This document shows, one piece after another, positions 1 through 64,000 of a stretch of DNA of 64,000 nucleotides. How positions within the stretch are numbered: the stretch's first letter is position 1; every line of letters starts with the position of its first letter. This DNA is from Siphonodentalium dalli. Its lineage: Eukaryota > Mollusca > Scaphopoda > Gadilida > Siphonodentaliidae. The stretch covers positions 41,297,797 through 41,361,796 of the forward strand of contig CP136061.1 in assembly GCA_032622095.1 (NCBI GenBank). The letters run 5' to 3'. The translations under genes were made by a program, and so were the position numbers. The notes below the pieces were generated by a model. The model saw only the letters and a program-made list of their open reading frames with translations. It searched no databases and had not been told where the DNA came from.

Positions 1-520
1 CATATATGGAAGTCATGAATAATTCAAAAGCTCAATATACGGAAATGCTACTCCAAAACTTTGAACTGTAGCACTGAAACCACGGAACCGGGGCTGGATG
101 AATCTATGAAACCACGGAATCGGACCTGGTGGATCCAAAATGGCCGCGAGTTAGTGATAGGGCATATAAACAAACCCGAAAATTGGAATGATTCGAAGAA
201 CCTTTAACCACATAGATGAAGAAATGTTGAAGACTTTATGAATATCAGCCATGAGACCAATGGTGGAATATCTATCATCCGTGTAGACCCTACAGCTCAG
301 AAAACACCAGATTTCGATCGAAAATGTTCAAAGAACATCCACAAGACTATTGAAAACAAATAAACTGAATAACCCGCATGCACAACGGCGACATAATAAA
401 AGGCTTGGACTATCAACGCCGCGCTATGTCCGAGAGCATTGGTCCATGATCCAAACGAACAAGATTATCAGCCAGGAGGACATAGAGTTCTCAAGAAAAC
501 AAGAGGTCATACAGATGATA
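1..520. other. Unassigned sequence left of the paired-box gene
   Basis: No gene is recognised here. A small tandem duplication of about 34 bases (roughly 78-137, each copy beginning TGAAACCACGGAA) is visible. On the plus strand a frame stays open from about 232 to the stop at 360-362, but it matches no family I recognise and has no visible start context. The remaining 3' coding part of the minus-strand Pox neuro gene would lie to the left of 834 or beyond the window, but no convincing exon is visible. Confidence 0.4.
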
Positions 521-690
521 AACTTAAAGGGGAACTGTACACTAAATGCGGGCTTAAATGGGACCATCTCCTTTTACACTCACAGAATATATATGCAACA
601 AATGAATGAATTTGAGCCATGGAGTAGTACAAAAATACAATCGTGTGCTCTATGAACGTTGCAAACAATTAACATGGTAATTATAATGAA
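521..690 (-). mobile_element. Truncated MITE, relative of 48083-48362
   Basis: This stretch aligns, in reverse orientation, with the right two thirds of the element at 48083-48362. Shared landmarks include GGGACCATCTCC, ATATGCAACAAATGAATGA and ACATGGTAATTATAATG. It begins near a TTAAAGGGG motif like the terminus of the full copy, and its other half is missing. It is non-coding. The open frame over 350-655 crosses it and is a chance frame. Confidence 0.6.
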
Positions 691-711
691 TTAATGGCTG
701 CATTTTTTTGT

Positions 712-842
712 CACCCGACATTCCGTCGGATGACTATAGTAATGACCCTCGTCTGTGCGTCTGTCGGGGCGTGTGTCCGAGTCTGTATTCTGTCATTTTC
801 TACATGGTTTTCGCAAAATTGCAGAAGGTCCAGTCATGGAAG
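712..842 (+). repeat. Fragments of two dispersed repeats downstream of the paired-box exon
   Basis: Bases 712-805 match 47257-47352 (shared TCCGTCGGATGACTA and AGTAATGACCCTCGTC, then CTGTATTCTGTCATT). Bases 797-842 (TTTTCGCAAAATTGCAG...CCAGTCATG) resemble the terminal segment of the TTAACCCTTTCA element family seen at 13390-13430, 29815-29862 and 55995-56030. The position just after the in-frame stop of exon 3 suggests insertion in an intron or 3' flank. Confidence 0.55.
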
Positions 843-886
843 GCTTAGGGTTAACTGTGTGCTCATAAATATATGGTTGGACTTAC

Positions 887-1322
887 TATTTATATTCTCT
901 TCGTCGCTCTCATATTCCATCTTTGTTGGCTCGCCGGCTTTGATTTTTTCTACGTTAAACATGCTCTCTTTAAGATTTCTCACTTTGGCTTGGTCAGCTG
1001 GTAATTGTTCAACAATCTTTGGAAACGACAGTCCTGGCATTCCATAAAGGAACATCCGATTAGGGTATATATGAGTTGATGCAGTCGGGTAGGGCTGACT
1101 GTAGTGCAGACCTCCGCTCGCGGGATGGTAACCAGTCATGGTGTCCACGCAGTAGGAAGTCGCATTGCGCAGAATCCGGTTTATGGAACTGATACTTGGA
1201 ATCGTCTGCTCGTCACATATTGCGTGCGCGAGGAGTCTGTCTCGAATCTCCCAGGCGAAGATTGAAGGACTATCCCGCTTGAAATCCAAAATCTTCTTCA
1301 CAACAAGAGGCGTTGCAACTTG
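887..1322 (-). CDS. Poxn: Pox neuro-like paired-box protein, exon 3 (second half of paired domain)
   Basis: Encodes the RED half of a DNA-binding paired domain of a nuclear transcription factor. The acceptor is a pyrimidine stretch ending ATTACAG at 1323. The exon opens in phase 0 with [17 protein letters not shown], continues through [14 protein letters not shown] and ends the domain at [13 protein letters not shown]-like residues (here [14 protein letters not shown]). About 90 residues of Tyr/Pro/Ser-containing tail follow, with no homeodomain or octapeptide visible, as expected for Pox neuro. A good donor (GTAAGT, 886-881) ends the exon in phase 1. If it is not used, the frame stops at 834-836. 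QVATP after GGSK, together with the exon 2 features, favours Pox neuro over Pax2/5/8, Pax4/6, Pax3/7 or Pax1/9. Family knowledge: Pox neuro specifies sensory and neural cell fates. The rest of the 3' coding part is not identified. Confidence 0.88.
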
Positions 1323-1470
1323 CTGTAATAGAGAACATTTATGGATCGTGAGCGAGATTCTTGATCTGTGGGCTATTCTATAAGTTCGGCAATGTATATC
1401 TATTCACGACCAATATTTAGGTCATTGTCATTTTTTGGGCTATTCTTTATAGGTCGTTGTAATTTTGGCG

Positions 1471-1653
1471 AAGAGAGCGAGAGAGAGATGTAAAGTAGCG
1501 GAGGAAAGAGATAGAGAGGGAGACAAAGAGAGAGAGGAAGAGAGAAAGAGAGAGATAGAGAGACAAAGAGAGGGAGAGGAAGAGAGAACGAGAGAGAGAG
1601 AGGGAGACAAATAGAGAGATAGAGAGAGAGAGAGGAAGAGAGAGAGGAGATGA

Positions 1654-1689
<36 letters not shown>

Positions 1690-1690
1690 G
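1471..1690 (+). repeat. GA-rich microsatellite with terminal G run, inside Pox neuro intron
   Basis: About 220 bases of imperfect GAGA/GGAGA purine repeat, ending in an uninterrupted run of Gs (about 1680-1691). It lies in the intron between exons 3 and 2, so in the transcript it reads as a long CU-rich tract a little over 140 nt upstream of the exon 3 acceptor. The overlapping minus-strand open frames that read SLSLSL are artefacts of the repeat. Confidence 0.9.
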
Positions 1691-1952
1691 AGGGAAGGAG
1701 TAAGACAGACATATATACAGAAGAGAAAGTGAAGCTGATAGCTGTTGTATTATGCGCATGGTTCGTTGTGTAAAATTCAATACTTTCTGCTAAAACATAC
1801 ATAAACAATTATGGCGTATAGAATGATATAATTAGTGGTGTCGTCTCCCTTTAAACTTACATGGATATCGTGCTGTATCGTGACATGTGTCATTCTCGTG
1901 TGCATATGACATCATTACGTTGTTAGAAATTAGAATGGATTTATAAACTCAC

Positions 1953-2179
1953 CCTCATTTTTGCTTTGCTGCCTCCGGTGGGTCCGGGTTTTATGGAGCC
2001 GGTCTCGTAATATCTCGTCAGTATCTTACTAACGCATCCATGAGACACCAACAACTGACGAGATATGTCACATGGTCGAACACCCATCTGCGCCATCTCC
2101 ACGATGCGCACCCGGATGTGGTCTGGGAGTGGCCTCCCATTTACAAACACTCCTCCCAGCTGGTTCACACCAGTCTGTC
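1953..2179 (-). CDS. Poxn: Pox neuro-like paired-box protein, exon 2 (first half of paired domain)
   Basis: Encodes the PAI half of the paired domain. After the acceptor (TTTTGTTTCAG, ending at 2180) the exon starts in phase 1 and reads [20 protein letters not shown], then [19 protein letters not shown], then [20 protein letters not shown], ending [16 protein letters not shown] before a strong donor GTGAGT (1952-1947). [16 protein letters not shown] is the Pox neuro form; other Pax classes usually have RQL-R-VS. Two oddities: PGPTGGSK where most family members have PG-S/A-IGGSK, and two extra residues (MR) before QVATP of the next exon. An ATG exists at 2216 in the same frame, but the pyrimidine tract and AG just upstream of the homology point to an intron, so the true start should be in an unseen exon further right. 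Confidence 0.9.
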
Positions 2180-2219
2180 CTGAAACAAAAGCGGAAGATG
2201 CATACAACCGTGGCATTCA

Positions 2220-2829
2220 ACATTACTGGTGAGGCATTTTAATTTTTATTACTTCAATTCAATTCAGTTTATGCTGGTCGTCAATGATATACATTACAAA
2301 TGTGTATACGTAAATACAATACAATACATGTATATGTATGACATAAAATAGGCATGGCGTGGTCGATATTCGTTGGTTACACTGTTTCAGTTCGACATAC
2401 GACATGATGGTGGTAGTAAGCCTCAGGGGGACCTAAATATTTCAAGGACCTTCTTAATAAATACTTTTTAAATATCTTATGATTTCGGGAGTTAAATAGA
2501 GCGGCTAGTTTATAAGTGTTGGGTCTCTGTTGTCAGTAGGTTTTCAGATATTGTATTATAAGTTCGTCAAGTTCCCTACAGTTCAGTACCATCTGGTATT
2601 CATTGCCGATTCCATGATTTCAGAGATGGCAGATTCTGTCGGAATAATCCTGTTTTTTTTATTTCCACCAATGGGAATGTTAAACCAGGCATCTACAAAT
2701 ATACCTCCCGGTGACGTTTATGTTATGCGGCAGATCTAGTATACATACTAGTAACTACACAAGGAAGACATCTACCGGGTTTTACAATGGGTAAGATGGA
2801 TGACAACGCCAACATTGAGGATGCTGATA
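2220..2829. other. Probable Pox neuro intron or upstream sequence, no feature seen
   Basis: Non-repetitive AT-rich sequence upstream of exon 2. No exon with a credible start codon followed by a phase-1 donor was found here by eye. The short open frame at 2530-2739 has no recognisable content. Confidence 0.4.
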
Positions 2830-3290
2830 TGTGACCCGCCATATCAAATCCAGTCGTAAGTCGGGAGTTTTTTTTACCCTGTGCCAATGCATTCTCTTAT
2901 ATATGCGAGTCGACCATAGGTCGCCTCGCATATATAAGAGAATGCATTGGCCTAACAATTTTTTATCATTTAAAAAAAATAAATGTTTCTTACAATTTTT
3001 AGGACATAAAATAAAAAACATCCATTACCCTGCAGGGAGCCCCACACATATATAGAAGCATATAGAAGAGTGTCGTCTGCTCATGTTTGTCTGGGGCTCT
3101 GTATGGGTGAAATTATAAAATTGTTAAAGAATACAAGAAAAAATTATTAAAATTGTAAAAAATTGTTAGGCCAATGCATTCTCTTATATATGCGAGGCGA
3201 CCTATGGTCGACTCGCATATATAAGAGAATGCATTGGCACAGGGTAAACAAAATCCCGACTTAAGACTGGATTTGATATGGCGGGTCACA
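2830..3290. mobile_element. MITE with TGTGACCCGCC termini and two internal hairpins (copy a)
   Basis: A 461-bp element with terminal inverted repeats TGTGACCCGCCATATCAAAT..., flanked by TA on both sides (2828-2829 and 3291-3292), consistent with a TA target duplication. Inside each terminus lies a 69-nt hairpin (2883-2951 and 3170-3238) whose CCCTGTG side faces outward and GGCCTAACAAT side faces inward. The centre carries a PstI-like CCTGCAGGG and a GAGCCCCA...TGGGGCTC pair. It is non-coding. Close copies: 22671-23081, 23271-23687, 23876-24231, 45242-45701, 48810-49267. Confidence 0.85.
2883..2951. repeat. 69-nt hairpin module (type copy)
   Basis: Arms of 27 bases (GCCAATGCATTCTCTTATAT continuing ATGCGAG) pair perfectly. 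After one mismatch the helix continues for five more pairs (CGACC/GGTCG) around a 3-base loop. It is followed by CCTAACAATTTTTT and preceded by ACCCTGT. I count 24 intact or damaged copies in the window: 2883, 3170, 4391, 8220, 8329, 10185, 12369, 12704, 13195, 13311, 22705, 22994, 23320, 23600, 23924, 24194, 27429, 29650, 29746, 45295, 45581, 48862, 49149 and 55917 (start positions). Confidence 0.92.
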
Positions 3291-3324
3291 TATTGGCGAT
3301 AATATTTCATCGATCCATATCTTG

Positions 3325-3961
3325 CTTTAAAGCACCTGATACAGACCAATGTTACTCTGTAGTAATACAAAACTATTAGTTAAAATTCCTCAGTGATAAA
3401 GGGTATGTGGCATGCCACGCCAGCCGTTGAGGCATGCCAATATCCCATAATATGTCAAATATAGCGAATTATCGAAATATGAAATACCACGAAAAAGCGA
3501 AATAGGAAAATACAGCGAAATTGCGGAATAAAAAATGCATCGAAATGACGAAATAGCGCGAATTATGAAATAAGAAATTATTTTTATTAACTAAATAACG
3601 GAGATATTTGAAGAAGTGTTTTTGACGAAATAACGGGCATATTTGGAGAAGTTTTTTAAAGAGCGTAACCCAAACCTCCCCCAAGCCCACCCACCCAAGA
3701 GAAGAATTTTACTTATATTTCACCACAGTTGATCTATTGTGGTGTTGTTATTTCTAATACAAATCGGCGTTATTTCGTAAATATAAATTCTTTATAGAGT
3801 TATTACCCTGTGGCAATGTTACGATTTTAGCTTGTCAAAGAACATGTGGCATGCCTCAACGGCTGGCGTGGCATGCTACATACCCTATATCACTGAGGAA
3901 TTTTAACTAATAGTTTTGTATTACTACAGAGTAACATTGTTCTGTATCAGGTGCTTTAAAG
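3325..3961. mobile_element. MITE with long (about 116-bp) inverted repeats
   Basis: Left arm 3325-3440 and right arm 3846-3961 are inverted copies with only a few differences (CTTTAAAGCACCTGATACAG at the outer end, CCACGCCAGCCGTTGAGGCA at the inner end). The interior has iterated CGAAATA/GCGAAAT words (3465-3590), low in complexity. There is no coding potential. The superfamily is not determined because no clear target duplication was seen. Confidence 0.8.
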
Positions 3962-4031
3962 ACACATCTAAATCAAAAACATATATTTGCCCATACAATT
4001 GGACACGGACAAAGCATAACCATAACACGTT

Positions 4032-4510
4032 TTAACCCTGTGAGTGCCACGGGCCGATGAGCGGGCCGATCTCATCGGCCCTAATTTACGGTGTGTAAAA
4101 TCGGCCCTAAATTTTTTTAAATATTGTTTTTTTTTTTAGAATGTTTTTTTTTGGGTTGAATTTTTTTTGGGTATGCTTAAGCATGCTATAGCGAATTTAA
4201 AAACAAACTGGTTAACACCTTAGGGGCATGTTATAACTCAAAACTATCACCAAGTATTCATAGTAATAATTTTGATGCCCATAAAAAACATAAGATTCAC
4301 TGGCACTAAACCTACTAAATATACCTGTAAGAAATAAGAACAAATTATTAAAATTGTAAAAAATAATAACAAAAGATGAAAAATTGTTAGGCCAATGCAT
4401 TCCCTTATATATGCGAGGCGACCTATGGTCGACTCGCATATATAAGAGAATTCATTGGCACAGGGTATATGGGTTGATACAAAAATCGGACCTGGCACTC
4501 AAAGGGTTAA
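4032..4510 (+). mobile_element. TTAA-flanked MITE, AGTGCCA family (copy 1)
   Basis: Begins TTAACCCTGTGAGTGCCA and ends TGGCACTCAAAGGGTTAA. TTAA at both ends fits a piggyBac-type target site. The left end carries repeated GGGCCGAT words. A single hairpin module (4391-4459) sits near the right end. A second, reversed copy is at 27378-27881, sharing ATGCTTAAGCATGC/GCATGCTTAAGCAT and CAAAACTATCACCAAGTATT. It is non-coding. Confidence 0.8.
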
Positions 4511-4837
4511 CTGTTGTCGTGATGTCCTAACCGTTACAACAGATAGTGTATCAAATTCTTTGGTTTGTACAAACAAACTTCATTTTAAGATACAGAAACT
4601 CAGCAAATTAGTTTTAATTTGTTGAATCATAAAGTCATCTATTATCTTCAATCAGTCTGACTTAATCCAAAAAGTGGAAGTTTATTTCGACGAAGCATAT
4701 TTATTGATCAGAAACATTGCCATTGAATACACATATAAATAAAAACAATGTGACAATGTGCTAGAATGTGTGGCAGTACCTAATGGTGATGCACTGCATT
4801 GTGAGTGGTATGACTCACCTGAATGCGGCATATCTGT
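4511..4837. other. No feature seen
   Basis: AT-rich single-copy-looking sequence between a MITE and a short tandem duplication. No gene or repeat is supported. Confidence 0.4.
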
Positions 4838-5025
4838 TATACTCAGTCTGAAATATAGAAAAGACATTTAATAATTTGACATATCTGTTATTCTCAGACT
4901 GATATATAGAACATATAGTTAATAGTCTGAAATATAGAAAAGACATTTAATAATTTGACATATCTGTTATTCTCAGACTGATATATAGAACATATAGTTA
5001 ATAGTCTTAAATATAGGTAAGAGAT
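4838..5025. repeat. 79-bp tandem duplication
   Basis: A 79-base unit beginning ATATCTGTTATTCTCAGACTG occurs at 4881 and 4960 nearly unchanged. A diverged partial copy precedes it at about 4829. It is non-coding. Confidence 0.8.
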
Positions 5026-5088
5026 CTTATCATTTGGCAGGATGATCCGACACACGCGTAACTCGTCTAAGAGTTTCCCACTAGATCG

Positions 5089-6302
5089 TCGCATCAGTGC
5101 TATAATGTCGTAACCCACATTTTCAACTTTCCGGGAAAATGAATGTTGAAGTTTTCCGACAACATTTCTCCTAATTCTGACAAAGCATGACGTATTGTTG
5201 TATTTATCCCAATGAAAACTGACATTAGCTATCCATTAAACCACATACTTTTTCTGTTTACTCCCTCGTTTTCTTTTAAAAATCAATAACTTGTTTGGAG
5301 ATACGACCTTTTGCGTACGCCAACGACGATTGGTTTCCGTGCTATAAGGAAGTTGTGCCAATAAACACAGATTAAGCTAAATGTGGTGACAATCGCATGT
5401 GTCTATGAACTAAAAAGTGCCTATTCTACATTATGAATTTTCACTGATGTGCATCATCATACAGAAATTTGTGGAACAATCAAAAAATTTAAATCACCAA
5501 ATGATCACGTGACTAACATGGAGATACGACCATATATTTACACACTAAGTGTTGTCATCACTAAATCCAGCATTCTGATTGGTCGGCGCCCACGTGGCTA
5601 GTTGCAGTTATTTCTCGGTGAATGCGTAACGCCTCATAACACCAAGCTAATAACACCATCGATACGTCATTAGGTTTGGAAAGACGAACGCGTAATGTTT
5701 TGGGCGCATTTGGACTCGCGCAGGATTGACTTAATACATCATCGGGTTTCAATATGAAGAGAAATTGTTCCTATTAACTTTTGGCAAGGGTGCTATTGGG
5801 TATTTTGGGCTGATCTTGTCACGATACACTTTTAGATTTAAATATATTTACAAAAGTGGCTTTCTCGCTAAATGTATATAAATATAAGGATTTTTACACA
5901 AGTTATGTCCACTTACCTCACCGTTACATCTCCATAAAAACAGTCCACGTGACAGTTAATCCTTATATAGCACACATTTGAAAATTTACTAACACAAAAC
6001 AGAAGTCACGTGGACAATCTGAAGCATCCGATTGACTTCAATCTGTTGGACATACGACCTTACAGCAGATCGCTGGAGATACGACATTTGTGTCACTGGT
6101 TTGATCGCTGGAGATACGACATTTGTGTCACTGGTTTGATCGCTGGAGATACGACATTTGTGTCACTGGTTTGTGAGAATATTTGCCATCCAATGCAAAA
6201 ACAGTTTGACCCATCGGATTGGATTTTTTTTACACGATTCGAATGATATCAAATACTCATTTCCCGCCAAAATGGAGTTACGACCTTATAGCACTGATGC
6301 GA
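5089..6302. mobile_element. Inverted-repeat element with iterated GGAGATACGACC motif
   Basis: Outer inverted repeats pair CGTCGCATCAGTGCTATAAT (from 5089) with ATAGCACTGATGCGACG (ending 6302). Inside, the word TGGAGATACGACC or a near form recurs at about 5298, 5519, 6048, 6073, 6108, 6143 and 6272. Three of these lie in a 35-bp tandem repeat (6071-6172). Iterated subterminal words are typical of transposase-binding sites. No transposase frame is recognised in the 1.2-kb interior. Confidence 0.6.
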
Positions 6303-8066
6303 CGAAATCGTGAATTTAGTAAACAACACCTAATAAAAACAGGCTTCACAGTTCTTGCTTTTTCCTCGTAATATATATATAGGTAAGGAAGTATCTGATC
6401 ATTCTCTCTTAACAGGATGTGTTCCACTCGCATGCGTGACATATAGGTCGAAGGAGAGGGTCTTTGATTATGTACACCATCACATTTCCAACTGCACCCT
6501 TGAACCAAATTCTCAACTCATTGGCATTGTATTTTCACACACCCCTTGGATTGGACATTTCCAACTGGCAAACTTACAATTGTTGGATAATTCCAACTTA
6601 TCTCTCTTATGGTTTGATATAGTTTAGTTTTACCGATGACTAATTCACTCTAAATTTCTACTGAAGGTGGAAACATATTCACCTCTGTCTGGCCCAGCGT
6701 GAGATAAACCACTCCCGAGGCTTAGTAACGTGTTACCCACTCCACCCCATCCCCTGACGAAATCTATACACATGGCTGCCAATATACTCCAACCTTTCTT
6801 ATGAATACGACAAATATCCCGTAAAATTCCCAATATATTCATATATCCATACATATCATTGCGAATGTCATGCACTAACACATTGCTTCTCAATATGTAT
6901 TGTTATACGATGAGAGTATCTAATAAATTGAATTCAATTGTCTAAAGGCAACACTAATTGTTTGTTGGAAAATTTAATTTCTGGACCAATTTCAAGCTGC
7001 TTTCTGTCTGCAATTATATGTACATACGGCTGTGGTTTTAGACATGCACATTCCAAGAGTCAGAATTTTTAAATGAAACAAAGTTGGGGCGTGGGGGTCA
7101 CTGGGACTATGACATTTCTAAAATCCCAAATAGGATAAAGTCAAATATGAACCTAAGTAAATATTTAGCTTCAATGTGAACATATTTGCACGAGAATATG
7201 TTGGTATCTTCATGTCTGGAAGATTTAGTTTTCTGAAAACATTTCCAGGACTATCAATGCTGACATGGGTCATCTTTACTCCACCTTAATGTGAAGCATC
7301 GGATATATCGCAATAGGCTCTCGAATGTTGGGGCGTAACGACAATGATCTATTCCGAAGCTAACATTTGTTAAAATTCCAAACAGTTTTATTGAACAGTT
7401 AATGGAGTAATTTTAAAATCAAAGTGTTAGGTGTAACAGGGTGTCTTTCAAAGGACATAGCATGTGGGATAACGAAACACAACAAGAAAATTGAATTCAA
7501 AAGACGCCTACCGGCAAATATGGAAATGTAATGTGCTTAAATGGATTCTCCAATTTCTCCTGATGCGTTCAATCGGGGAGCAGAAACATATTTAAAGGCA
7601 AGGTGTGAGTTTATTAAAATAATCACAATTTCTAGCATATGGCACAACAATTTAGTGCATTCAACTTCATACAATAAGATTCTTGTCCTGAGACGGAACT
7701 TCATTAAGACCACATGTATGATTGCTAATAATTGTTAATATGGCGATATCGTTATATAAATTGTGCCATCTAACTCTGACGCGTCCTCTTCACTCCTCTA
7801 AGATGGATGGAGTTTTAATGGGACTAAGTAACATAGGATTTCAAGCTATGACAGAAACAATCGTGTTCGTATACAATGAGTTGTCTGTTCGCTCGCTATG
7901 TGTGGGCTTGTTCGTTCTCTATGGATGGGCATGTTCCTGCTCGATGGGCGTCATTGTGAGATGGTTTCGCAACATTAATCACAATGTCGTAACACAGAAG
8001 TTGACGAACCAGTGCGATTGCCCTCAAGTATTTCCCTTAAAATTGAATATATTTAAGCAGCATTAA
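6303..8066. other. Mostly featureless AT-rich sequence
   Basis: No exon or element with defined ends. A short stretch near 7146-7205 (ATATGAACCTAAGT...TTTGCACGAGAATATG) resembles the termini of the GCGGGCCACAGTGAA element family (see 46245-47195). The open frames in this stretch have no recognisable protein content. Confidence 0.4.
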
Positions 8067-8427
8067 TTAACCCTTTACCCAACAAAACGGCCAAAACCGG
8101 CCAAATAAAGCTTCAACAGCCTAAAATATCTTCGGTCTGTCGCAATAGAACCATACAAATATGGATATCATTGGAACCGGCTCCTTGACCACATTGTGAT
8201 AGTTACAGTTATGCCCTGTGTCAATGCATTCTCTTATATATGCGAGTCGACCATAGGTCGCCTCGCATATATAAGAGAATGCATTGGCCTAAAATTTCTT
8301 ACATTTGTTAACAATTAATATGTGTTAAGCCAATGCATTCTCTTATATATGCGAGGCGACCTATGGTCGACTCGCATATATAAGAGAATGCATTGGCACA
8401 GGGCCGTTCTGTTGGGTAAAGGATTAA
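8067..8427. mobile_element. TTAA-flanked MITE, CCCAACARAACGG family, with two hairpins
   Basis: Ends are TTAACCCTTTACCCAACAAA and its inverted copy ending TTGGGTAAAGGATTAA (8427). Two hairpin modules (8220-8288 and 8329-8397) sit back to back in opposite orientation, separated by about 40 AT-rich bases. The terminal sequence differs from the other hairpin-bearing families, so this is independent evidence that the hairpin is a shared module. TTAA plus a CCC start suggests a piggyBac-type MITE. Confidence 0.8.
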
Positions 8428-9889
8428 GATCACAAAAACAATCTTAAAACCAAGACGATACCAAAGTTATGATATGTAGCATATTCTATTCTGAGGGTTC
8501 TTTATTCCGAAGGTTCATTATTCAGAAATTATAATCTTCGCATATAAAGAACCACATAAATTCTTTCGGGATAAAGAACCACATTTATTTTTCGGAATAC
8601 AGAACCTTCGAAATAGAGACATGTCCGACAAAGTTATAAGCACATCCTCGCAAATCATGTTATTGTTTACATTCAGTGAACAGGAGCAACATCGTGATAA
8701 TACTATAACCTTCAATATGTGTACATTATAAGATGACAAACATGTAGGTCAGTCGTTGATACCACTTGACCATTTTATTGTTATTGTTCGAAGATAAACT
8801 ATTATTATTTATAACCCCAGCAGAAGAAAGCACACGTGACAATGTATTGCTGTCGAGTAATGTACTCGAAATTTACAGTTTTGGGAATTGCACGTATTAC
8901 GTATAACGTATAACAGTTCTAAATGAAACTAATTCCAGACGAATATATACATGGATTGTTTTCAAATTGCATTTGAGAAAGGTATGTTTGGAAACCATTA
9001 ACACCAAATTGTTTATGGAGGAATCTGCATAAATTCAGATGCCAAGTTGATTTCAATTTTGGTTCAATTCAGTGACATGACAAATTTAAAATCATAAGGC
9101 AACCATAAGTGCACAGTTATCAACCAGTATATACACCAGTATACCTCTGAGAGTGTTTTCTTGTATTTATCTAACACGATTGCCGTCTCGCAAGTATACA
9201 ATATATGTGTTTTACCTTCTTTACTCCCCCACCACCGCGGTTGCAGCGACCACTGACTGCCTGGTTATGATTGAATAATATCTTTTATTTATTTTATATT
9301 TATAATTGAGTTCCTTTTCTAACAATATCTCAAACGATATAAGGAACTCTTTATACGGCAATGTTTTTTTCGTGACTTCTCTAATGTGTGGTATAATTAT
9401 CAGGACATATCGTTGGATACTGTACTGGAGCAGGTAATCACTAATGTGGGAAGTGGGAGCTCGCCATCACACCAATATACAACGCCATTGGAACAGAATC
9501 CACACAGTCATGTCCACGGTATTTCAATTTAATGTATGCATGCATAATATATGTGAGTGTGCATTTATATGTACATGTACAGATGTTGTCAAAATACAAT
9601 ATAATATAATCTAATCTATATCACTGGACAAAATAACGACTTACTTACACTCACAGAAATAATTGATACACAACTCGTGATATTTCATCTGGCTACAGAT
9701 GTCAATTATAACTGTGGCGTGTTAGTTTAATCGAGTCCCGTCGTACTATTTCGTTACCACTTATTCATAAGATGACATTTCGATTCATGCCAACTTAGGC
9801 AACATTTCGGAACCCAAATGTATAATAAACAAGAAGGATAACTGCATATATAGAACGGAAAATGATAACAAAATCATTGGGGACTCGTT
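8428..9889. other. No feature seen
   Basis: AT-rich non-coding sequence. Short local repeats of a GGTTCTTTATTCCGAA type occur at 8495-8600 and amount to nothing definable. Confidence 0.35.
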
Positions 9890-10640
9890 TGAAAACACAC
9901 ATAATCGACCTATAATGTGAAATAGGTACATAATCGACATATAATGTGAAATAGGTAGACCTACATAATCGACCTATAATGTGAAATAGGTACATAAAAA
10001 TCGACATATAATGTGTAATAGGTACATAATCGACCTATAATGTGAAATAGGTACATACTATGATGTTTCTGAAATAAGCAGATAATGGACTCTTTATCAA
10101 TTCTTATAATTATTTTTTACATTCTTTTAAATTTTTTGTTTTCATTTTTTTGACATTTTTAACAATTATACAAAGTAATTTTAGGCCAATGCATTCTCTT
10201 ATATATGCGAGGCGACATATGGTCGACTCGCATATATAAGAGAATTCATTGGCACAGGGTTTCCGGTGTTCAACATTTCCACGCAGAAAAAAGCACATAA
10301 TCGACCTATAATGTGAAATAGGTACATAATGTGATTATTTGATTCTGAAATAAGCAGATCATGGACGCTTACCCGTTATTTCGTTTTATGGCGCGGGCCA
10401 CAGTGAAATTGCTTGTTAAAGTGCGAACGCCCTAAAAGTCGTGAGTTGGGTTATTTGTTTCATTGTCCGCACATAATCTGCTTAGAATGCCTCATTATGA
10501 GTCGATAATGTGACTAAAATGTTCTCATTTTGAGCACATTATTGACTCAAAATGAGGCGATTCTAAGCATATTATCTACCTAAATTAAGTTCTAATTTAA
10601 GCAGATAATGTGCTGATTTTCGGAAGAACAGGCTGGTTTA
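9890..10640. mobile_element. GCGGGCCACAGTGAA-family element with 28-bp tandem repeat, interrupted by a hairpin insertion
   Basis: Bases 9895-10060 hold about five copies of a ~28-bp unit (CGACCTATAATGTGAAATAG). The segment CGACCTATAATG...CTGAAATAAGCAGAT then recurs at 10299-10364, after an intervening block that carries one hairpin module (10185-10253). The right part (10390-10490) has GCGCGGGCCACAGTGAAAT and CGTGAGTTGGGTTATTTGTT, also found in 46380-46430 and, inverted, in 47010-47090 and 29150-29250. It is non-coding. Confidence 0.65.
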
Positions 10641-12362
10641 ATTGAACCGTGACTGAGATTTCTGTGTGTACGAACAAAAAACAAACACAATATTTATGAC
10701 AAATGATGGCTGAGATATATATGCCCGGACGGATGGACGACCAGACATACAGACAGACAGACCGATGGGCAAAGTCAATCCAGTATGATCCCATTTGTCT
10801 TCGAAAAGTGTGGTATAATCGTCATTCGAAACACACAAGCATCGCGAAGAACCATCGAAACATCCACACTAATGAACACGATTAAACATGAACGCACACA
10901 TCAGTAGCGCTCTTTTATATTCTCCGATAATGGACGAGGAACTTATATACGATTTCATATATTTTTTTGAATTTTAGTACTCTCGACCAAAATTTAAAAC
11001 CAGAAAAAAAACCGAATGTAAGATCTAATGAATCTAAATATCTGATCATCAAGACCCCCATGCACGGACTAATAGGTAAGTTATCTTTATTTTGGGGTAT
11101 ATAAAATGTTTTATAATGTCAAATCGAATGGGTCATCTTTAAAGTCACTTGGTGGTTCGCGCTCCAAAATACACCTACTAATAATATTCGCTTTTGTATT
11201 TTTCCAGGTCACGAAATAGGTCGAGAACTACTGGAAAGTGGCTGTGACCACGGAAAGTATTTTTCAAACCATATGAAGCCGTATATTAATATTTCGCGTA
11301 TTTGTCAACCTATCCAAATTACGTAGACAACATTTGGAAGTTCGAACGGGGCATCCGCTGAGTATATTTCAACTAATATCAACATGCAACTTCAACGGAG
11401 ATAGTAAATTTTAACCCACATCTTATGTATATTTAATTTGGGAGGGATACACTGTATACAGATAAATATACACGAAACTCGAATGTATAAACTTCATTGC
11501 CTACTCAAACCCATACTAAATGCAGCAATTTTCTAACAGTGTTAAATTTTGGTACAGAAGTATACCATAAACAGATAAATATACCATATCGAGAATATCA
11601 AGAATATACTAATGCTCTGATGTTTCATGATGAAGAATTTTCCAGTTTCTGACATGAATGTTCTCAAATGTTGTTGTTGGTTTCTATTTTCTCTGCTTCG
11701 CAGAATAAGGCAACCATATTGCCATTATTTGACTGTCTGCTGAGTACGACGTAATGTCACGGATGACAAATAAACCGGAATGCAAAATTAGAACGCTCGA
11801 CATCGAGATAATTTTGTATAGTCTTTTAGGAAAACGTATCAAAGAAATGTTATATCCTATGCATAATAGTCCCAGATATATACTCATTAATTTTATTGTA
11901 TAGTCAGTGAGTGGCTTGAATTCACATCCGCGGTGTCAACATAATTTTTACACGATGTGTTCCACGCGTTGCCCAATCCACTATCCGTAAATTAATTTTA
12001 GTACGTCTTGCGTACATGGAATTCTAAATTTCTTTTATGGCTGGCAGTAAATTTATATTAAATTATTAAATTGGATTTTAATATAACCTGTTAACCTGAA
12101 CGTTTACAGAAGACATCTTCGACTCAAATTACTTATTTTTCTATATATTATAAATATTAGATCGTTGTTATTACCGGGAATTTTTTGGGATTGGCGTTCA
12201 GTCTCCCTTTAATAAGTCTTGTCGCAGCATATACAGTAGGTATAAAATCAGTGCACGTATTTAGGTAATCTTTGAGAGAGATCCTTTATTACTCCATTAT
12301 TAACAGTTGTCCTCCAATCCCATTGACTGTGATAATTGTTTTCATCTACCATGTTCATAAAA
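10641..12362. other. No gene seen; short repeat fragment at 10700-10800
   Basis: Bases 10720-10770 carry a GGACGGATGGACGACCAGAC type of short tandem sequence with AGACAGACAGACC, in the style of the dispersed repeat at 712-805. The rest is AT-rich and featureless by eye. Confidence 0.4.
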
Positions 12363-12826
12363 CCCTGTGCCAATGCATTCTCTTATATATGCCTCGCATA
12401 AAAAAGAGAATGCATTGACCTAACAACTTATATTGTTTTTTATAATTGTTGAAGAATTTAAGATTTTTTTTATAAAAACTGATATAAATTGTTAAAGAAT
12501 GTAAGAACAAAATGAGAGAAATTGATATAGAATGTAAGAAAAACTTCTAAAAACTTCTAAAATTGTTAAAGAATATAAGAACAAATTCTAATTTTTTTTA
12601 TAGAATGTAACAACAAAAATTGTTAAAGAATGTAAAGAAAATTGAGAACAATTGTTAATGAGTGTAAGAATATTGATACAAAATGATAAAAAAATATTGT
12701 TAGGCCAACGCATTCTCTTATATATGTGAGGCGGCCTATGGTAGACTGGCATATATGAGAGAATACATTGGCACAGGGTCTTTAATGTTGCGCCAGTGCA
12801 GCTCCCATCATGAAAGGGTTAACGTT
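12363..12826. mobile_element. TTAA-type MITE with two hairpins, left end degraded
   Basis: The left hairpin (12369-12419) has lost its central 18 bases. The right hairpin (12704-12772) is full length with several mismatches. The right terminus reads CTTTAATGTTGCGCCAGTGC...CATGAAAGGGTTAA, the TTAACCCTTTCATGA family shared with 13150-13432 and 29600-29862. The interior is AT-rich with repeated AAAATTGTTAAAGAATGTAA words. It is non-coding. Confidence 0.65.
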
Positions 12827-13149
12827 ATAATACGTTTCGCGTTCGCAAATTTAAGCAAATAATTTCTACATTGATACTTATAGACAACATTATTTTGATT
12901 CAAATGGTGGTTGAAATTTTGAGAACAAGTTAAATTTTGTTCTTGTTTTAAGATGTGCCGGTAACTATAGTAACTAGAGGAAGGACGACAGCTCGTACAC
13001 GATTTCGTTTTTTCTGTGTCACCAAACATAAATGTTAATTTTAGTAGCCATATGTTTACCGTGCTCGATAGTTACATCATGGGGGACATATTCATGGTAA
13101 AATTTGAAAAAATGTGTTGTCTATTTCATACGAAGATACGATGTCGCGA

Positions 13150-13432
13150 GTCTGAATAAAACCAGCTGAGCTGGTGCAGCATTAAAGACCCTGTGTCAGT
13201 GTATTCTCTTGTGTATGCGAGTCTCACATAGGGAGCCTCGCATATATAAGAGAATCCTAGCATATATAAGAGAATGCACTGGCTTACAAGATCAAAGTAA
13301 ATATTGTTAGGTCAATGCATTCTCTTATACATGCATTGCTAGGCGTCCTATGGGCGACTCGCATATATAAGATAATGCATTGGCACAGGGTATTCGCAAA
13401 ATCTTTAGAAGCTCCAGTCATGAAAGGGATAA
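13150..13432. mobile_element. TTAACCCTTTCATGA-family MITE with two hairpins
   Basis: The left part reads GAGCTGGTGCAGCATTAAAG before CCCTGTG. The right part reads TATTCGCAAAATCTTTAGAA...CCAGTCATGAAAGGG. The first hairpin (13195-13283) has a partial duplication of its second arm, with ATATATAAGAGAAT present twice. The second (13311-13384) has a few extra bases near the loop. The spacing between them is only about 27 bases. Confidence 0.7.
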
Positions 13433-15032
13433 ATATATTTAAATAGGTTCATTTCGGAAAAATTTATCGCGATTTTATCAGATATTAATACTAAGACGTA
13501 CCTGGTGTAACGTTCCACTTTCTTGATATGATTAAAATGTCTTGATTTCTCCTCAGAAATATTGAAAAATACACATTTTCTTCGATGAACAATGACACGC
13601 GCCGCTCTGATTGGCTGCCTTCAGCGAGACGACATAAAGCGTGCTCCAATGACGAGCCGTAATTTCCGATAATTGGGCTGAGAGGCGAGACTTCGCCTAG
13701 CTCTATTCTGTTTAGAATCAATTCATCTTATAAATATTTTATTTGAATTGAGTAGGCGAATAGCTTCTTGCTACGATAATTGGTTGCGATTCATAAGCAA
13801 CGTCCGAATTGGAGCAGCTGGTTTGGAGTTTTATTACCGAGCGAACACATTCGAGTCGCAATAGCATGCGTTTAAAGGTTTCAGTATAAACCTAGTAATT
13901 TATCGCGTGTGTCCCATTCCGGTGATCAAAATAGCACGAACATCTTTGACAAGCTAATACACGAAGTTCATATATCTTGGAAAACTGATCGAAGTGATAC
14001 AAGTCTGTCAGCTGCTTCAACATGACACATATAAAACATGACAGATATAAAACATGACACATATAAGTGGAATAAACGTTCTTTATCGATACAATATCAG
14101 GAAATGATTAACAAAGAACGCTCTTTATTGTTCAACACACGACAATATTATGTGAGTAAAGACACCTCCGATTTGGTACCAAAGCACACCCAACGATAGG
14201 TACACTCAACTCAATAACGATTCGTTTAGTCAATTGGTACACTGGGGCTCAACGATTCCTTTGGAATCGGTTAACCGATTTTTAAGTCCAGTTCTTATCT
14301 GATCAGGGCCCGACTCTATTCCGACTTAACGAATACAATTTTACAATAACGAAGTTTGTTTTAGCGGAAAAGGAACCTTACTGATAGAAATGTGTAATCT
14401 GCTATACCATAACGAGTTTCGAAAGGTATTTTTGCACTTTTGTATGCATTTTCCCATATAAAAGTTGATGCGCCATCGCGCATGAGGAAGACTCAGCGTA
14501 ATGTCAACTCGCGCAGAATGGAAACGTGGTGAGTTCATTGTTTCTCATGCACAGACCATCATCATCGCCATATTTCGGTTACGGGCCTGAAACGCGGGCG
14601 TTTCGAAATTACTCCCGACTATTTTTCCGATTTCATGGTTCAAATCAGGATCAAACCAACTACCGACTGTCCTCTCCCCGTTTTCCGCTCTTACTTTCAT
14701 TGTCTATACGCTTATATGAACCGGAATGTGTGGAAATATGTAAAAGAGTAATAATTTTGAAATATATTATCAAATTCAATGTAATTATTTTCTCTAACAG
14801 TTCAAAAATTCTTTATATACTATTATATTTTTTGAACATATGTCTATTTGTCCCCTGTATAAATTGAGGGACAGCGATCTAGATGTCCACGAGGTGGTTT
14901 ATATGGTATTATATGATGATATCTACTGATGTTATTTATAAAGTTGCCGAAGTAACGATGTGTCGGAGTCAGGAATGGGGTCGGGGATTGGGTGCCAGAA
15001 TTTTTAACGAAATGATTTGCCTCAAAATTCCA
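13433..15032. other. No gene; short repeats
   Basis: A 16-bp tandem unit (ACATGACACATATAAA) occurs three times at 14021-14068. A copy of the AAAGAGCGTTCTTT / ATATCAGGAA motif shared with the elements at 56.9-62.6 kb lies at 14071-14130. Open frames here have no recognisable content. Confidence 0.45.
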
Positions 15033-15040
15033 GCAACACT

Positions 15041-15144
15041 CACAGGTCCCCAGAACAAAAATTTACCCCACCCCCAATAATACTTAATCCTATAGGATTA
15101 AGTATTATTGGGGGTGGGGTCAATTTTTGTTCTGGGGACCTGTG
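15041..15144. mobile_element. Palindromic hAT-type MITE with 8-bp target duplication
   Basis: The 104-bp element is a palindrome with a single mismatched pair (15064/15121). It begins CACAGGTCCCCAGAACAAAA and ends with the inverse, with TATA at the exact centre. It is flanked by the perfect direct repeat GCAACACT at 15033-15040 and 15145-15152. An 8-bp duplication with CA-initiated ends is characteristic of the hAT superfamily. Confidence 0.9.
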
Positions 15145-15152
15145 GCAACACT

Positions 15153-16578
15153 ATCATCATATCAGACATATATAGATATGGGCATCTCCGTAAATCTGGG
15201 ATCGTCGGGGTGTTGATACGACGGCTGAAAAATATCCTCGTGCAAATATAGGTTCATATTGGACATAAATATTGACAAAGAAATGAATTTTTGCACCTAC
15301 TCAACATGAATCCATTAATGGGTATTGGGTTGAATAGGCTAAACGTAGAAATTATTGATCACATTCTTGGACTTAGTGGCTGGATCATCCGTCCATTGTG
15401 AATTTATGAAATAACTTTCAAATGTAAAATAATATATAGTCCATGTATGCATAGCCCCATTGGATGGAACAATTAAGAGCCTGTTAAAGGCATGTACATG
15501 CCAATCAAAGTCATAACATAGTTTATTGTTAACCTCCTCAATTTAGAAGAGCATATACACAAATGACAAGTATATACATGTTATATAAATATGCATGCAA
15601 ATTTTATATTAATCACAATATTAATCACTATATTAATCTTATAGTGTCTACGCCATGTCACACGCATGTGATCATGTTCTGACATTTTCAATTTTCAAGT
15701 GTTGGTGAGGTCGGAGATAATCTAATATAGAATTTAGAAATGGGAAAGCGTACATATAAGTGACTGACTACCAGTTGCCCTTTTAAAAACCTGAATAGCA
15801 ATATCACATGCGTGTGACCGAGCGAAAAAAAACTTCCAAATAAAATATTTACTGGACATCAAAGTTGAATATTGGAAAACAGAATGTGTGTCGCCATATT
15901 ACCGTATCGAAATTAGACACAGGTTCAAACTCCAATTCAGTTATAATATTATATATTGGAAGGGTCTATTATTCATTTGGAGGGATGCCCAGGAAAAACA
16001 GAACCGACGACGGACACACAACATATATTACAATTGCAGAAGGATTCATATTATATGATCGGAAATGTTTAGATAATTAGTTCAACAATCGTATGTTGAA
16101 TTTATTATATGAACATTTCTTACGGGAATTACTCATCAATGAGTATTTATTATAGAAAGAGGTAAAGTTTACCATGTTGTCTGGATTTATTCATATTGTC
16201 TATGCGCAGGGAATAATTATACTTCCATATTTTAATATGGAAGTATATTGTTATTCAATTTTTTATTTTTTTCCAATATTATTTATTATTCTTAACAACT
16301 TTATAACGCTTATTTCTCAGGAAGTACTAGAGATAGAGCGCTGGAATTTCGTATGTTTATATCCCTATGATAGTTGTAGGTACTCGGCCTATATAATATT
16401 TTGTCCTAACTTGCTTTGCAGACTTATCTCCCTTTATGTGTAAAAATTGGGGATGCAGTATCTCGAAAAGTATGAATAGCAGAGACTCCAAATTTGGACC
16501 ATAGGTACAACTCAGTATGCCATATTGGATCCATGCATTTACAATTTATGTCCGCGCTTTCGCTACAGAGTTGTCGCC
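15153..16578. other. No gene seen
   Basis: AT-rich. Bases 15225-15275 (CTCGTGCAAATATAGGTTCA) belong to the same terminal family as 46247-46275 and 29450-29480. Nothing else is definable. A short ACTTCCATATTTTAATATGGAAG palindrome lies near 16218. Confidence 0.4.
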
Positions 16579-16735
16579 CATGGTTCGCAAAACTCGATTT
16601 ATTTCATACCCTGTGTCTGACTATGGCATGCAAGGTATTCAGATAACAGAGCTTCTATGCAGTTAATCGTTAGCAACTTGATACGAAAAAAAAAATTTGA
16701 ACAGGGACGGACTTATATTTTTGGGGTTTGGGTGG
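16579..16735 (+). repeat. Dispersed repeat, inverted partner at 40388-40549
   Basis: Shared stretches in inverse orientation include TGAACAGGGACGGACTTATA, the GCAAGGTAT.CAGAT motif and the AAATCGA.TTATTTCATA.CCTGTGTC motif. It is non-coding and has no clear ends. Confidence 0.75.
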
Positions 16736-16969
16736 GGGCAAAATTTTCGCAATTTGTTTTTGCGATGATTTCAACCATGCCGGTGGTGATACCCGGTCGG
16801 GGTGGTGAGACCAGGCCGAGGGTGGTGAGACCATGCTGACCGGTGGCGGATGTAAACGTCAGATTTAGCCAAAAAACAAACAAAAAACAAACAAGTCCAG
16901 CGGTATTATATTTTTATTCCATTTTCCGAATGAGAAGAGTGATCCGGACCGTAATGTACCATTTATAAG

Positions 16970-17890
16970 TTTTTTGTCCCAACCGTTACCGCTCTACGAC
17001 ATCGACCAAAAAAATGACCTATTTTTGGCGCCAAATCCAACGGGCTAATTGATGAGCAAGGTTAATGCAGGAGCAGGTACTGCGGTATCCCGTAGGTAGG
17101 CCCCCAAATTTGATAGATCTACTGTAACAGCAAACTGTCAAACAGCGAGCGAGCTTCCGGTGGGTTCAGACTTTTTGCAAATTCCAACGAAAATCAAAGG
17201 GGGGAAAATTGTCTAAAATTCAAACATCGAGATAACAAAATTTTGAAGCATGGATATGATAGATAGTGTCCAAGCGCAACTTATCAGTGTCTGCTTAATT
17301 CCCGCTAAAGTCGAAGGTTTACTCGTGGCGAGGCTTTAAAATGTAAATAACTATAGTTAAGTGCTTCATCACTAAGCTATTTTTCTCGCCAAATCCGACA
17401 GTGCTAATGAAGGAGCGAGGTAATGCAGGAGCAGCTACGTCGATATACTATTGGTAATATCTCAAAGTTTAACCGCTCTACTTACAAAGCAAAATAACCA
17501 ACGATGAGCTCGTGTTCCGGTGGGTACATATTGGCAAATTCCAACAAAAACCAAAAGTTGAAAAATACTTAAAAAATCAAATATGAAGATACAATTTTGC
17601 TGACGAGTGGGTGTGATAGGGGTATCAACGCCCAACTCTGGTGCGTTTTCTTAAGTTTCAGCCCAAGGATTCACTCTTGGTGACAGTATATAGCGTAATA
17701 GATACATCCTGGAAGTTTGACTGTCGTGGTATAACGGAGAACGTGCATCGGTGTGGGTTGAAGTTTTTGGCAAATTCAAGTAAAATTGGCTAAGAAAACA
17801 AAAATTGAAGAAATCGTGAATCGAGATAAAACAAATTGGATGTGGTGGTACTATCCACCTGCAAATTCGGTGAAATTTAAAAACTTTTTC
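16970..17890. repeat. Diverged ~360-bp tandem satellite, about 2.5 units
   Basis: Recurring landmarks in the same order: CGCCAAATCC, GGTAATGCAGGAGCAG or a near form, TTCCGGTGGGT, GCAAATTCCAAC and ATCGAGATAACAAAATT. These occur at about 17028-17250 and again at 17390-17600, with a weaker third set at 17700-17860. Divergence is high, so the array is old. Confidence 0.65.
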
Positions 17891-17979
17891 AAATGAATGT
17901 GCAATGAGTTAATCAGGAATATGTGCCTGATATTACATGATACATGCATTCACTTATTATGTAGGAAAATAGTGTACTA

Positions 17980-18583
17980 GTCATAACGCCACACCGGCGA
18001 AACGCCACATTTTAATTTGATCAGAACGCCACAGTCCGTGTCAAAACGCCACCTAAATTTAGTCAGAACTCCACATAGCTATGCTGAAGCTGCTATGATT
18101 AAGGGGAGGGTGAATAATTTAATATAAATGGAGATATACATGCAAATATCCGGAGTTCCCACATATAACTTTTGCTCCGGATATTTGTATGGAAATTTCC
18201 ATTCAAAATTGGTTACTTGACCTCTTCTTAAGAATAAAAAGAGCAGTCTGTTTAAATATTTTTTTATTTTGATAATTGCGAACAACAGCAATAAAACATG
18301 GTGAACATAAGCGTAACAACTTCAAATATACACTCTGATATATCATATATAATGATAGCCCGTCGCAGGATTTCCCTGGCGTTGATTTTCCCTTCGTAAT
18401 ATAAACATCTGCAAAGTTATAACAAAATTAGATTTTAACAAACATGAAAACTGATAAAACCAATGTGGCCTTTTTACCAAAATTAGGTGGCGTTTTGACT
18501 AAAAAATAATGGCGTTTCGTCCAAAAATATGGCGTTTTGACCAAATGAAAATGTGGCGTTCTGACAGTGTGGCGTTTTGACCA
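17980..18583. mobile_element. Fold-back element with tandem GGCGTT boxes in both arms
   Basis: The left arm (17980-18073) contains repeated AACGCCAC boxes spaced about 15-24 bases apart. The right arm (18487-18583) contains the inverse, GTGGCGTTTTGACC and variants. The arms align as inverted repeats over about 95 bases. The middle 410 bases are AT-rich and include an inverted pair CAAATATCCGGAG/CTCCGGATATTTG (18145-18187). There is no transposase frame. Confidence 0.75.
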
Positions 18584-19524
18584 GTTCCCGGAAAATACCC
18601 CCTGATGACTGTATACACTAGGACATTTAATAAGTTCACATAAAGGGTTAACGATATGATTATCTCTATAAATAACAAATTTGAAATAGGTTTGTGGGTA
18701 TAAAACAATAAATATGAATTGAAGAGCCCTGTCCGGAAAGACTTCTATCAGCTATTATTGAATTTATTTTAAATATTTTATAATGAAATGAGATGTTTAA
18801 TTGGGACAAGTTGTTGATCTATTTTTAGAACAGACCTCAGTGGTCACTGGTAACAATAACCACCATTTGTCGTTAGCTAAACAGCCCCACCGTTTTAGAC
18901 CAGAAGATATTCGAAATAAAATCAATATTAATCGATAGAAGCATTTCTGGACAAGAGTCTTCGACTCATATCTAACATTTTATACCCTGATAACTATATA
19001 ATACATTAAGTATGGGGTATGGATATGTGTAGATTATGGTTATGTTTATGGTTAATGTTATGGGTAGGATCAGGTTTATAAATTGGGTTAGAGTTGTGTA
19101 TATTGTTAATGTTAAAAAGGTGACGGTGTTATGCAAAGGATTTGATTTTGGGTAGGCTTGTATGTATGACTAGACTTATCGAAAGGGTCTTGGTAAGGTC
19201 AATGTATGGCTATGGATATGGTTTGCAGGCGGGTTATGAATATGTTCAGGGTATTTTATTGGGTTAGAGTTAAGTACTGTAGACAGTGCTATGGAAAGGG
19301 TTGTGATTATGTAGTGGCTACGACTAAGGCTGTTCTTATCGAAATGTTAGGGTTATGAAGCGGTTTATGTGTAAGAATTGAATAGGGGTGGGTAGAGGAT
19401 TGAATTATGGATGGTTATCGGGGATGGGGAATTTATATGGAAGTATAAAAATTCTGCAGGCCAGAATTTTAACCATCTAGTTATCTGTCTTCTTATTGGT
19501 GTTTTGTGTTGTCCATGTATACAT
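18584..19524. other. No gene; degenerate GGTTATGGTTA-rich stretch
   Basis: Bases 19000-19420 are rich in GGTTATG, GGGTTAGAGTT and TTAGGGTTATG words. This is a degenerate simple repeat, not a clean TTAGGG array. The remainder is AT-rich. Confidence 0.4.
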
Positions 19525-19630
19525 GTATCAAGGGTATCCACATTGTTAATTATTTAAAGGTATCAAGGGTATCCACATTGTTAATTATTTAAAGGTATCA
19601 AGGGTATCCACATTGTTAATGATTTAAAGG
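19525..19630. repeat. 35-bp tandem repeat, three copies
   Basis: The unit GTATCAAGGGTATCCACATT followed by GTTAATTATTTAAAG is repeated three times with one base change (GATT for TATT in the last). It is a recent local expansion. Confidence 0.9.
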
Positions 19631-19855
19631 GGGTGGGTCCCAATATCAGAATCGGAAATAAAAATCCGACTAAAAGGGGGCGGTGGGATTTCCTGACACC
19701 CCTGACTTAGCTAAGTGTTTTAAAAATATATACGGTCTGTATGTCGGTATTTTCTGTATTATCGAAAAACATACCTACACACACTCTTTTGCAGTTAATT
19801 GCATTATTGAGCAATTAAATCTATCACAAGATGGAAGTAACCGCTTATTTGTTCC

Positions 19856-20042
19856 TTCAGATATACCGAGATATACCGAGATATACCATACCGAGATATA
19901 CCGAGATATACCGAGATATACCGACCGTTCCTTCAGATATACCGACCGTTTCTCTTCAGATATACCGACCGTTTCTTCAGATATAGATATACCGACCGTT
20001 TCTTCAGATATACCGACCGTTTCTTCAGATATACCGACAGAA
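19856..20042. repeat. Minisatellite of ATATACCGA-type units
   Basis: A ~10-bp core (CGAGATATAC) is followed by ~21-bp units (CGACCGTTTCTTCAGATATA). Open frames on both strands through it are repeat artefacts. Confidence 0.85.
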
Positions 20043-21781
20043 GTTTTGAATAGTATATTCAAATGTCTTGTTGGGTTGCCAATTGTGTAAAACATTTTAC
20101 ACAAATATTCGTTCTTCGGAACCGCGGTTCTCCATTCGTGGCGAAATTATTTGGCCGAGGCAGACAGTTATTTACTGTGCGCCGGTTCTAACAGAATCAG
20201 GGTGGTCTGTTCGAACTCTCGGAACTGGATAATTTCCGAAGTGTGTGCCAGAGATGTCATACTAGCGGGATCGAGTTTGTAGCTATTGTTCCTAAGATGA
20301 CCGAATATCTCCCGAATAAACACCGGGCAGACCAAAAAGGAAGCGGACAATCTCAAAACGGATGTTTCACTTTCGCTTTATTTGATTGTGATTATTAGGG
20401 TAATTGTTGGTCGGATCATGAGATGCTCTGTAATTTACACCCCTATAATTGGTGGTTCCATCATATCCTGTTACATGGAGACATAGGCGCGCGACGTATT
20501 ACAAGACTAATTGATTTCCTATAAGAGTTTAATGGGCGGCTTTTGGAAAGAGTTATCCGCAAATTGAAGGCGAAAATAAACGCGTTCTTTCTCTCGGAAA
20601 ATCGGACTGAATCTCGAGTAAACGGTTTCCGTGTTTAGAACATAGATAGGCGCGGCGATCATATTGTGTCTGTATACAATACGTTCAGAATACTCCAATG
20701 GTAATATTAAGGGGATATTTCTTTATATACTCCCTACTATTTGTAGAAAAAATATATTTTTTAAAATTTGTTCTGAATTGAGAAAAGAAAGAGAAAATGC
20801 ATGTTCTCCAGAGAAATCGAAATATTTCGGTGCATTTCTCGACTCTTTCTTCAATATAAATGAGATGAATATACTATATTACGTATTTCCCCAATTTAAA
20901 AATTCTCGTTTATTGTAATAATTCCCAATAAAATACCGATGAGCTATCTGCTGACATGACTATAAAGTACTAAGTTTCGAGACAAGGGAGGGCGATTGTC
21001 GGTTTATCTAGTAATCAGTCAGTTTCTTGATTGGAGATGAAACATGCATCTCTTCAAATGAAAACACCTGTGCACACATTTCGCTCATTCGAATTGAATT
21101 TCAGATTTCCATCTATCCCGACCCCTCAGGCAGTTCACATTAAGCAATATGAAGTAAAGCCAACATGTGTCCCTATATTATTCCACACTAGATCGCTTAT
21201 TAGTCACGAATAATGGGGCCGGCCGCTTTAATAAAACTTCACGACGCAAATCAAACGGCCACCGAAGAAATCGCGATTAATAGCATATTTGTGATAATTA
21301 TTCAGATCAGACCTCGGCCATAGTAGTTCACTTTTCCCTAGATGCTATCTGCGCAAGCCCAGCTAGTTGACTTTTCAAGTGGAAATATTACAAAGCATTG
21401 CCCACGAGGTATTATAGTAATTTATCGGAGTCAAGATAATAAAAATAGAAGAATATATGCGAATAGAAAGAGACGCCAACATGTAATAATTTGACTTTTT
21501 ATGAGTTTACCGTCACCGCACAATCGCTAACGGTGTAAAACTGCAAGCGAGTTGGGATTCATTCAAATCGAGTTCAACCCCCATGGCGGGGAATTATGGG
21601 ACCTCCTGCCACACTTCCGGCGCGCTTCTTCCACGCGACACACGAGAGATGGAACGAGATAAACATGATAAAAAGCTTCAGTTCGAACACAAAAGCTCTT
21701 AACATTTATTGCTAAGTTTTCGGCGCATTCAACACTTGGCACTCACTCAGCGTGAAACCTTCGTATTTATACATCTATCCG
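20043..21781. other. No gene seen
   Basis: Mixed-composition sequence with no exon that I can support. The open frames at 20168-20356, 20664-20918 and 21031-21213 have no recognisable content. Confidence 0.4.
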
Positions 21782-22655
21782 GCTATTTGAGTTATGAACA
21801 ATACTACCTGAACAAGATGTCAGATTTAGTTTTTCAGATTACATTACGTGCTCGGCTAATAATGCATGTCCACAACGGCTGCACTAAACTGATTTATTTG
21901 CCAACTTATGTTTTGCGAGATTTAATAACGAGATTAAGGGAGTTAGTATGGGTTTTTATTGGCATGCCATTTTTGACTGCCTTCAAGGGCTCCTAATTTA
22001 CGTAACAATGAGACACTGTTGGTGGCCATGTCCTACATGACCTACCTTGCTTTATGAAATATATGTTGCCATGAAGGATTTCACTGTGTACTTGGTCGGT
22101 TTTTAAATCGATGTGATGTGCAGTAGAAACCGGTAACGATCGATGCTTGCGCGTGTAATGGCAATCCGGTTCAAGTTCCAAAATGAATGATAAACATGAT
22201 GAAACAATAGACCTTTTTTTAATAAAACAAAATTTCGATGCAGTGTAAGTAATGTTTAACAAAAAGAGTGCATTTATCTCACTTCATTGCACTACCATAT
22301 AAACTTTCACTTTTATCCCGATATATCAGAATCTGTGTCATTGTGGGGATCATGGAACGATATCGAATTTGAGTTATGAACAATAGGCCTACTACCTGAA
22401 CAAGATGCCATATAGTGTTTGTAATCAAATTACATTACGTGCTCGGCTGATAATGCATGTCCACAACGGCTGCACCAAACTGATTTATTTGCCAACTTAT
22501 GTTTTGCGAGATTTAATAACGAGATTAAGGGAGTTAGAATGGGATTTTATTGGCATGCCATTTTTGACTGCCTTCAATGGCTCAAATTCACGTAACAACG
22601 AGACACTGTTGGTGGCCCTGTCCTACCTTGCTTTGTCGTGAAAAGAAATATATGG
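21782..22655. repeat. Duplicated ~280-bp segment (21790-22067 and 22373-22655)
   Basis: Both copies contain TACATTACGTGCTCGGCT, TGCATGTCCACAACGGCTGC, TTGCGAGATTTAATAACGAG and GACACTGTTGGTGGCC in the same order and orientation, with scattered substitutions and small indels. Open frames in both copies are similar because of the duplication and have no family match. The right copy runs directly into the MITE at 22671. Confidence 0.85.
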
Positions 22656-22670
22656 CATGGGCCATATCAA

Positions 22671-23081
22671 ATCCAGTCGTAAGTCGGGATTTTTTTTACC
22701 CTGTGCCAATGCATTCTCTTATATATGCGAGTCGACCATCCGTCGCCTCGCATATATAAGAGAATGCATTGGCCTAACAATTTTTTATCATTTTTTTAAA
22801 ATAAAAGTTTCTTACAATTTTTAGGACATAAAATAAAAAAAACATCCATTACCCTGCAGGGAGCCCCACACATATATAGAAGCATATAGAAGAGTGTCGT
22901 CTGCTCATGTTTGTCTGGGGCTCTGTATGGGTGAAATTATAAAATTGTTAAAGAATACAAGAACAAATTATTAAAATTGTAAAAAATTGTTAGGCCAATG
23001 CATTCTCATATATAAGAGAATGTATTGGCACAGGGTAAAAAAAATCCCGACTTACGACTGGATTTGATATGGCGGGTCACA
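22671..23081. mobile_element. TGTGACCCGCC-family MITE (copy b)
   Basis: Same structure as 2830-3290. The left end has lost TGTGACCC. The left hairpin is full length (22705-22773). The right hairpin (22994-23029) has lost its central 33 bases, leaving a short stem. Confidence 0.85.
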
Positions 23082-24231
23082 TATGACATGGGCCATTTGA
23101 AGGTTTGGTAGGTTTTGAAATCGATGGCGTACGTGGAGTAGAACTCAACTCAACAGGCTGCCGGATACAGGCGTTAGCAAGGGCTGAAATAGTCAGTCAC
23201 CGATTTTCGTTCAGTTGGGTATCCAGCTTATTTTTATTTTCAGTTGGGTACTCATGTTTTATAAAATTTTACCCGCCATATCAAATCCAGTCGTAAGTCT
23301 TTTTTTTTTTTTACCCTGTGCCAATGCATTCTCTTATATATGCGAGTCGACCATATGTCGCCTCGCATATATAAGAGAATGCATTGGCCTAACAATTTTT
23401 TATCATGTTTTTTAAATAAATGTTTCTTACAATTTTTAGGACATAAAACATCCATTACCCTGCAGGGAGCCCCACACATATATAGAAGCATATAGAAGAG
23501 TGTCGTCTGCTCATGTTTGTCTGGGGCTCTGTATGGGTGAAATTATAAAATTGTTAAAGAATACAAGAACAAATTATTAAATTTGTAAAAAATTGTTAGG
23601 CCAATGCATTCTCATATATAAGAGAATGTATTGGCACAGGGTAAAAAAAATCCCGACTTACGACTGGATTTGATATGGCGGGTCACATATGACATGGGCC
23701 ATTTGAAGGCTTGTAGGTTTTGAAATCGATGGCGTACGTGGAGTAGAACTCAACTCAACAGGCTGCCGGATACAGGCGTTAGCAAGGGCTGAAATAGTCA
23801 GTCACCCCTTTTCGTTCAGTTGGGTATCCAGCTTATTTTTATTTTCAGTTGGGTACTCATGTTTTATAAAATTTTACCCGCCATATCAAATCCAGTCGTA
23901 AGTCTTTTTTTTTTTTACCCTGTGCCAATGCATTCTCTTATATATGCGAGTCGACCATATGTCGCCTCGCATATATAAGAGAATGCATTGGCCTAACAAT
24001 TTTTTATCATGTTTTTTAAATAAATGTTTCTTACAATTTTTAGGACATAAAACATCCATTACCCTGCAGGGAGCCCCACACATATATAGAAGCATATAGA
24101 AGAGTGTCGTCTGCTCATGTTTGTCTGGGGCTCTGTATGGGTGAAATTATAAAATTGTTAAAGAATACAAGAACAAATTATTAAAATTGTTAGGCCAATG
24201 CATTCTCATATATATGCGAGGCGACCTATGG
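23082..24231. repeat. 606-bp tandem duplication carrying MITE copies c and d
   Basis: A unit starting TATGACATGGGCCATTTGAA occurs at 23082 and 23688. Each unit has about 190 bases of unrelated sequence (GTACGTGGAGTAGAACTCAA...TTATAAAATTTT) followed by a hairpin MITE (23271-23687 and 23876-24231). Both MITEs share the same left truncation (starting ACCCGCC), and copy c shares the centre-deleted right hairpin seen in copy b. The second unit breaks off in the middle of a hairpin, at the loop (24231). Confidence 0.85.
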
Positions 24232-24653
24232 CAAAAAATATTTTCATTTGGCAAAAGTAAATTTTGGTCCAGCGCGGACCCTGGGGGGGGGGGGGGGGTG
24301 ACAATGACAATTTCAGCTTAGCAAGGGGTCTGGTTTTCCAGAGATGATGGGCCACTATTCTGAGATGCAAGGAGAAATGACAAAATACAAATTGAGAAAA
24401 AATGTTAGTACATGTACAACACAATTTGTAATGTATTGTCGTTGACAATTTTCACCAGTTCACGCCTAACCACAAGAATAGATGTATCTCATCACATCCT
24501 GGAATTATATTTCCCTTTGGTCCTTAGCAGACGACAGGCATAGGTGCATCTGGCTCTCCGCTCCTACATCCCTGGAAATCAGAATTAAACTACCTCGAAT
24601 CGAGTTAGTGTCGCTGAAGGGGTCACTCTCACCTAAACAAATGTTTGATAACG
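24232..24653. other. No gene; poly-G run at about 24281-24298
   Basis: A run of about 18 Gs follows a GCGCGGACCCTG sequence. Nothing else is definable. Confidence 0.4.
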
Positions 24654-24702
24654 CGATGAAGGATACACAGGTTTGATAACGCGATGAAGGGTACACACCT
24701 TT
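24654..24702. repeat. Two outlying copies of the 28-bp minisatellite
   Basis: The unit TTTGATAACGCGATGAAGG with its TACACA tail occurs twice here. It is identical in kind to the main array 440 bases further right (25140-25503). Confidence 0.9.
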
Positions 24703-25139
24703 ATTTGTAGATCAGAGAATTGACTTTTACCGAAATTTAAGTATTAATGGCTTTCAATCATTAGAAGCAAATCATTTCTTATATGGGGTAAAAGGTATAT
24801 CAAATCAAAAGAACACTACTCTTTTCCGCATTACTCAATCTTTTATAGCTAAAACAGAGCGTTTTGAACAAACCCATGTATGGTAAATTTCGCTATTCAT
24901 CTTTCAACTCACTGAGTTCTAGCGTTTTCTTCATAACCGAGATTGGAATACAGATAGAAACCCGACATCCGCAGCACACACACTCTGCACTCTTCTTTAT
25001 AAACAGTTTGCTATATCTGCTATGTATTTTTATGTATGTTCCATGATTGTATTAGGAGAGGGGCAAGTTTGTAAGTTTTGTAACTTGTGCCCTGATCCCT
25101 ATGTATATTTTTTCTAAATACATTAAAATATGTTTAAAG

Positions 25140-25503
25140 TATGGTACACAGGTTTGATAACGCGACGAAGGGTACACAGGTTTGATAACGCGATGAAGGA
25201 TACACAGGTTTGATAACGCGATGAAGGGTACACACGTTTGATAACGCGAAGAAGGGTACACACGTTTGATAACGCGAAGAAGGGTACACACGTTTGATAA
25301 CGCGAAGAAGGGTACACACGTTTGATAACGCGAAGAAGGGTACACAGGTTTGATAACACGAAGAAGGGTACACAGGTTTGATAACGCGATGAAGGGTACA
25401 CACGTTTGATAACGCGATGAAGGGTACACAGGTTTGATAACGCGATGAAGGGTACACAGGTTTGATAAGGCGATGAAGGGTACACATGTTTTGAACATGT
25501 AAT
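25140..25503. repeat. 28-bp minisatellite, about 13 units
   Basis: The unit is AGGTTTGATAACGCGATGAA followed by GGGTACAC. Two variable positions are obvious (GGTTT/CGTTT and GATGAAG/GAAGAAG), with the GAAGAAG variants grouped in the middle. Three minus-strand open frames (25052-25538) run through it because the unit lacks stops. They read the same repeat in different frames and are not genes. Confidence 0.92.
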
Positions 25504-25597
25504 GAAGGATACACGGGGATTGTTATCGGCACTAACATATAGTTACTTCAACTATGTTCCAGAAAGTCTGGCGCCAATCAGCAATTTGTTTTCAGTT

Positions 25598-27026
25598 TAG
25601 GGTCCTGCGAATTGGAGATTTTGATCGAATCGAATATCGAATCGAGTTTACGTAATCGAATCGAATATCGAATCGAATCATACCTGTGTATTGCATTCTC
25701 AATTAGGCATTTAATGTCAATGATTAGACGATTTGAGAAACGTTCTATGAACTTCCATGAAATTCCATCATAACTTGTGTGGCGATCAACCATCGTTCCC
25801 GATACTATTAACTTCAATTGAGAATTGTTGAGAGAGAAAAGAAAAAACAGATTAAAACGTCCACGCGGTCGTAACGACGATTAGATATATAACCACTAAA
25901 CGGATTATCGGAATTAAAATCACGCGCAATTTGTAGAGTTTGCATGTACATACACAATTGCAAATCGGCACTCGGAAACACCCGTTTTTATAAACTTGAA
26001 GATGCAACAACAGTCGCAGGGTAGCCTGTTTATGTAGTGCCGGATGCTTAGATGTCTTGTTGTCCCAGACGCTTTCGATTTATATACCACGTTGCATTCA
26101 TCACACGTGTAAGTTTCTGCACTACATGCAGCTTTTTTCATGTTTAAAATAAAAATGAATAACGGACGACAAATTGTCAAGTTTCAAGGAACGCTCCGAA
26201 ACTGAAAGTCAACTTCAAAAGAAAACACCGCCACACACACTCTTCGATGCCGGGAGCACGTGTTGTTTACATTCTCGGCGATATTACAGAACGAATGTCG
26301 ACCGCTTGGGAAAGTTACATTTATTTTATTGTTAAATACACTTATTAAGTAACTTCATTTGGTCGTAACATATATCAACATACCATGCATAAAATCATCT
26401 GGCCAATAGCCATTTGCATTCATACTTCGTTCGAACGACGAATCACTAGAAAAGGGGTTAGCGGTGTACTCCATTGGTACCTCGTGTGCGCGGTTTTAGA
26501 CAAAACGGGAAAAGTCGCGTGCGGCGATCTGAATAAACTAATGTTTTTGTTGTACAATTTGAAAAAGTAGAATTACACCACAAAACTGGATCGAGATATC
26601 CATGGTAACTCGAGTAATGACCAATCTGGACAATTGCTTTTAAGCATCTCATCGCTATTATAATTTACGCGTGTCATCGCGCGCGGTCCATCGGCGATCT
26701 CTGAGGGTTTGGCTACCATGTTCAAAGCTAGAATTCAGATGTATTTAGTCGTCCTATAGTGGCTAATTACTGGCTATACTTATATTTAATAGCATGCGAA
26801 CATTCGCGATGTACAATAAGAATTATAAGGTGCATATATTCATAATTTTCGGGAATTATATGGCACAGAAACAGCGAAGATCGACGTGTGCACTTGTCCG
26901 TAAACAGCTTACTTTTTTGTCAGTGTATATTCGAAATTTCGAGTTGGAAATTTCGAATCGAATTCGAATCGAATTTGACTTTCGAATCGAATCTCGAATC
27001 GAATATCGAATATTCGCAGGACCCTA
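25598..27026 (-). mobile_element. hAT transposon relic with BED zinc-finger remnant
   Basis: Terminal inverted repeats TAGGGTCCTGCGAAT / ATTCGCAGGACCCTA are flanked by a perfect 8-bp direct repeat TTTCAGTT (25590-25597 and 27027-27034), a hAT signature. Subterminal zones at both ends are built of iterated TCGAATCGAATATCGAA words. On the minus strand, about 26142-26040, a frame reads TYTCDECNVVYKSKASGTTR then HLSIRHYINRLP. The CxxC and HxxxxH spacing and the SGTT motif match the BED finger at the N-terminus of hAT transposases. No catalytic domain remains, so this is an internally deleted, non-autonomous copy. Confidence 0.85.
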
Positions 27027-27034
27027 TTTCAGTT

Positions 27035-27377
27035 CATTTTAATTTTCATTGGAACGTTGACAATAATTTTCTAACAGAAATCATGACAGACTCGAAAACA
27101 AAACATAATTTAGAACAGTATTTCAAAACATTTGTACCCTTCAGCACGTTCCTTTCATAAGGAAAGTCCATGATATTTTCCGAAATTCCCAGGGGCGGGG
27201 GTCTGAAAAAAATTGCGTGCATAGGGCTGAAAATAAAAATGGAGGATCTGTATACACTTATAGATACTTTTTTAATAATCTTTTGACAATTGAATTTGTT
27301 CAGTCATCACCCTTAATGCTGGCTAATGCATACCTTTCAGTGATAGAATATTTAAAGCAGATAAAGTTATTTCTCTG
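27035..27377. other. No gene; contains donor of a template-switch copy
   Basis: Single-copy-looking sequence. Bases 27297-27327 recur in inverse orientation at 27463-27493 inside a hairpin. Confidence 0.5.
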
Positions 27378-27881
27378 TTAACCTTTTCAGTGCCAGGTCC
27401 GATTTTTGTATCAACCCATATACCCTGTACCAATGCATTCTCTTATATATGCGAGGCGACCTATTAGCCAGCATTAAGGGTGATGACTGAACATTGGCCT
27501 AACAAATTTTCATCATCTGTTATTATTTTTTACAATTTTAATAATTTTTTCTTATATTCTACTCTCTTTCAGTGCCAGACTTATTTTGTAGGTTTAGTGA
27601 CAGGGAATCTTACGTTTTTCATGGGCATAAAAATTATTACTATGAATACTTGGTGATAGTTTTGAGTTATAACATGCCCCTAAGGTTTTATCCAGTTTGT
27701 TTTTAAATTCGCAATAGCATGCTTAAGCATACCCAAAACAAATTCAACCCAAAAAAAAAAAAACATCTAAAAAAACAAATATATAATAATTAAAAAAAAT
27801 AAAAAATATTTGGGCCGATTTTACATAAATTTTACATAAATTAGGGCAGATGAGATCGGCCCCTGGCACTGAAAGGGTTAA
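27378..27881 (-). mobile_element. TTAA-flanked MITE, AGTGCCA family (copy 2)
   Basis: Reverse-oriented relative of 4032-4510, with TTAACC...AGTGCCAGGTCCGA at the left and GGCACTGAAAGGGTTAA at the right. Its single hairpin (27429-27498) keeps the first arm, but the second arm is replaced by foreign sequence. The terminal GGGCCGAT words are reduced. Confidence 0.8.
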
Positions 27882-28959
27882 CCGTGCAGCTTTGACAAAT
27901 TTTTATTTAAAGGTCCGACTTATTTGAATGGTACATCGTTGATGATCTCGAGCACTAGTAACAATTATTTGCATAAAATATGTTTTGCCTGCGAATGTGA
28001 TTATTCTATCTTGTGGTTATTATACAATCTAAGGTGGAAGCGAATATGTATGTTTTCTATAAAAAGAGATAAAATCTACGAGGATCTATAGAGAAGAACA
28101 CCATCGACAGATAATCCTTTGCGAAAAGAGTCGACTAGTTCCTGATTATAAGATTATCATTCGTTAGGACCTGTGGGTCTGAAGAAAATATTTTTATATT
28201 TTTACATATGCATGTATTTGACCACCCGTATTTTGATGGTCAAATGGGTGGATATTTAGACAGATTATCTTCCCTGTTCTATGTTGCCATTAAACACTTC
28301 TTGATTATATCTGGGTTTAGATCACTAATGGCAATAGCAGTCGAACACTTATCATATGCATCGATCTGCATAAATTGGGTCATTATTGAGTGGAGAACAT
28401 CTAGTTATCTCAGGACAACTGATATCATGTTTATTATAATTTAATAGGATAAGTTATATATATTATATATATTATTATATCTTTGCTATATATTTCACAA
28501 GTTAATTATAAATTATTCCCTCAAGACTTATTGACCATGTATGGTGTTATATATGACCTTGAGACCTCGGCTTAATCTAAGGCAAATTAAAGCACCATAG
28601 TATTGCAACATATATATATTCACCCTCCTACATGTATCAGAATAGTGTTATTTTGGCTACTGGACAATAGAACACTCTCATTGTTTGTCTATAATTATGC
28701 AAAAACCCATTATGAACAAAATTGCTATCACCGAAAAAAAACATGTTTTGTTTTCTGGGCTCCCGACCACCCACCCACCCCGGACATGTGTACGGAAATT
28801 TTTGTCAGATCCACCCCCTGCAATTCCTGCCCTTGAGACTATAGCATTGACATTTATTGCACCCACCCATATGTTGAAATACACACATAAGGTCCCCACC
28901 CACTGTACTTGAAATAATCGGAACGAAAGCTGATCAATCACTAATGTAATCCTCCAGCC
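27882..28959. other. No gene seen
   Basis: AT-rich, including a (TATATTAT)-like stretch at 28450-28485. The open frames at 28208-28444 and 28603-28941 have no recognisable content. Confidence 0.4.
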
Positions 28960-29490
28960 TGTTCTCGTGAAATTATTTTAATGACCGAAATAAACTCATA
29001 TTGGGCATTATTTAACCTCAATATACGCCCTATACGGATGTAAAACTCAGTTTTAAAAACAGTTAAATGTGGGACTATTTCCATAGGGAAATAAGCCCAT
29101 ATTCACATTATTTAATCTGACTTTTTTCATCTACACGACTTATAGCAGCTTCACGCTCTTTGTGTGCTGTATTTTCACTGCACTGTGTCCCGCGACATAA
29201 AACCAAATAACTGGTATAAATCCAATATGGGCTTATTTCGGAATCAAATAAGTAAAGTATGAACCTATATGAATATATATGTCCAATGTGAACCTATATG
29301 AATATATATGTCCAATGTGAACCTATATGAATATATATGAATATATATGTCCAATGTGAACCTATATGAACCTATATGAATATATATGTCCAATGTGAAC
29401 CTATATGAACCTATATGAATATATATGTCCAATGTGAACCTATATGAATATATATGTCCAATGTGAACATATTTGCACGGGAATTGAATG
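28960..29490. mobile_element. GCGGGCCACAGTGAA-family element with 29-bp tandem repeat
   Basis: The block at 29150-29250 (CACTGCACTGTGTCCCGCGA and CCAATATGGGCTTATTTCG) matches the family at 46300-46400, inverted. Bases 29262-29470 hold tandem units of about 29 bp (CCTATATGAATATATATGTC then CAATGTGAA), some with an internal extra CCTATATGAA. The right edge reads CATATTTGCACGGGAAT, the family's terminal word. Confidence 0.6.
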
Positions 29491-29599
29491 GTTACATGTG
29501 TCTTTCTTGAACATTGGATGTCATGTATATCGTGTATTCTATCATAACTAACTATACCGATTAACATAACAATGATTGAATTGAATTAAATTACAATGT

Positions 29600-29862
29600 T
29601 TAACCCTTTCACGGCGGGAACCGCGCTGGTGCAGCATTAAATACCCTGTGCCAGTACATTCTCTTATATGTGCGAGTCTGCCACATGGGGCCTCGCATGT
29701 ATAAGACAGTGCACTGGCTTACAGTATAAATGTAAATATTTTTAGGCCAATGCATTCTCTTATATATGCGAGGCGCCCTATGGAAGACTCACATATATAA
29801 GATAATTCATTGGCACAGGGTTTTCGCAAACATTCAGGAAGCTCAAGTCCTGAAAGATTTGA
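29600..29862. mobile_element. TTAACCCTTTCA-family MITE with two hairpins
   Basis: Begins TTAACCCTTTCACGGCGGGA, then GCTGGTGCAGCATTAAATA and CCCTGTG. Hairpins lie at 29650-29717 and 29746-29814, in opposite orientation and 28 bases apart. The right end is TTTTCGCAAACATTCAGGAA...CCTGAAAG. Structure and order are the same as 13150-13432. Confidence 0.78.
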
Positions 29863-31074
29863 AGTGATGTGAAACTCTCAGCTGAGGTGTTCAGGCAAGA
29901 ATAACTCAGAATTATGCCAAATATAAGTTGTTTTCATAAATTTTATATCCGTATAATCATAATATAGCATCATTGTTATAAACGAATCAGAGGCAGTGTT
30001 TATTTGCGGAATCATTGCCCCGAATAAAGTAGTAAATATTAACGTTTGTGCGTATATAGTTCAACCGTTGTTTTCTCTGAGATGTAACCACCAATTGGGT
30101 TGGTATTTTCGAAAGTCTTTGTTCGTTGCTACATTCTTCCAATGGGATAAGATTGGACACTAAAGTATCAGTTTTATTCATTGACATAAGTCCACCATAA
30201 TTCCCCCAACGCCTTTGACTAAATTGAATCTTTGTTGATAGGGCTGAAGATATCCTCTTCGGTCAAAGCAACATATCCAATACTCTAAGCACGAAAACGT
30301 TCATTGCATCGTCAGGTAGATTCCATTGACGGAAACTTTTCAAAATCCTAATAAACTTTCATGTATTCGGCATTATCGATATCAAAAGTCTCGGCTCAGG
30401 ACGCCATAGGACCTACATGCATCCCTCCCTGATATTTGTCCACTCACAACCCTCAATCTCGACCCCCTTTTAGGTGCGACATCCCAACTAAGCTAGTTTT
30501 GAGTCGAAACACAATAATACAATATATAAATATTATGCCTTTCAATATTGTTAAGGGAGAGGAACAATATTCTATGTTGAATTACTCGTGTTCCCACCCC
30601 TTTTGATTACCTCATATCTTTCAGATTCTATTTGTTAAAGTCTAAAATGTATTCATGTAAACTGGGTTCAAATAAAATATGTTCAAACAAACCATATGTC
30701 TCTAATACGAAACACAAAGATAAAGAGTGGCATTAGACGAATGTGAGAAATGTGTTGCTCTGCCACAGTAATGGTTAATACATAACACAAGAAACACCTG
30801 TCTCTAACTGTAGCCAGCGACGCTACTTCGAATAGATCTTTCCAGAAAAAGCGGATATTGTCTCGAGCGGTAATATCGCATTTAACAGTTCCACTTTGTA
30901 CTGGAGAGGGATTAATAATTAACGAAAAGAGAGAATCGCTAAACGCTTGTGTTTCCACGATAATTATGAGAATCGGATTGATCACGCAGAGCAATTTAAT
31001 CAGATGGTCGCAGAGATAGACGGTAATCGCTATGGAGAACGGTATAACTAGTGTCCTCGGGGCGAAGAGACACG
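29863..31074. other. No gene seen
   Basis: Mixed sequence. The minus-strand open frame 30683-30994 is long by local standards but shows no family match or splice context. Confidence 0.4.
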
Positions 31075-31215
31075 CGACGACCAGTCAGACCGAGGTTATA
31101 CAGGAAGGGACTTTAATGAAGTCCACACACGATTACATGTATCTAAATTAATTATTCTGTTTTTCTTATAGCTATACATGTAATTAATCCCCACAAACGA
31201 AGTTTGGCAGGTAAC
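31075..31215. repeat. Dispersed repeat, relative at 32695-32860
   Basis: Both copies share CAGGAAGGGACTT.GATGAAGTCC-type sequence, then TTCT.TTTTTCTT and GAT..CCCA.AAACGAAGT in the same order. Divergence is high. The segment begins with GACCAGTCAGACCGAGG. Confidence 0.65.
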
Positions 31216-31613
31216 ATAGAATTGGTTCTTGATTCCGACCGTACCAAGATTATATGTCTTCTTTGACTTGAAACATATTTCATTTGCTTATAGCAACACA
31301 AAAGGGATCGCAGCACAAGTTTTTTCAACTTCTGAAGCCCATCTCCAAATACAAACTACGCATACAAAATGTTTACATGATGACAGCTGAACATATTTAC
31401 ATGCATGATTTTGTGATTGTATGGAGCTTGGTGTAGTGCTATATCGGTTATGGTTGATTAATATTTTGTGGACTTTGTGCGATTGTTCGTTTTATCTAAA
31501 TGTCGGAGGAGGTTTATGTGTGAAAGGGTATTTTCATCATATTATATGTTTGTCAGCTACCATGGAAGGCAGTACATACGGTAGATCAATACTAGAGAAC
31601 TGGTGGTTGAGTA

Positions 31614-31720
31614 CCGACATGCAACGGATTTGAATGATCTTTAGTATGCCCCATCCTGACAGCATCCATAGGGGTGGTATGCCGACATGCAACGGATTTG
31701 AATGGTATTTAGTATGCCTA
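31614..31720. repeat. 68-bp local tandem duplication
   Basis: CCGACATGCAACGGATTTGA followed by TTTAGTATGCC occurs at about 31614 and 31682, with the intervening GACAGCATCCATAGGG partly repeated after it. The overlapping open frames are not supported as genes. Confidence 0.8.
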
Positions 31721-31754
31721 CGAACCAGCATGATGGCAGCATCCATAGGGTATT

Positions 31755-32010
31755 GGTTACAAACAACTAATTATGTTGCACAGGCGACAGTGATAACTAT
31801 AAGACCCGCCGGCGATGGGTTAAGCCAATTTGAACTTCAAGTGGTTATTTTCCCTAAGAACGTCATCCGATACACCAGTCGGTAACAACAACCGAGCCTT
31901 TTACGCTATTTTTTTTTTGAAACGATAATCTTGCATTTCCACAACTACCCCATTTACTGCACAAAAATCAGCAGCATAACAATACCCACACCCGTTTCAT
32001 AACTTAGAGT
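31755..32010 (+). repeat. Dispersed repeat, inverted partner at 37700-37940
   Basis: In inverse orientation the two share GGTTACAAACA, ACTTCAAGTGGT, AACGATAATCTTGCATTTCC, CCCCATTTACTGCACAAAAA and CAGCAGCATA. Spacing is conserved over about 250 bases. It is probably one transposon family. The ends are unclear. Confidence 0.8.
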
Positions 32011-33174
32011 CCCCACCAGACGCTTCCTGACTATCCAACACAACAAAAATGATCGCCATAACAACGTAGGCCATATCCTTCTGTTCCAGATCAGGGAATT
32101 TTCCCTCAAAGATAATCAACCAATCACCAGCCAGATTTGCTTTATGCTGAGTCGAGTTTCAGGAAGCGCAACTCTATATCGTTTACTCGTCTATTCATTG
32201 TTGTGGCATTCATGCAACGTTTCACCTTTCACTTTTAGCAGAGCTCATATTTCAATGATCGTTAGAATACGCACGAAACCGCATGGAACGGGAGACAATC
32301 ATATGGTAGATAAAATGTAATTGTCACGAAGGGGTCGGGAGAACGATAAGGCGACTATAAAGCTACCAAACCAGGGAGTGGCACCACAATGCTCGAAGCT
32401 ATCATTCTACCAACACCGAGTATTGAAGAAAGCAGCAACATCTATAATTCCTCTACAAGGTGGCCGAGGACCTGGTACCGGCCATGCCCCAAAGGGACTT
32501 CCAAACACGAGTCAAACCAAAGCGAAACATTATACCAAAAAAAAAACAGTAGAATGATTTTGTAGTGACAAAAGAGTGACAAACAATTCAAAATGTTTCG
32601 TCATACCATCAATAAATTGAGACAAGTTTGAACATTCATTCATTGTAATGACAGCGATTGACTGGAACGATCGGGACGATGCCACTGTTGGCCCAGAAAA
32701 AGAGACATGCGAGAACCAGACAAAGGAAGATACATACCACAGGAAGGGACTTCGATGAAGTCCTCACGTGATTCGATACATACCAGCAAACTAATTTCTC
32801 TAGTTTTTCTTTCTCATCGTTAAATGTATTGATTCCCCAGAAACGAAGTGCCGAATGTGAATATCGTTGGTATGCTCGAGAACCAGCACCCGTGGGGAAA
32901 AGATATCTACTTGGACGGGTGTAGGCAGTTTTGGGCCATAAGTTATGGCAACAAAAGTGAGAAAGGCATCCATGCTAACTGTTTTTATCTCTTTCTCAGT
33001 TATAGCTCATATTTCAATTATATTTTGTATAGTCATACGGCATGGAACGGGGGAGGGATGAGTTGGTCACTGGAATTGAAAGAGAATATCGATATGAAGA
33101 ACTATACCACTCCATAGAAAACATCGTCTGAAGTACGCTCAATTTAAATATTTACATCTCGATTCGGGACGCAA
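32011..33174. other. No gene; contains the second copy of the 31075 repeat
   Basis: Bases 32695-32860 are the relative of 31075-31215. The open frames 32321-32557 and 32848-33117 have no recognisable content. Confidence 0.4.
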
Positions 33175-33372
33175 CTATGGATGATAAACTAACACAAATG
33201 ATTTCGCCATCGAGAGTCATTGCATTTAATGATTATATATAAGAATGACGGTGTGTGCTATCAACTTGGATTAATATTCGTAAAAAATAACTGGGAATAA
33301 CTAATTTGAGCAAGAGCATTTGCAATGTCAATTTGATCACCCTACCGGAGTGTTTCACATCACTTTAAGTTA
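33175..33372 (+). repeat. Dispersed repeat, inverted partner at 43225-43420
   Basis: Shared in inverse orientation: AAATGATTTCGC, GAATGACGGTGTGTGCT, TTGGATTAATATTC, ACCCTACC and GTGTTTCAC..CACTTTAA. These are conserved in order over about 200 bases. Confidence 0.75.
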
Positions 33373-33754
33373 CAACCCTTGCAGAAATGTGACCCTTGCA
33401 TGGTATATGGATTACTCATGAATCCCGAATCTTTTTCTTAATATTAACCCAAACCATCAGAGATATCTTTTGACTTTTTTGTTCAGAGCCCCACTGCGAG
33501 GGGTAAGAGTCCCCCCAATTTGGCACCCCGTTTCTCGTGAGATGTACTCCATGACGGTGGTGTAGGTACTACATGTAGGGCAGCCGTCTCATGCAGGGAT
33601 TTCCTCATGTTTCTTTGAATTTCGTCTTGATGATTGTTGAATGTTCGAATCTTATATAGTTGTTCACGACTGTCTCATTATTAGGAGTTATCATGTGGGG
33701 GGCCTGCTGTATATACGTAACGGTTATACGGGTCAATGTTCAGCCATTTATCCG
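33373..33754. other. No feature seen
   Basis: Mixed sequence between a dispersed repeat and a LINE tail. Confidence 0.35.
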
Positions 33755-33759
33755 TCTTG

Positions 33760-34375
33760 GTTTGGTTTAAACATATTTATTGTAACTCAGTTTACAAGGG
33801 GTTGGGGGACAAGTTATAAAAACTTAAGGTGGCCCCTCTCCCGACAATATTTACACAAATGTTTAAACAAGATGATTAACAGATATAATGTACATGTAAT
33901 AATAAGAATGTTGATGATGATGTCTGGTGATTGATGTTATACCGGTCCTGATGTCCTCTCCTGTAGATATCATGCCATTCCGTGCCGTAAGTTGTTTACG
34001 ATTTTTATTCGCAAGTGAAACATTTACTTTCTGTTATACATTTTTGTACAATGTAAAAGAGTAGCTGGTTTCGATGCTGTGGAATGCTTGGGGCGCCTCG
34101 GAGGAAGTGGTTTACGTCTACTATTGTGAAAGCATACTCATCTAGTCTATCATATAATTTAGTTCTTTGCGGTCGGAACAACGGACATTCGAAAAAGAAG
34201 TGAAAGGCATCCTCGATCTCTGTGCCACAACTACACACCGGGCTTTCGGCTATAAAGTTATCATACATATCTAAGCGAAGTTCACCGCAACCGTTGCGAA
34301 TTTTAGAATGAATTATATTTTCTTTCCGACTCCCAGTTTGAAAATAAGGAGGCATTCGGTGCGACCGCAATTGTA
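33760..34375 (-). mobile_element. 5'-truncated LINE (non-LTR retrotransposon) fragment, C-terminus of ORF2 plus 3' UTR
   Basis: The minus-strand frame ending at 34005 encodes about 120 residues: NGCGELRLDMYDNFIAESPV, then CSCGTEIEDAFHFFFECPLF, then RPQRTKLYDRL. CxCGxxxEDxxHFFFxCPxFxxxR is the cysteine/histidine motif at the extreme C-terminus of many LINE ORF2 proteins, after the reverse transcriptase. About 240 bases of 3' UTR follow, ending near an AATAAATATG signal (minus strand, about 33781-33772). The frame does not continue upstream of about 34375, so reverse transcriptase and endonuclease are absent. This is normal for dead-on-arrival LINE copies. The clade is not assigned. Confidence 0.8.
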
Positions 34376-34639
34376 AGGATGTGGCTGCTGGGCTAATTCC
34401 AAATTTCTAAATTATGTGTCCTGTCCATGAAGAAATGTTTTGATGCCGTCACTCAGTATTAAGTACGTCACAAATACTATACATATTTCGGTGCCAACAG
34501 AGGTGACCGAATAAGATATTACAACAGGTACAGCAACTAGTGAGCCAGATTATAACATACAAGACAATCGATCACACACCAGAGGTGTGAGGTGTGAGGT
34601 GGGTGTATATCCAAAAGAGAAGAATCTAAATAAAACATA

Positions 34640-35940
34640 TGAAGGGAGGTAACCATGGTTATATGGAAACTAGGATCACGCAGGTGTAGTGGAATGTACA
34701 ATGATTCAAAGGAACAGAAAAGTAAACATAATCATGTTAGCTACGATGATGGCACAATTTTGGAAATTTCTTGCAATTGACCCTTTTGAATAATAATTCG
34801 GCTTGAAAACATTTCCCTTTGTCGCCATGTAAGTAAGATGACTCATGTTGTTGAACTAAAACAAATTCTGCTTACATTTTATTCAGTTTTTCATTCCTGT
34901 CAGTCTAGTAACTACAGTAGTGAATTTAATTCCATGTTCATTTGCTGTTTCTTACTATATACTTTTGGAGCAAATGTGTATAAATTTTACATAATATGTG
35001 TTTCATTTTAACTTAAGCAATTTGTGTAGAAATGACACATGACATAATATGTGTCCGTGGTATTTTCTCAACATAAAAATATGTGAGTATATTATTGTTA
35101 GTGGATGAGATATGTTCTATTTGAGACACACATGTATCTACCGTATTACAAATCTGACCGTAGCTTTTAAACTTTGTGCTCAATTATGATCTGTTCAGTT
35201 TTTACACAAACACAGCGTTTTACAAATTTTAAAGCTGCTGCCAATGTTTGTTATGTGGTAGCCTTTACGGGTTTTGTGTCTCCGATATAACACCTCTCAT
35301 CTAATAACTATGATACACTCACACATTCACTCATATTCAACGTTGAGAAAATTTCACCGACACATATATGCCATGTGTCAATGCTTAGTAATTTTGTTTA
35401 AGAAAAAATGTAACACATATTTTGAAGAATTTATACACATTTGTTCTAAGCTACCTAGAATTTATTTGAGAAGCTGCTGCCCAAATGATCAGTCTCTGAT
35501 ACCATCTGAGCACGTTCGCTCAGATGTTTTTGTCTTTGCAAAGTTTGTTCAATTTCAATCTAATTTATCTATATACATATACATATGCTTATTCCTGATT
35601 CAGTCGTGATATGGCCTATCGGCTGAAAGGACATTAAGGCAAAATGAACGTAGCCATTGTTATGTCGAAACTAGGATAACGCAGGTGAAGTGGAAAGTAC
35701 AATGTGTCCAATGAGCATTACAGTAAGACAATATATAGAGGACGTTGTGATCTGTGACTATAATATGGTAAGATATACTTACCATGACCAGTTTGAATTC
35801 TCACAGGAAGATAAGCTTTAATACATAATCATGACAGATACAAAGATAATACATTTATTTTAATTTCTTGTAATTGATCCGTTTGAAAACCTTCATAGAA
35901 ACATTCTTGTTGTCAAATTCTGCTTACAATTGCAATCTAT
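34640..35940. repeat. Diverged repeat segments (34648-34810 / 35648-35900; 35035-35300 with 41570-41850)
   Basis: The segment GAAACTAGGAT.ACGCAGGTG...TTTCTTG.AATTGA.CC occurs twice, about 1 kb apart. The segment between them (TATTTGAGACA, ACTTTGTGCT, TGTTCAGTTTT, GTGGTAGCCTTTACG) recurs at 41570-41850. Together they look like parts of an old mobile element. The plus-strand open frame 35274-35609 inside is not recognised. Confidence 0.55.
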
Positions 35941-37699
35941 ACATAGTTGATTGGCACGTTCTGTTTAAAATGTCTGACATATCAAAATGTGATTTCGCTT
36001 GATCGTCTCAAGATCTGTCTGGAAATTGTTTTTAAACATGGTACATGTGACGTTTTTGATTGATTGATTTTTCGGGATGGTTCCCGTATCAATAGACACC
36101 AACAACAACAATTCTACAAAAGACGATTTAGTCATCAGAATTGATGAATTGCCAAAACAATGCTATAACCACTGTCAACTCTAGTATAAAATTTTCCTAA
36201 AATGTGTTATATGTCAACACTGTCTTTGCTCAACGCAATTTGGTATCGAGAGTATGTCGGTCGGCTCGTCGAATATTTGCTAGGTCGCCAAATTGTCCAG
36301 GTGGTGAAAAATAACAGATCTAAAAAATCGATATCTGATAATTAGCCTCGATGGGTGGACTTGAATCAAATATTTGGTACTCCCGAAGCTAAAGAAATAG
36401 TAATTTAGGAGCATTAATTCGGATTATGTATCATTAATATCAAGACTTTACAGGAATATGCTTCTTGCTGTATCGACAGCATTGTTCGGTGCATTTACAC
36501 TATCGCTATCATAAGTACAAATAAAATCAGTCATTATTATGTATGTGGTCGCCAAGTTGACTTCAAACCGATTAAAAACTGAACACCAAACGCCACCCAA
36601 TCGCAGGGTCAGCCGAGTAGAATGTGTGGCGTTGGGATGGCATGGGAGTAGATTCGTGATGCGATTTCAACACAAGAGGAATTACTCTATTTCAAGCAAC
36701 ATTCGTCGTTGGGAAATAAAATGACTTCACTCCGTTGAGATGAAGTAGATCATTTAGACCTTTTCATTTCAGCTATCTTTTATAACACTGGTTCGTATAT
36801 AGATATTTGTTTCAAAAATAACCACATTGATACAAGCTACCATAAGCACAGGGATACATTTTGAAATGAAGATGAAAATGCGATTTGCTTTGCAGGATGA
36901 TGTCCACAGAGGGTGAATTTAGTGAAGCTATTCCACACGGCGGCTAGCATCACCAAATTCAGCATATGGGAACCTCATTCTGCAAATGTCAGAAAACACA
37001 CTATATTAAGGCTGTCTCCCACGTGTGGATAAAGGGGGATGGCCGGTGACACTAGAGTCCAGTTTTGTCTCTGTTATTGTAATTGTAGTTTTCGTATTAT
37101 CTTATATATCTATAGGCTTCCTCTCACCATCGCATTGTTTGTGTGGTTTCAGAGGTGCATGTCATTGTTAAAGCGACACTGATATGTGCAAGGAACAATA
37201 TAAATGTCACACACTGTCAATTTTATAGTGCATTATTATCCGGATTCGTTTCGAGCTAATTTACGTTTATTTTAACTCACATGAAACAGTCGCTATATGC
37301 TTTATATATAAGTTGTATAAGAACATCGCGTACAGGCGGCATTCTAACTTTTATATTAATGTTATGAATGGTACACCGCCAAAACAATTTGAAATATTTA
37401 AAACTTATTTAAATGGTGTGGACCTTCAATTCAGGTGCAATTTATACAGGGAAACGTGTTACCCAATAAACGGAAAATCTCACCGACTCTGAAACTGTCT
37501 TAACTGCATGGTGCTCTGCCTGTCATTAGAGGTTACAAGCAACTAATCATATAGAGTTACGCTTCTTGAGTTAGCATAAAAAAAATCTGGCTGTTGATTG
37601 GTTGATTATCATTGAGGGAAATATCCCTAAGCGGGAACATAAAATCATAGCCTACGTAAATATGACGATCATGCATGTTTGGATATCCAGGAAGAGTCT
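35941..37699. other. No gene seen
   Basis: AT-rich sequence without definable repeats. The open frame 36539-36724 has no recognisable content. Confidence 0.4.
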
Positions 37700-37940
37700 G
37701 GTGGGGTCCCGATGTTATGGAAAGGGGTCTGGGTATTTTTATGCTGCTGATTTTTGTGCAGTAAATGGGGTAGTTGTGGAAATGCAAGATTATCGTTTGA
37801 AAACAATACCGAAAATGGCGCATTTGACGTCACAGACGGGTGCAGCGGATGACGTTCTAAGAGAAAATTGACCACTTGAAGTTCAAATAGGCTTCTAGTT
37901 AACACTGTCGCCTTTGGGAAATAATTAGGTGTTTGTAACC
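37700..37940 (-). repeat. Inverted partner of the 31755-32010 repeat
   Basis: See 31755-32010. The overlapping plus-strand and minus-strand open frames (37557-37905) lie in this repeat and have no family match. Confidence 0.8.
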
Positions 37941-39150
37941 TAGATTATGTCAGCTTGCGGCGGGTATAAACATGTTATACAGGCATCACCCGATCATATA
38001 TAAAGAATACACCCATAGTAGCCGAGAGTACCAACTTTTTGCCACGAGTGGAATTGTGGTTTTAACCACGAGCCTATTGTCGATAGGTTAAAACCACAAT
38101 AACACGAGTGGGGAAAATTTGGTACGCTCGGTTACTATATGTGTGTATTTTATTTATGCCCTAATTATTAGTTTTGATTTGTTCCGCAAATTCAGCTACT
38201 CCGCTGTTTACTTTCAAAATGTGTTCTCATCGAATGTGCGTCACGCGTAGTGGTGCATACTTTTACGTCATGACGTCATCCTGTTTCTAAGCCACCTGTC
38301 ACTTGATATTCAAATTCATGTTTCGTAGTTAATATAACACACGCAAGCTACATTTGATGGAAATACAGCCAAATTTCCTCATATCTAATTGATATCATAG
38401 CAACTTCCAATTTTAAATCAATGTAACAAAAGAAATATTTTGCTAACTCCGATGTAGTTCTATACTATTGGTATAAACGTTTAACCCACGAAATGACGTT
38501 TGGAAATTTACATTTATACCCGCACTAGTTAGGGTGTAAAGATTAAATTTACAAAATAGTCGGTATACACACAATACCATAGGCAATAATGGTATAAATA
38601 CAATTGTTTTTATTTTCTATATGACTTCCATGAGAAACATTCTCATTTGTTAGCAGCATAGGCAATTACGGTATAAAACACCTTCATCACCCTGATTCGT
38701 ATCCAGATATATTTACACTCCCATGTGCATTCGCTGCTGTGGAACATGAATGCAGGTCGAAATTACGTCACATGACGTCGCACGCTGCCCCCTCTTACCA
38801 CCATTCTTGTGTAGACGCAACTTGCAACGAGCTGCGAGAATAACGTTCGAAGTGGACACTTAATGCTCGTTTAATCTGCCAGTTGACTCAGTTGAGTGTA
38901 ACTATAAGTAATGGATGCTGATTTTGCGTTCCACACATAAAATGTCAGACCGACTGGCATCCATACCCCTTGAAACGCAAGCAAACCAACATCCATTTCT
39001 TAAATATTCACAAAATACCACATTTACACAATTGCAAACTACCATATTCACCGGGATAAATGGACAATGATAAATAAGGATCATATGTGTCTGGAAATGT
39101 TTTTCGACCCCCCCCCCCGTCATATAAGAAAAGACTAACAGTGAACGCCA
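37941..39150. other. No gene; hairpin at 38040-38110
   Basis: CACGAGTG.....GTGGTTTTAA is followed by TTAAAACCAC...CACGAGTG, forming an interrupted inverted repeat around 38045-38112. A poly-C run lies at about 39110. The rest is AT-rich. Confidence 0.45.
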
Positions 39151-39944
39151 CACTCTTATGACTAATGTGTAGGTTTTCTACACAAAATGTGTAGCCCTGC
39201 TACACAATCATTATTCAATTTTGATCTTAAACATATTTGTGTAGTATATGTGTAGTTTCATATTCGTACACAAATGTGTAACAATTTTTACACATAAATG
39301 GGTAATTTTTTACACATTTATACACAACTGTGTGTATAAAATCAACACATATCCCTTACACATTTTGTGTAGGTTCTTACACACACAGTTTGTAGACAAG
39401 AAATGCAAGTTCAGTAGTCCGACCTGTGGGTATAGTATTAAATATATATGCAGATTTATATGTTAAAACTTTCATGGCGCATAGTGGTATGTAGTATTTT
39501 GTTCTGCACTGTGAGTTTTTGCTTTGAATGAACAAACCAGGGTCGAGGCGTGATTGCATAATATTAGTATTATTACAACAATCATAACAAGAGTCTAAGG
39601 GCAGTAATCGCCATGAAAGTTTTAACAAATAAATCCTCATATACTATTAATACTAAACCCACAAATTGGAATTCTGAACTTACGTCCTTGTCTACGATCG
39701 CTGTAGATTGTATTCCAAAAAATATACTCAAACAATATGGCCGTCACGTAGCAGACTATGAAACTAAAGGCATCGCAATGCGCATGTCTACGTTCTTACA
39801 CAATTATGTGTAACAAAATATACACATTATGTGTAGAACGGCACTTGTCAATGTATTTGTATGTAAAACTACACATTGCTATGTGTATTAACCGGGTTTA
39901 CACATTTGATGTGTAATCGTTTCTACACATTAGTTATAAGAGTG
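39151..39944. mobile_element. TGTGTA fold-back element
   Basis: A 22-bp terminal inverted repeat starts CACTCTTATGACTAATGTGT and ends with its inverse at 39944. Both subterminal zones (39170-39390 and 39790-39935) are built of many TACACAN(n)TGTGTA words. An internal inverted pair (39392-39480 with 39613-39702, sharing GTTAAAACTTTCATGGCG) means nearly the whole 794 bp can fold on itself. No transposase frame and no clear target duplication were seen. Confidence 0.75.
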
Positions 39945-40387
39945 CATTTATTGTGCCATACCGAAGAACTCTCGGGACCCGAATTTTTTTAAACTCGACT
40001 TTAATAAGTCTTTTTGTGGCATTCCTTTGAAAATTAGATCACGTATTCAGCATCGGAGACAAAAAAAAAAGACAAAATCCCCCCTCCCCAATACGGACAA
40101 ATGTGATTGGATCATGGTCAAAATTTCACAAGTTCGTCTCCTTTCTATGTGTAACACGCTCAAATAAACCAAACCAAGCTGATGTGCGTCGTCTAGGAGA
40201 ATAGAAGATCTGGCTAGAAGAACTTTCTCCCCAATCAATGTATGAATACAATATTCGATGGTCTGTAACTTGGACATTTCTCAACCGATTTATAAAATTC
40301 TTTCAGGAGGATCATTAGTAAGTCCTATAGATACATGCCAGTAAATAGTTGAAATCATCGAGAGAAAAAAAAGTGCGAAAAGTTTGA

Positions 40388-40549
40388 ACCCACCAAACCC
40401 CAAAAATATAAGTCCGTCCCTGTTCAAAACTTTTTTTCATAGCAAGTTGCTAACAAGTAACTGCATAGAAGCTCTCAAATCTGGATACCTTGCATGCTAT
40501 AGGCGGACACAGGATATGAAATAAATCGAATTTTGCGAATCATGAACCA
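40388..40549 (-). repeat. Inverted partner of the 16579-16735 repeat
   Basis: See 16579-16735. Shared in inverse orientation: TATAAGTCCGTCCCTGTTCA and GATACCTTGCATGC. Confidence 0.75.
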
Positions 40550-41569
40550 TAGCCGGACCGGGATAATGACAAAGGTAAGCATTACTTCTTACAATTTGAT
40601 TATTCACAGCACCAAGTATACCTTTAACATCAAGAAGTTTCATTGTATTCTCATAACATTCTCCACATTCCCCATGCAATTTATAAAATGTTTGGATACA
40701 CTCATTTCGTAGAGGTGCTTGTTTACATCACCTACAAGTACATATACGCATCGTTTCTAAAGCCAATACAGGCTATATATATATTACTCAACTATTCAAA
40801 GATTGCCCGAGATGATCGGTATACATGCCAATCAAAGGGGGGGGGGGGGGGTTGACGAATACTTCACAGGGCTGGGTTGGGTTGGTGTTGCGGAGCCCAT
40901 TTTCCGGTGATTGCAATGTTTTCCTGGTGGGGTTTTTCTAATTCATATTATTTATATTATTAATAATTGTCCAATTAGACTAATTAACACATTTGCGGTA
41001 GGAGGGTGGATATATCATCATGTTGACACATGTGGTTGAATTTGCTCGGTTACATTGAACTGAGATCTCAAGTCTACTCAGGTGTGTTGGGTACCATGCA
41101 TGAGCCATGCCATCAACGACAATAGCACCAGTTTGAGCTCACAATATATATACTTAGCTGGTGAAATATATAGCGATATATATTTGATTCCAAATTGAAA
41201 TTGTATAGAAAACACATGATATTTTTTAGTTTTATATATACATAATTGTAACTATCACTCAAAATCATCAAAAGTGTACGATCCAAGTAAGTCAGATCTT
41301 TCAAACTTTTAGTTGATATAGTTAGCTGAGTCTGACACAAATCGTCTTGGTCGTCTTAAACAGGCGCACTCAAACATATGGTATACATCCACTAAACTGT
41401 TCAAGAAAAGAGTATCTTTATTGCCTCATTGGAATAAATTTGATAAACTAAAGTGGCAAAAAGGGTAATACTTATGGGTAAATGGTGGGTCTCCAATTTG
41501 TTGAAGATTCAAATTCACTCTTAGACCAAATGTGTTAAATTATACACAATTTAATCTTAAACAATATGA
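40550..41569. other. No gene; poly-G run near 40838-40851
   Basis: A run of about 14 Gs and general AT-rich sequence. The open frames are not supported. Confidence 0.4.
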
Positions 41570-41850
41570 CGCATGCCATATATGTCAGTGGAATTTTCCC
41601 AGCATTGAATATGAGTGGATATGTGTGTATTATAGTTAGTAGCTGGAATATGTTATATTTGAGACATAAACAACGTAAAAAGTTACCATATTAAAATCTG
41701 GCTACAACTTTAAAACTTTGTGCTAAACATTTATGTGTTGTTCAGTTTTGACACAACCACTGTGTATACAATTTGTTTAAACTGTTGCCTATTGTTGTTC
41801 GGTGGTAGCCTTTACGACTTTATATCTCCAGTATACACATTTGTTCTAAG
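41570..41850. repeat. Dispersed repeat, relative of 35035-35300
   Basis: Same-orientation similarity with landmarks ATTTGAGACA, AAAACTTTGTGCT, TGTTCAGTTTTGACACAA and GGTGGTAGCCTTTACG. It is old and diverged. Confidence 0.65.
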
Positions 41851-42894
41851 AATGTTGTTTTTGCATGTAGTGGCCGCGGGTGGGGGTGAATCCCTGGTTA
41901 GGCGGAATTTTTTATTTTCAGCCCTGTGTATGGAAATCTTTTGGCAGAAGACCCTACCCCCTACCTGAGCTCCCCACCCCAATAGGAGATAGAAAGATTC
42001 TTTGTATATAATATAGATTTAATAGATAGACTCTGCAAAAACCGAATTATTCATACAATATATATGTACATCTTCGTTCAACCACAACAATTTCAATTGA
42101 TCTGCTAATGTTCACTACAGCATGGAAAATGATAGCATGGACTATTTTCGGGACATAATAAAATATACAGAGACGTCTGAAAGTAAAAATGCATGTGATA
42201 AAATGCGTGAATCATTGAAGTAGAAGACCGTCATTACAGAGGAGTATGTCACCAGTGTTGTGCGTAACCCACCCAATTAACCAGTGTAAATACGCACACA
42301 ATTACATCGGCGTCATGCGAAAGAAACGAGGATTATATCACCATCATGTTAACACAAGATCGACACGAATAACAGGACATCCTTGCGTTTTCGCCTTTAT
42401 TCTTACGGACATAAAATGTGGAAAATCGTTGGTGTACTGTTGGTTGAAGGTCAACAGGAAATTTGGAAGCGTTGATATTTACGCCACATGCAGAGGATAA
42501 TGAAAGTTTTTTAGAATTCCGCGAATTATTTTTCTTATGTACCAAATAGAACGAAATTATTTTGTAAAGATTTTCCTCATTCAGAGCAAATTAACTCATT
42601 TAGAAATATAATTTCCGTCAGTAAATGAATTGTAAATGTTGAAAGCGAATGTTGGATTTGCCTGTCGTGAATACATGCCATATCACACATAAACCTTACA
42701 ATGTAATCTGGTGTAATAATAAATTCTTACAATTAAAAACGAACCACGGATTTTCTAGGATACAGGAGCCGAAAATTGTTACGACGATAAACGATCCCCT
42801 ATCTGTAGCTGCATAAATTTATTAAAAACATACCACGTTAGGTCAGGTAGTTGGATTTTGATAAATTTCAAGTAAACATGTGAGTATTTTGTCT
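41851..42894. other. No gene seen
   Basis: The plus-strand frame 42246-42500 is open but has no recognisable content and no clear splice signals. Confidence 0.35.
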
Positions 42895-43160
42895 TTGATG
42901 TGAGTTTCGTCCCTCACAGGCGGTATGAGTCCATAGATCTGAGTTATTTATGATGTGAGTTTCTAACTGCACAGTCGGTAGTCAACCCGGGAGTAGATAA
43001 GCTTTGATTATGATCTGTGTTTCGTCCCTCGTGTTGGTCTTCCCGGGGTTGCACAGCTTATGATGTGAGTTTCGTCCCTCAGAGGCGGTGGTCTGCCCAT
43101 GAGTCCGACTGCTTTGATTTGGATCTGTGTGAGTAGTCAGAGAATCTGTCATCGTGTTGT
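42895..43160. repeat. Degenerate ~55-60-bp tandem repeat
   Basis: The phrase GATGTGAGTTTCGTCCCTC, or a near form, recurs at about 42898, 42954, 43012, 43060 and 43118, each followed by a CGGT-containing tail. On the minus strand a frame (43200-42982) starts close after a TTTGTTTACAG acceptor-like site at 43210. Given the repeat it is more likely non-coding. Confidence 0.6.
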
Positions 43161-43224
43161 GGTGTTGATCTCTTCGACATCGTATCACTTCCGTATCCAT
43201 TCATATCACCTGTAAACAAATATA

Positions 43225-43420
43225 GATATGTTTAAAGTGACGTGAAACACTCAGGTAGGGTGGTCAAATAGAAATGTAGAATAATCTTCCTCAAAGTAGT
43301 TATTTTTAGGAATATTAATCCAAATTTACAGCACACACCGTCATTCGTATGTATCAATTAAATTCAATGACTTTCGGTGCGAAATCATTTGCGTTCGTAT
43401 ATCGCCTGAGTACTAACTTA
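43225..43420 (-). repeat. Inverted partner of the 33175-33372 repeat
   Basis: See 33175-33372. Confidence 0.75.
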
Positions 43421-45239
43421 TTAGTTTAATGCACCTGAACAAGTCCATAATATGTCTTTAATCTTCCAACCACGATATATGTTATGAAGAACCAAAAAAA
43501 AAAAAAGGAATGACAATAAACAATATCTATCCTTAGTCATGCGCAGAGAAGTGGATCTCGATTCTTATTGTTGCGTTGTGCTTTTTTTCGGGTAGCCCAA
43601 ATTATTGGCCCTGGTTAACTATGACAATTTGATTATTAATGTTCCGCTTATATAGGGACCCACTTGTCGGCGCATTGCATAGGATTTAACAAACTAGTAT
43701 ATGGAAATGTATGATATTGAGAGCCTCGCGTTATGCGTGGAAGGTATTATATTATATGAGCTAAATCAGTTCATCGCCCACCTTTCCTTGATCACAAAGG
43801 GTGCAAAATCTTTCTTCTGTTGGTAAATTTAGCAAAATTCCGCTCTGAATGGGAAGGGTGTGATTTCGGGTTCTGAATCGAATTCATAGAATTAATTATT
43901 GACGATGCAATATTCAGTCGGTTCGCCATGTTATACAATTTTATATAATCAGGCGATAAGTTATGATGGGGAGTCCCATACACAGGTTTGGTTTTAAATT
44001 ACACTACCAGCAAGAGAAAAGTACAACAAAATCATCAGACATTAAATATGCACAAACTGATTCGATGGTCCCCGTATATCCGTTCATTCCTGAATTGTTT
44101 TTGAACCAATCCTAAGTATACGTCACACGCTATCACTTCCAATGTGTAGTTTAACTTGTAAAGACATAGATACGACTTGCGATTGAGATGACAATATACC
44201 TTATAAATTAGCCTGCCAAAATCTTACTTCATATAAATACACACCATATACGTATATTGACGAGAGCTGCTGAACAAAACTCTTGCCTTTAGTTTTTGCC
44301 TGTGTCTGATAATACATAAGATAGTATAGTTATTGTTATATGTGTTCCCGGATCTAGGATACACTTCCTTTCCCCAGTTATTGTAATGATAGGGTTAATT
44401 GTATAGATAAGCACAATACATGGGAGATGTAAATGCTATAGTATAAGAACACACAAGCATAATTAACAAGATCATATACCTAATTGGTTATGACTGGTAG
44501 CTGCCATTGTATAAGTGAGGCAGAATCAGACCAGTATCATTCTATAGTAAACAATAGTATGATACACGTCATAGACAAGTGTCAAAGAACCTCTGTTCAT
44601 CCACCTATTGTGCTTATCGGCAGAGACTTATAAAAATATAAAGTTATCAAATCTTCTGGACTCTTCATTTGTTCCCGTACGCGGCCAAACTACCATTCTC
44701 CACTAGCTACGGGACACCTGGGCGATGATGGGAAGACGGCCATTAGGTCACATCACCGCCCGGATTATGTGTATACACTGTATTTTTATTTTTCAACGTT
44801 ATTTTATTAATAGGAGATGTATGTGTACATTCTTTATCCAATAAATTATTCATTCATCTTTCCAGTTACAACAACGGAATTTCATCAAAAGCCGATTTAA
44901 TTTTCCAATTAATTTATTGCCAGTACATGCACACAATGCACGGTATTATATTTGCCGGAATAAAAATCATATAATTTTTTTTACTTGGCAGTTTGGGCGG
45001 TGAGCGAGTGTGGTTTATAACATGCCTAGTTCAAACTGGTTTATAACATGACTAGTTCAAACTGGAATTCCCCATCACAAATGTAAACAAACATTTATTC
45101 CCATGTGTATTCAGCGTGGAGTTATATAACATGTATATTTGCATGAATTAAACATCACCGATTCAGAAATAAGTATACGTATGTATCCGCACGCCAACAA
45201 TCTTATTGTTTGTCGCTGGCTATATTTGTCATCGTCTTA
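43421..45239. other. No gene seen
   Basis: AT-rich sequence. Bases 44690-44875 end in CCAATAAATTATTCATTCAT, which could be the tail of a LINE or a 3' UTR, but no coding part is attached. Confidence 0.35.
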
Positions 45240-45241
45240 TA

Positions 45242-45701
45242 TGTGACCCACCATATCAAATCCAGTCGTAAGTCGGGATATTTTTTTACCCTGTGCCAAT
45301 GCATTCTCTTATATATGCGAGTCGACCATAGGTCGCCTCGCATATATAAGAGAATGCATTGGCCTAACAATTTTTTACAATTTTAATAATATTTTCTTGT
45401 ATTCTTTAACAATTTTATAATTTCACCCATACAGAGCCCCAGACAAACATGAGCAGACGACACTCTTCTATATGCTTCTATATATGTGTGGGGCTCCCTG
45501 CAGGGTAATGGATGTTTTTTATTTTATGTCCTAAAAATTGTAAGAAACATTTATTTAAAAAAAATGATAATTTTTTTTAGGACAATGCATTCTCTTATAT
45601 ATGCGAGGCGACCTATGGTCGACTCACATATATAAGAGAATGCAATGCCACAGGGTAAACAAAATCCCGACTTACGACTAGATTTGATATGGCGGGTCAC
45701 A
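45242..45701. mobile_element. TGTGACCCGCC-family MITE (copy e)
   Basis: A 460-bp copy flanked by TA on both sides (45240-45241 and 45702-45703). Hairpins are at 45295-45363 and 45581-45649. Its core is inverted relative to 2830-3290, so the element's two ends are nearly interchangeable. Confidence 0.88.
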
Positions 45702-45902
45702 TATTCCGAAAACCACGCAAAGCCACTTCGAACAGTGACCTTGGTGACCCTCCCGAACTCTCGCGATGGCGTCCGTCATGTCCGTATATTCTTAGACACC
45801 TATAATACGCACATGATCGATAACGTGATTGAAATATAGCAGTTTATAGTGCACTAACTTATATTCCCGACATGCATGTGCACACAAAGGTAAACTATCC
45901 GA

Positions 45903-45978
45903 GTGTTGGGTTCTTATTATCCTGTCGACGACTTCGACAAGATGCTCGTGAAATACTCTGGTAAATGAAGATCGTATC
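45903..45978. repeat. Short duplicated segment, second copy 47727-47802
   Basis: Both copies read GTTGGG, then TCGTCG..GACTTCG, GATGCTCGTGAAATACTC and AGTAAATGAA, in the same orientation. They flank the element at 46245-47195 at a distance. Confidence 0.7.
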
Positions 45979-46244
45979 CAATAATAAAATAGGGTGGGGG
46001 ACACCAGAAGACCTATTTCTTTCTCTTCCAAAACTAAATATGTTTATAGCACATAACTAGAACAAATGATACGAACGCACATAATTAAACACAAATTGCG
46101 TGACAACCATTCTGATATTAAAAGGGAACACAAGTGAAAAAGGAGATGTGGTTGATTTCTTATTTTGCAGCGTCGACTAGCCATATCACGACTTTTTCGG
46201 TTTTAAGACAATATTTTGGGATAATTTATAGAGTATAGAGCAAG

Positions 46245-47195
46245 ATATCCTCGTGCAGATAGTTTCATATTGGACCTATATATTCACATATATAGGTTCT
46301 TATTTGACATATGTTATTCTGAAATAAGCCCAACGTAATCCGTTGGATGACGCGGGCCACAGTGAAAACACAGTATATAGAGCGTACATCTGGTGAGTCG
46401 TGAGTTGTTTATTCGTGCTCAGCCTGGACTCCTGAAAATCAGCACGTTATCGGCTTAAAAAATATTTTGTTTAGGTTCACAATCGGCGTAGAATCGCCTC
46501 ATTTTGAGTCCATATCGGACTGAAAATGAGTGTATTTAGTCATATTATCGAATCATGATAAATTATTATTATCCATCCATTTACTAACACTATTTCTGGT
46601 TGGGCAATAGCCGTCACATGGTAATCCGCGAAAAAAGTATACTGGACTCCGAAAGTGTCAAGAATATACTACCTGACACCACATTTGTCCCGAAAGTCAT
46701 ATTGGACTTCTGATTTAAAAAAAAAAAAGGTGTATATCCTGTTATTATATAAAACTTGTATTCCCAAAATTTGGATAAACACAGATATGGATAATACACA
46801 TGTCATTATAATATGATGTGTACAGTGTGTGTTTTCTTGTACTGGTCCAGGTTGTGGTGAAAAGTCATATTGGACGAGACGCACAGCATCGAGTCCAATA
46901 TGACTTTTCACCACAACCTGGACGAGTGCAAGAAAAACATATACTGTACACTCCATTGAATACTAACTTTATACATGTAACTTTATATTATAAGTTCATT
47001 ATGTGCGGACAATAACACGACCAAACTAACTCACGGCTTACCAGGTGTGCGCTCTAGCCTCTTTAAATGTGTATTCACTGTGGCCCGCGGCTTAAAACGG
47101 AATTACGGACATAAGTCTACTGAATCAGATAATCCAATATGAACCTATACATGTGAATATTATAGGTCGGTTATGAACCTATTTTGGAGAGGATA
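46245..47195. mobile_element. GCGGGCCACAGTGAA-family element with ~150-bp inverted termini
   Basis: The left arm (about 46250-46435) and right arm (about 47000-47190) align in inverse orientation through TATAGGTTC, CGCGGGCCACAGTGAA, GAGCG.AC..CTGGT and CGTGAGTT. The centre carries a strong palindrome at 46817-46951. Relatives lie at 9890-10640 and 28960-29490. There is no transposase. Confidence 0.7.
46817..46951. repeat. Long palindrome
   Basis: A 29-base perfect inner arm (CCAGGTTGTGGTGAAAAGTC then ATATTGGAC) is extended outward by about 30 imperfect bases (GTGTACAGT...TTTTCTTG). The spacer is about 17 bases. Confidence 0.9.
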
Positions 47196-47256
47196 TGTTG
47201 CCGTGTTATTTTCCAGTCTGTTCTCGTGACAACAATCACAATATGGGCTTATTGTT

Positions 47257-47352
47257 CCCCGGACAATCCGTCGGATGACTACAGTAATGACCCTCGTCCG
47301 TCGACATGTCCGCCCGGAACTTTGTCCGAGCCTGTATTCTGTCATTGTCTGG
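47257..47352 (+). repeat. Dispersed repeat, relative of 712-805
   Basis: Shares ATCCGTCGGATGACTA, AGTAATGACCCTCGTC and CTGTATTCTGTCATT with 712-805. Confidence 0.75.
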
Positions 47353-48082
47353 TCAATTTGTTTTAAACCTTGACACATATATCAACCAGCATGGGAACCT
47401 GCACCCGTGTCATTTTGAGTCCATCTACAGTTTGTAGTAATAGGTTCTGAAACCCATGCATAAATCCTAGAACCTGCCATCTTCGTCGGGGGACATTTTG
47501 GTCAGCGACCTTTTATTTCATATTGAAAAAGTCCCACATAGGGCTGTTTTAATAACTAGCATTTATAGCGTATTTGAGTTATCAAATAATGCAAATATGA
47601 GCTTATTTCGTGCAATTTTGAAAAAAAGCACGTATTTTGCTTATTTTAGTGAGAACAGGCTGTATTGAGCGCCGTGGATTACATCGACGTTCATATACAC
47701 ACACAGACAAACGATCCTTGGTTTGTTGGGCTGTTATAATCTCGTCGCTGACTTCGTTTGCTGAAGGATGCTCGTGAAATACTCCAGTAAATGAACATGT
47801 CCTGGATGGACGACGCTAAAGGTCACGCCATCGGACTCAAGGTATACCGTATAACATGCATGTATCGTTATGTCAACGAAGGCGGACGACTGAGGGCAGA
47901 TGAACAAATACACATCAAAGACGAAGCAAACCGCGCAATTACTGCTTCAGAAGGTATCTTATGTTTGTTACGACATTCCGGGGAGAGAATACACGTTGAT
48001 GGAGTGCGCCAGTTCTCATGTACTGTAGAAAATATTCAAAATTCAAAATACACTCATGCGCCAATTCTCATATAATATACTC

Positions 48083-48362
48083 CATAAAGGGGTACTGAAG
48101 ACAATATTCACAATACACTCATGTGCTCCCGGAACGACGTAAACAGCATGGTAATTGTAATGAATATGAGTTTATGACTCGAGCCATACACTCATTTGCA
48201 TTATAATTACCATGTTGTTTTACATAGTTCATAAAGTAATTGAGTGTATTTTGCGCTGATACATGGTTCAAACTCATTCATTTGTTGCATATATTCTATT
48301 GAGTTTTATAGGAGATGGTCCCATAAATGGCCGGATTAAGGGTACAGTAGCCCTTTAAAGGC
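48083..48362 (+). mobile_element. TTTAAAGG-type MITE with internal inverted repeat
   Basis: The ends read ATAAAGGGGTACTG and, inverted, CAGTAGCCCTTTAAAGG. The middle (48146-48225) is an inverted repeat built on CATGGTAATTRTAATG and GAGTTTATGACTCGAG. A truncated reverse copy lies at 521-690. Confidence 0.65.
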
Positions 48363-48809
48363 ACCTTTGTATTATTTCATATTCCCACAAGATACCAAAA
48401 AATAATAACACGAGAAAGATTTGCTGTTATACTCATTCCGTGCAAAAGAGTTTAACAGACAAGTTTTCAATTGAAAACAATGTAATGACTTTAAATATAT
48501 AAGAATTTTCTGTTAGTGGAAAAATGGGGACAAAATAGTATCCTAGTGGTGGTTCATCTGACTCAAACTTCTTATTGCATACCCCTAATCTATGCAGAAA
48601 TTAAGGGAAGAAACGCACTATCTTTAGCGTATCTAATTGCTCGTGCAACCAATTATAGAAATATGATTTGGAGACAAGTTAAGAGGCCAAACTCTTCCTA
48701 TCGCAGACGAAAGGAACATCCAGAAAATTACTATACGAGATGGCGGAACGAACATTAAACAGTAAACAACAATTATGGAGTACTAAAACTATTCTGGTTA
48801 CACAGCAGA

Positions 48810-49267
48810 TGTGACCCGCCATATCAAATCCAGTCGTAAGTCGGGATTTGTTTTACCCTGTGCCAATGCATTCTCTTATATATGCGAGTCGACCATAGGT
48901 CGCCTCGCATATATAAGAGAATGCATTGGCCTAACAATGTTTTACAATTTTAATAATTTTTTCTTGTATTCTTTAACAATTTTATAATTTCACCCATACA
49001 GATCCCCAGACAAACATGAGCAGACGACACTCTTCTATATGCTTCTATATATGTGTGGGGCTCCCTGCTGGGTAATGGATGTTTTTTATTTGATGTCCTA
49101 AAAATTGTAAGAAACATTTATTTAAAAAAAATGATAAAAAATTGTTAGGCCAATGCATTCTCTTATATATGCGAGGCGACCTATGGTCGACTCGCATATA
49201 TAAGAGAATGCATTGGCACAGGGTAAAAAAATCCCGACCTACGACTGGATTTGATATGGCGGGTCAC
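48810..49267. mobile_element. TGTGACCCGCC-family MITE (copy f)
   Basis: Full structure with hairpins at 48862-48930 and 49149-49217, both of them 69-base full-length copies. The right end is GGGTCAC followed by TGATG, so the TA duplication is not intact here. Confidence 0.85.
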
Positions 49268-50124
49268 TGATGTGGTTAGTTAATTTGGTTTTCTCATCGG
49301 TTGGCCATAACACGACGTTCCCAGTTTAAATATAAACATATCTAACTCGGAGTTCAAGACGACTAATCGGATTTAACACCAAATTAAGCAAAATGTCATA
49401 ATATTGAGGTGCTGGTGGGGAAATATCGGAGGAATTGTACATTGTGTGATAAAAGCATGGAACTTTGCACAAACGTGTAGGCCCTCCCACTGAATGATTT
49501 TGATGATTTTCATCCAACTTGGTTGGCATGGCAACAGTGGCCGCCACCTTGTGTTTTTGGCAAACACGTAAGACAATATCCGAAGTTCCGAGCGCATAAA
49601 ACATGAATATTAATTGCAGTAAAAATTACTAGTAACACAGTCATCGCGAATGGGATTAATTGGCTGATTAGTTCCTGGCACATAAAACGTAATATTGGAT
49701 GGTGTAGGAGAAACATTGAAAGCAGATATATCCCTGACTATTACTGGTTAAACCCTTCACTAGAAAAAGTTTTATGGACTCCTTGCGATTGAAAATATAC
49801 CAATATTGAAGAACGTAAGCATTTATTTGAAACATGTATTTAAAGAATACAACTAAGATAGTACACTGATCTATCCATGTGAATTTATATACACGTATTT
49901 CCGTATACATAGATATATGCTTGTGTGCACATATATGTATACAGTATGCATATGATATATTTATATAAGTATTACATACAATTTATTATGTATGGACATG
50001 TTATTCATACCAATGTACATAGTGTATATATGTTATTATGCATGTTCCACATTAATTTGTGGCTTTTCGCATTAAACTCATTCATTCAGATGTCTTACCC
50101 CTGATCAATAACAGAAAATAAGAT
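49268..50124. other. No gene seen
   Basis: AT-rich sequence leading into the large minisatellite. The last 40 bases before it contain AAACTCATTCATTCAG. Confidence 0.4.
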
Positions 50125-53100
50125 TGAGAATGGAGAGTTTATAGTGTTGACACGAGAATGGAGAGTTTATAGTGTTGAGAATGGGAGAGTTTATAGTGTT
50201 GAGAATGGGAGAGTTTATAGTGTTGACACGAGAATGGGAGAGTTTATAGTGTTGACACGAGAATGGGAGAGTTTATAGTGTTGACACGAGAATGGAGAGT
50301 TTATAGTGTTGACACGAGAATGGGAGAGTTTATAGTGTTGACACGAGAATGGAGAGTTTATAGTGTTGAGAATGGGAGAGTTTATAGTGTTGAGAATGGG
50401 AGAGTTTATAGTGTTGAGAATGGGAGAGTTTATAGTGTTGAGAATGGAGAGTTTACAGTGTTGAGAATGGGAGAGTTTATAGTGTTGAGAATGGGAGAGT
50501 TTATAGTGTTGAGAATGGGAGAGTTTATAGTGTTGACACGAGAATGGGAGAGTTTATAGTGTTGACACGAGAATGGGAGAGTTTATAGTGTTGACACGAG
50601 AATGGGAGAGTTTATAGTGTTGACACGAGAATGGGAGAGTTTATAGTGTTGACACGAGAATGGGAGAGTTTATAGTGTTGACACGAGAATGGGAGAGTTT
50701 ATAGTGTTGAGAATGGGAGAGTTTATAGTGTTGAGAATGGGAGAGTTTATAGTGTTGAGAATGGGAGAGTTTATAGTGTTGAGAATGGGAGAGTTTATAG
50801 TGTTGAGAATGGGAGAGTTTATAGTGTTGAGACGAGAATGGGAGAGTTTATAGTGTTGAGAATGGAGAGTTTACAGTGTTGAGAATGGGAGAGTTTATAG
50901 TGTTGAAAATGGGAGAGTTTATAGTGTTGAGAATGGGAGAGTTTATAGTGTTGAGAATGGGAGAGTTTATAGTGTTGAGACGAGAATGGGAGAGTTTATA
51001 GTGTTGAGAATGGAGAGTTTACAGTGTTGAGAATGGGAGAGTTTATTGTGTTGAAAATGGGAGAGTTTATAGTGTTGAGAATGGAGAGTTTACAGTGTTG
51101 AGAATGGGAGAGTTTATAGTGTTGAGAATGGGAGAGTTTATAGTGTTGAGAATGGGAGAGTTTATAATGTTGACACGAGAATGGGAGAGTTTATAGTGTT
51201 GAAAATGGGAGAGTTTATAGTGTTGACACGAGAATGGGAGAGTTTATAGTGTTGAGAATGGAGAGTTTATAGTGTTGAGAATGGGAGAGTTTATAGTGTT
51301 GAGAATGGGAGAGTTTATAGTGTTGAGAATGGGAGAGTTTATAGTGTTGACACGAGAATGGGAGAGTTTATAGTGTTGAGAATGGGAGAGTTTATAGTGT
51401 TGAGAATGGGAGAGTTTATAGTGTTGAGAATGGGAGAGTTTATAGTGTTGAGAATGGGAGAGTTTATAGTGTTGAGAATGGAGAGTTTATAGTGTTGAGA
51501 ATGGGAGAGTTTATAGTGTTGAGAATGGGAGAGTTTATAGTGTTGAGAATGGGAGAGTTTATAGTGTTGAGAATGGGAGAGTTTATAGTGTTGAGAATGG
51601 GAGAGTTTATAGTGTTGAGAATGGGAGAGTTTATAGTGTTGAGAATGGGAGAGTTTATAGTGTTGACACGAGAATGGGAGAGTTTATAGTGTTGACACGA
51701 GAATGGGAGAGTTTATAGTGTTGACACGAGAATGGGAGAGTTTATAGTGTTGACACGAGAATGGGAGAGTTTATAGTGTTGACACGAGAATGGGAGAGTT
51801 TATAGTGTTGAGAATGGGAGAGTTTATAGTGTTGAGAATGGGAGAGTTTATAGTGTTGAGAATGGGAGAGTTTATAATGTTGACACGAGAATGGGGAGTT
51901 TATAGTGTTGAAAATGGGAGAGTTTATAGTGTTGAGAATGGGAGAGTTTATAATGTTGACACGAGAATGGGAGAGTTTATAGTGTTGAAAATGGGAGAGT
52001 TTATAGTGTTGAGAATGGGAGAGTTTATAGTGTTGAGAATGGGAGAGTTTATAGTGTTGAGAATGGGAGAGTTTATAGTGTTGAGAATGGGAGAGTTTAT
52101 AGTGTTGAGAATGGGAGAGTTTATAGTGTTGACACGAGAATGGGAGAGTTTATAGTGTTGACACGAGAATGGGAGAGTTTATAGTGTTGACACGAGAATG
52201 GGAGAGTTTATAGTGTTGACACGAGAATGGGAGAGTTTATAGTGTTGACACGAGAATGGGAGAGTTTATAGTGTTGACACGAGAATGGGAGAGTTTATAG
52301 TGTTGAGAATGGGAGAGTTTATAGTGTTGAGAATGGGAGAGTTTATAGTGTTGAGAATGGGAGAGTTTATAATGTTGACACGAGAATGGGAGAGTTTATA
52401 GTGTTGAAAATGGGAGAGTTTATAGTGTTGAGAATGGGAGAGTTTATAATGTTGACACGAGAATGGGAGAGTTTATAGTGTTGAAAATGGGAGAGTTTAT
52501 AGTGTTGAGAATGGGAGAGTTTATAGTGTTGAGAATGGGAGAGTTTATAGTGTTGAGAATGGGAGAGTTTATAGTGTTGAGAATGGGAGAGTTTGTAATG
52601 TTGACACGAGAATGGGAGAGTTTATAGTGTTGAAAATGGGAGAGTTTATAGTGTTGAGAATGGGAGAGTTTATAATGTTGACACGAGAATGGGAGAGTTT
52701 ATAGTGTTGAGAATGGGAGAGTTTATAATGTTGACACGAGAATGGGAGAGTTTATAGTGTTGAAAATGGGAGAGTTTATAGTGTTGACACGAGAATGGGA
52801 GAGTTTATAGTGTTGAGAATGGAGAGTTTATAGTGTTGAGAATGGAAGAGTTTATAGTGTTGAGAATGGGAGAGTTTATAGTGTTGAGAATGGGAGAGTT
52901 TATAGTGTTGAGAATGGGAGAGTTTATAGTGTTGAGAATGGGAGAGTTTATAGTGTTGAGAATGGGAGAGTTTATAGTGTTGACACGAGAATGGGAGAGT
53001 TTATAGTGTTGACACGAGAATGGGAGAGTTTATAGTGTTGACACGAGAATGGGAGAGTTTATAGTGTTGACACGAGAATGGGAGAGTTTATAGTGTTTAC

Positions 53101-55625
53101 ACGAGAATGGGAGAGTTTATAGTGTTGACACGGGAATGGGAGAGTTTATAGTGTTGAGAATGGGAGAGTTTATAGTGTTGAGAATGGGAGAGTTTATAGT
53201 GTTGAGAATGGGAGAGTTTATAGTGTTGAGAATGGGAGAGTTTATAGTGTTGACACGAGAATGGGAGAGTTTATAGTGTTGAGAATGGGAGAGTTTATAG
53301 TGTTGAGACGAGAATGGGAGAGTTTATAGTGTTGAGAATGGAGAGTTTACAGTGTTGAGAATGGGAGAGTTTATAGTGTTGAAAATGGGAGAGTTTATAG
53401 TGTTGAGAATGGGAGAGTTTGTAGTGTTGAGAATGGGAGAGTTTATAGTGTTGAGACGAGAATGGGAGAGTTTATAGTGTTGAGAATGGAGAGTTTACAG
53501 TTTTGAGAATGGGAGAGTTTATAGTGTTGAGAATGGAGAGTTTATAGTGTTGAGAATGGAGAGTTTATAGTGTTGAAAATGGGAGAGTTTATAGTGTTGA
53601 GAATGGAGAGTTTACAGTGTTGAGAATGGGAGAGTTTATAGTGTTGAGAATGGGAGAGTTTATAGTGTTGAGAATGGGAGAGTTTATAATGTTGACACGA
53701 GAATGGGAGAGTTTATAGTGTTGAAAATGGGAGAGTTTATAGTGTTGACACGAGAATGGGAGAGTTTATAGTGTTGAGAATGGAGAGTTTATAGTGTTGA
53801 GAATGGGAGAGTTTATAGTGTTGAGAATGGGAGAGTTTATAGTGTTGAGAATGGGAGAGTTTATAGTGTTGAGAATGGAGAGTTTATAGTGTTGAGAATG
53901 GGAGAGTTTATAGTGTTGAGAATGGGAGAGTTTATAGTGTTGAGAATGGAGAGTTTATAGTGTTGAGAATGGGAGAGTTTATAGTGTTGAAAATGGGAGA
54001 GTTTATAGTGTTGAGAATGGAGAGTTTACAGTGTTGAGAATGGGAGAGTTTATAGTGTTGAGAATGGAGAGTTTATAGTGTTGAGAATGGGAGAGTTTAT
54101 AGTGTTGAGAATGGGAGAGTTTATAGTGTTGAGAATGGAGAGTTTATAGTGTTGAGAATGGGAGAGTTTATAGTGTTGAAAATGGGAGAGTTTATAGTGT
54201 TGAGAATGGGAGAGTTTATAGTGTTGAGAATGGGAGAGTTTATAGTGTTGACACGAGAATGGAGAGTTTATAGTGTTGAGAATGGAGAGTTTATAGTGTT
54301 GAGAATGGGAGAGTTTATAGTGTTGAGAATGGAGAGTTTATAGTGTTGAGAATGGGAGAGTTTATAGTGTTGAGAATGGGAGAGTTTATAGTGTTGAGAA
54401 TGGGAGAGTTTATAGTGTTGAGAATGGGAGAGTTTATAGTGTTGAGAATGGAGAGTTTATAGTGTTGAGAATGGGAGAGTTTATAGTGTTGAGAATGGGA
54501 GAGTTTATAGTGTTGAGAATGGGAGAGTTTATAATGTTGAGAATGGGAGAGTTTATAGTGTTGAGAATGGGAGAGTTTATAGTGTTGAGAATGGGAGAGT
54601 TTATAGTGTTGACACGAGAATGGGAGAGTTTATAGTGTTGAGAATGGGAGAGTTTATAGTGTTGAGAATGGGAGAGTTTATAGTGTTGAGAATGGGAGAG
54701 TTTATAGTGTTGAGAATGGGAGAGTTTATAGTGTTGAGAATGGAGAGTTTATAGTGTTGAGAATGGGAGAGTTTATAGTGTTGAGAATGGGAGAGTTTAT
54801 AGTGTTGAGAATGGAGAGTTTATAGTGTTGAGAATGGGAGAGTTTATAGTGTTGAGAATGGGAGAGTTTATAGTGTTGAGAATGGAGAGTTTATAGTGTT
54901 GACACGAGAATGGGAGAGTTTATAGTGTTGAGAATGGAGAGTTTATAGTGTTGAGAATGGAGAGTTTATAGTGTTGACACGAGAATGGGAGAGTTTATAG
55001 TGTTGAGAATGGGAGAGTTTATAGTGTTGAGAATGGGAGAGTTTATAGTGTTGACACGAGAATGGGAGAGTTTATATTGTTGAGAATGGAGAGTTTATAG
55101 TGTTGAGAATGGGAGAGTTTATAGTGTTGAGAATGGAGAGTTTATAGTGTTGAGAATGGAGAGTTTATAGTGTTGAGAATGGGAGAGTTTATAGTGTTGA
55201 CACGAGAATGGGAGAGTTTATAGTGTTGAGAATGGGAGAGTTTATAGTGTTGAGAATGGGAGAGTTTATAGTGTTGAGAATGGGAGAGTTTATAGTGTTG
55301 AGAATGGAGAGTTTATAGTGTTGAGAATGGGAGAGTTTATAGTGTTGAGAATGGGAGAGTTTATAGTGTTGAGAATGGAGAGTTTATAGTGTTGAGAATG
55401 GGAGAGTTTATAGTGTTGACACGAGAATGGGAGAGTTTATAGTGTTGACACGAGAATGGGAGAGTTTATAGTGTTGACACGAGAATGGGAGAGTTTATAA
55501 TGTTGACACGAGAATGGGAGAGTTTATAGTGTTGTCACGAGAATGGGAGAGTTTATAGTGTTGACACGAGAATGGGAGAATTTATAGTGTTGACACGAGA
55601 ATGGGAGAGTTTATAGTGTTGACAC
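50125..55625 (+). repeat. 5.5-kb minisatellite, 23/24/29-bp units
   Basis: The basic unit is GAGAATGGGAGAGTTTATAG followed by TGTT (24 bp). Two other length classes alternate with it: 23 bp (GAATGGAGAG, one G lost) and 29 bp (GACAC inserted before GAGAATGGG). Point variants (TTTACAG, TTTATAATG, TTGAAAATG, TTGAGACGAG) occur in clusters. Open frames spelling MGEFIVLR repeats arise wherever several 24-bp units are consecutive. They break at every 23- or 29-bp unit and are not genes. Both flanks are unique sequence. Confidence 0.97.
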
Positions 55626-56950
55626 TGGTTTCATTATTTGTCTGATTATTGATTGCGCACATTTATTGTGACACACATTTACAACAGTAAAGAAGACAGG
55701 AAACATACAACATTGTAGATGCACAGGTGTTTGGAGAACAAGTAGTAAACTTAAGGAAACCCATCTCCCTTGAACAAAAACAGCCACCAATGAGTGTGGC
55801 GATTGTGTACAGGAAGTTATACACCAAAATTCGTTTCGGGAATGATGCCCAGGTTGTCTTTTATGGTGATTAACGCAAAAGGGGCACCAACCCAGACGAA
55901 GTATTACAGATAATGTGTCAGTGCATTCTCTTATATGCATGTGTCTCAAAGGGAGCCTCGAATATATACGAAAATGCACTGACTTAGTCACAGGGTTTTC
56001 GCAAAATTTCAGGAAGCTCCAGAGTCAAAGAAGTTGTTGTAGCTTAAGTAGTCTAATTATTGAAGTGATGGACGACGATATCTGTCATACAAATGAGAAA
56101 AAACCGTCATTTGGAATATAAACCGACCCTCATATTCAGAGAATAATTCGCTTCGAAGCATCCTAAATATTTCACGTATTCAGCTATGGAAGTTAAGCAC
56201 TTAAATATGTATCCAACATATATATGATAACCATTGTAACGATATCACTGTAGTTGAGATTCGGTCACTTTACTGTTAATTAAATGTATTATACTAATAA
56301 ATTTATGCGTCGCACATTGTATTATCTTATATATATATATATATATATATATAAAACGCTCTTTATTTCTACCATATCAGGACTTGACTAAAACTCAATG
56401 CTCTTTTCTGTTCAATGCGTCTTTCTGGGACATAGCATGCTCGTTGAAAGATTGAAGTATTTATCGACTTACTTCGATTCCTGGGAAACACGCAACAGCG
56501 AAACTTATTATGTGTATTTTGGAGCGCAAACCGGAATGTGGATTTAATTAACTTCATTCTCTGATACTTTGTTTTCGTTGTATATGTATACTTGTTAGTG
56601 ACTCTCGTTCGCGGAATCATTCACGATTGTTTACCAGCGATTGTTTACCAGCGATGAATCTGGGACACAAGGATTGAGTATTTACGTTTTTGCTTACTTC
56701 AGATGCACGTCGTGTTTTACGAAATGGTACAACCGATGTCGTTGAAATATTAGTTGAAAGTGACAATTTTTCAGCGGGCGTATTGGCCGAATAATATCTA
56801 TGAGATTGAAGTAGCGACACGATATAGCGACAAATAATATGTATGTATATATAAATGCCAACGGTTTGATTTGACACAATTGTCAAAACCACCTCTTTGT
56901 AAGTCAATATATGGCCACCAAAAACCTACTAATGGGCTGTTAGTTAGGCT
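55626..56950. other. No gene; damaged hairpin MITE at 55905-56030 and TA microsatellite
   Basis: Bases 55917-55983 are a degraded hairpin module, followed by CACAGGGTTTTCGCAAAATT as in the TTAACCCTTTCA family. Bases 56328-56353 are a TA dinucleotide run. It is followed at 56354-56412 by the ACGCTCTTTATTTCTACCAT / ATCAGG motif shared with the elements to the right. Confidence 0.6.
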
Positions 56951-57453
56951 TTAAAGGTACGGTTGGCCTTGGCGGTGGGTATCCTGTGAAAATATTTCCA
57001 CCCGTCAAAAGCCGCCACAAACAGAAAGAACAACAAAATGTAGACATACTTTGTCCGTATACAAATAAGAAATATCGCATAAAGAGTATGTTATTGTCAT
57101 ATATTTGACCATTGTTATGTAAACAAACGCATAAAAAGTAACTTTTCTGGTGTTTGTTTATATTATGATGGTAAACATAAAGAGCGTTCTTTGTTGGTGT
57201 ATTCCTGATATGGAACGAATAAAGAGCGATTATGCCATTTGTGTGTGATTAGCCAGCAGCATTGTGCTGTCTTCTGTAACACAATCAGGCTATTGCTTAG
57301 GTAAAATATAGTAAATCTTTATGATAGCATGCTGTTTACGCGATGGTCATGGTATATATGAACGAAACTGTATGCGTTTTAATGTTTTTTCTGTTTACGG
57401 TGATTGGAACAAATATGAATATTTTCGACAACTAAGGCCTCACGTGCCTTTAA
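56951..57453. mobile_element. TTAA-flanked 499-bp element, first of two in tandem
   Basis: Starts TTAAAGGTACGGTTGGCCTT and ends GGCCTCACGTGCCTTTAA. The ends are imperfect inverted repeats over about 65 bases, meeting at AAACAGAAA. The interior holds AAAGAGCGTTCTTTG and ATTCCTGATATGGAACG. TTAA at 56951-56954 and 57450-57453 fits a piggyBac-type target site. There is no transposase frame. Confidence 0.85.
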
Positions 57454-57952
57454 AGGTACGGTTGGCCTTGGCGGTGGGTATCCTGTGAAAATATTTCCAC
57501 CCGTCAAAAGCCGCCACAAACAGAAAGAACAACAAAATGTAGACATACTTTGTCCGTATACAAATAAGAAATATCGCATAAAGAGTATGTTATTGTCATA
57601 TATTTGACCATTGTTATGTAAACAAACGCATAAAAAGTAACTTTTCTGGTGTTTGTTTATATTATGATGGTAAACATAAAGAGCGTTCTTTGTTGGTGTA
57701 TTCCTGATATGGAACGAATAAAGAGCGATTATGCCATTTGTGTGTGATTAGCCAGCAGCATTGTGCTGTCTTCTGTAACACAATCAGGCTATTGCTTAGG
57801 TAAAATATAGTAAATCTTTATGATAGCATGCTGTTTACGCGATGGTCATGGTATATATGAACGAAACTGTATGCGTTTTAATGTTTTTTCTGTTTACGGT
57901 GATTGGAACAAATATGAATATTTTCGACAACTAAGGCCTCACGTGCCTTTAA
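57450..57952. mobile_element. TTAA-flanked 499-bp element, second tandem copy
   Basis: By eye, identical to 56951-57453 base for base. The two copies share the middle TTAA (57450-57453), and the right TTAA is 57949-57952. The plus-strand open frame 57820-58116 and the minus-strand frame 57379-57579 run across copy edges and are not genes. Confidence 0.85.
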
Positions 57953-59167
57953 ATGTTTTCTGTTGTGGAAAACGTTCCAATGGAAATTTTAGTGTCAAAT
58001 CAGACCGTGCATTTGACGATTACCTTTCTAATTTGACCACAACGCCACCATATGTAGGCCTACGTAAAAACCAATCCCTATCTGAACGTGTTCTACCCCA
58101 GACAATAATCCAATAATCCCACCAATATGATGTTTCGATGCCAGATATTCCGACTTTTAAAGGAGGAAGTTCTAACATATTATGAATATTTTGTCAGCGC
58201 AGAAACAGTTAAATGATCCCCTCTGATAACGAGCGTTCATGTTTTGTCACCAAGAAGTGGTATGTAATAAAGAGCGTTTTCATTATGCCATTGATCGTTT
58301 GCGATCGTTTTCGACTTATTGCTTATGGATGATAATAACACGGTGGGGAATCACGTGGTTTCGAGGTTGGTTGGTGGTACCACACATTCAAAATGTGCAA
58401 ACGCACAAAAATATAATATATGAGGAACTGACACAAAACATAGCATTTCGACTGTACAGAACATATGCTCTTTTAGTTTTAAAGCAAGTTGATACCTTAT
58501 TTTTTTCGTAGTTTTCTATAACATTCTGACCAAAGTTGCCAGTTGGAGGTTCGTGGATTGTACAAGTCCATATAAATATATATAGGAGAATCCTTCGACT
58601 GACAACTTTGGTCAGTATGTTGAAACAAACAATTATACGTATGGACACAAGTGAGGTATCAGCATGTTTTAAAAATAGTATATAATGTGATCGTAGCTGC
58701 CAAGATACTATGTAATATGTTATTATCCTAGTTTATTACATTTTTCCTCGTTTCTGGTCGCGTTTGCGATCGCCTCGACCATTTCGAATGCTTGATATCA
58801 ACTCATCAACTCAATATCAAATTTGTTTTCTTCCAATTTACTTGGGAACGAACCTACGGCTCTTAGTGCCCGTATTACATAACGGAAATTGACATTTAAA
58901 CCTCACAATCAGTACTTATTTTTAATTCACAAGTCAATGTAAAGTCCATTCATTCCTCCACTCGAAACCACGTGATTTCCCCGCCGTGAATAGATGCTGT
59001 GGATTTTGGCAATTCTCGTGTCATGCGAATGATTTAGATTTCAAATATTTTTTTCTTTTTCTTTTTCACGGTAAGCGGGAAATTGGCTGAGCAAATTTTG
59101 ACAAATGTAAAATGATGGATTTATGATGTCAAATCGCACAGGGCATCTTTAGGAAGGACATGTAGAG
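57953..59167. other. Probable LHFPL intron or 3' flank; inverted repeat pair and hairpin
   Basis: Bases 58337-58369 (GGGGAATCACGTGGTTTCGA) are repeated in inverse form at 58957-58990. A shorter hairpin (CTGACCAAAGTTGCCAGT with ACTGACAACTTTGGTCAG) spans 58524-58616. A AATAAAGAGCGTTTTC motif at 58263 belongs to the TTAA family. The following LHFPL exon was not found. Confidence 0.5.
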
Positions 59168-59175
59168 TTACATAC

Positions 59176-59412
59176 CTTTGCTTGGCGATCCATATACTTC
59201 TGGAAGTAGTCTGGCTTGTTTTTCAGCTAGAACCAGAGCGAGCGTGGCGAGTATGATTCCATCGAAGACAAGCACGATAGCGAGGATGTAGGCCCATCTA
59301 ATGCCACACTTATCTATGTTATACGAGTCGGCCTCGGTACCGCAAACCTCTCGAATATCGTCATGGTCCCAACCACTCGGGTATATCACACACCCAATCA
59401 GGAGGCAGATAG
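59176..59412 (-). CDS. LHFPL-family tetraspan membrane protein, internal exon
   Basis: A 237-bp exon, phase 1 on both sides, bounded by the acceptor TGTATTTCAG (59413) and donor GTATGT (59175-59170). It encodes ICLLIGCVIYPSGWDHDDIR, then EVCGTEADSYNIDKCGIRWA, then YILAIVLVFDGIILATLALV, then LAEKQARLLPEVYGSPSK. The end of one membrane span is followed by an extracellular loop with the YPxGWDxxxxRxxCG and CxxRWAYILA motifs and two cysteines, then the last membrane span and a short cytoplasmic tail, as in LHFPL3/4/5. Vertebrate members act as auxiliary subunits, for example of hair-cell mechanotransduction or GABA-A receptors; the role here is unknown. Residues upstream of the acceptor in the open frame (MGALSFSLCIS) are intron. 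The first exon should be further right and was not found in the window. Confidence 0.88.
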
Positions 59413-59768
59413 CTGAAATACAGAGTGAGAAACTTAAAGCACCCATTCAGGAGGCATATGGCTCAAATACACAGTGGGAAACTTAAAACACCCAACCAGG
59501 AGGCATATAGCTGAAATACACAGTGGCAAATCTAAAGCACCCAACCAAGAGGCATATATCTGAAATACACAGTGGCAAATCTAAAGCACCCAACCAAGAG
59601 GCATATAGCTCAAATATACAGTTGGAAACTTAAATAAAACATCAGGAGGCATATAGCTCAAATACACAGTGATAAATTTAAAGCACTCGATCAGGAGGCA
59701 GATAGCTGAAATACACAAGTGGGAAACTTAAAGCACCCAATCAGAAGGCAGATAGCTGGAATACACGA
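59391..59768. repeat. 49-bp tandem array made from the LHFPL exon's 3' splice site
   Basis: Eight units (about 59391, 59440, 59489, 59538, 59587, 59639, 59683, 59733), mostly 49 bp. The first unit overlaps the exon. Each unit holds the last 27 bases of the intron, with its pyrimidine-rich TTTCAG, and the first 22 bases of the exon. On the minus strand a CAG acceptor remains at units 1, 3, 4, 7 and 8 (CAG ending at 59413, 59511, 59560, 59706 and 59756). Units 2, 5 and 6 have GAG instead. Confidence 0.9.
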
Positions 59769-59888
59769 CGACAACACTTTACATAGGTCGATAATTACAT
59801 GGCATACTTCTACACCCACTCTATTGCTCGATAAAAAAATCAATCGAGTTTACAATTGATCGTCACAGAAAAGAAATGACCTTTGCAA

Positions 59889-60530
59889 GACATGTTTCCA
59901 CAAATATCTCTAACCAATATGTTTCCACAAACACTATCTCAACAAGGCATGTTTCCACAAATACTCTCTAAATAAGACTTTTTTCCACAAATAATCTCTA
60001 AACAAGACATGTTTCCACAAATAATCTCTAAACAAGACATGTTTCCACAAATAATCTCTAAACAAGACATGTTTCCACAAATAATCTCTAAACAAGACAT
60101 GTTTCCACAAATACTCTCTAAACAAGGCATGTTTCCACAAATAATCTCTATACAAGACATGTTTCCACAAATACTCTCTAAACAATGCATGTTTCCACAA
60201 ATACTCTCTAAACAAGGCATGTTTCCACAAATGTTTCCACAAATACTCTCTAAACAAGGCATGTTTCCACAAATAATCTCTAAACAAGGCATGTTTCCAC
60301 AAATACTCTCTAAACAAGGCGTGTTTCCACAAATAATCTCTAAACAAGGCATGTTTCCACAAATACTCTCTGAACAAGGCATTTTTCCACAAATACTCTC
60401 TGAACAAGACATGTTTCCACGATTACTCTTTAAATAAGACATGTTTCTATTTTTAAAGTCGGTCAAAAACTCTTTAATTAACTTATTTTATCTTATCTTA
60501 TCATATGTTTCCACAACTACTCTCTAAACA
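59889..60530. repeat. 30-bp minisatellite
   Basis: The unit ACATGTTTCCACAAATAATC followed by TCTAAACAAG is repeated about 15 times, perfectly phased between 60003 and 60420. One short partial unit lies at 60230, with degenerate copies at the edges (59889-59970 and 60500-60530). Because 30 is a multiple of three and the unit lacks stops, three long open frames appear on both strands (59934-60466). They are artefacts. The array lies in the upstream intron of the LHFPL gene. Confidence 0.93.
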
Positions 60531-61684
60531 TATATACAGTAACATGCAATATACATACTAGAAGTATTGTAACATTTGATTTCTCTGGTGATAGTATTTT
60601 CTGCGTTAATTTAAAACCAGTTAAAATCACATGGCTCATTTAAATATCTAAAGTTTGTCCTAATTTACTGGACTCGTCTGTTTGTAAATTTCGCTATAAA
60701 CCGAAGACGAGTTGTATATCCTCTATATATATACCACTGGAATATATATTCAAGGAATATAATTTAGAAACATCTGTTCCACGCTTATTTTCAGCATGGA
60801 AAAATAAGAGTGTTCCTTGCTATTCTATTCCTAATATGGTATAAATACAGAGCGTTTGTGTCACTTCTGTGCGAAAATTGTCAAGAGCGGAGAAATTGTT
60901 ATGATTGGAAGTTTACATACAGCCTGGAAGTCTACATACAGCCTGTATTTTATTATCAACCAAGGACTATTTTTGAAGCAGATAAACGCGTTCGTGTGAA
61001 GAAAGTTGAACCATCTTATTGCCGTGTGTGTAGGAGGGCAGTGTTGGGGCGGGGGGGGGGGGGATACTGCCTGCCAATGTCAATAGACAATGGACTCAAC
61101 AAAAAATGCATGTCCAATGCAAACATGTAGATCTCACGTCTGAATCCTTTTACCCCAGAATTTACGCCAAATGGTTCACATTGTTCAATAAATTAGTTCG
61201 GGGTTTATGAGTTTTTGTGATGCGCATTGACTTTATCCATGACATTGGAAAATTCTACCAGAATCGGAATTGTTTATTGGCACACGAAAAGTGTTTCATG
61301 CTTTAAAATCGTCATCATCGATAGAGATATGATCAAAATGGAATGCAATAAGTAAGAGTGTGTATGGTGATTTTGTATCAAGATATAGGTATACCGGTAT
61401 ATAAAGTTCAAAGTTTTCAAAAGAATATATTGCGGTTAGTTAAATGTGCTGCCTTCCCACCGGTCCCATGTTAATATCTCCAACCACAGGCATCACAACC
61501 AGAAATCAGTTATTGTTGGCGCTTAAAGGGATTCAATGTCTTCAAATGGGTTTATGCGAAATAACATAGAGTCTTATCAATAAGGAATACAAGAACACAT
61601 GTACAGTAATGCCCAAAGTAATTGACCACTTAACCACAGCAGAATTATGGGTAATTTTTCAGGATTTAGTCGGAAATATGATAT
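60531..61684. other. No gene; TTAA-family motif and poly-G run
   Basis: Bases 60806-60870 repeat the AATAAGAGTGTTCCTTG...CCTAATATGG motif. A run of about 13 Gs lies at 61050-61062. The plus-strand frame 60810-61130 crosses both and is not supported. Confidence 0.45.
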
Positions 61685-61735
61685 GTTGCCATTCATCGGA
61701 AAGCTCTCGGCGAGAGCTTTCTGATGAATGGCAAC
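61685..61735. repeat. Near-perfect 25-bp-arm hairpin
   Basis: GTTGCCATTCATCGGAAAGC then TCTCG pairs with CGAGAGCTTTCTGATGAATG then GCAAC, with one mismatch and a single-base centre. It is unrelated to the 69-nt hairpin module. Confidence 0.95.
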
Positions 61736-62040
61736 AAGCCACTCTCCGGTATACAAAGTTGACAATACGTTGTTATAAACTGACAAGACGGTGATAACAG
61801 AAACGATTTTACATGGTTAGGAAAAAAAATTGAGTTTGCACTATGTCCAATAACATCTTTCAGCGTATGTGTCTATGGATCACCAATCAATACGATCTAA
61901 AAAATATGCCTATCTGTTGGGACATTTAAGGAATATGTGAAATATACATTTCAAGGCTATATGACTCAAACATTAGGCTGTAAGGTTAGTACTTATATAT
62001 ATATATATATATACCCACTGCAAGTGTCTTGGTGCCCTTT

Positions 62041-62092
62041 AACTCTTTATTTACTAAAGCATCATTGACCAGTAGTTATCCCTTAAAGGCAC
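62041..62092. repeat. Left stub of the 68-bp satellite
   Basis: ACTAAAGCATCATTGACCAG then TAGTTATCCC matches the start of the satellite unit. The array is then broken by the element at 62093-62606 and resumes at 62607. A TA dinucleotide run at about 61996-62014 precedes it. Confidence 0.85.
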
Positions 62093-62606
62093 AGCCGGCG
62101 TTCGTTGAAGAAATATTTATATTTTTTCAAATCGCCATCAACAGAAGGAACACCCAAATATATACAGTTCCGCTCACATGCCAAACATAATCAGCGTAAA
62201 TAGTATATTCTCGTCAAGGCGTATGATGGTGTACGTAAACAAGAGACTGCTCGAGTTACAGACGTTGTGCTTCTGTTTACATAACACAGCGCAATTCTAT
62301 TGGTTAATCATACAAAAATGATATAAACGCTCTTTATTATTTCCATATCAGGAAAACAGTAACAGATAACGCTCTTTATGTTTACCATACCCGGATCTAA
62401 ACAAAAGCCAGGAAACGTAACGTTTTTTGCTATTGTTTACATAACAAAGGAAAATAAATTGACAATAACATACTGTTTATGCCATATTTCTGATTGGCAT
62501 AAGAACACAGTCTCTATGTCGTACTATTCCTTCTGTTTATGGCGTTTTTTGACGGAGGTGAATATTTTAACAGCATACCCACCGCCAACGCCGCCCGTAT
62601 CTTTAA
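62093..62606. mobile_element. TTAA-flanked element inserted into the 68-bp satellite
   Basis: Begins TTAAAGGCACAGCCGGCGTT and ends GCCGCCCGTATCTTTAA. The inverted repeats resemble the left end of the 56951 element, with the CCCACCGCCAACGCCG inverse and the CTGTTTATGGCG / CGCCATCAACAG pair. TTAA flanks both ends (62093-62096 and 62603-62606). The interior carries AACGCTCTTTAT twice and CCATATCAGGA. It is non-coding. Confidence 0.82.
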
Positions 62607-63760
62607 CTGTTCAGATAATAAGTTTAACCCGTACTATAATAAAGCATCATTGATGAGTAGTTATCCCACAGGAAATGTTCAGATAATACGTTTAACCATT
62701 TCTATACTAAAGCATCATTGATGAGTAGTTATCCCACAGAAAATGTTCTGATAATAAGTTTAACCATTTCTATACTAAAGCATCATTGATGAGTAGTTAT
62801 CCCACAGAAAATGTTCTGATAATAAGTTTAACCCGTACTATAATAAAGCATCATTGATCAGTAGTTATCCCACAGGAAATGTTCAGATAATACGTTTAGC
62901 CATTTCTATACTAAAGCATCATTGATGAGTAGTTATCCCATAGGAAATGTACAGATAATAAGCATAACCCTTTCTACACTAAAACATCATTAACGAGTAG
63001 TTATCCCATAGGAAATGTTCATATAATAAGTTTAGCCATTTCTATACTAAAGCATCATTGATGAGTAGTTATCACATAGGAAATGTTCAGATAATAAGTT
63101 TAGCCATTTCTACACTAAAGCATCATTGATGAGTAGTTATCACATATGAAATGTTCAGATAATAAGTTTAACCCTTTCTATACTAAAGCATCATTGATGA
63201 GTAATTATCCCATAGGAAATGTTCAGATAATAAGTTTAACCCTTTCTATACTAAGCATCATTGATGAGTAATTATCCCATAGGAAATGTTCAGATAATAA
63301 GTTTAACCCTTTCTATACTAAAGCATCATTGATGAGTAATTATCCCATAGGAAATGTTCTGATAATAAGTTTAACCCTTTGTATACTAAAGCATTATTGA
63401 TGAGTAGTTATCCTTAGGAAATGTTCAGATAATAAGTTTAACCCGTTCTATACCAAAGCATCATTGATGAGTAGTTATAGGAAATGTTCAGACAATAAGT
63501 TTAACCCTTTCTATACCAAAGCATCATTGATGAGTAGTTATAGGAAATGTTCAGATAATAAGTTTAACCATTTCTATACCAAAGTATCATTGATGAGTAG
63601 TTATAGGAAACGTTCAGATAATAAGTTTAACCCTTTCTATACCAAAGCATCATTGATGAGTAGTTATCCCATAGTAAATGTTTGGTTAACAAGTATAACC
63701 CTTTGTATACTAAAGCATCATTGATGAGTAGTTATAGGAAATGTTCTGATAATCATAAAT
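62607..63760. repeat. ~68-bp satellite, about 17 units
   Basis: The unit reads AAGCATCATTGATGAGTAGT, TATCCCATAGGAAATGTTCA, GATAATAAGTTTAACCCTTT and CTATACTA. Near the right end, units lacking five bases of TATCCCATAGG (63 bp) appear together, around 63455-63660 and 63725, giving the open frame at 63464-63724. It is non-coding. Confidence 0.93.
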
Positions 63761-64000
63761 AAATATGACTCTTTCTGTACTTTTAGTTATGTCGTCTCTT
63801 TTTATTACCTGTGCATCCATGCAAATCAATAATAGACAATTCAGTTGTACACTTTATAACTGAGTGGGAGAATCCATTTTAATATAGAAAATGGTGAGCG
63901 CTGGATACCATGCGTTGGGTAGTTGAAAAAAGTGAGATGGACATGACGTTTCGTAACGGCTTCCAGACAGGGGCGTGCATGGTGGCATGCCATTTGGTAT
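63761..64000. other. No feature seen
   Basis: Unique-looking sequence at the right edge of the window. Confidence 0.4.

Follow-up and report, generated by a model that had tools for sequence, protein, structure and literature searches.

The second exon of an LHFPL gene encoded on the minus strand is preceded by a 49-bp tandem array in which the 3′ splice site of the exon is repeated. This array is very probably a "mirage", namely an ordinary minisatellite whose founding unit by chance spanned a splice acceptor, with the exon-adjacent copy, unit 1, still in use. The array lies in the window, the whole 64,000-nucleotide stretch of DNA analysed (C1:41297797-41361796), taken from a 2.23-Gb genome of nine contigs. 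The comparisons described below are best read as a mirage tolerated in a minisatellite-rich genome, the exon-adjacent acceptor being both intact and the strongest of the series. Coordinates of the exon, the repeat units and the neighbouring repeats are shown in Table 1.

Table 1. Features of the LHFPL exon 2 region (positions in the window)
Feature	Start	End	Strand	Acceptor (last intron base)	Remarks
LHFPL exon 2	59176	59412	-		237 nt; PF10242 matches, gapless LHFPL4 match
Unit 1	59391	59439	-	CAG (59413)	authentic acceptor plus first 22 nt of exon 2
Unit 2	59440	59488	-	GAG (59462)	
Unit 3	59489	59537	-	CAG (59511)	
Unit 4	59538	59586	-	CAG (59560)	
Unit 5	59587	59634	-	GAG (59609)	
Unit 6	59635	59683	-	GAG (59657)	exon-derived part altered at its end
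Unit 7	59684	59733	-	CAG (59706)	
Unit 8	59734	59766	-	CAG (59756)	partial, ~33 nt within array
30-bp minisatellite	59886	60447			beside the array in the LHFPL intron, unrelated unit; two Tandem Repeats Finder rows joined
68-bp satellite	62608	63735			same LHFPL intron; dispersed genome-wide

Exon 1 of the gene (L001, C1:41362215-41362556) is located just outside the window and matches the first two thirds of the LHFPL family. Exon 2 codes for TICLLIGCVIYPSGWD...GSPSK, with its first base supplied by exon 1, and is directly followed by a GTATGT donor beginning at 59175. The joined exons, in a query one residue short, match PF10242 with 178.7 bits (profile positions 2-181 of 181; cut-off 25.2), and by this match over most of the profile the gene is assigned to the LHFPL tetraspan family. 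Two other LHFPL exons of the genome, L010 (C4:283408250) and L015 (C4:283443563), are ~35 kb apart and identical in their printed stretches, and are probably the products of a recent duplication. Profile searches of the genome gave 17 innexin matches, 12 of which score 287-354 bits, and 10 C1q matches; mollusc haemocyanin (PF14830) and arthropod cuticle protein (PF00379) gave none, a negative result that is not proof of absence in searches of this kind. The genome is taken to be that of an invertebrate other than amphioxus.

The window contains several further repeats. The period of the 30-bp minisatellite keeps frames of 153-182 codons open, as seen in L003. The 68-bp satellite has at least 166 matches in the genome, those listed falling on all nine contigs, and a translated stretch similar to it was seen in L004. 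Downstream of the LHFPL exon, a 24-bp array of 218 copies (50124-55622) displays a very strong skew of G over C (0.74-0.88 in 2-kb windows), and a 499-bp unit occurs twice with 100% identity at 56949-57953, reflecting either a recent duplication or a doubling in the assembly.

Tandem Repeats Finder delimits the 49-bp array at 59391-59766 (7.7 copies, 84% matches, score 484), so that the start given in the preliminary description stands while the end, previously set at 59768, moves to 59766. The array had also been counted as eight units; eight acceptor copies are indeed present, but only seven units are full, with lengths of 49, 49, 49, 49, 48, 49 and 50 nt from unit 1 to unit 7, and the eighth is partial. 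In each full unit, 26-28 intron nucleotides are joined to 22 exon nucleotides, and the unit sequences bear out the original account of the repeat as the end of the intron plus the first 22 bases of the exon. Reading the eight copies on the minus strand likewise returned the five CAG and three GAG acceptors initially reported, with the AG kept in 8/8. Adjacent units are homogenised, units 3 and 4 being 96% identical and units 4 and 5 98% identical in the other unit phase, and units 2-8 differ mutually by 2-29%. Unit 8 is 64-78% identical to units 1-7, a comparison in which its intron half is flank sequence; in the other unit phase it is 78-88% identical to the others, and unit 6 is the most diverged (71-84%).

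The position of the authentic junction was addressed by joining the two exons. Exon 1 ends in GGCA/GTGAGT (a donor chosen by consensus), and its join to unit 1 yields RICGWIQVIGTICLLIGCVIYPSGWD, which aligns without gaps to LHFPL4 (PDB code 9faj, chain L; 212.9 bits, E 4.2e-62), compared with 210.3 bits and a one-residue gap for a join one residue shorter. In addition, four distinct paralogous exons (L004, L007, L010 and L013) display an acceptor that agrees in phase and likewise lies nine codons ahead of the YPxGW motif. These junctions were read by eye; L015, whose printed stretch is that of L010, was not counted separately, and L011, L012 and L014, in which the YPxGW motif was not seen, were left out of the junction alignment. 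By these sequence comparisons unit 1 is identified as the authentic junction. The LHFPL4 alignment and the junction common to the paralogs agree with the earlier proposal that the array derives from a functional LHFPL acceptor, and on this basis the exon start is very likely older than the array and the array very likely made from it.

We infer that a founding segment, in which the final ~27 nt of the LHFPL intron adjoined 22 nt from the start of exon 2, was duplicated in tandem, and that slippage or unequal exchange would have led to its expansion and partial homogenisation, the remaining copies decaying as intron sequence. A clean head-to-tail duplication was not recovered because nothing resembling the intron-derived part of the unit could be detected in the flank upstream of unit 8 (shuffle p 0.87 and 0.82), and the upstream 16-17 nt missing from unit 8 are without a recognisable counterpart in that flank.

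With the phase fixed by exon 1, reading through exon 2 is achieved from unit 1 only. Units 2-8 each lead to a stop 185-515 nt ahead of the exon 2 donor, after 49-343 added nucleotides; for the upstream CAG copies the addition would amount to 98-343 nt, the stop codon included. The reading from unit 3 originally described, ICLLVGC followed by a TAA, is reproduced by the translation TICLLVGCFKFPTVYLSHMPPEWVL, which ends at that stop, and the truncation predicted for distal acceptors extends to all seven upstream copies. Transcripts spliced to the upstream copies are expected to be subject to nonsense-mediated decay; rare splicing to upstream CAG copies would generate stop-bearing transcripts that would be removed in this way.

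The strength of the acceptor copies was estimated with a model based on 18 acceptor sites from the genome, 14 belonging to myosin-head loci and four to the LHFPL paralogs. These were hand-picked from frame and AG, and 14/18 come from related myosin exons. Thirty myosin loci gave the 14 used: L017, L035 and L045 had no candidate, the best candidates of L018, L022 and L026 were judged not to be junctions, and ten near-duplicates (L028, L029, L031, L033, L034, L037 and L039-L042) were dropped; in L030, L032 and L043 the AG used differs from the top pick of the script. Scored over intron positions, unit 1 reaches 11.3 and units 2-8 reach 4.8, 6.8, 6.8, 5.0, 3.8, 7.5 and 2.5, respectively. Unit 1 ranked top in 1972 of 2000 bootstraps of the model, and remained so when three exon bases were added (11.3 vs 2.2-7.5). 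The base preceding the AG in the model acceptors is C in 13/18 and T in 5/18, with GAG found in 0/18. Since true acceptors score as low as 1.6 when left out of the model in turn (range 1.6-13.7), units 3, 4 and 7 could be usable weakly. A scanning model would need a branch point within unit 1 itself, because an AAG or TAG lies ~20 nt upstream of the acceptor in units 1-5 and 7. Splicing most likely still occurs at unit 1, as judged from its being the strongest acceptor in the model and the only copy yielding protein.

The frequency of arrays at exon boundaries in this genome was surveyed at 30 myosin-head and 30 kinesin loci (120 exon-match ends), giving a rough rate, since the myosin set contains many near-identical paralogs and the end of a match marks the end of an exon only approximately. 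An array runs across an exon-match end in 3/60 loci, all on the donor side, and no acceptor-side end (0/60) lies inside an array. They are the myosin paralogs L022 (C4:288891502-288891705) and L024 (C4:291684522-291684719), with a 67-bp, 2.1-copy repeat across the donor AAAAG/GTAGG, and the kinesin locus L079 (C1:88002051-88002194), with a 60-bp, 3.1-copy repeat whose copies end in AATAAG/GTATAA; counting the paralogs once leaves two independent donor-side events. Self-comparison revealed further short matches in L061, L067, L070 and L072, where the boundary survey called no tandem array. Arrays with a period of at least 20 cover 9144 of 165600 random flank points (5.5%), so that 6.6 of the 120 boundaries would be expected inside arrays from density vs the three observed. 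Boundary arrays are not enriched in this genome and, therefore, the location of the LHFPL array needs no special cause; together with the two donor-side cases, it suggests that boundary arrays arise as a side effect of a high density of minisatellites. Among the loci inspected, a 28-bp array was seen beside, but not across, the point where the L002 match begins, and numerous, closely similar matches to muscle-type myosin genes are clustered at C4:274219458-275508405.

When the array was used as query against the DNA of the entire genome, at least one other place was recovered, on contig 9 (C9:7975885-7976131, L006:1501-1747), which is 79% identical. A 24-nt pattern allowing up to three mismatches returned 14 matches, eight in the LHFPL array, two in the contig 9 array and four at single sites, the latter all at three mismatches; the reversed control pattern returned two. 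Similarity between the contig 9 array and LHFPL exon 2 is confined to the first 22 nt of the exon. The contig 9 array looks like a daughter of the LHFPL array, because the exon part of the unit fits LHFPL4 and the paralog junction and the array was found at two places; it illustrates, on a small scale, the appearance of a genic minisatellite at a new place. Its flanks, ACCATTGCACAGA and ACCATTGCCCAGA, form a 13-bp repeat with 12/13 identical positions, a level reached by 0/5000 shuffled flanks, by 20/5000 random pairs of 30-base segments from five stretches of the window that avoid long arrays, and by 28/3000 random pairs when the long arrays of the window were also sampled. From ~20 bp past the 13-bp repeat, the right flank consists of a dispersed repeat. 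A search for the empty site with the flanks gave 42 matches, among which only the site itself covered both flanks. The five full contig 9 units best match LHFPL units 5, 2, 8, 7 and 6 (bootstrap 0.56-0.77), compared with the order 8 to 1 in the LHFPL array. This order falls in the best cyclic class, which holds 5/120 permutations (one cyclic order of 24), and may be a circular permutation of that in the LHFPL array. Both the flank repeat and the unit order would be accounted for by a circular intermediate that integrated with a target-site duplication, which is suggestive only; copying from an older, longer array would also account for them.

It might be argued that the array acts as a ladder of acceptors, in which unit 1 faces competition from the upstream CAG copies, which divert part of the pre-mRNA to decay, array length setting LHFPL output. 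Four decoy copies retain CAG, every upstream copy (7/7) gives a stop well ahead of the donor, and the scores of units 3, 4 and 7 (6.8-7.5) lie within the range of true acceptors. However, unit 1 is clearly the strongest in the model, unit 8, which is upstream-most and transcribed first, has the lowest score, three decoys carry GAG and arrays are not enriched at exon boundaries, while amphioxus mirages with AG/GT copies are reported without splicing disturbance (PMC3087553, PMC3902484). The functional ladder is thus an unsupported idea and an unlikely one. Slightly less likely still is its extension, in which a length-variable ladder tunes LHFPL dose and a unit moved away, probably in circular form, and founded the acceptor-bearing array on another chromosome with a target-site duplication.

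The remaining explanations concern the origin of the array. Boundary copies could feed the birth of an exon or intron, a route put forward for amphioxus globins, and the anatomy is the same as in the published amphioxus model (PMC3087553), with repeated exon pieces in the units; intron positions arising by tandem duplication are also reported in Drosophila (PMC2891723). Such an intermediate in intron gain is very improbable for the LHFPL array, whose upstream copies all run into a stop in the exon 1 phase. An origin from a dispersed repeat, inserted at the exon and unrelated to its start, would account for a second array on contig 9, where 3.2 kb of sequence contained no match to the remainder of LHFPL exon 2, but ICLLIGC, encoded by the exon-derived part of the unit, is in gapless alignment with LHFPL4, this part begins at the junction common to the paralogs and the array was found at only two places, search counts being lower bounds; we regard this origin as hardly credible. 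Finally, tandem arrays are prone to assembly error and the exact copy number could be wrong. The divergence of units 2-8 and the diverged daughter array elsewhere nevertheless mean that false repetition of one sequence is no explanation, and an assembly artefact has only a minimal probability. The effect of copy number on splicing suggested in the preliminary description found no support, and the acceptor scores and the RT-PCR reported for amphioxus both favour normal splicing at unit 1.

The preliminary description regarded the expansion of a splice acceptor as uncommon, a view that appears overstated, with the kind already described as lancelet (amphioxus) "mirages" and two donor-side cases, though no acceptor-side one, among the 60 control loci of this genome. 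Similar to those mirages, the LHFPL unit extends across the exon-intron boundary (~27 nt of intron and 22 nt of exon), splice signals persist in many but not all copies and the units are homogenised within the cluster. The mirage of the amphioxus globin gene BflGb6 is reported as a tandem repeat of an intron 3′ end and the 5′ part of an exon, with a unit of 150-160 bp present in three or six copies in two haplotypes; there too, many but not all copies retain the splice signal and homogenisation in the cluster is partial (PMC3087553). In contrast, the LHFPL array has 7.7 copies of 49 bp and belongs to another gene and, apparently, another animal group. For the BflGb6 and Adh3 mirages, RT-PCR is reported to reveal undisturbed splicing (PMC3087553). 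The Adh3 mirages (Canestro et al. 2002, via PMC3087553 and PMC3902484) are described as boundary-spanning with short units of 10-72 bp, features shared by the LHFPL minisatellite, and as displaying length instability, somatic instability included (PMC3087553). Boundary cases in lancelet PGBD5, Adh and TnC are also mentioned (PMC3902484), of which PGBD5, again in another gene and animal, is a triplication of 108 bp (3 x 108 bp) and thus has fewer copies than the LHFPL array. Internal tandem repeats at exon-intron boundaries, able to change gene structure, are likewise reported in human segmental-duplication genes (PMC2812944); unlike the LHFPL array, these are described as recent, located within exons and at boundaries, and tied to novel introns. 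The LHFPL array adds to these systems a clear boundary-spanning minisatellite from an apparently non-amphioxus invertebrate, and such arrays constitute natural tests of spliceosome choice among near-identical acceptors and of gene tolerance.
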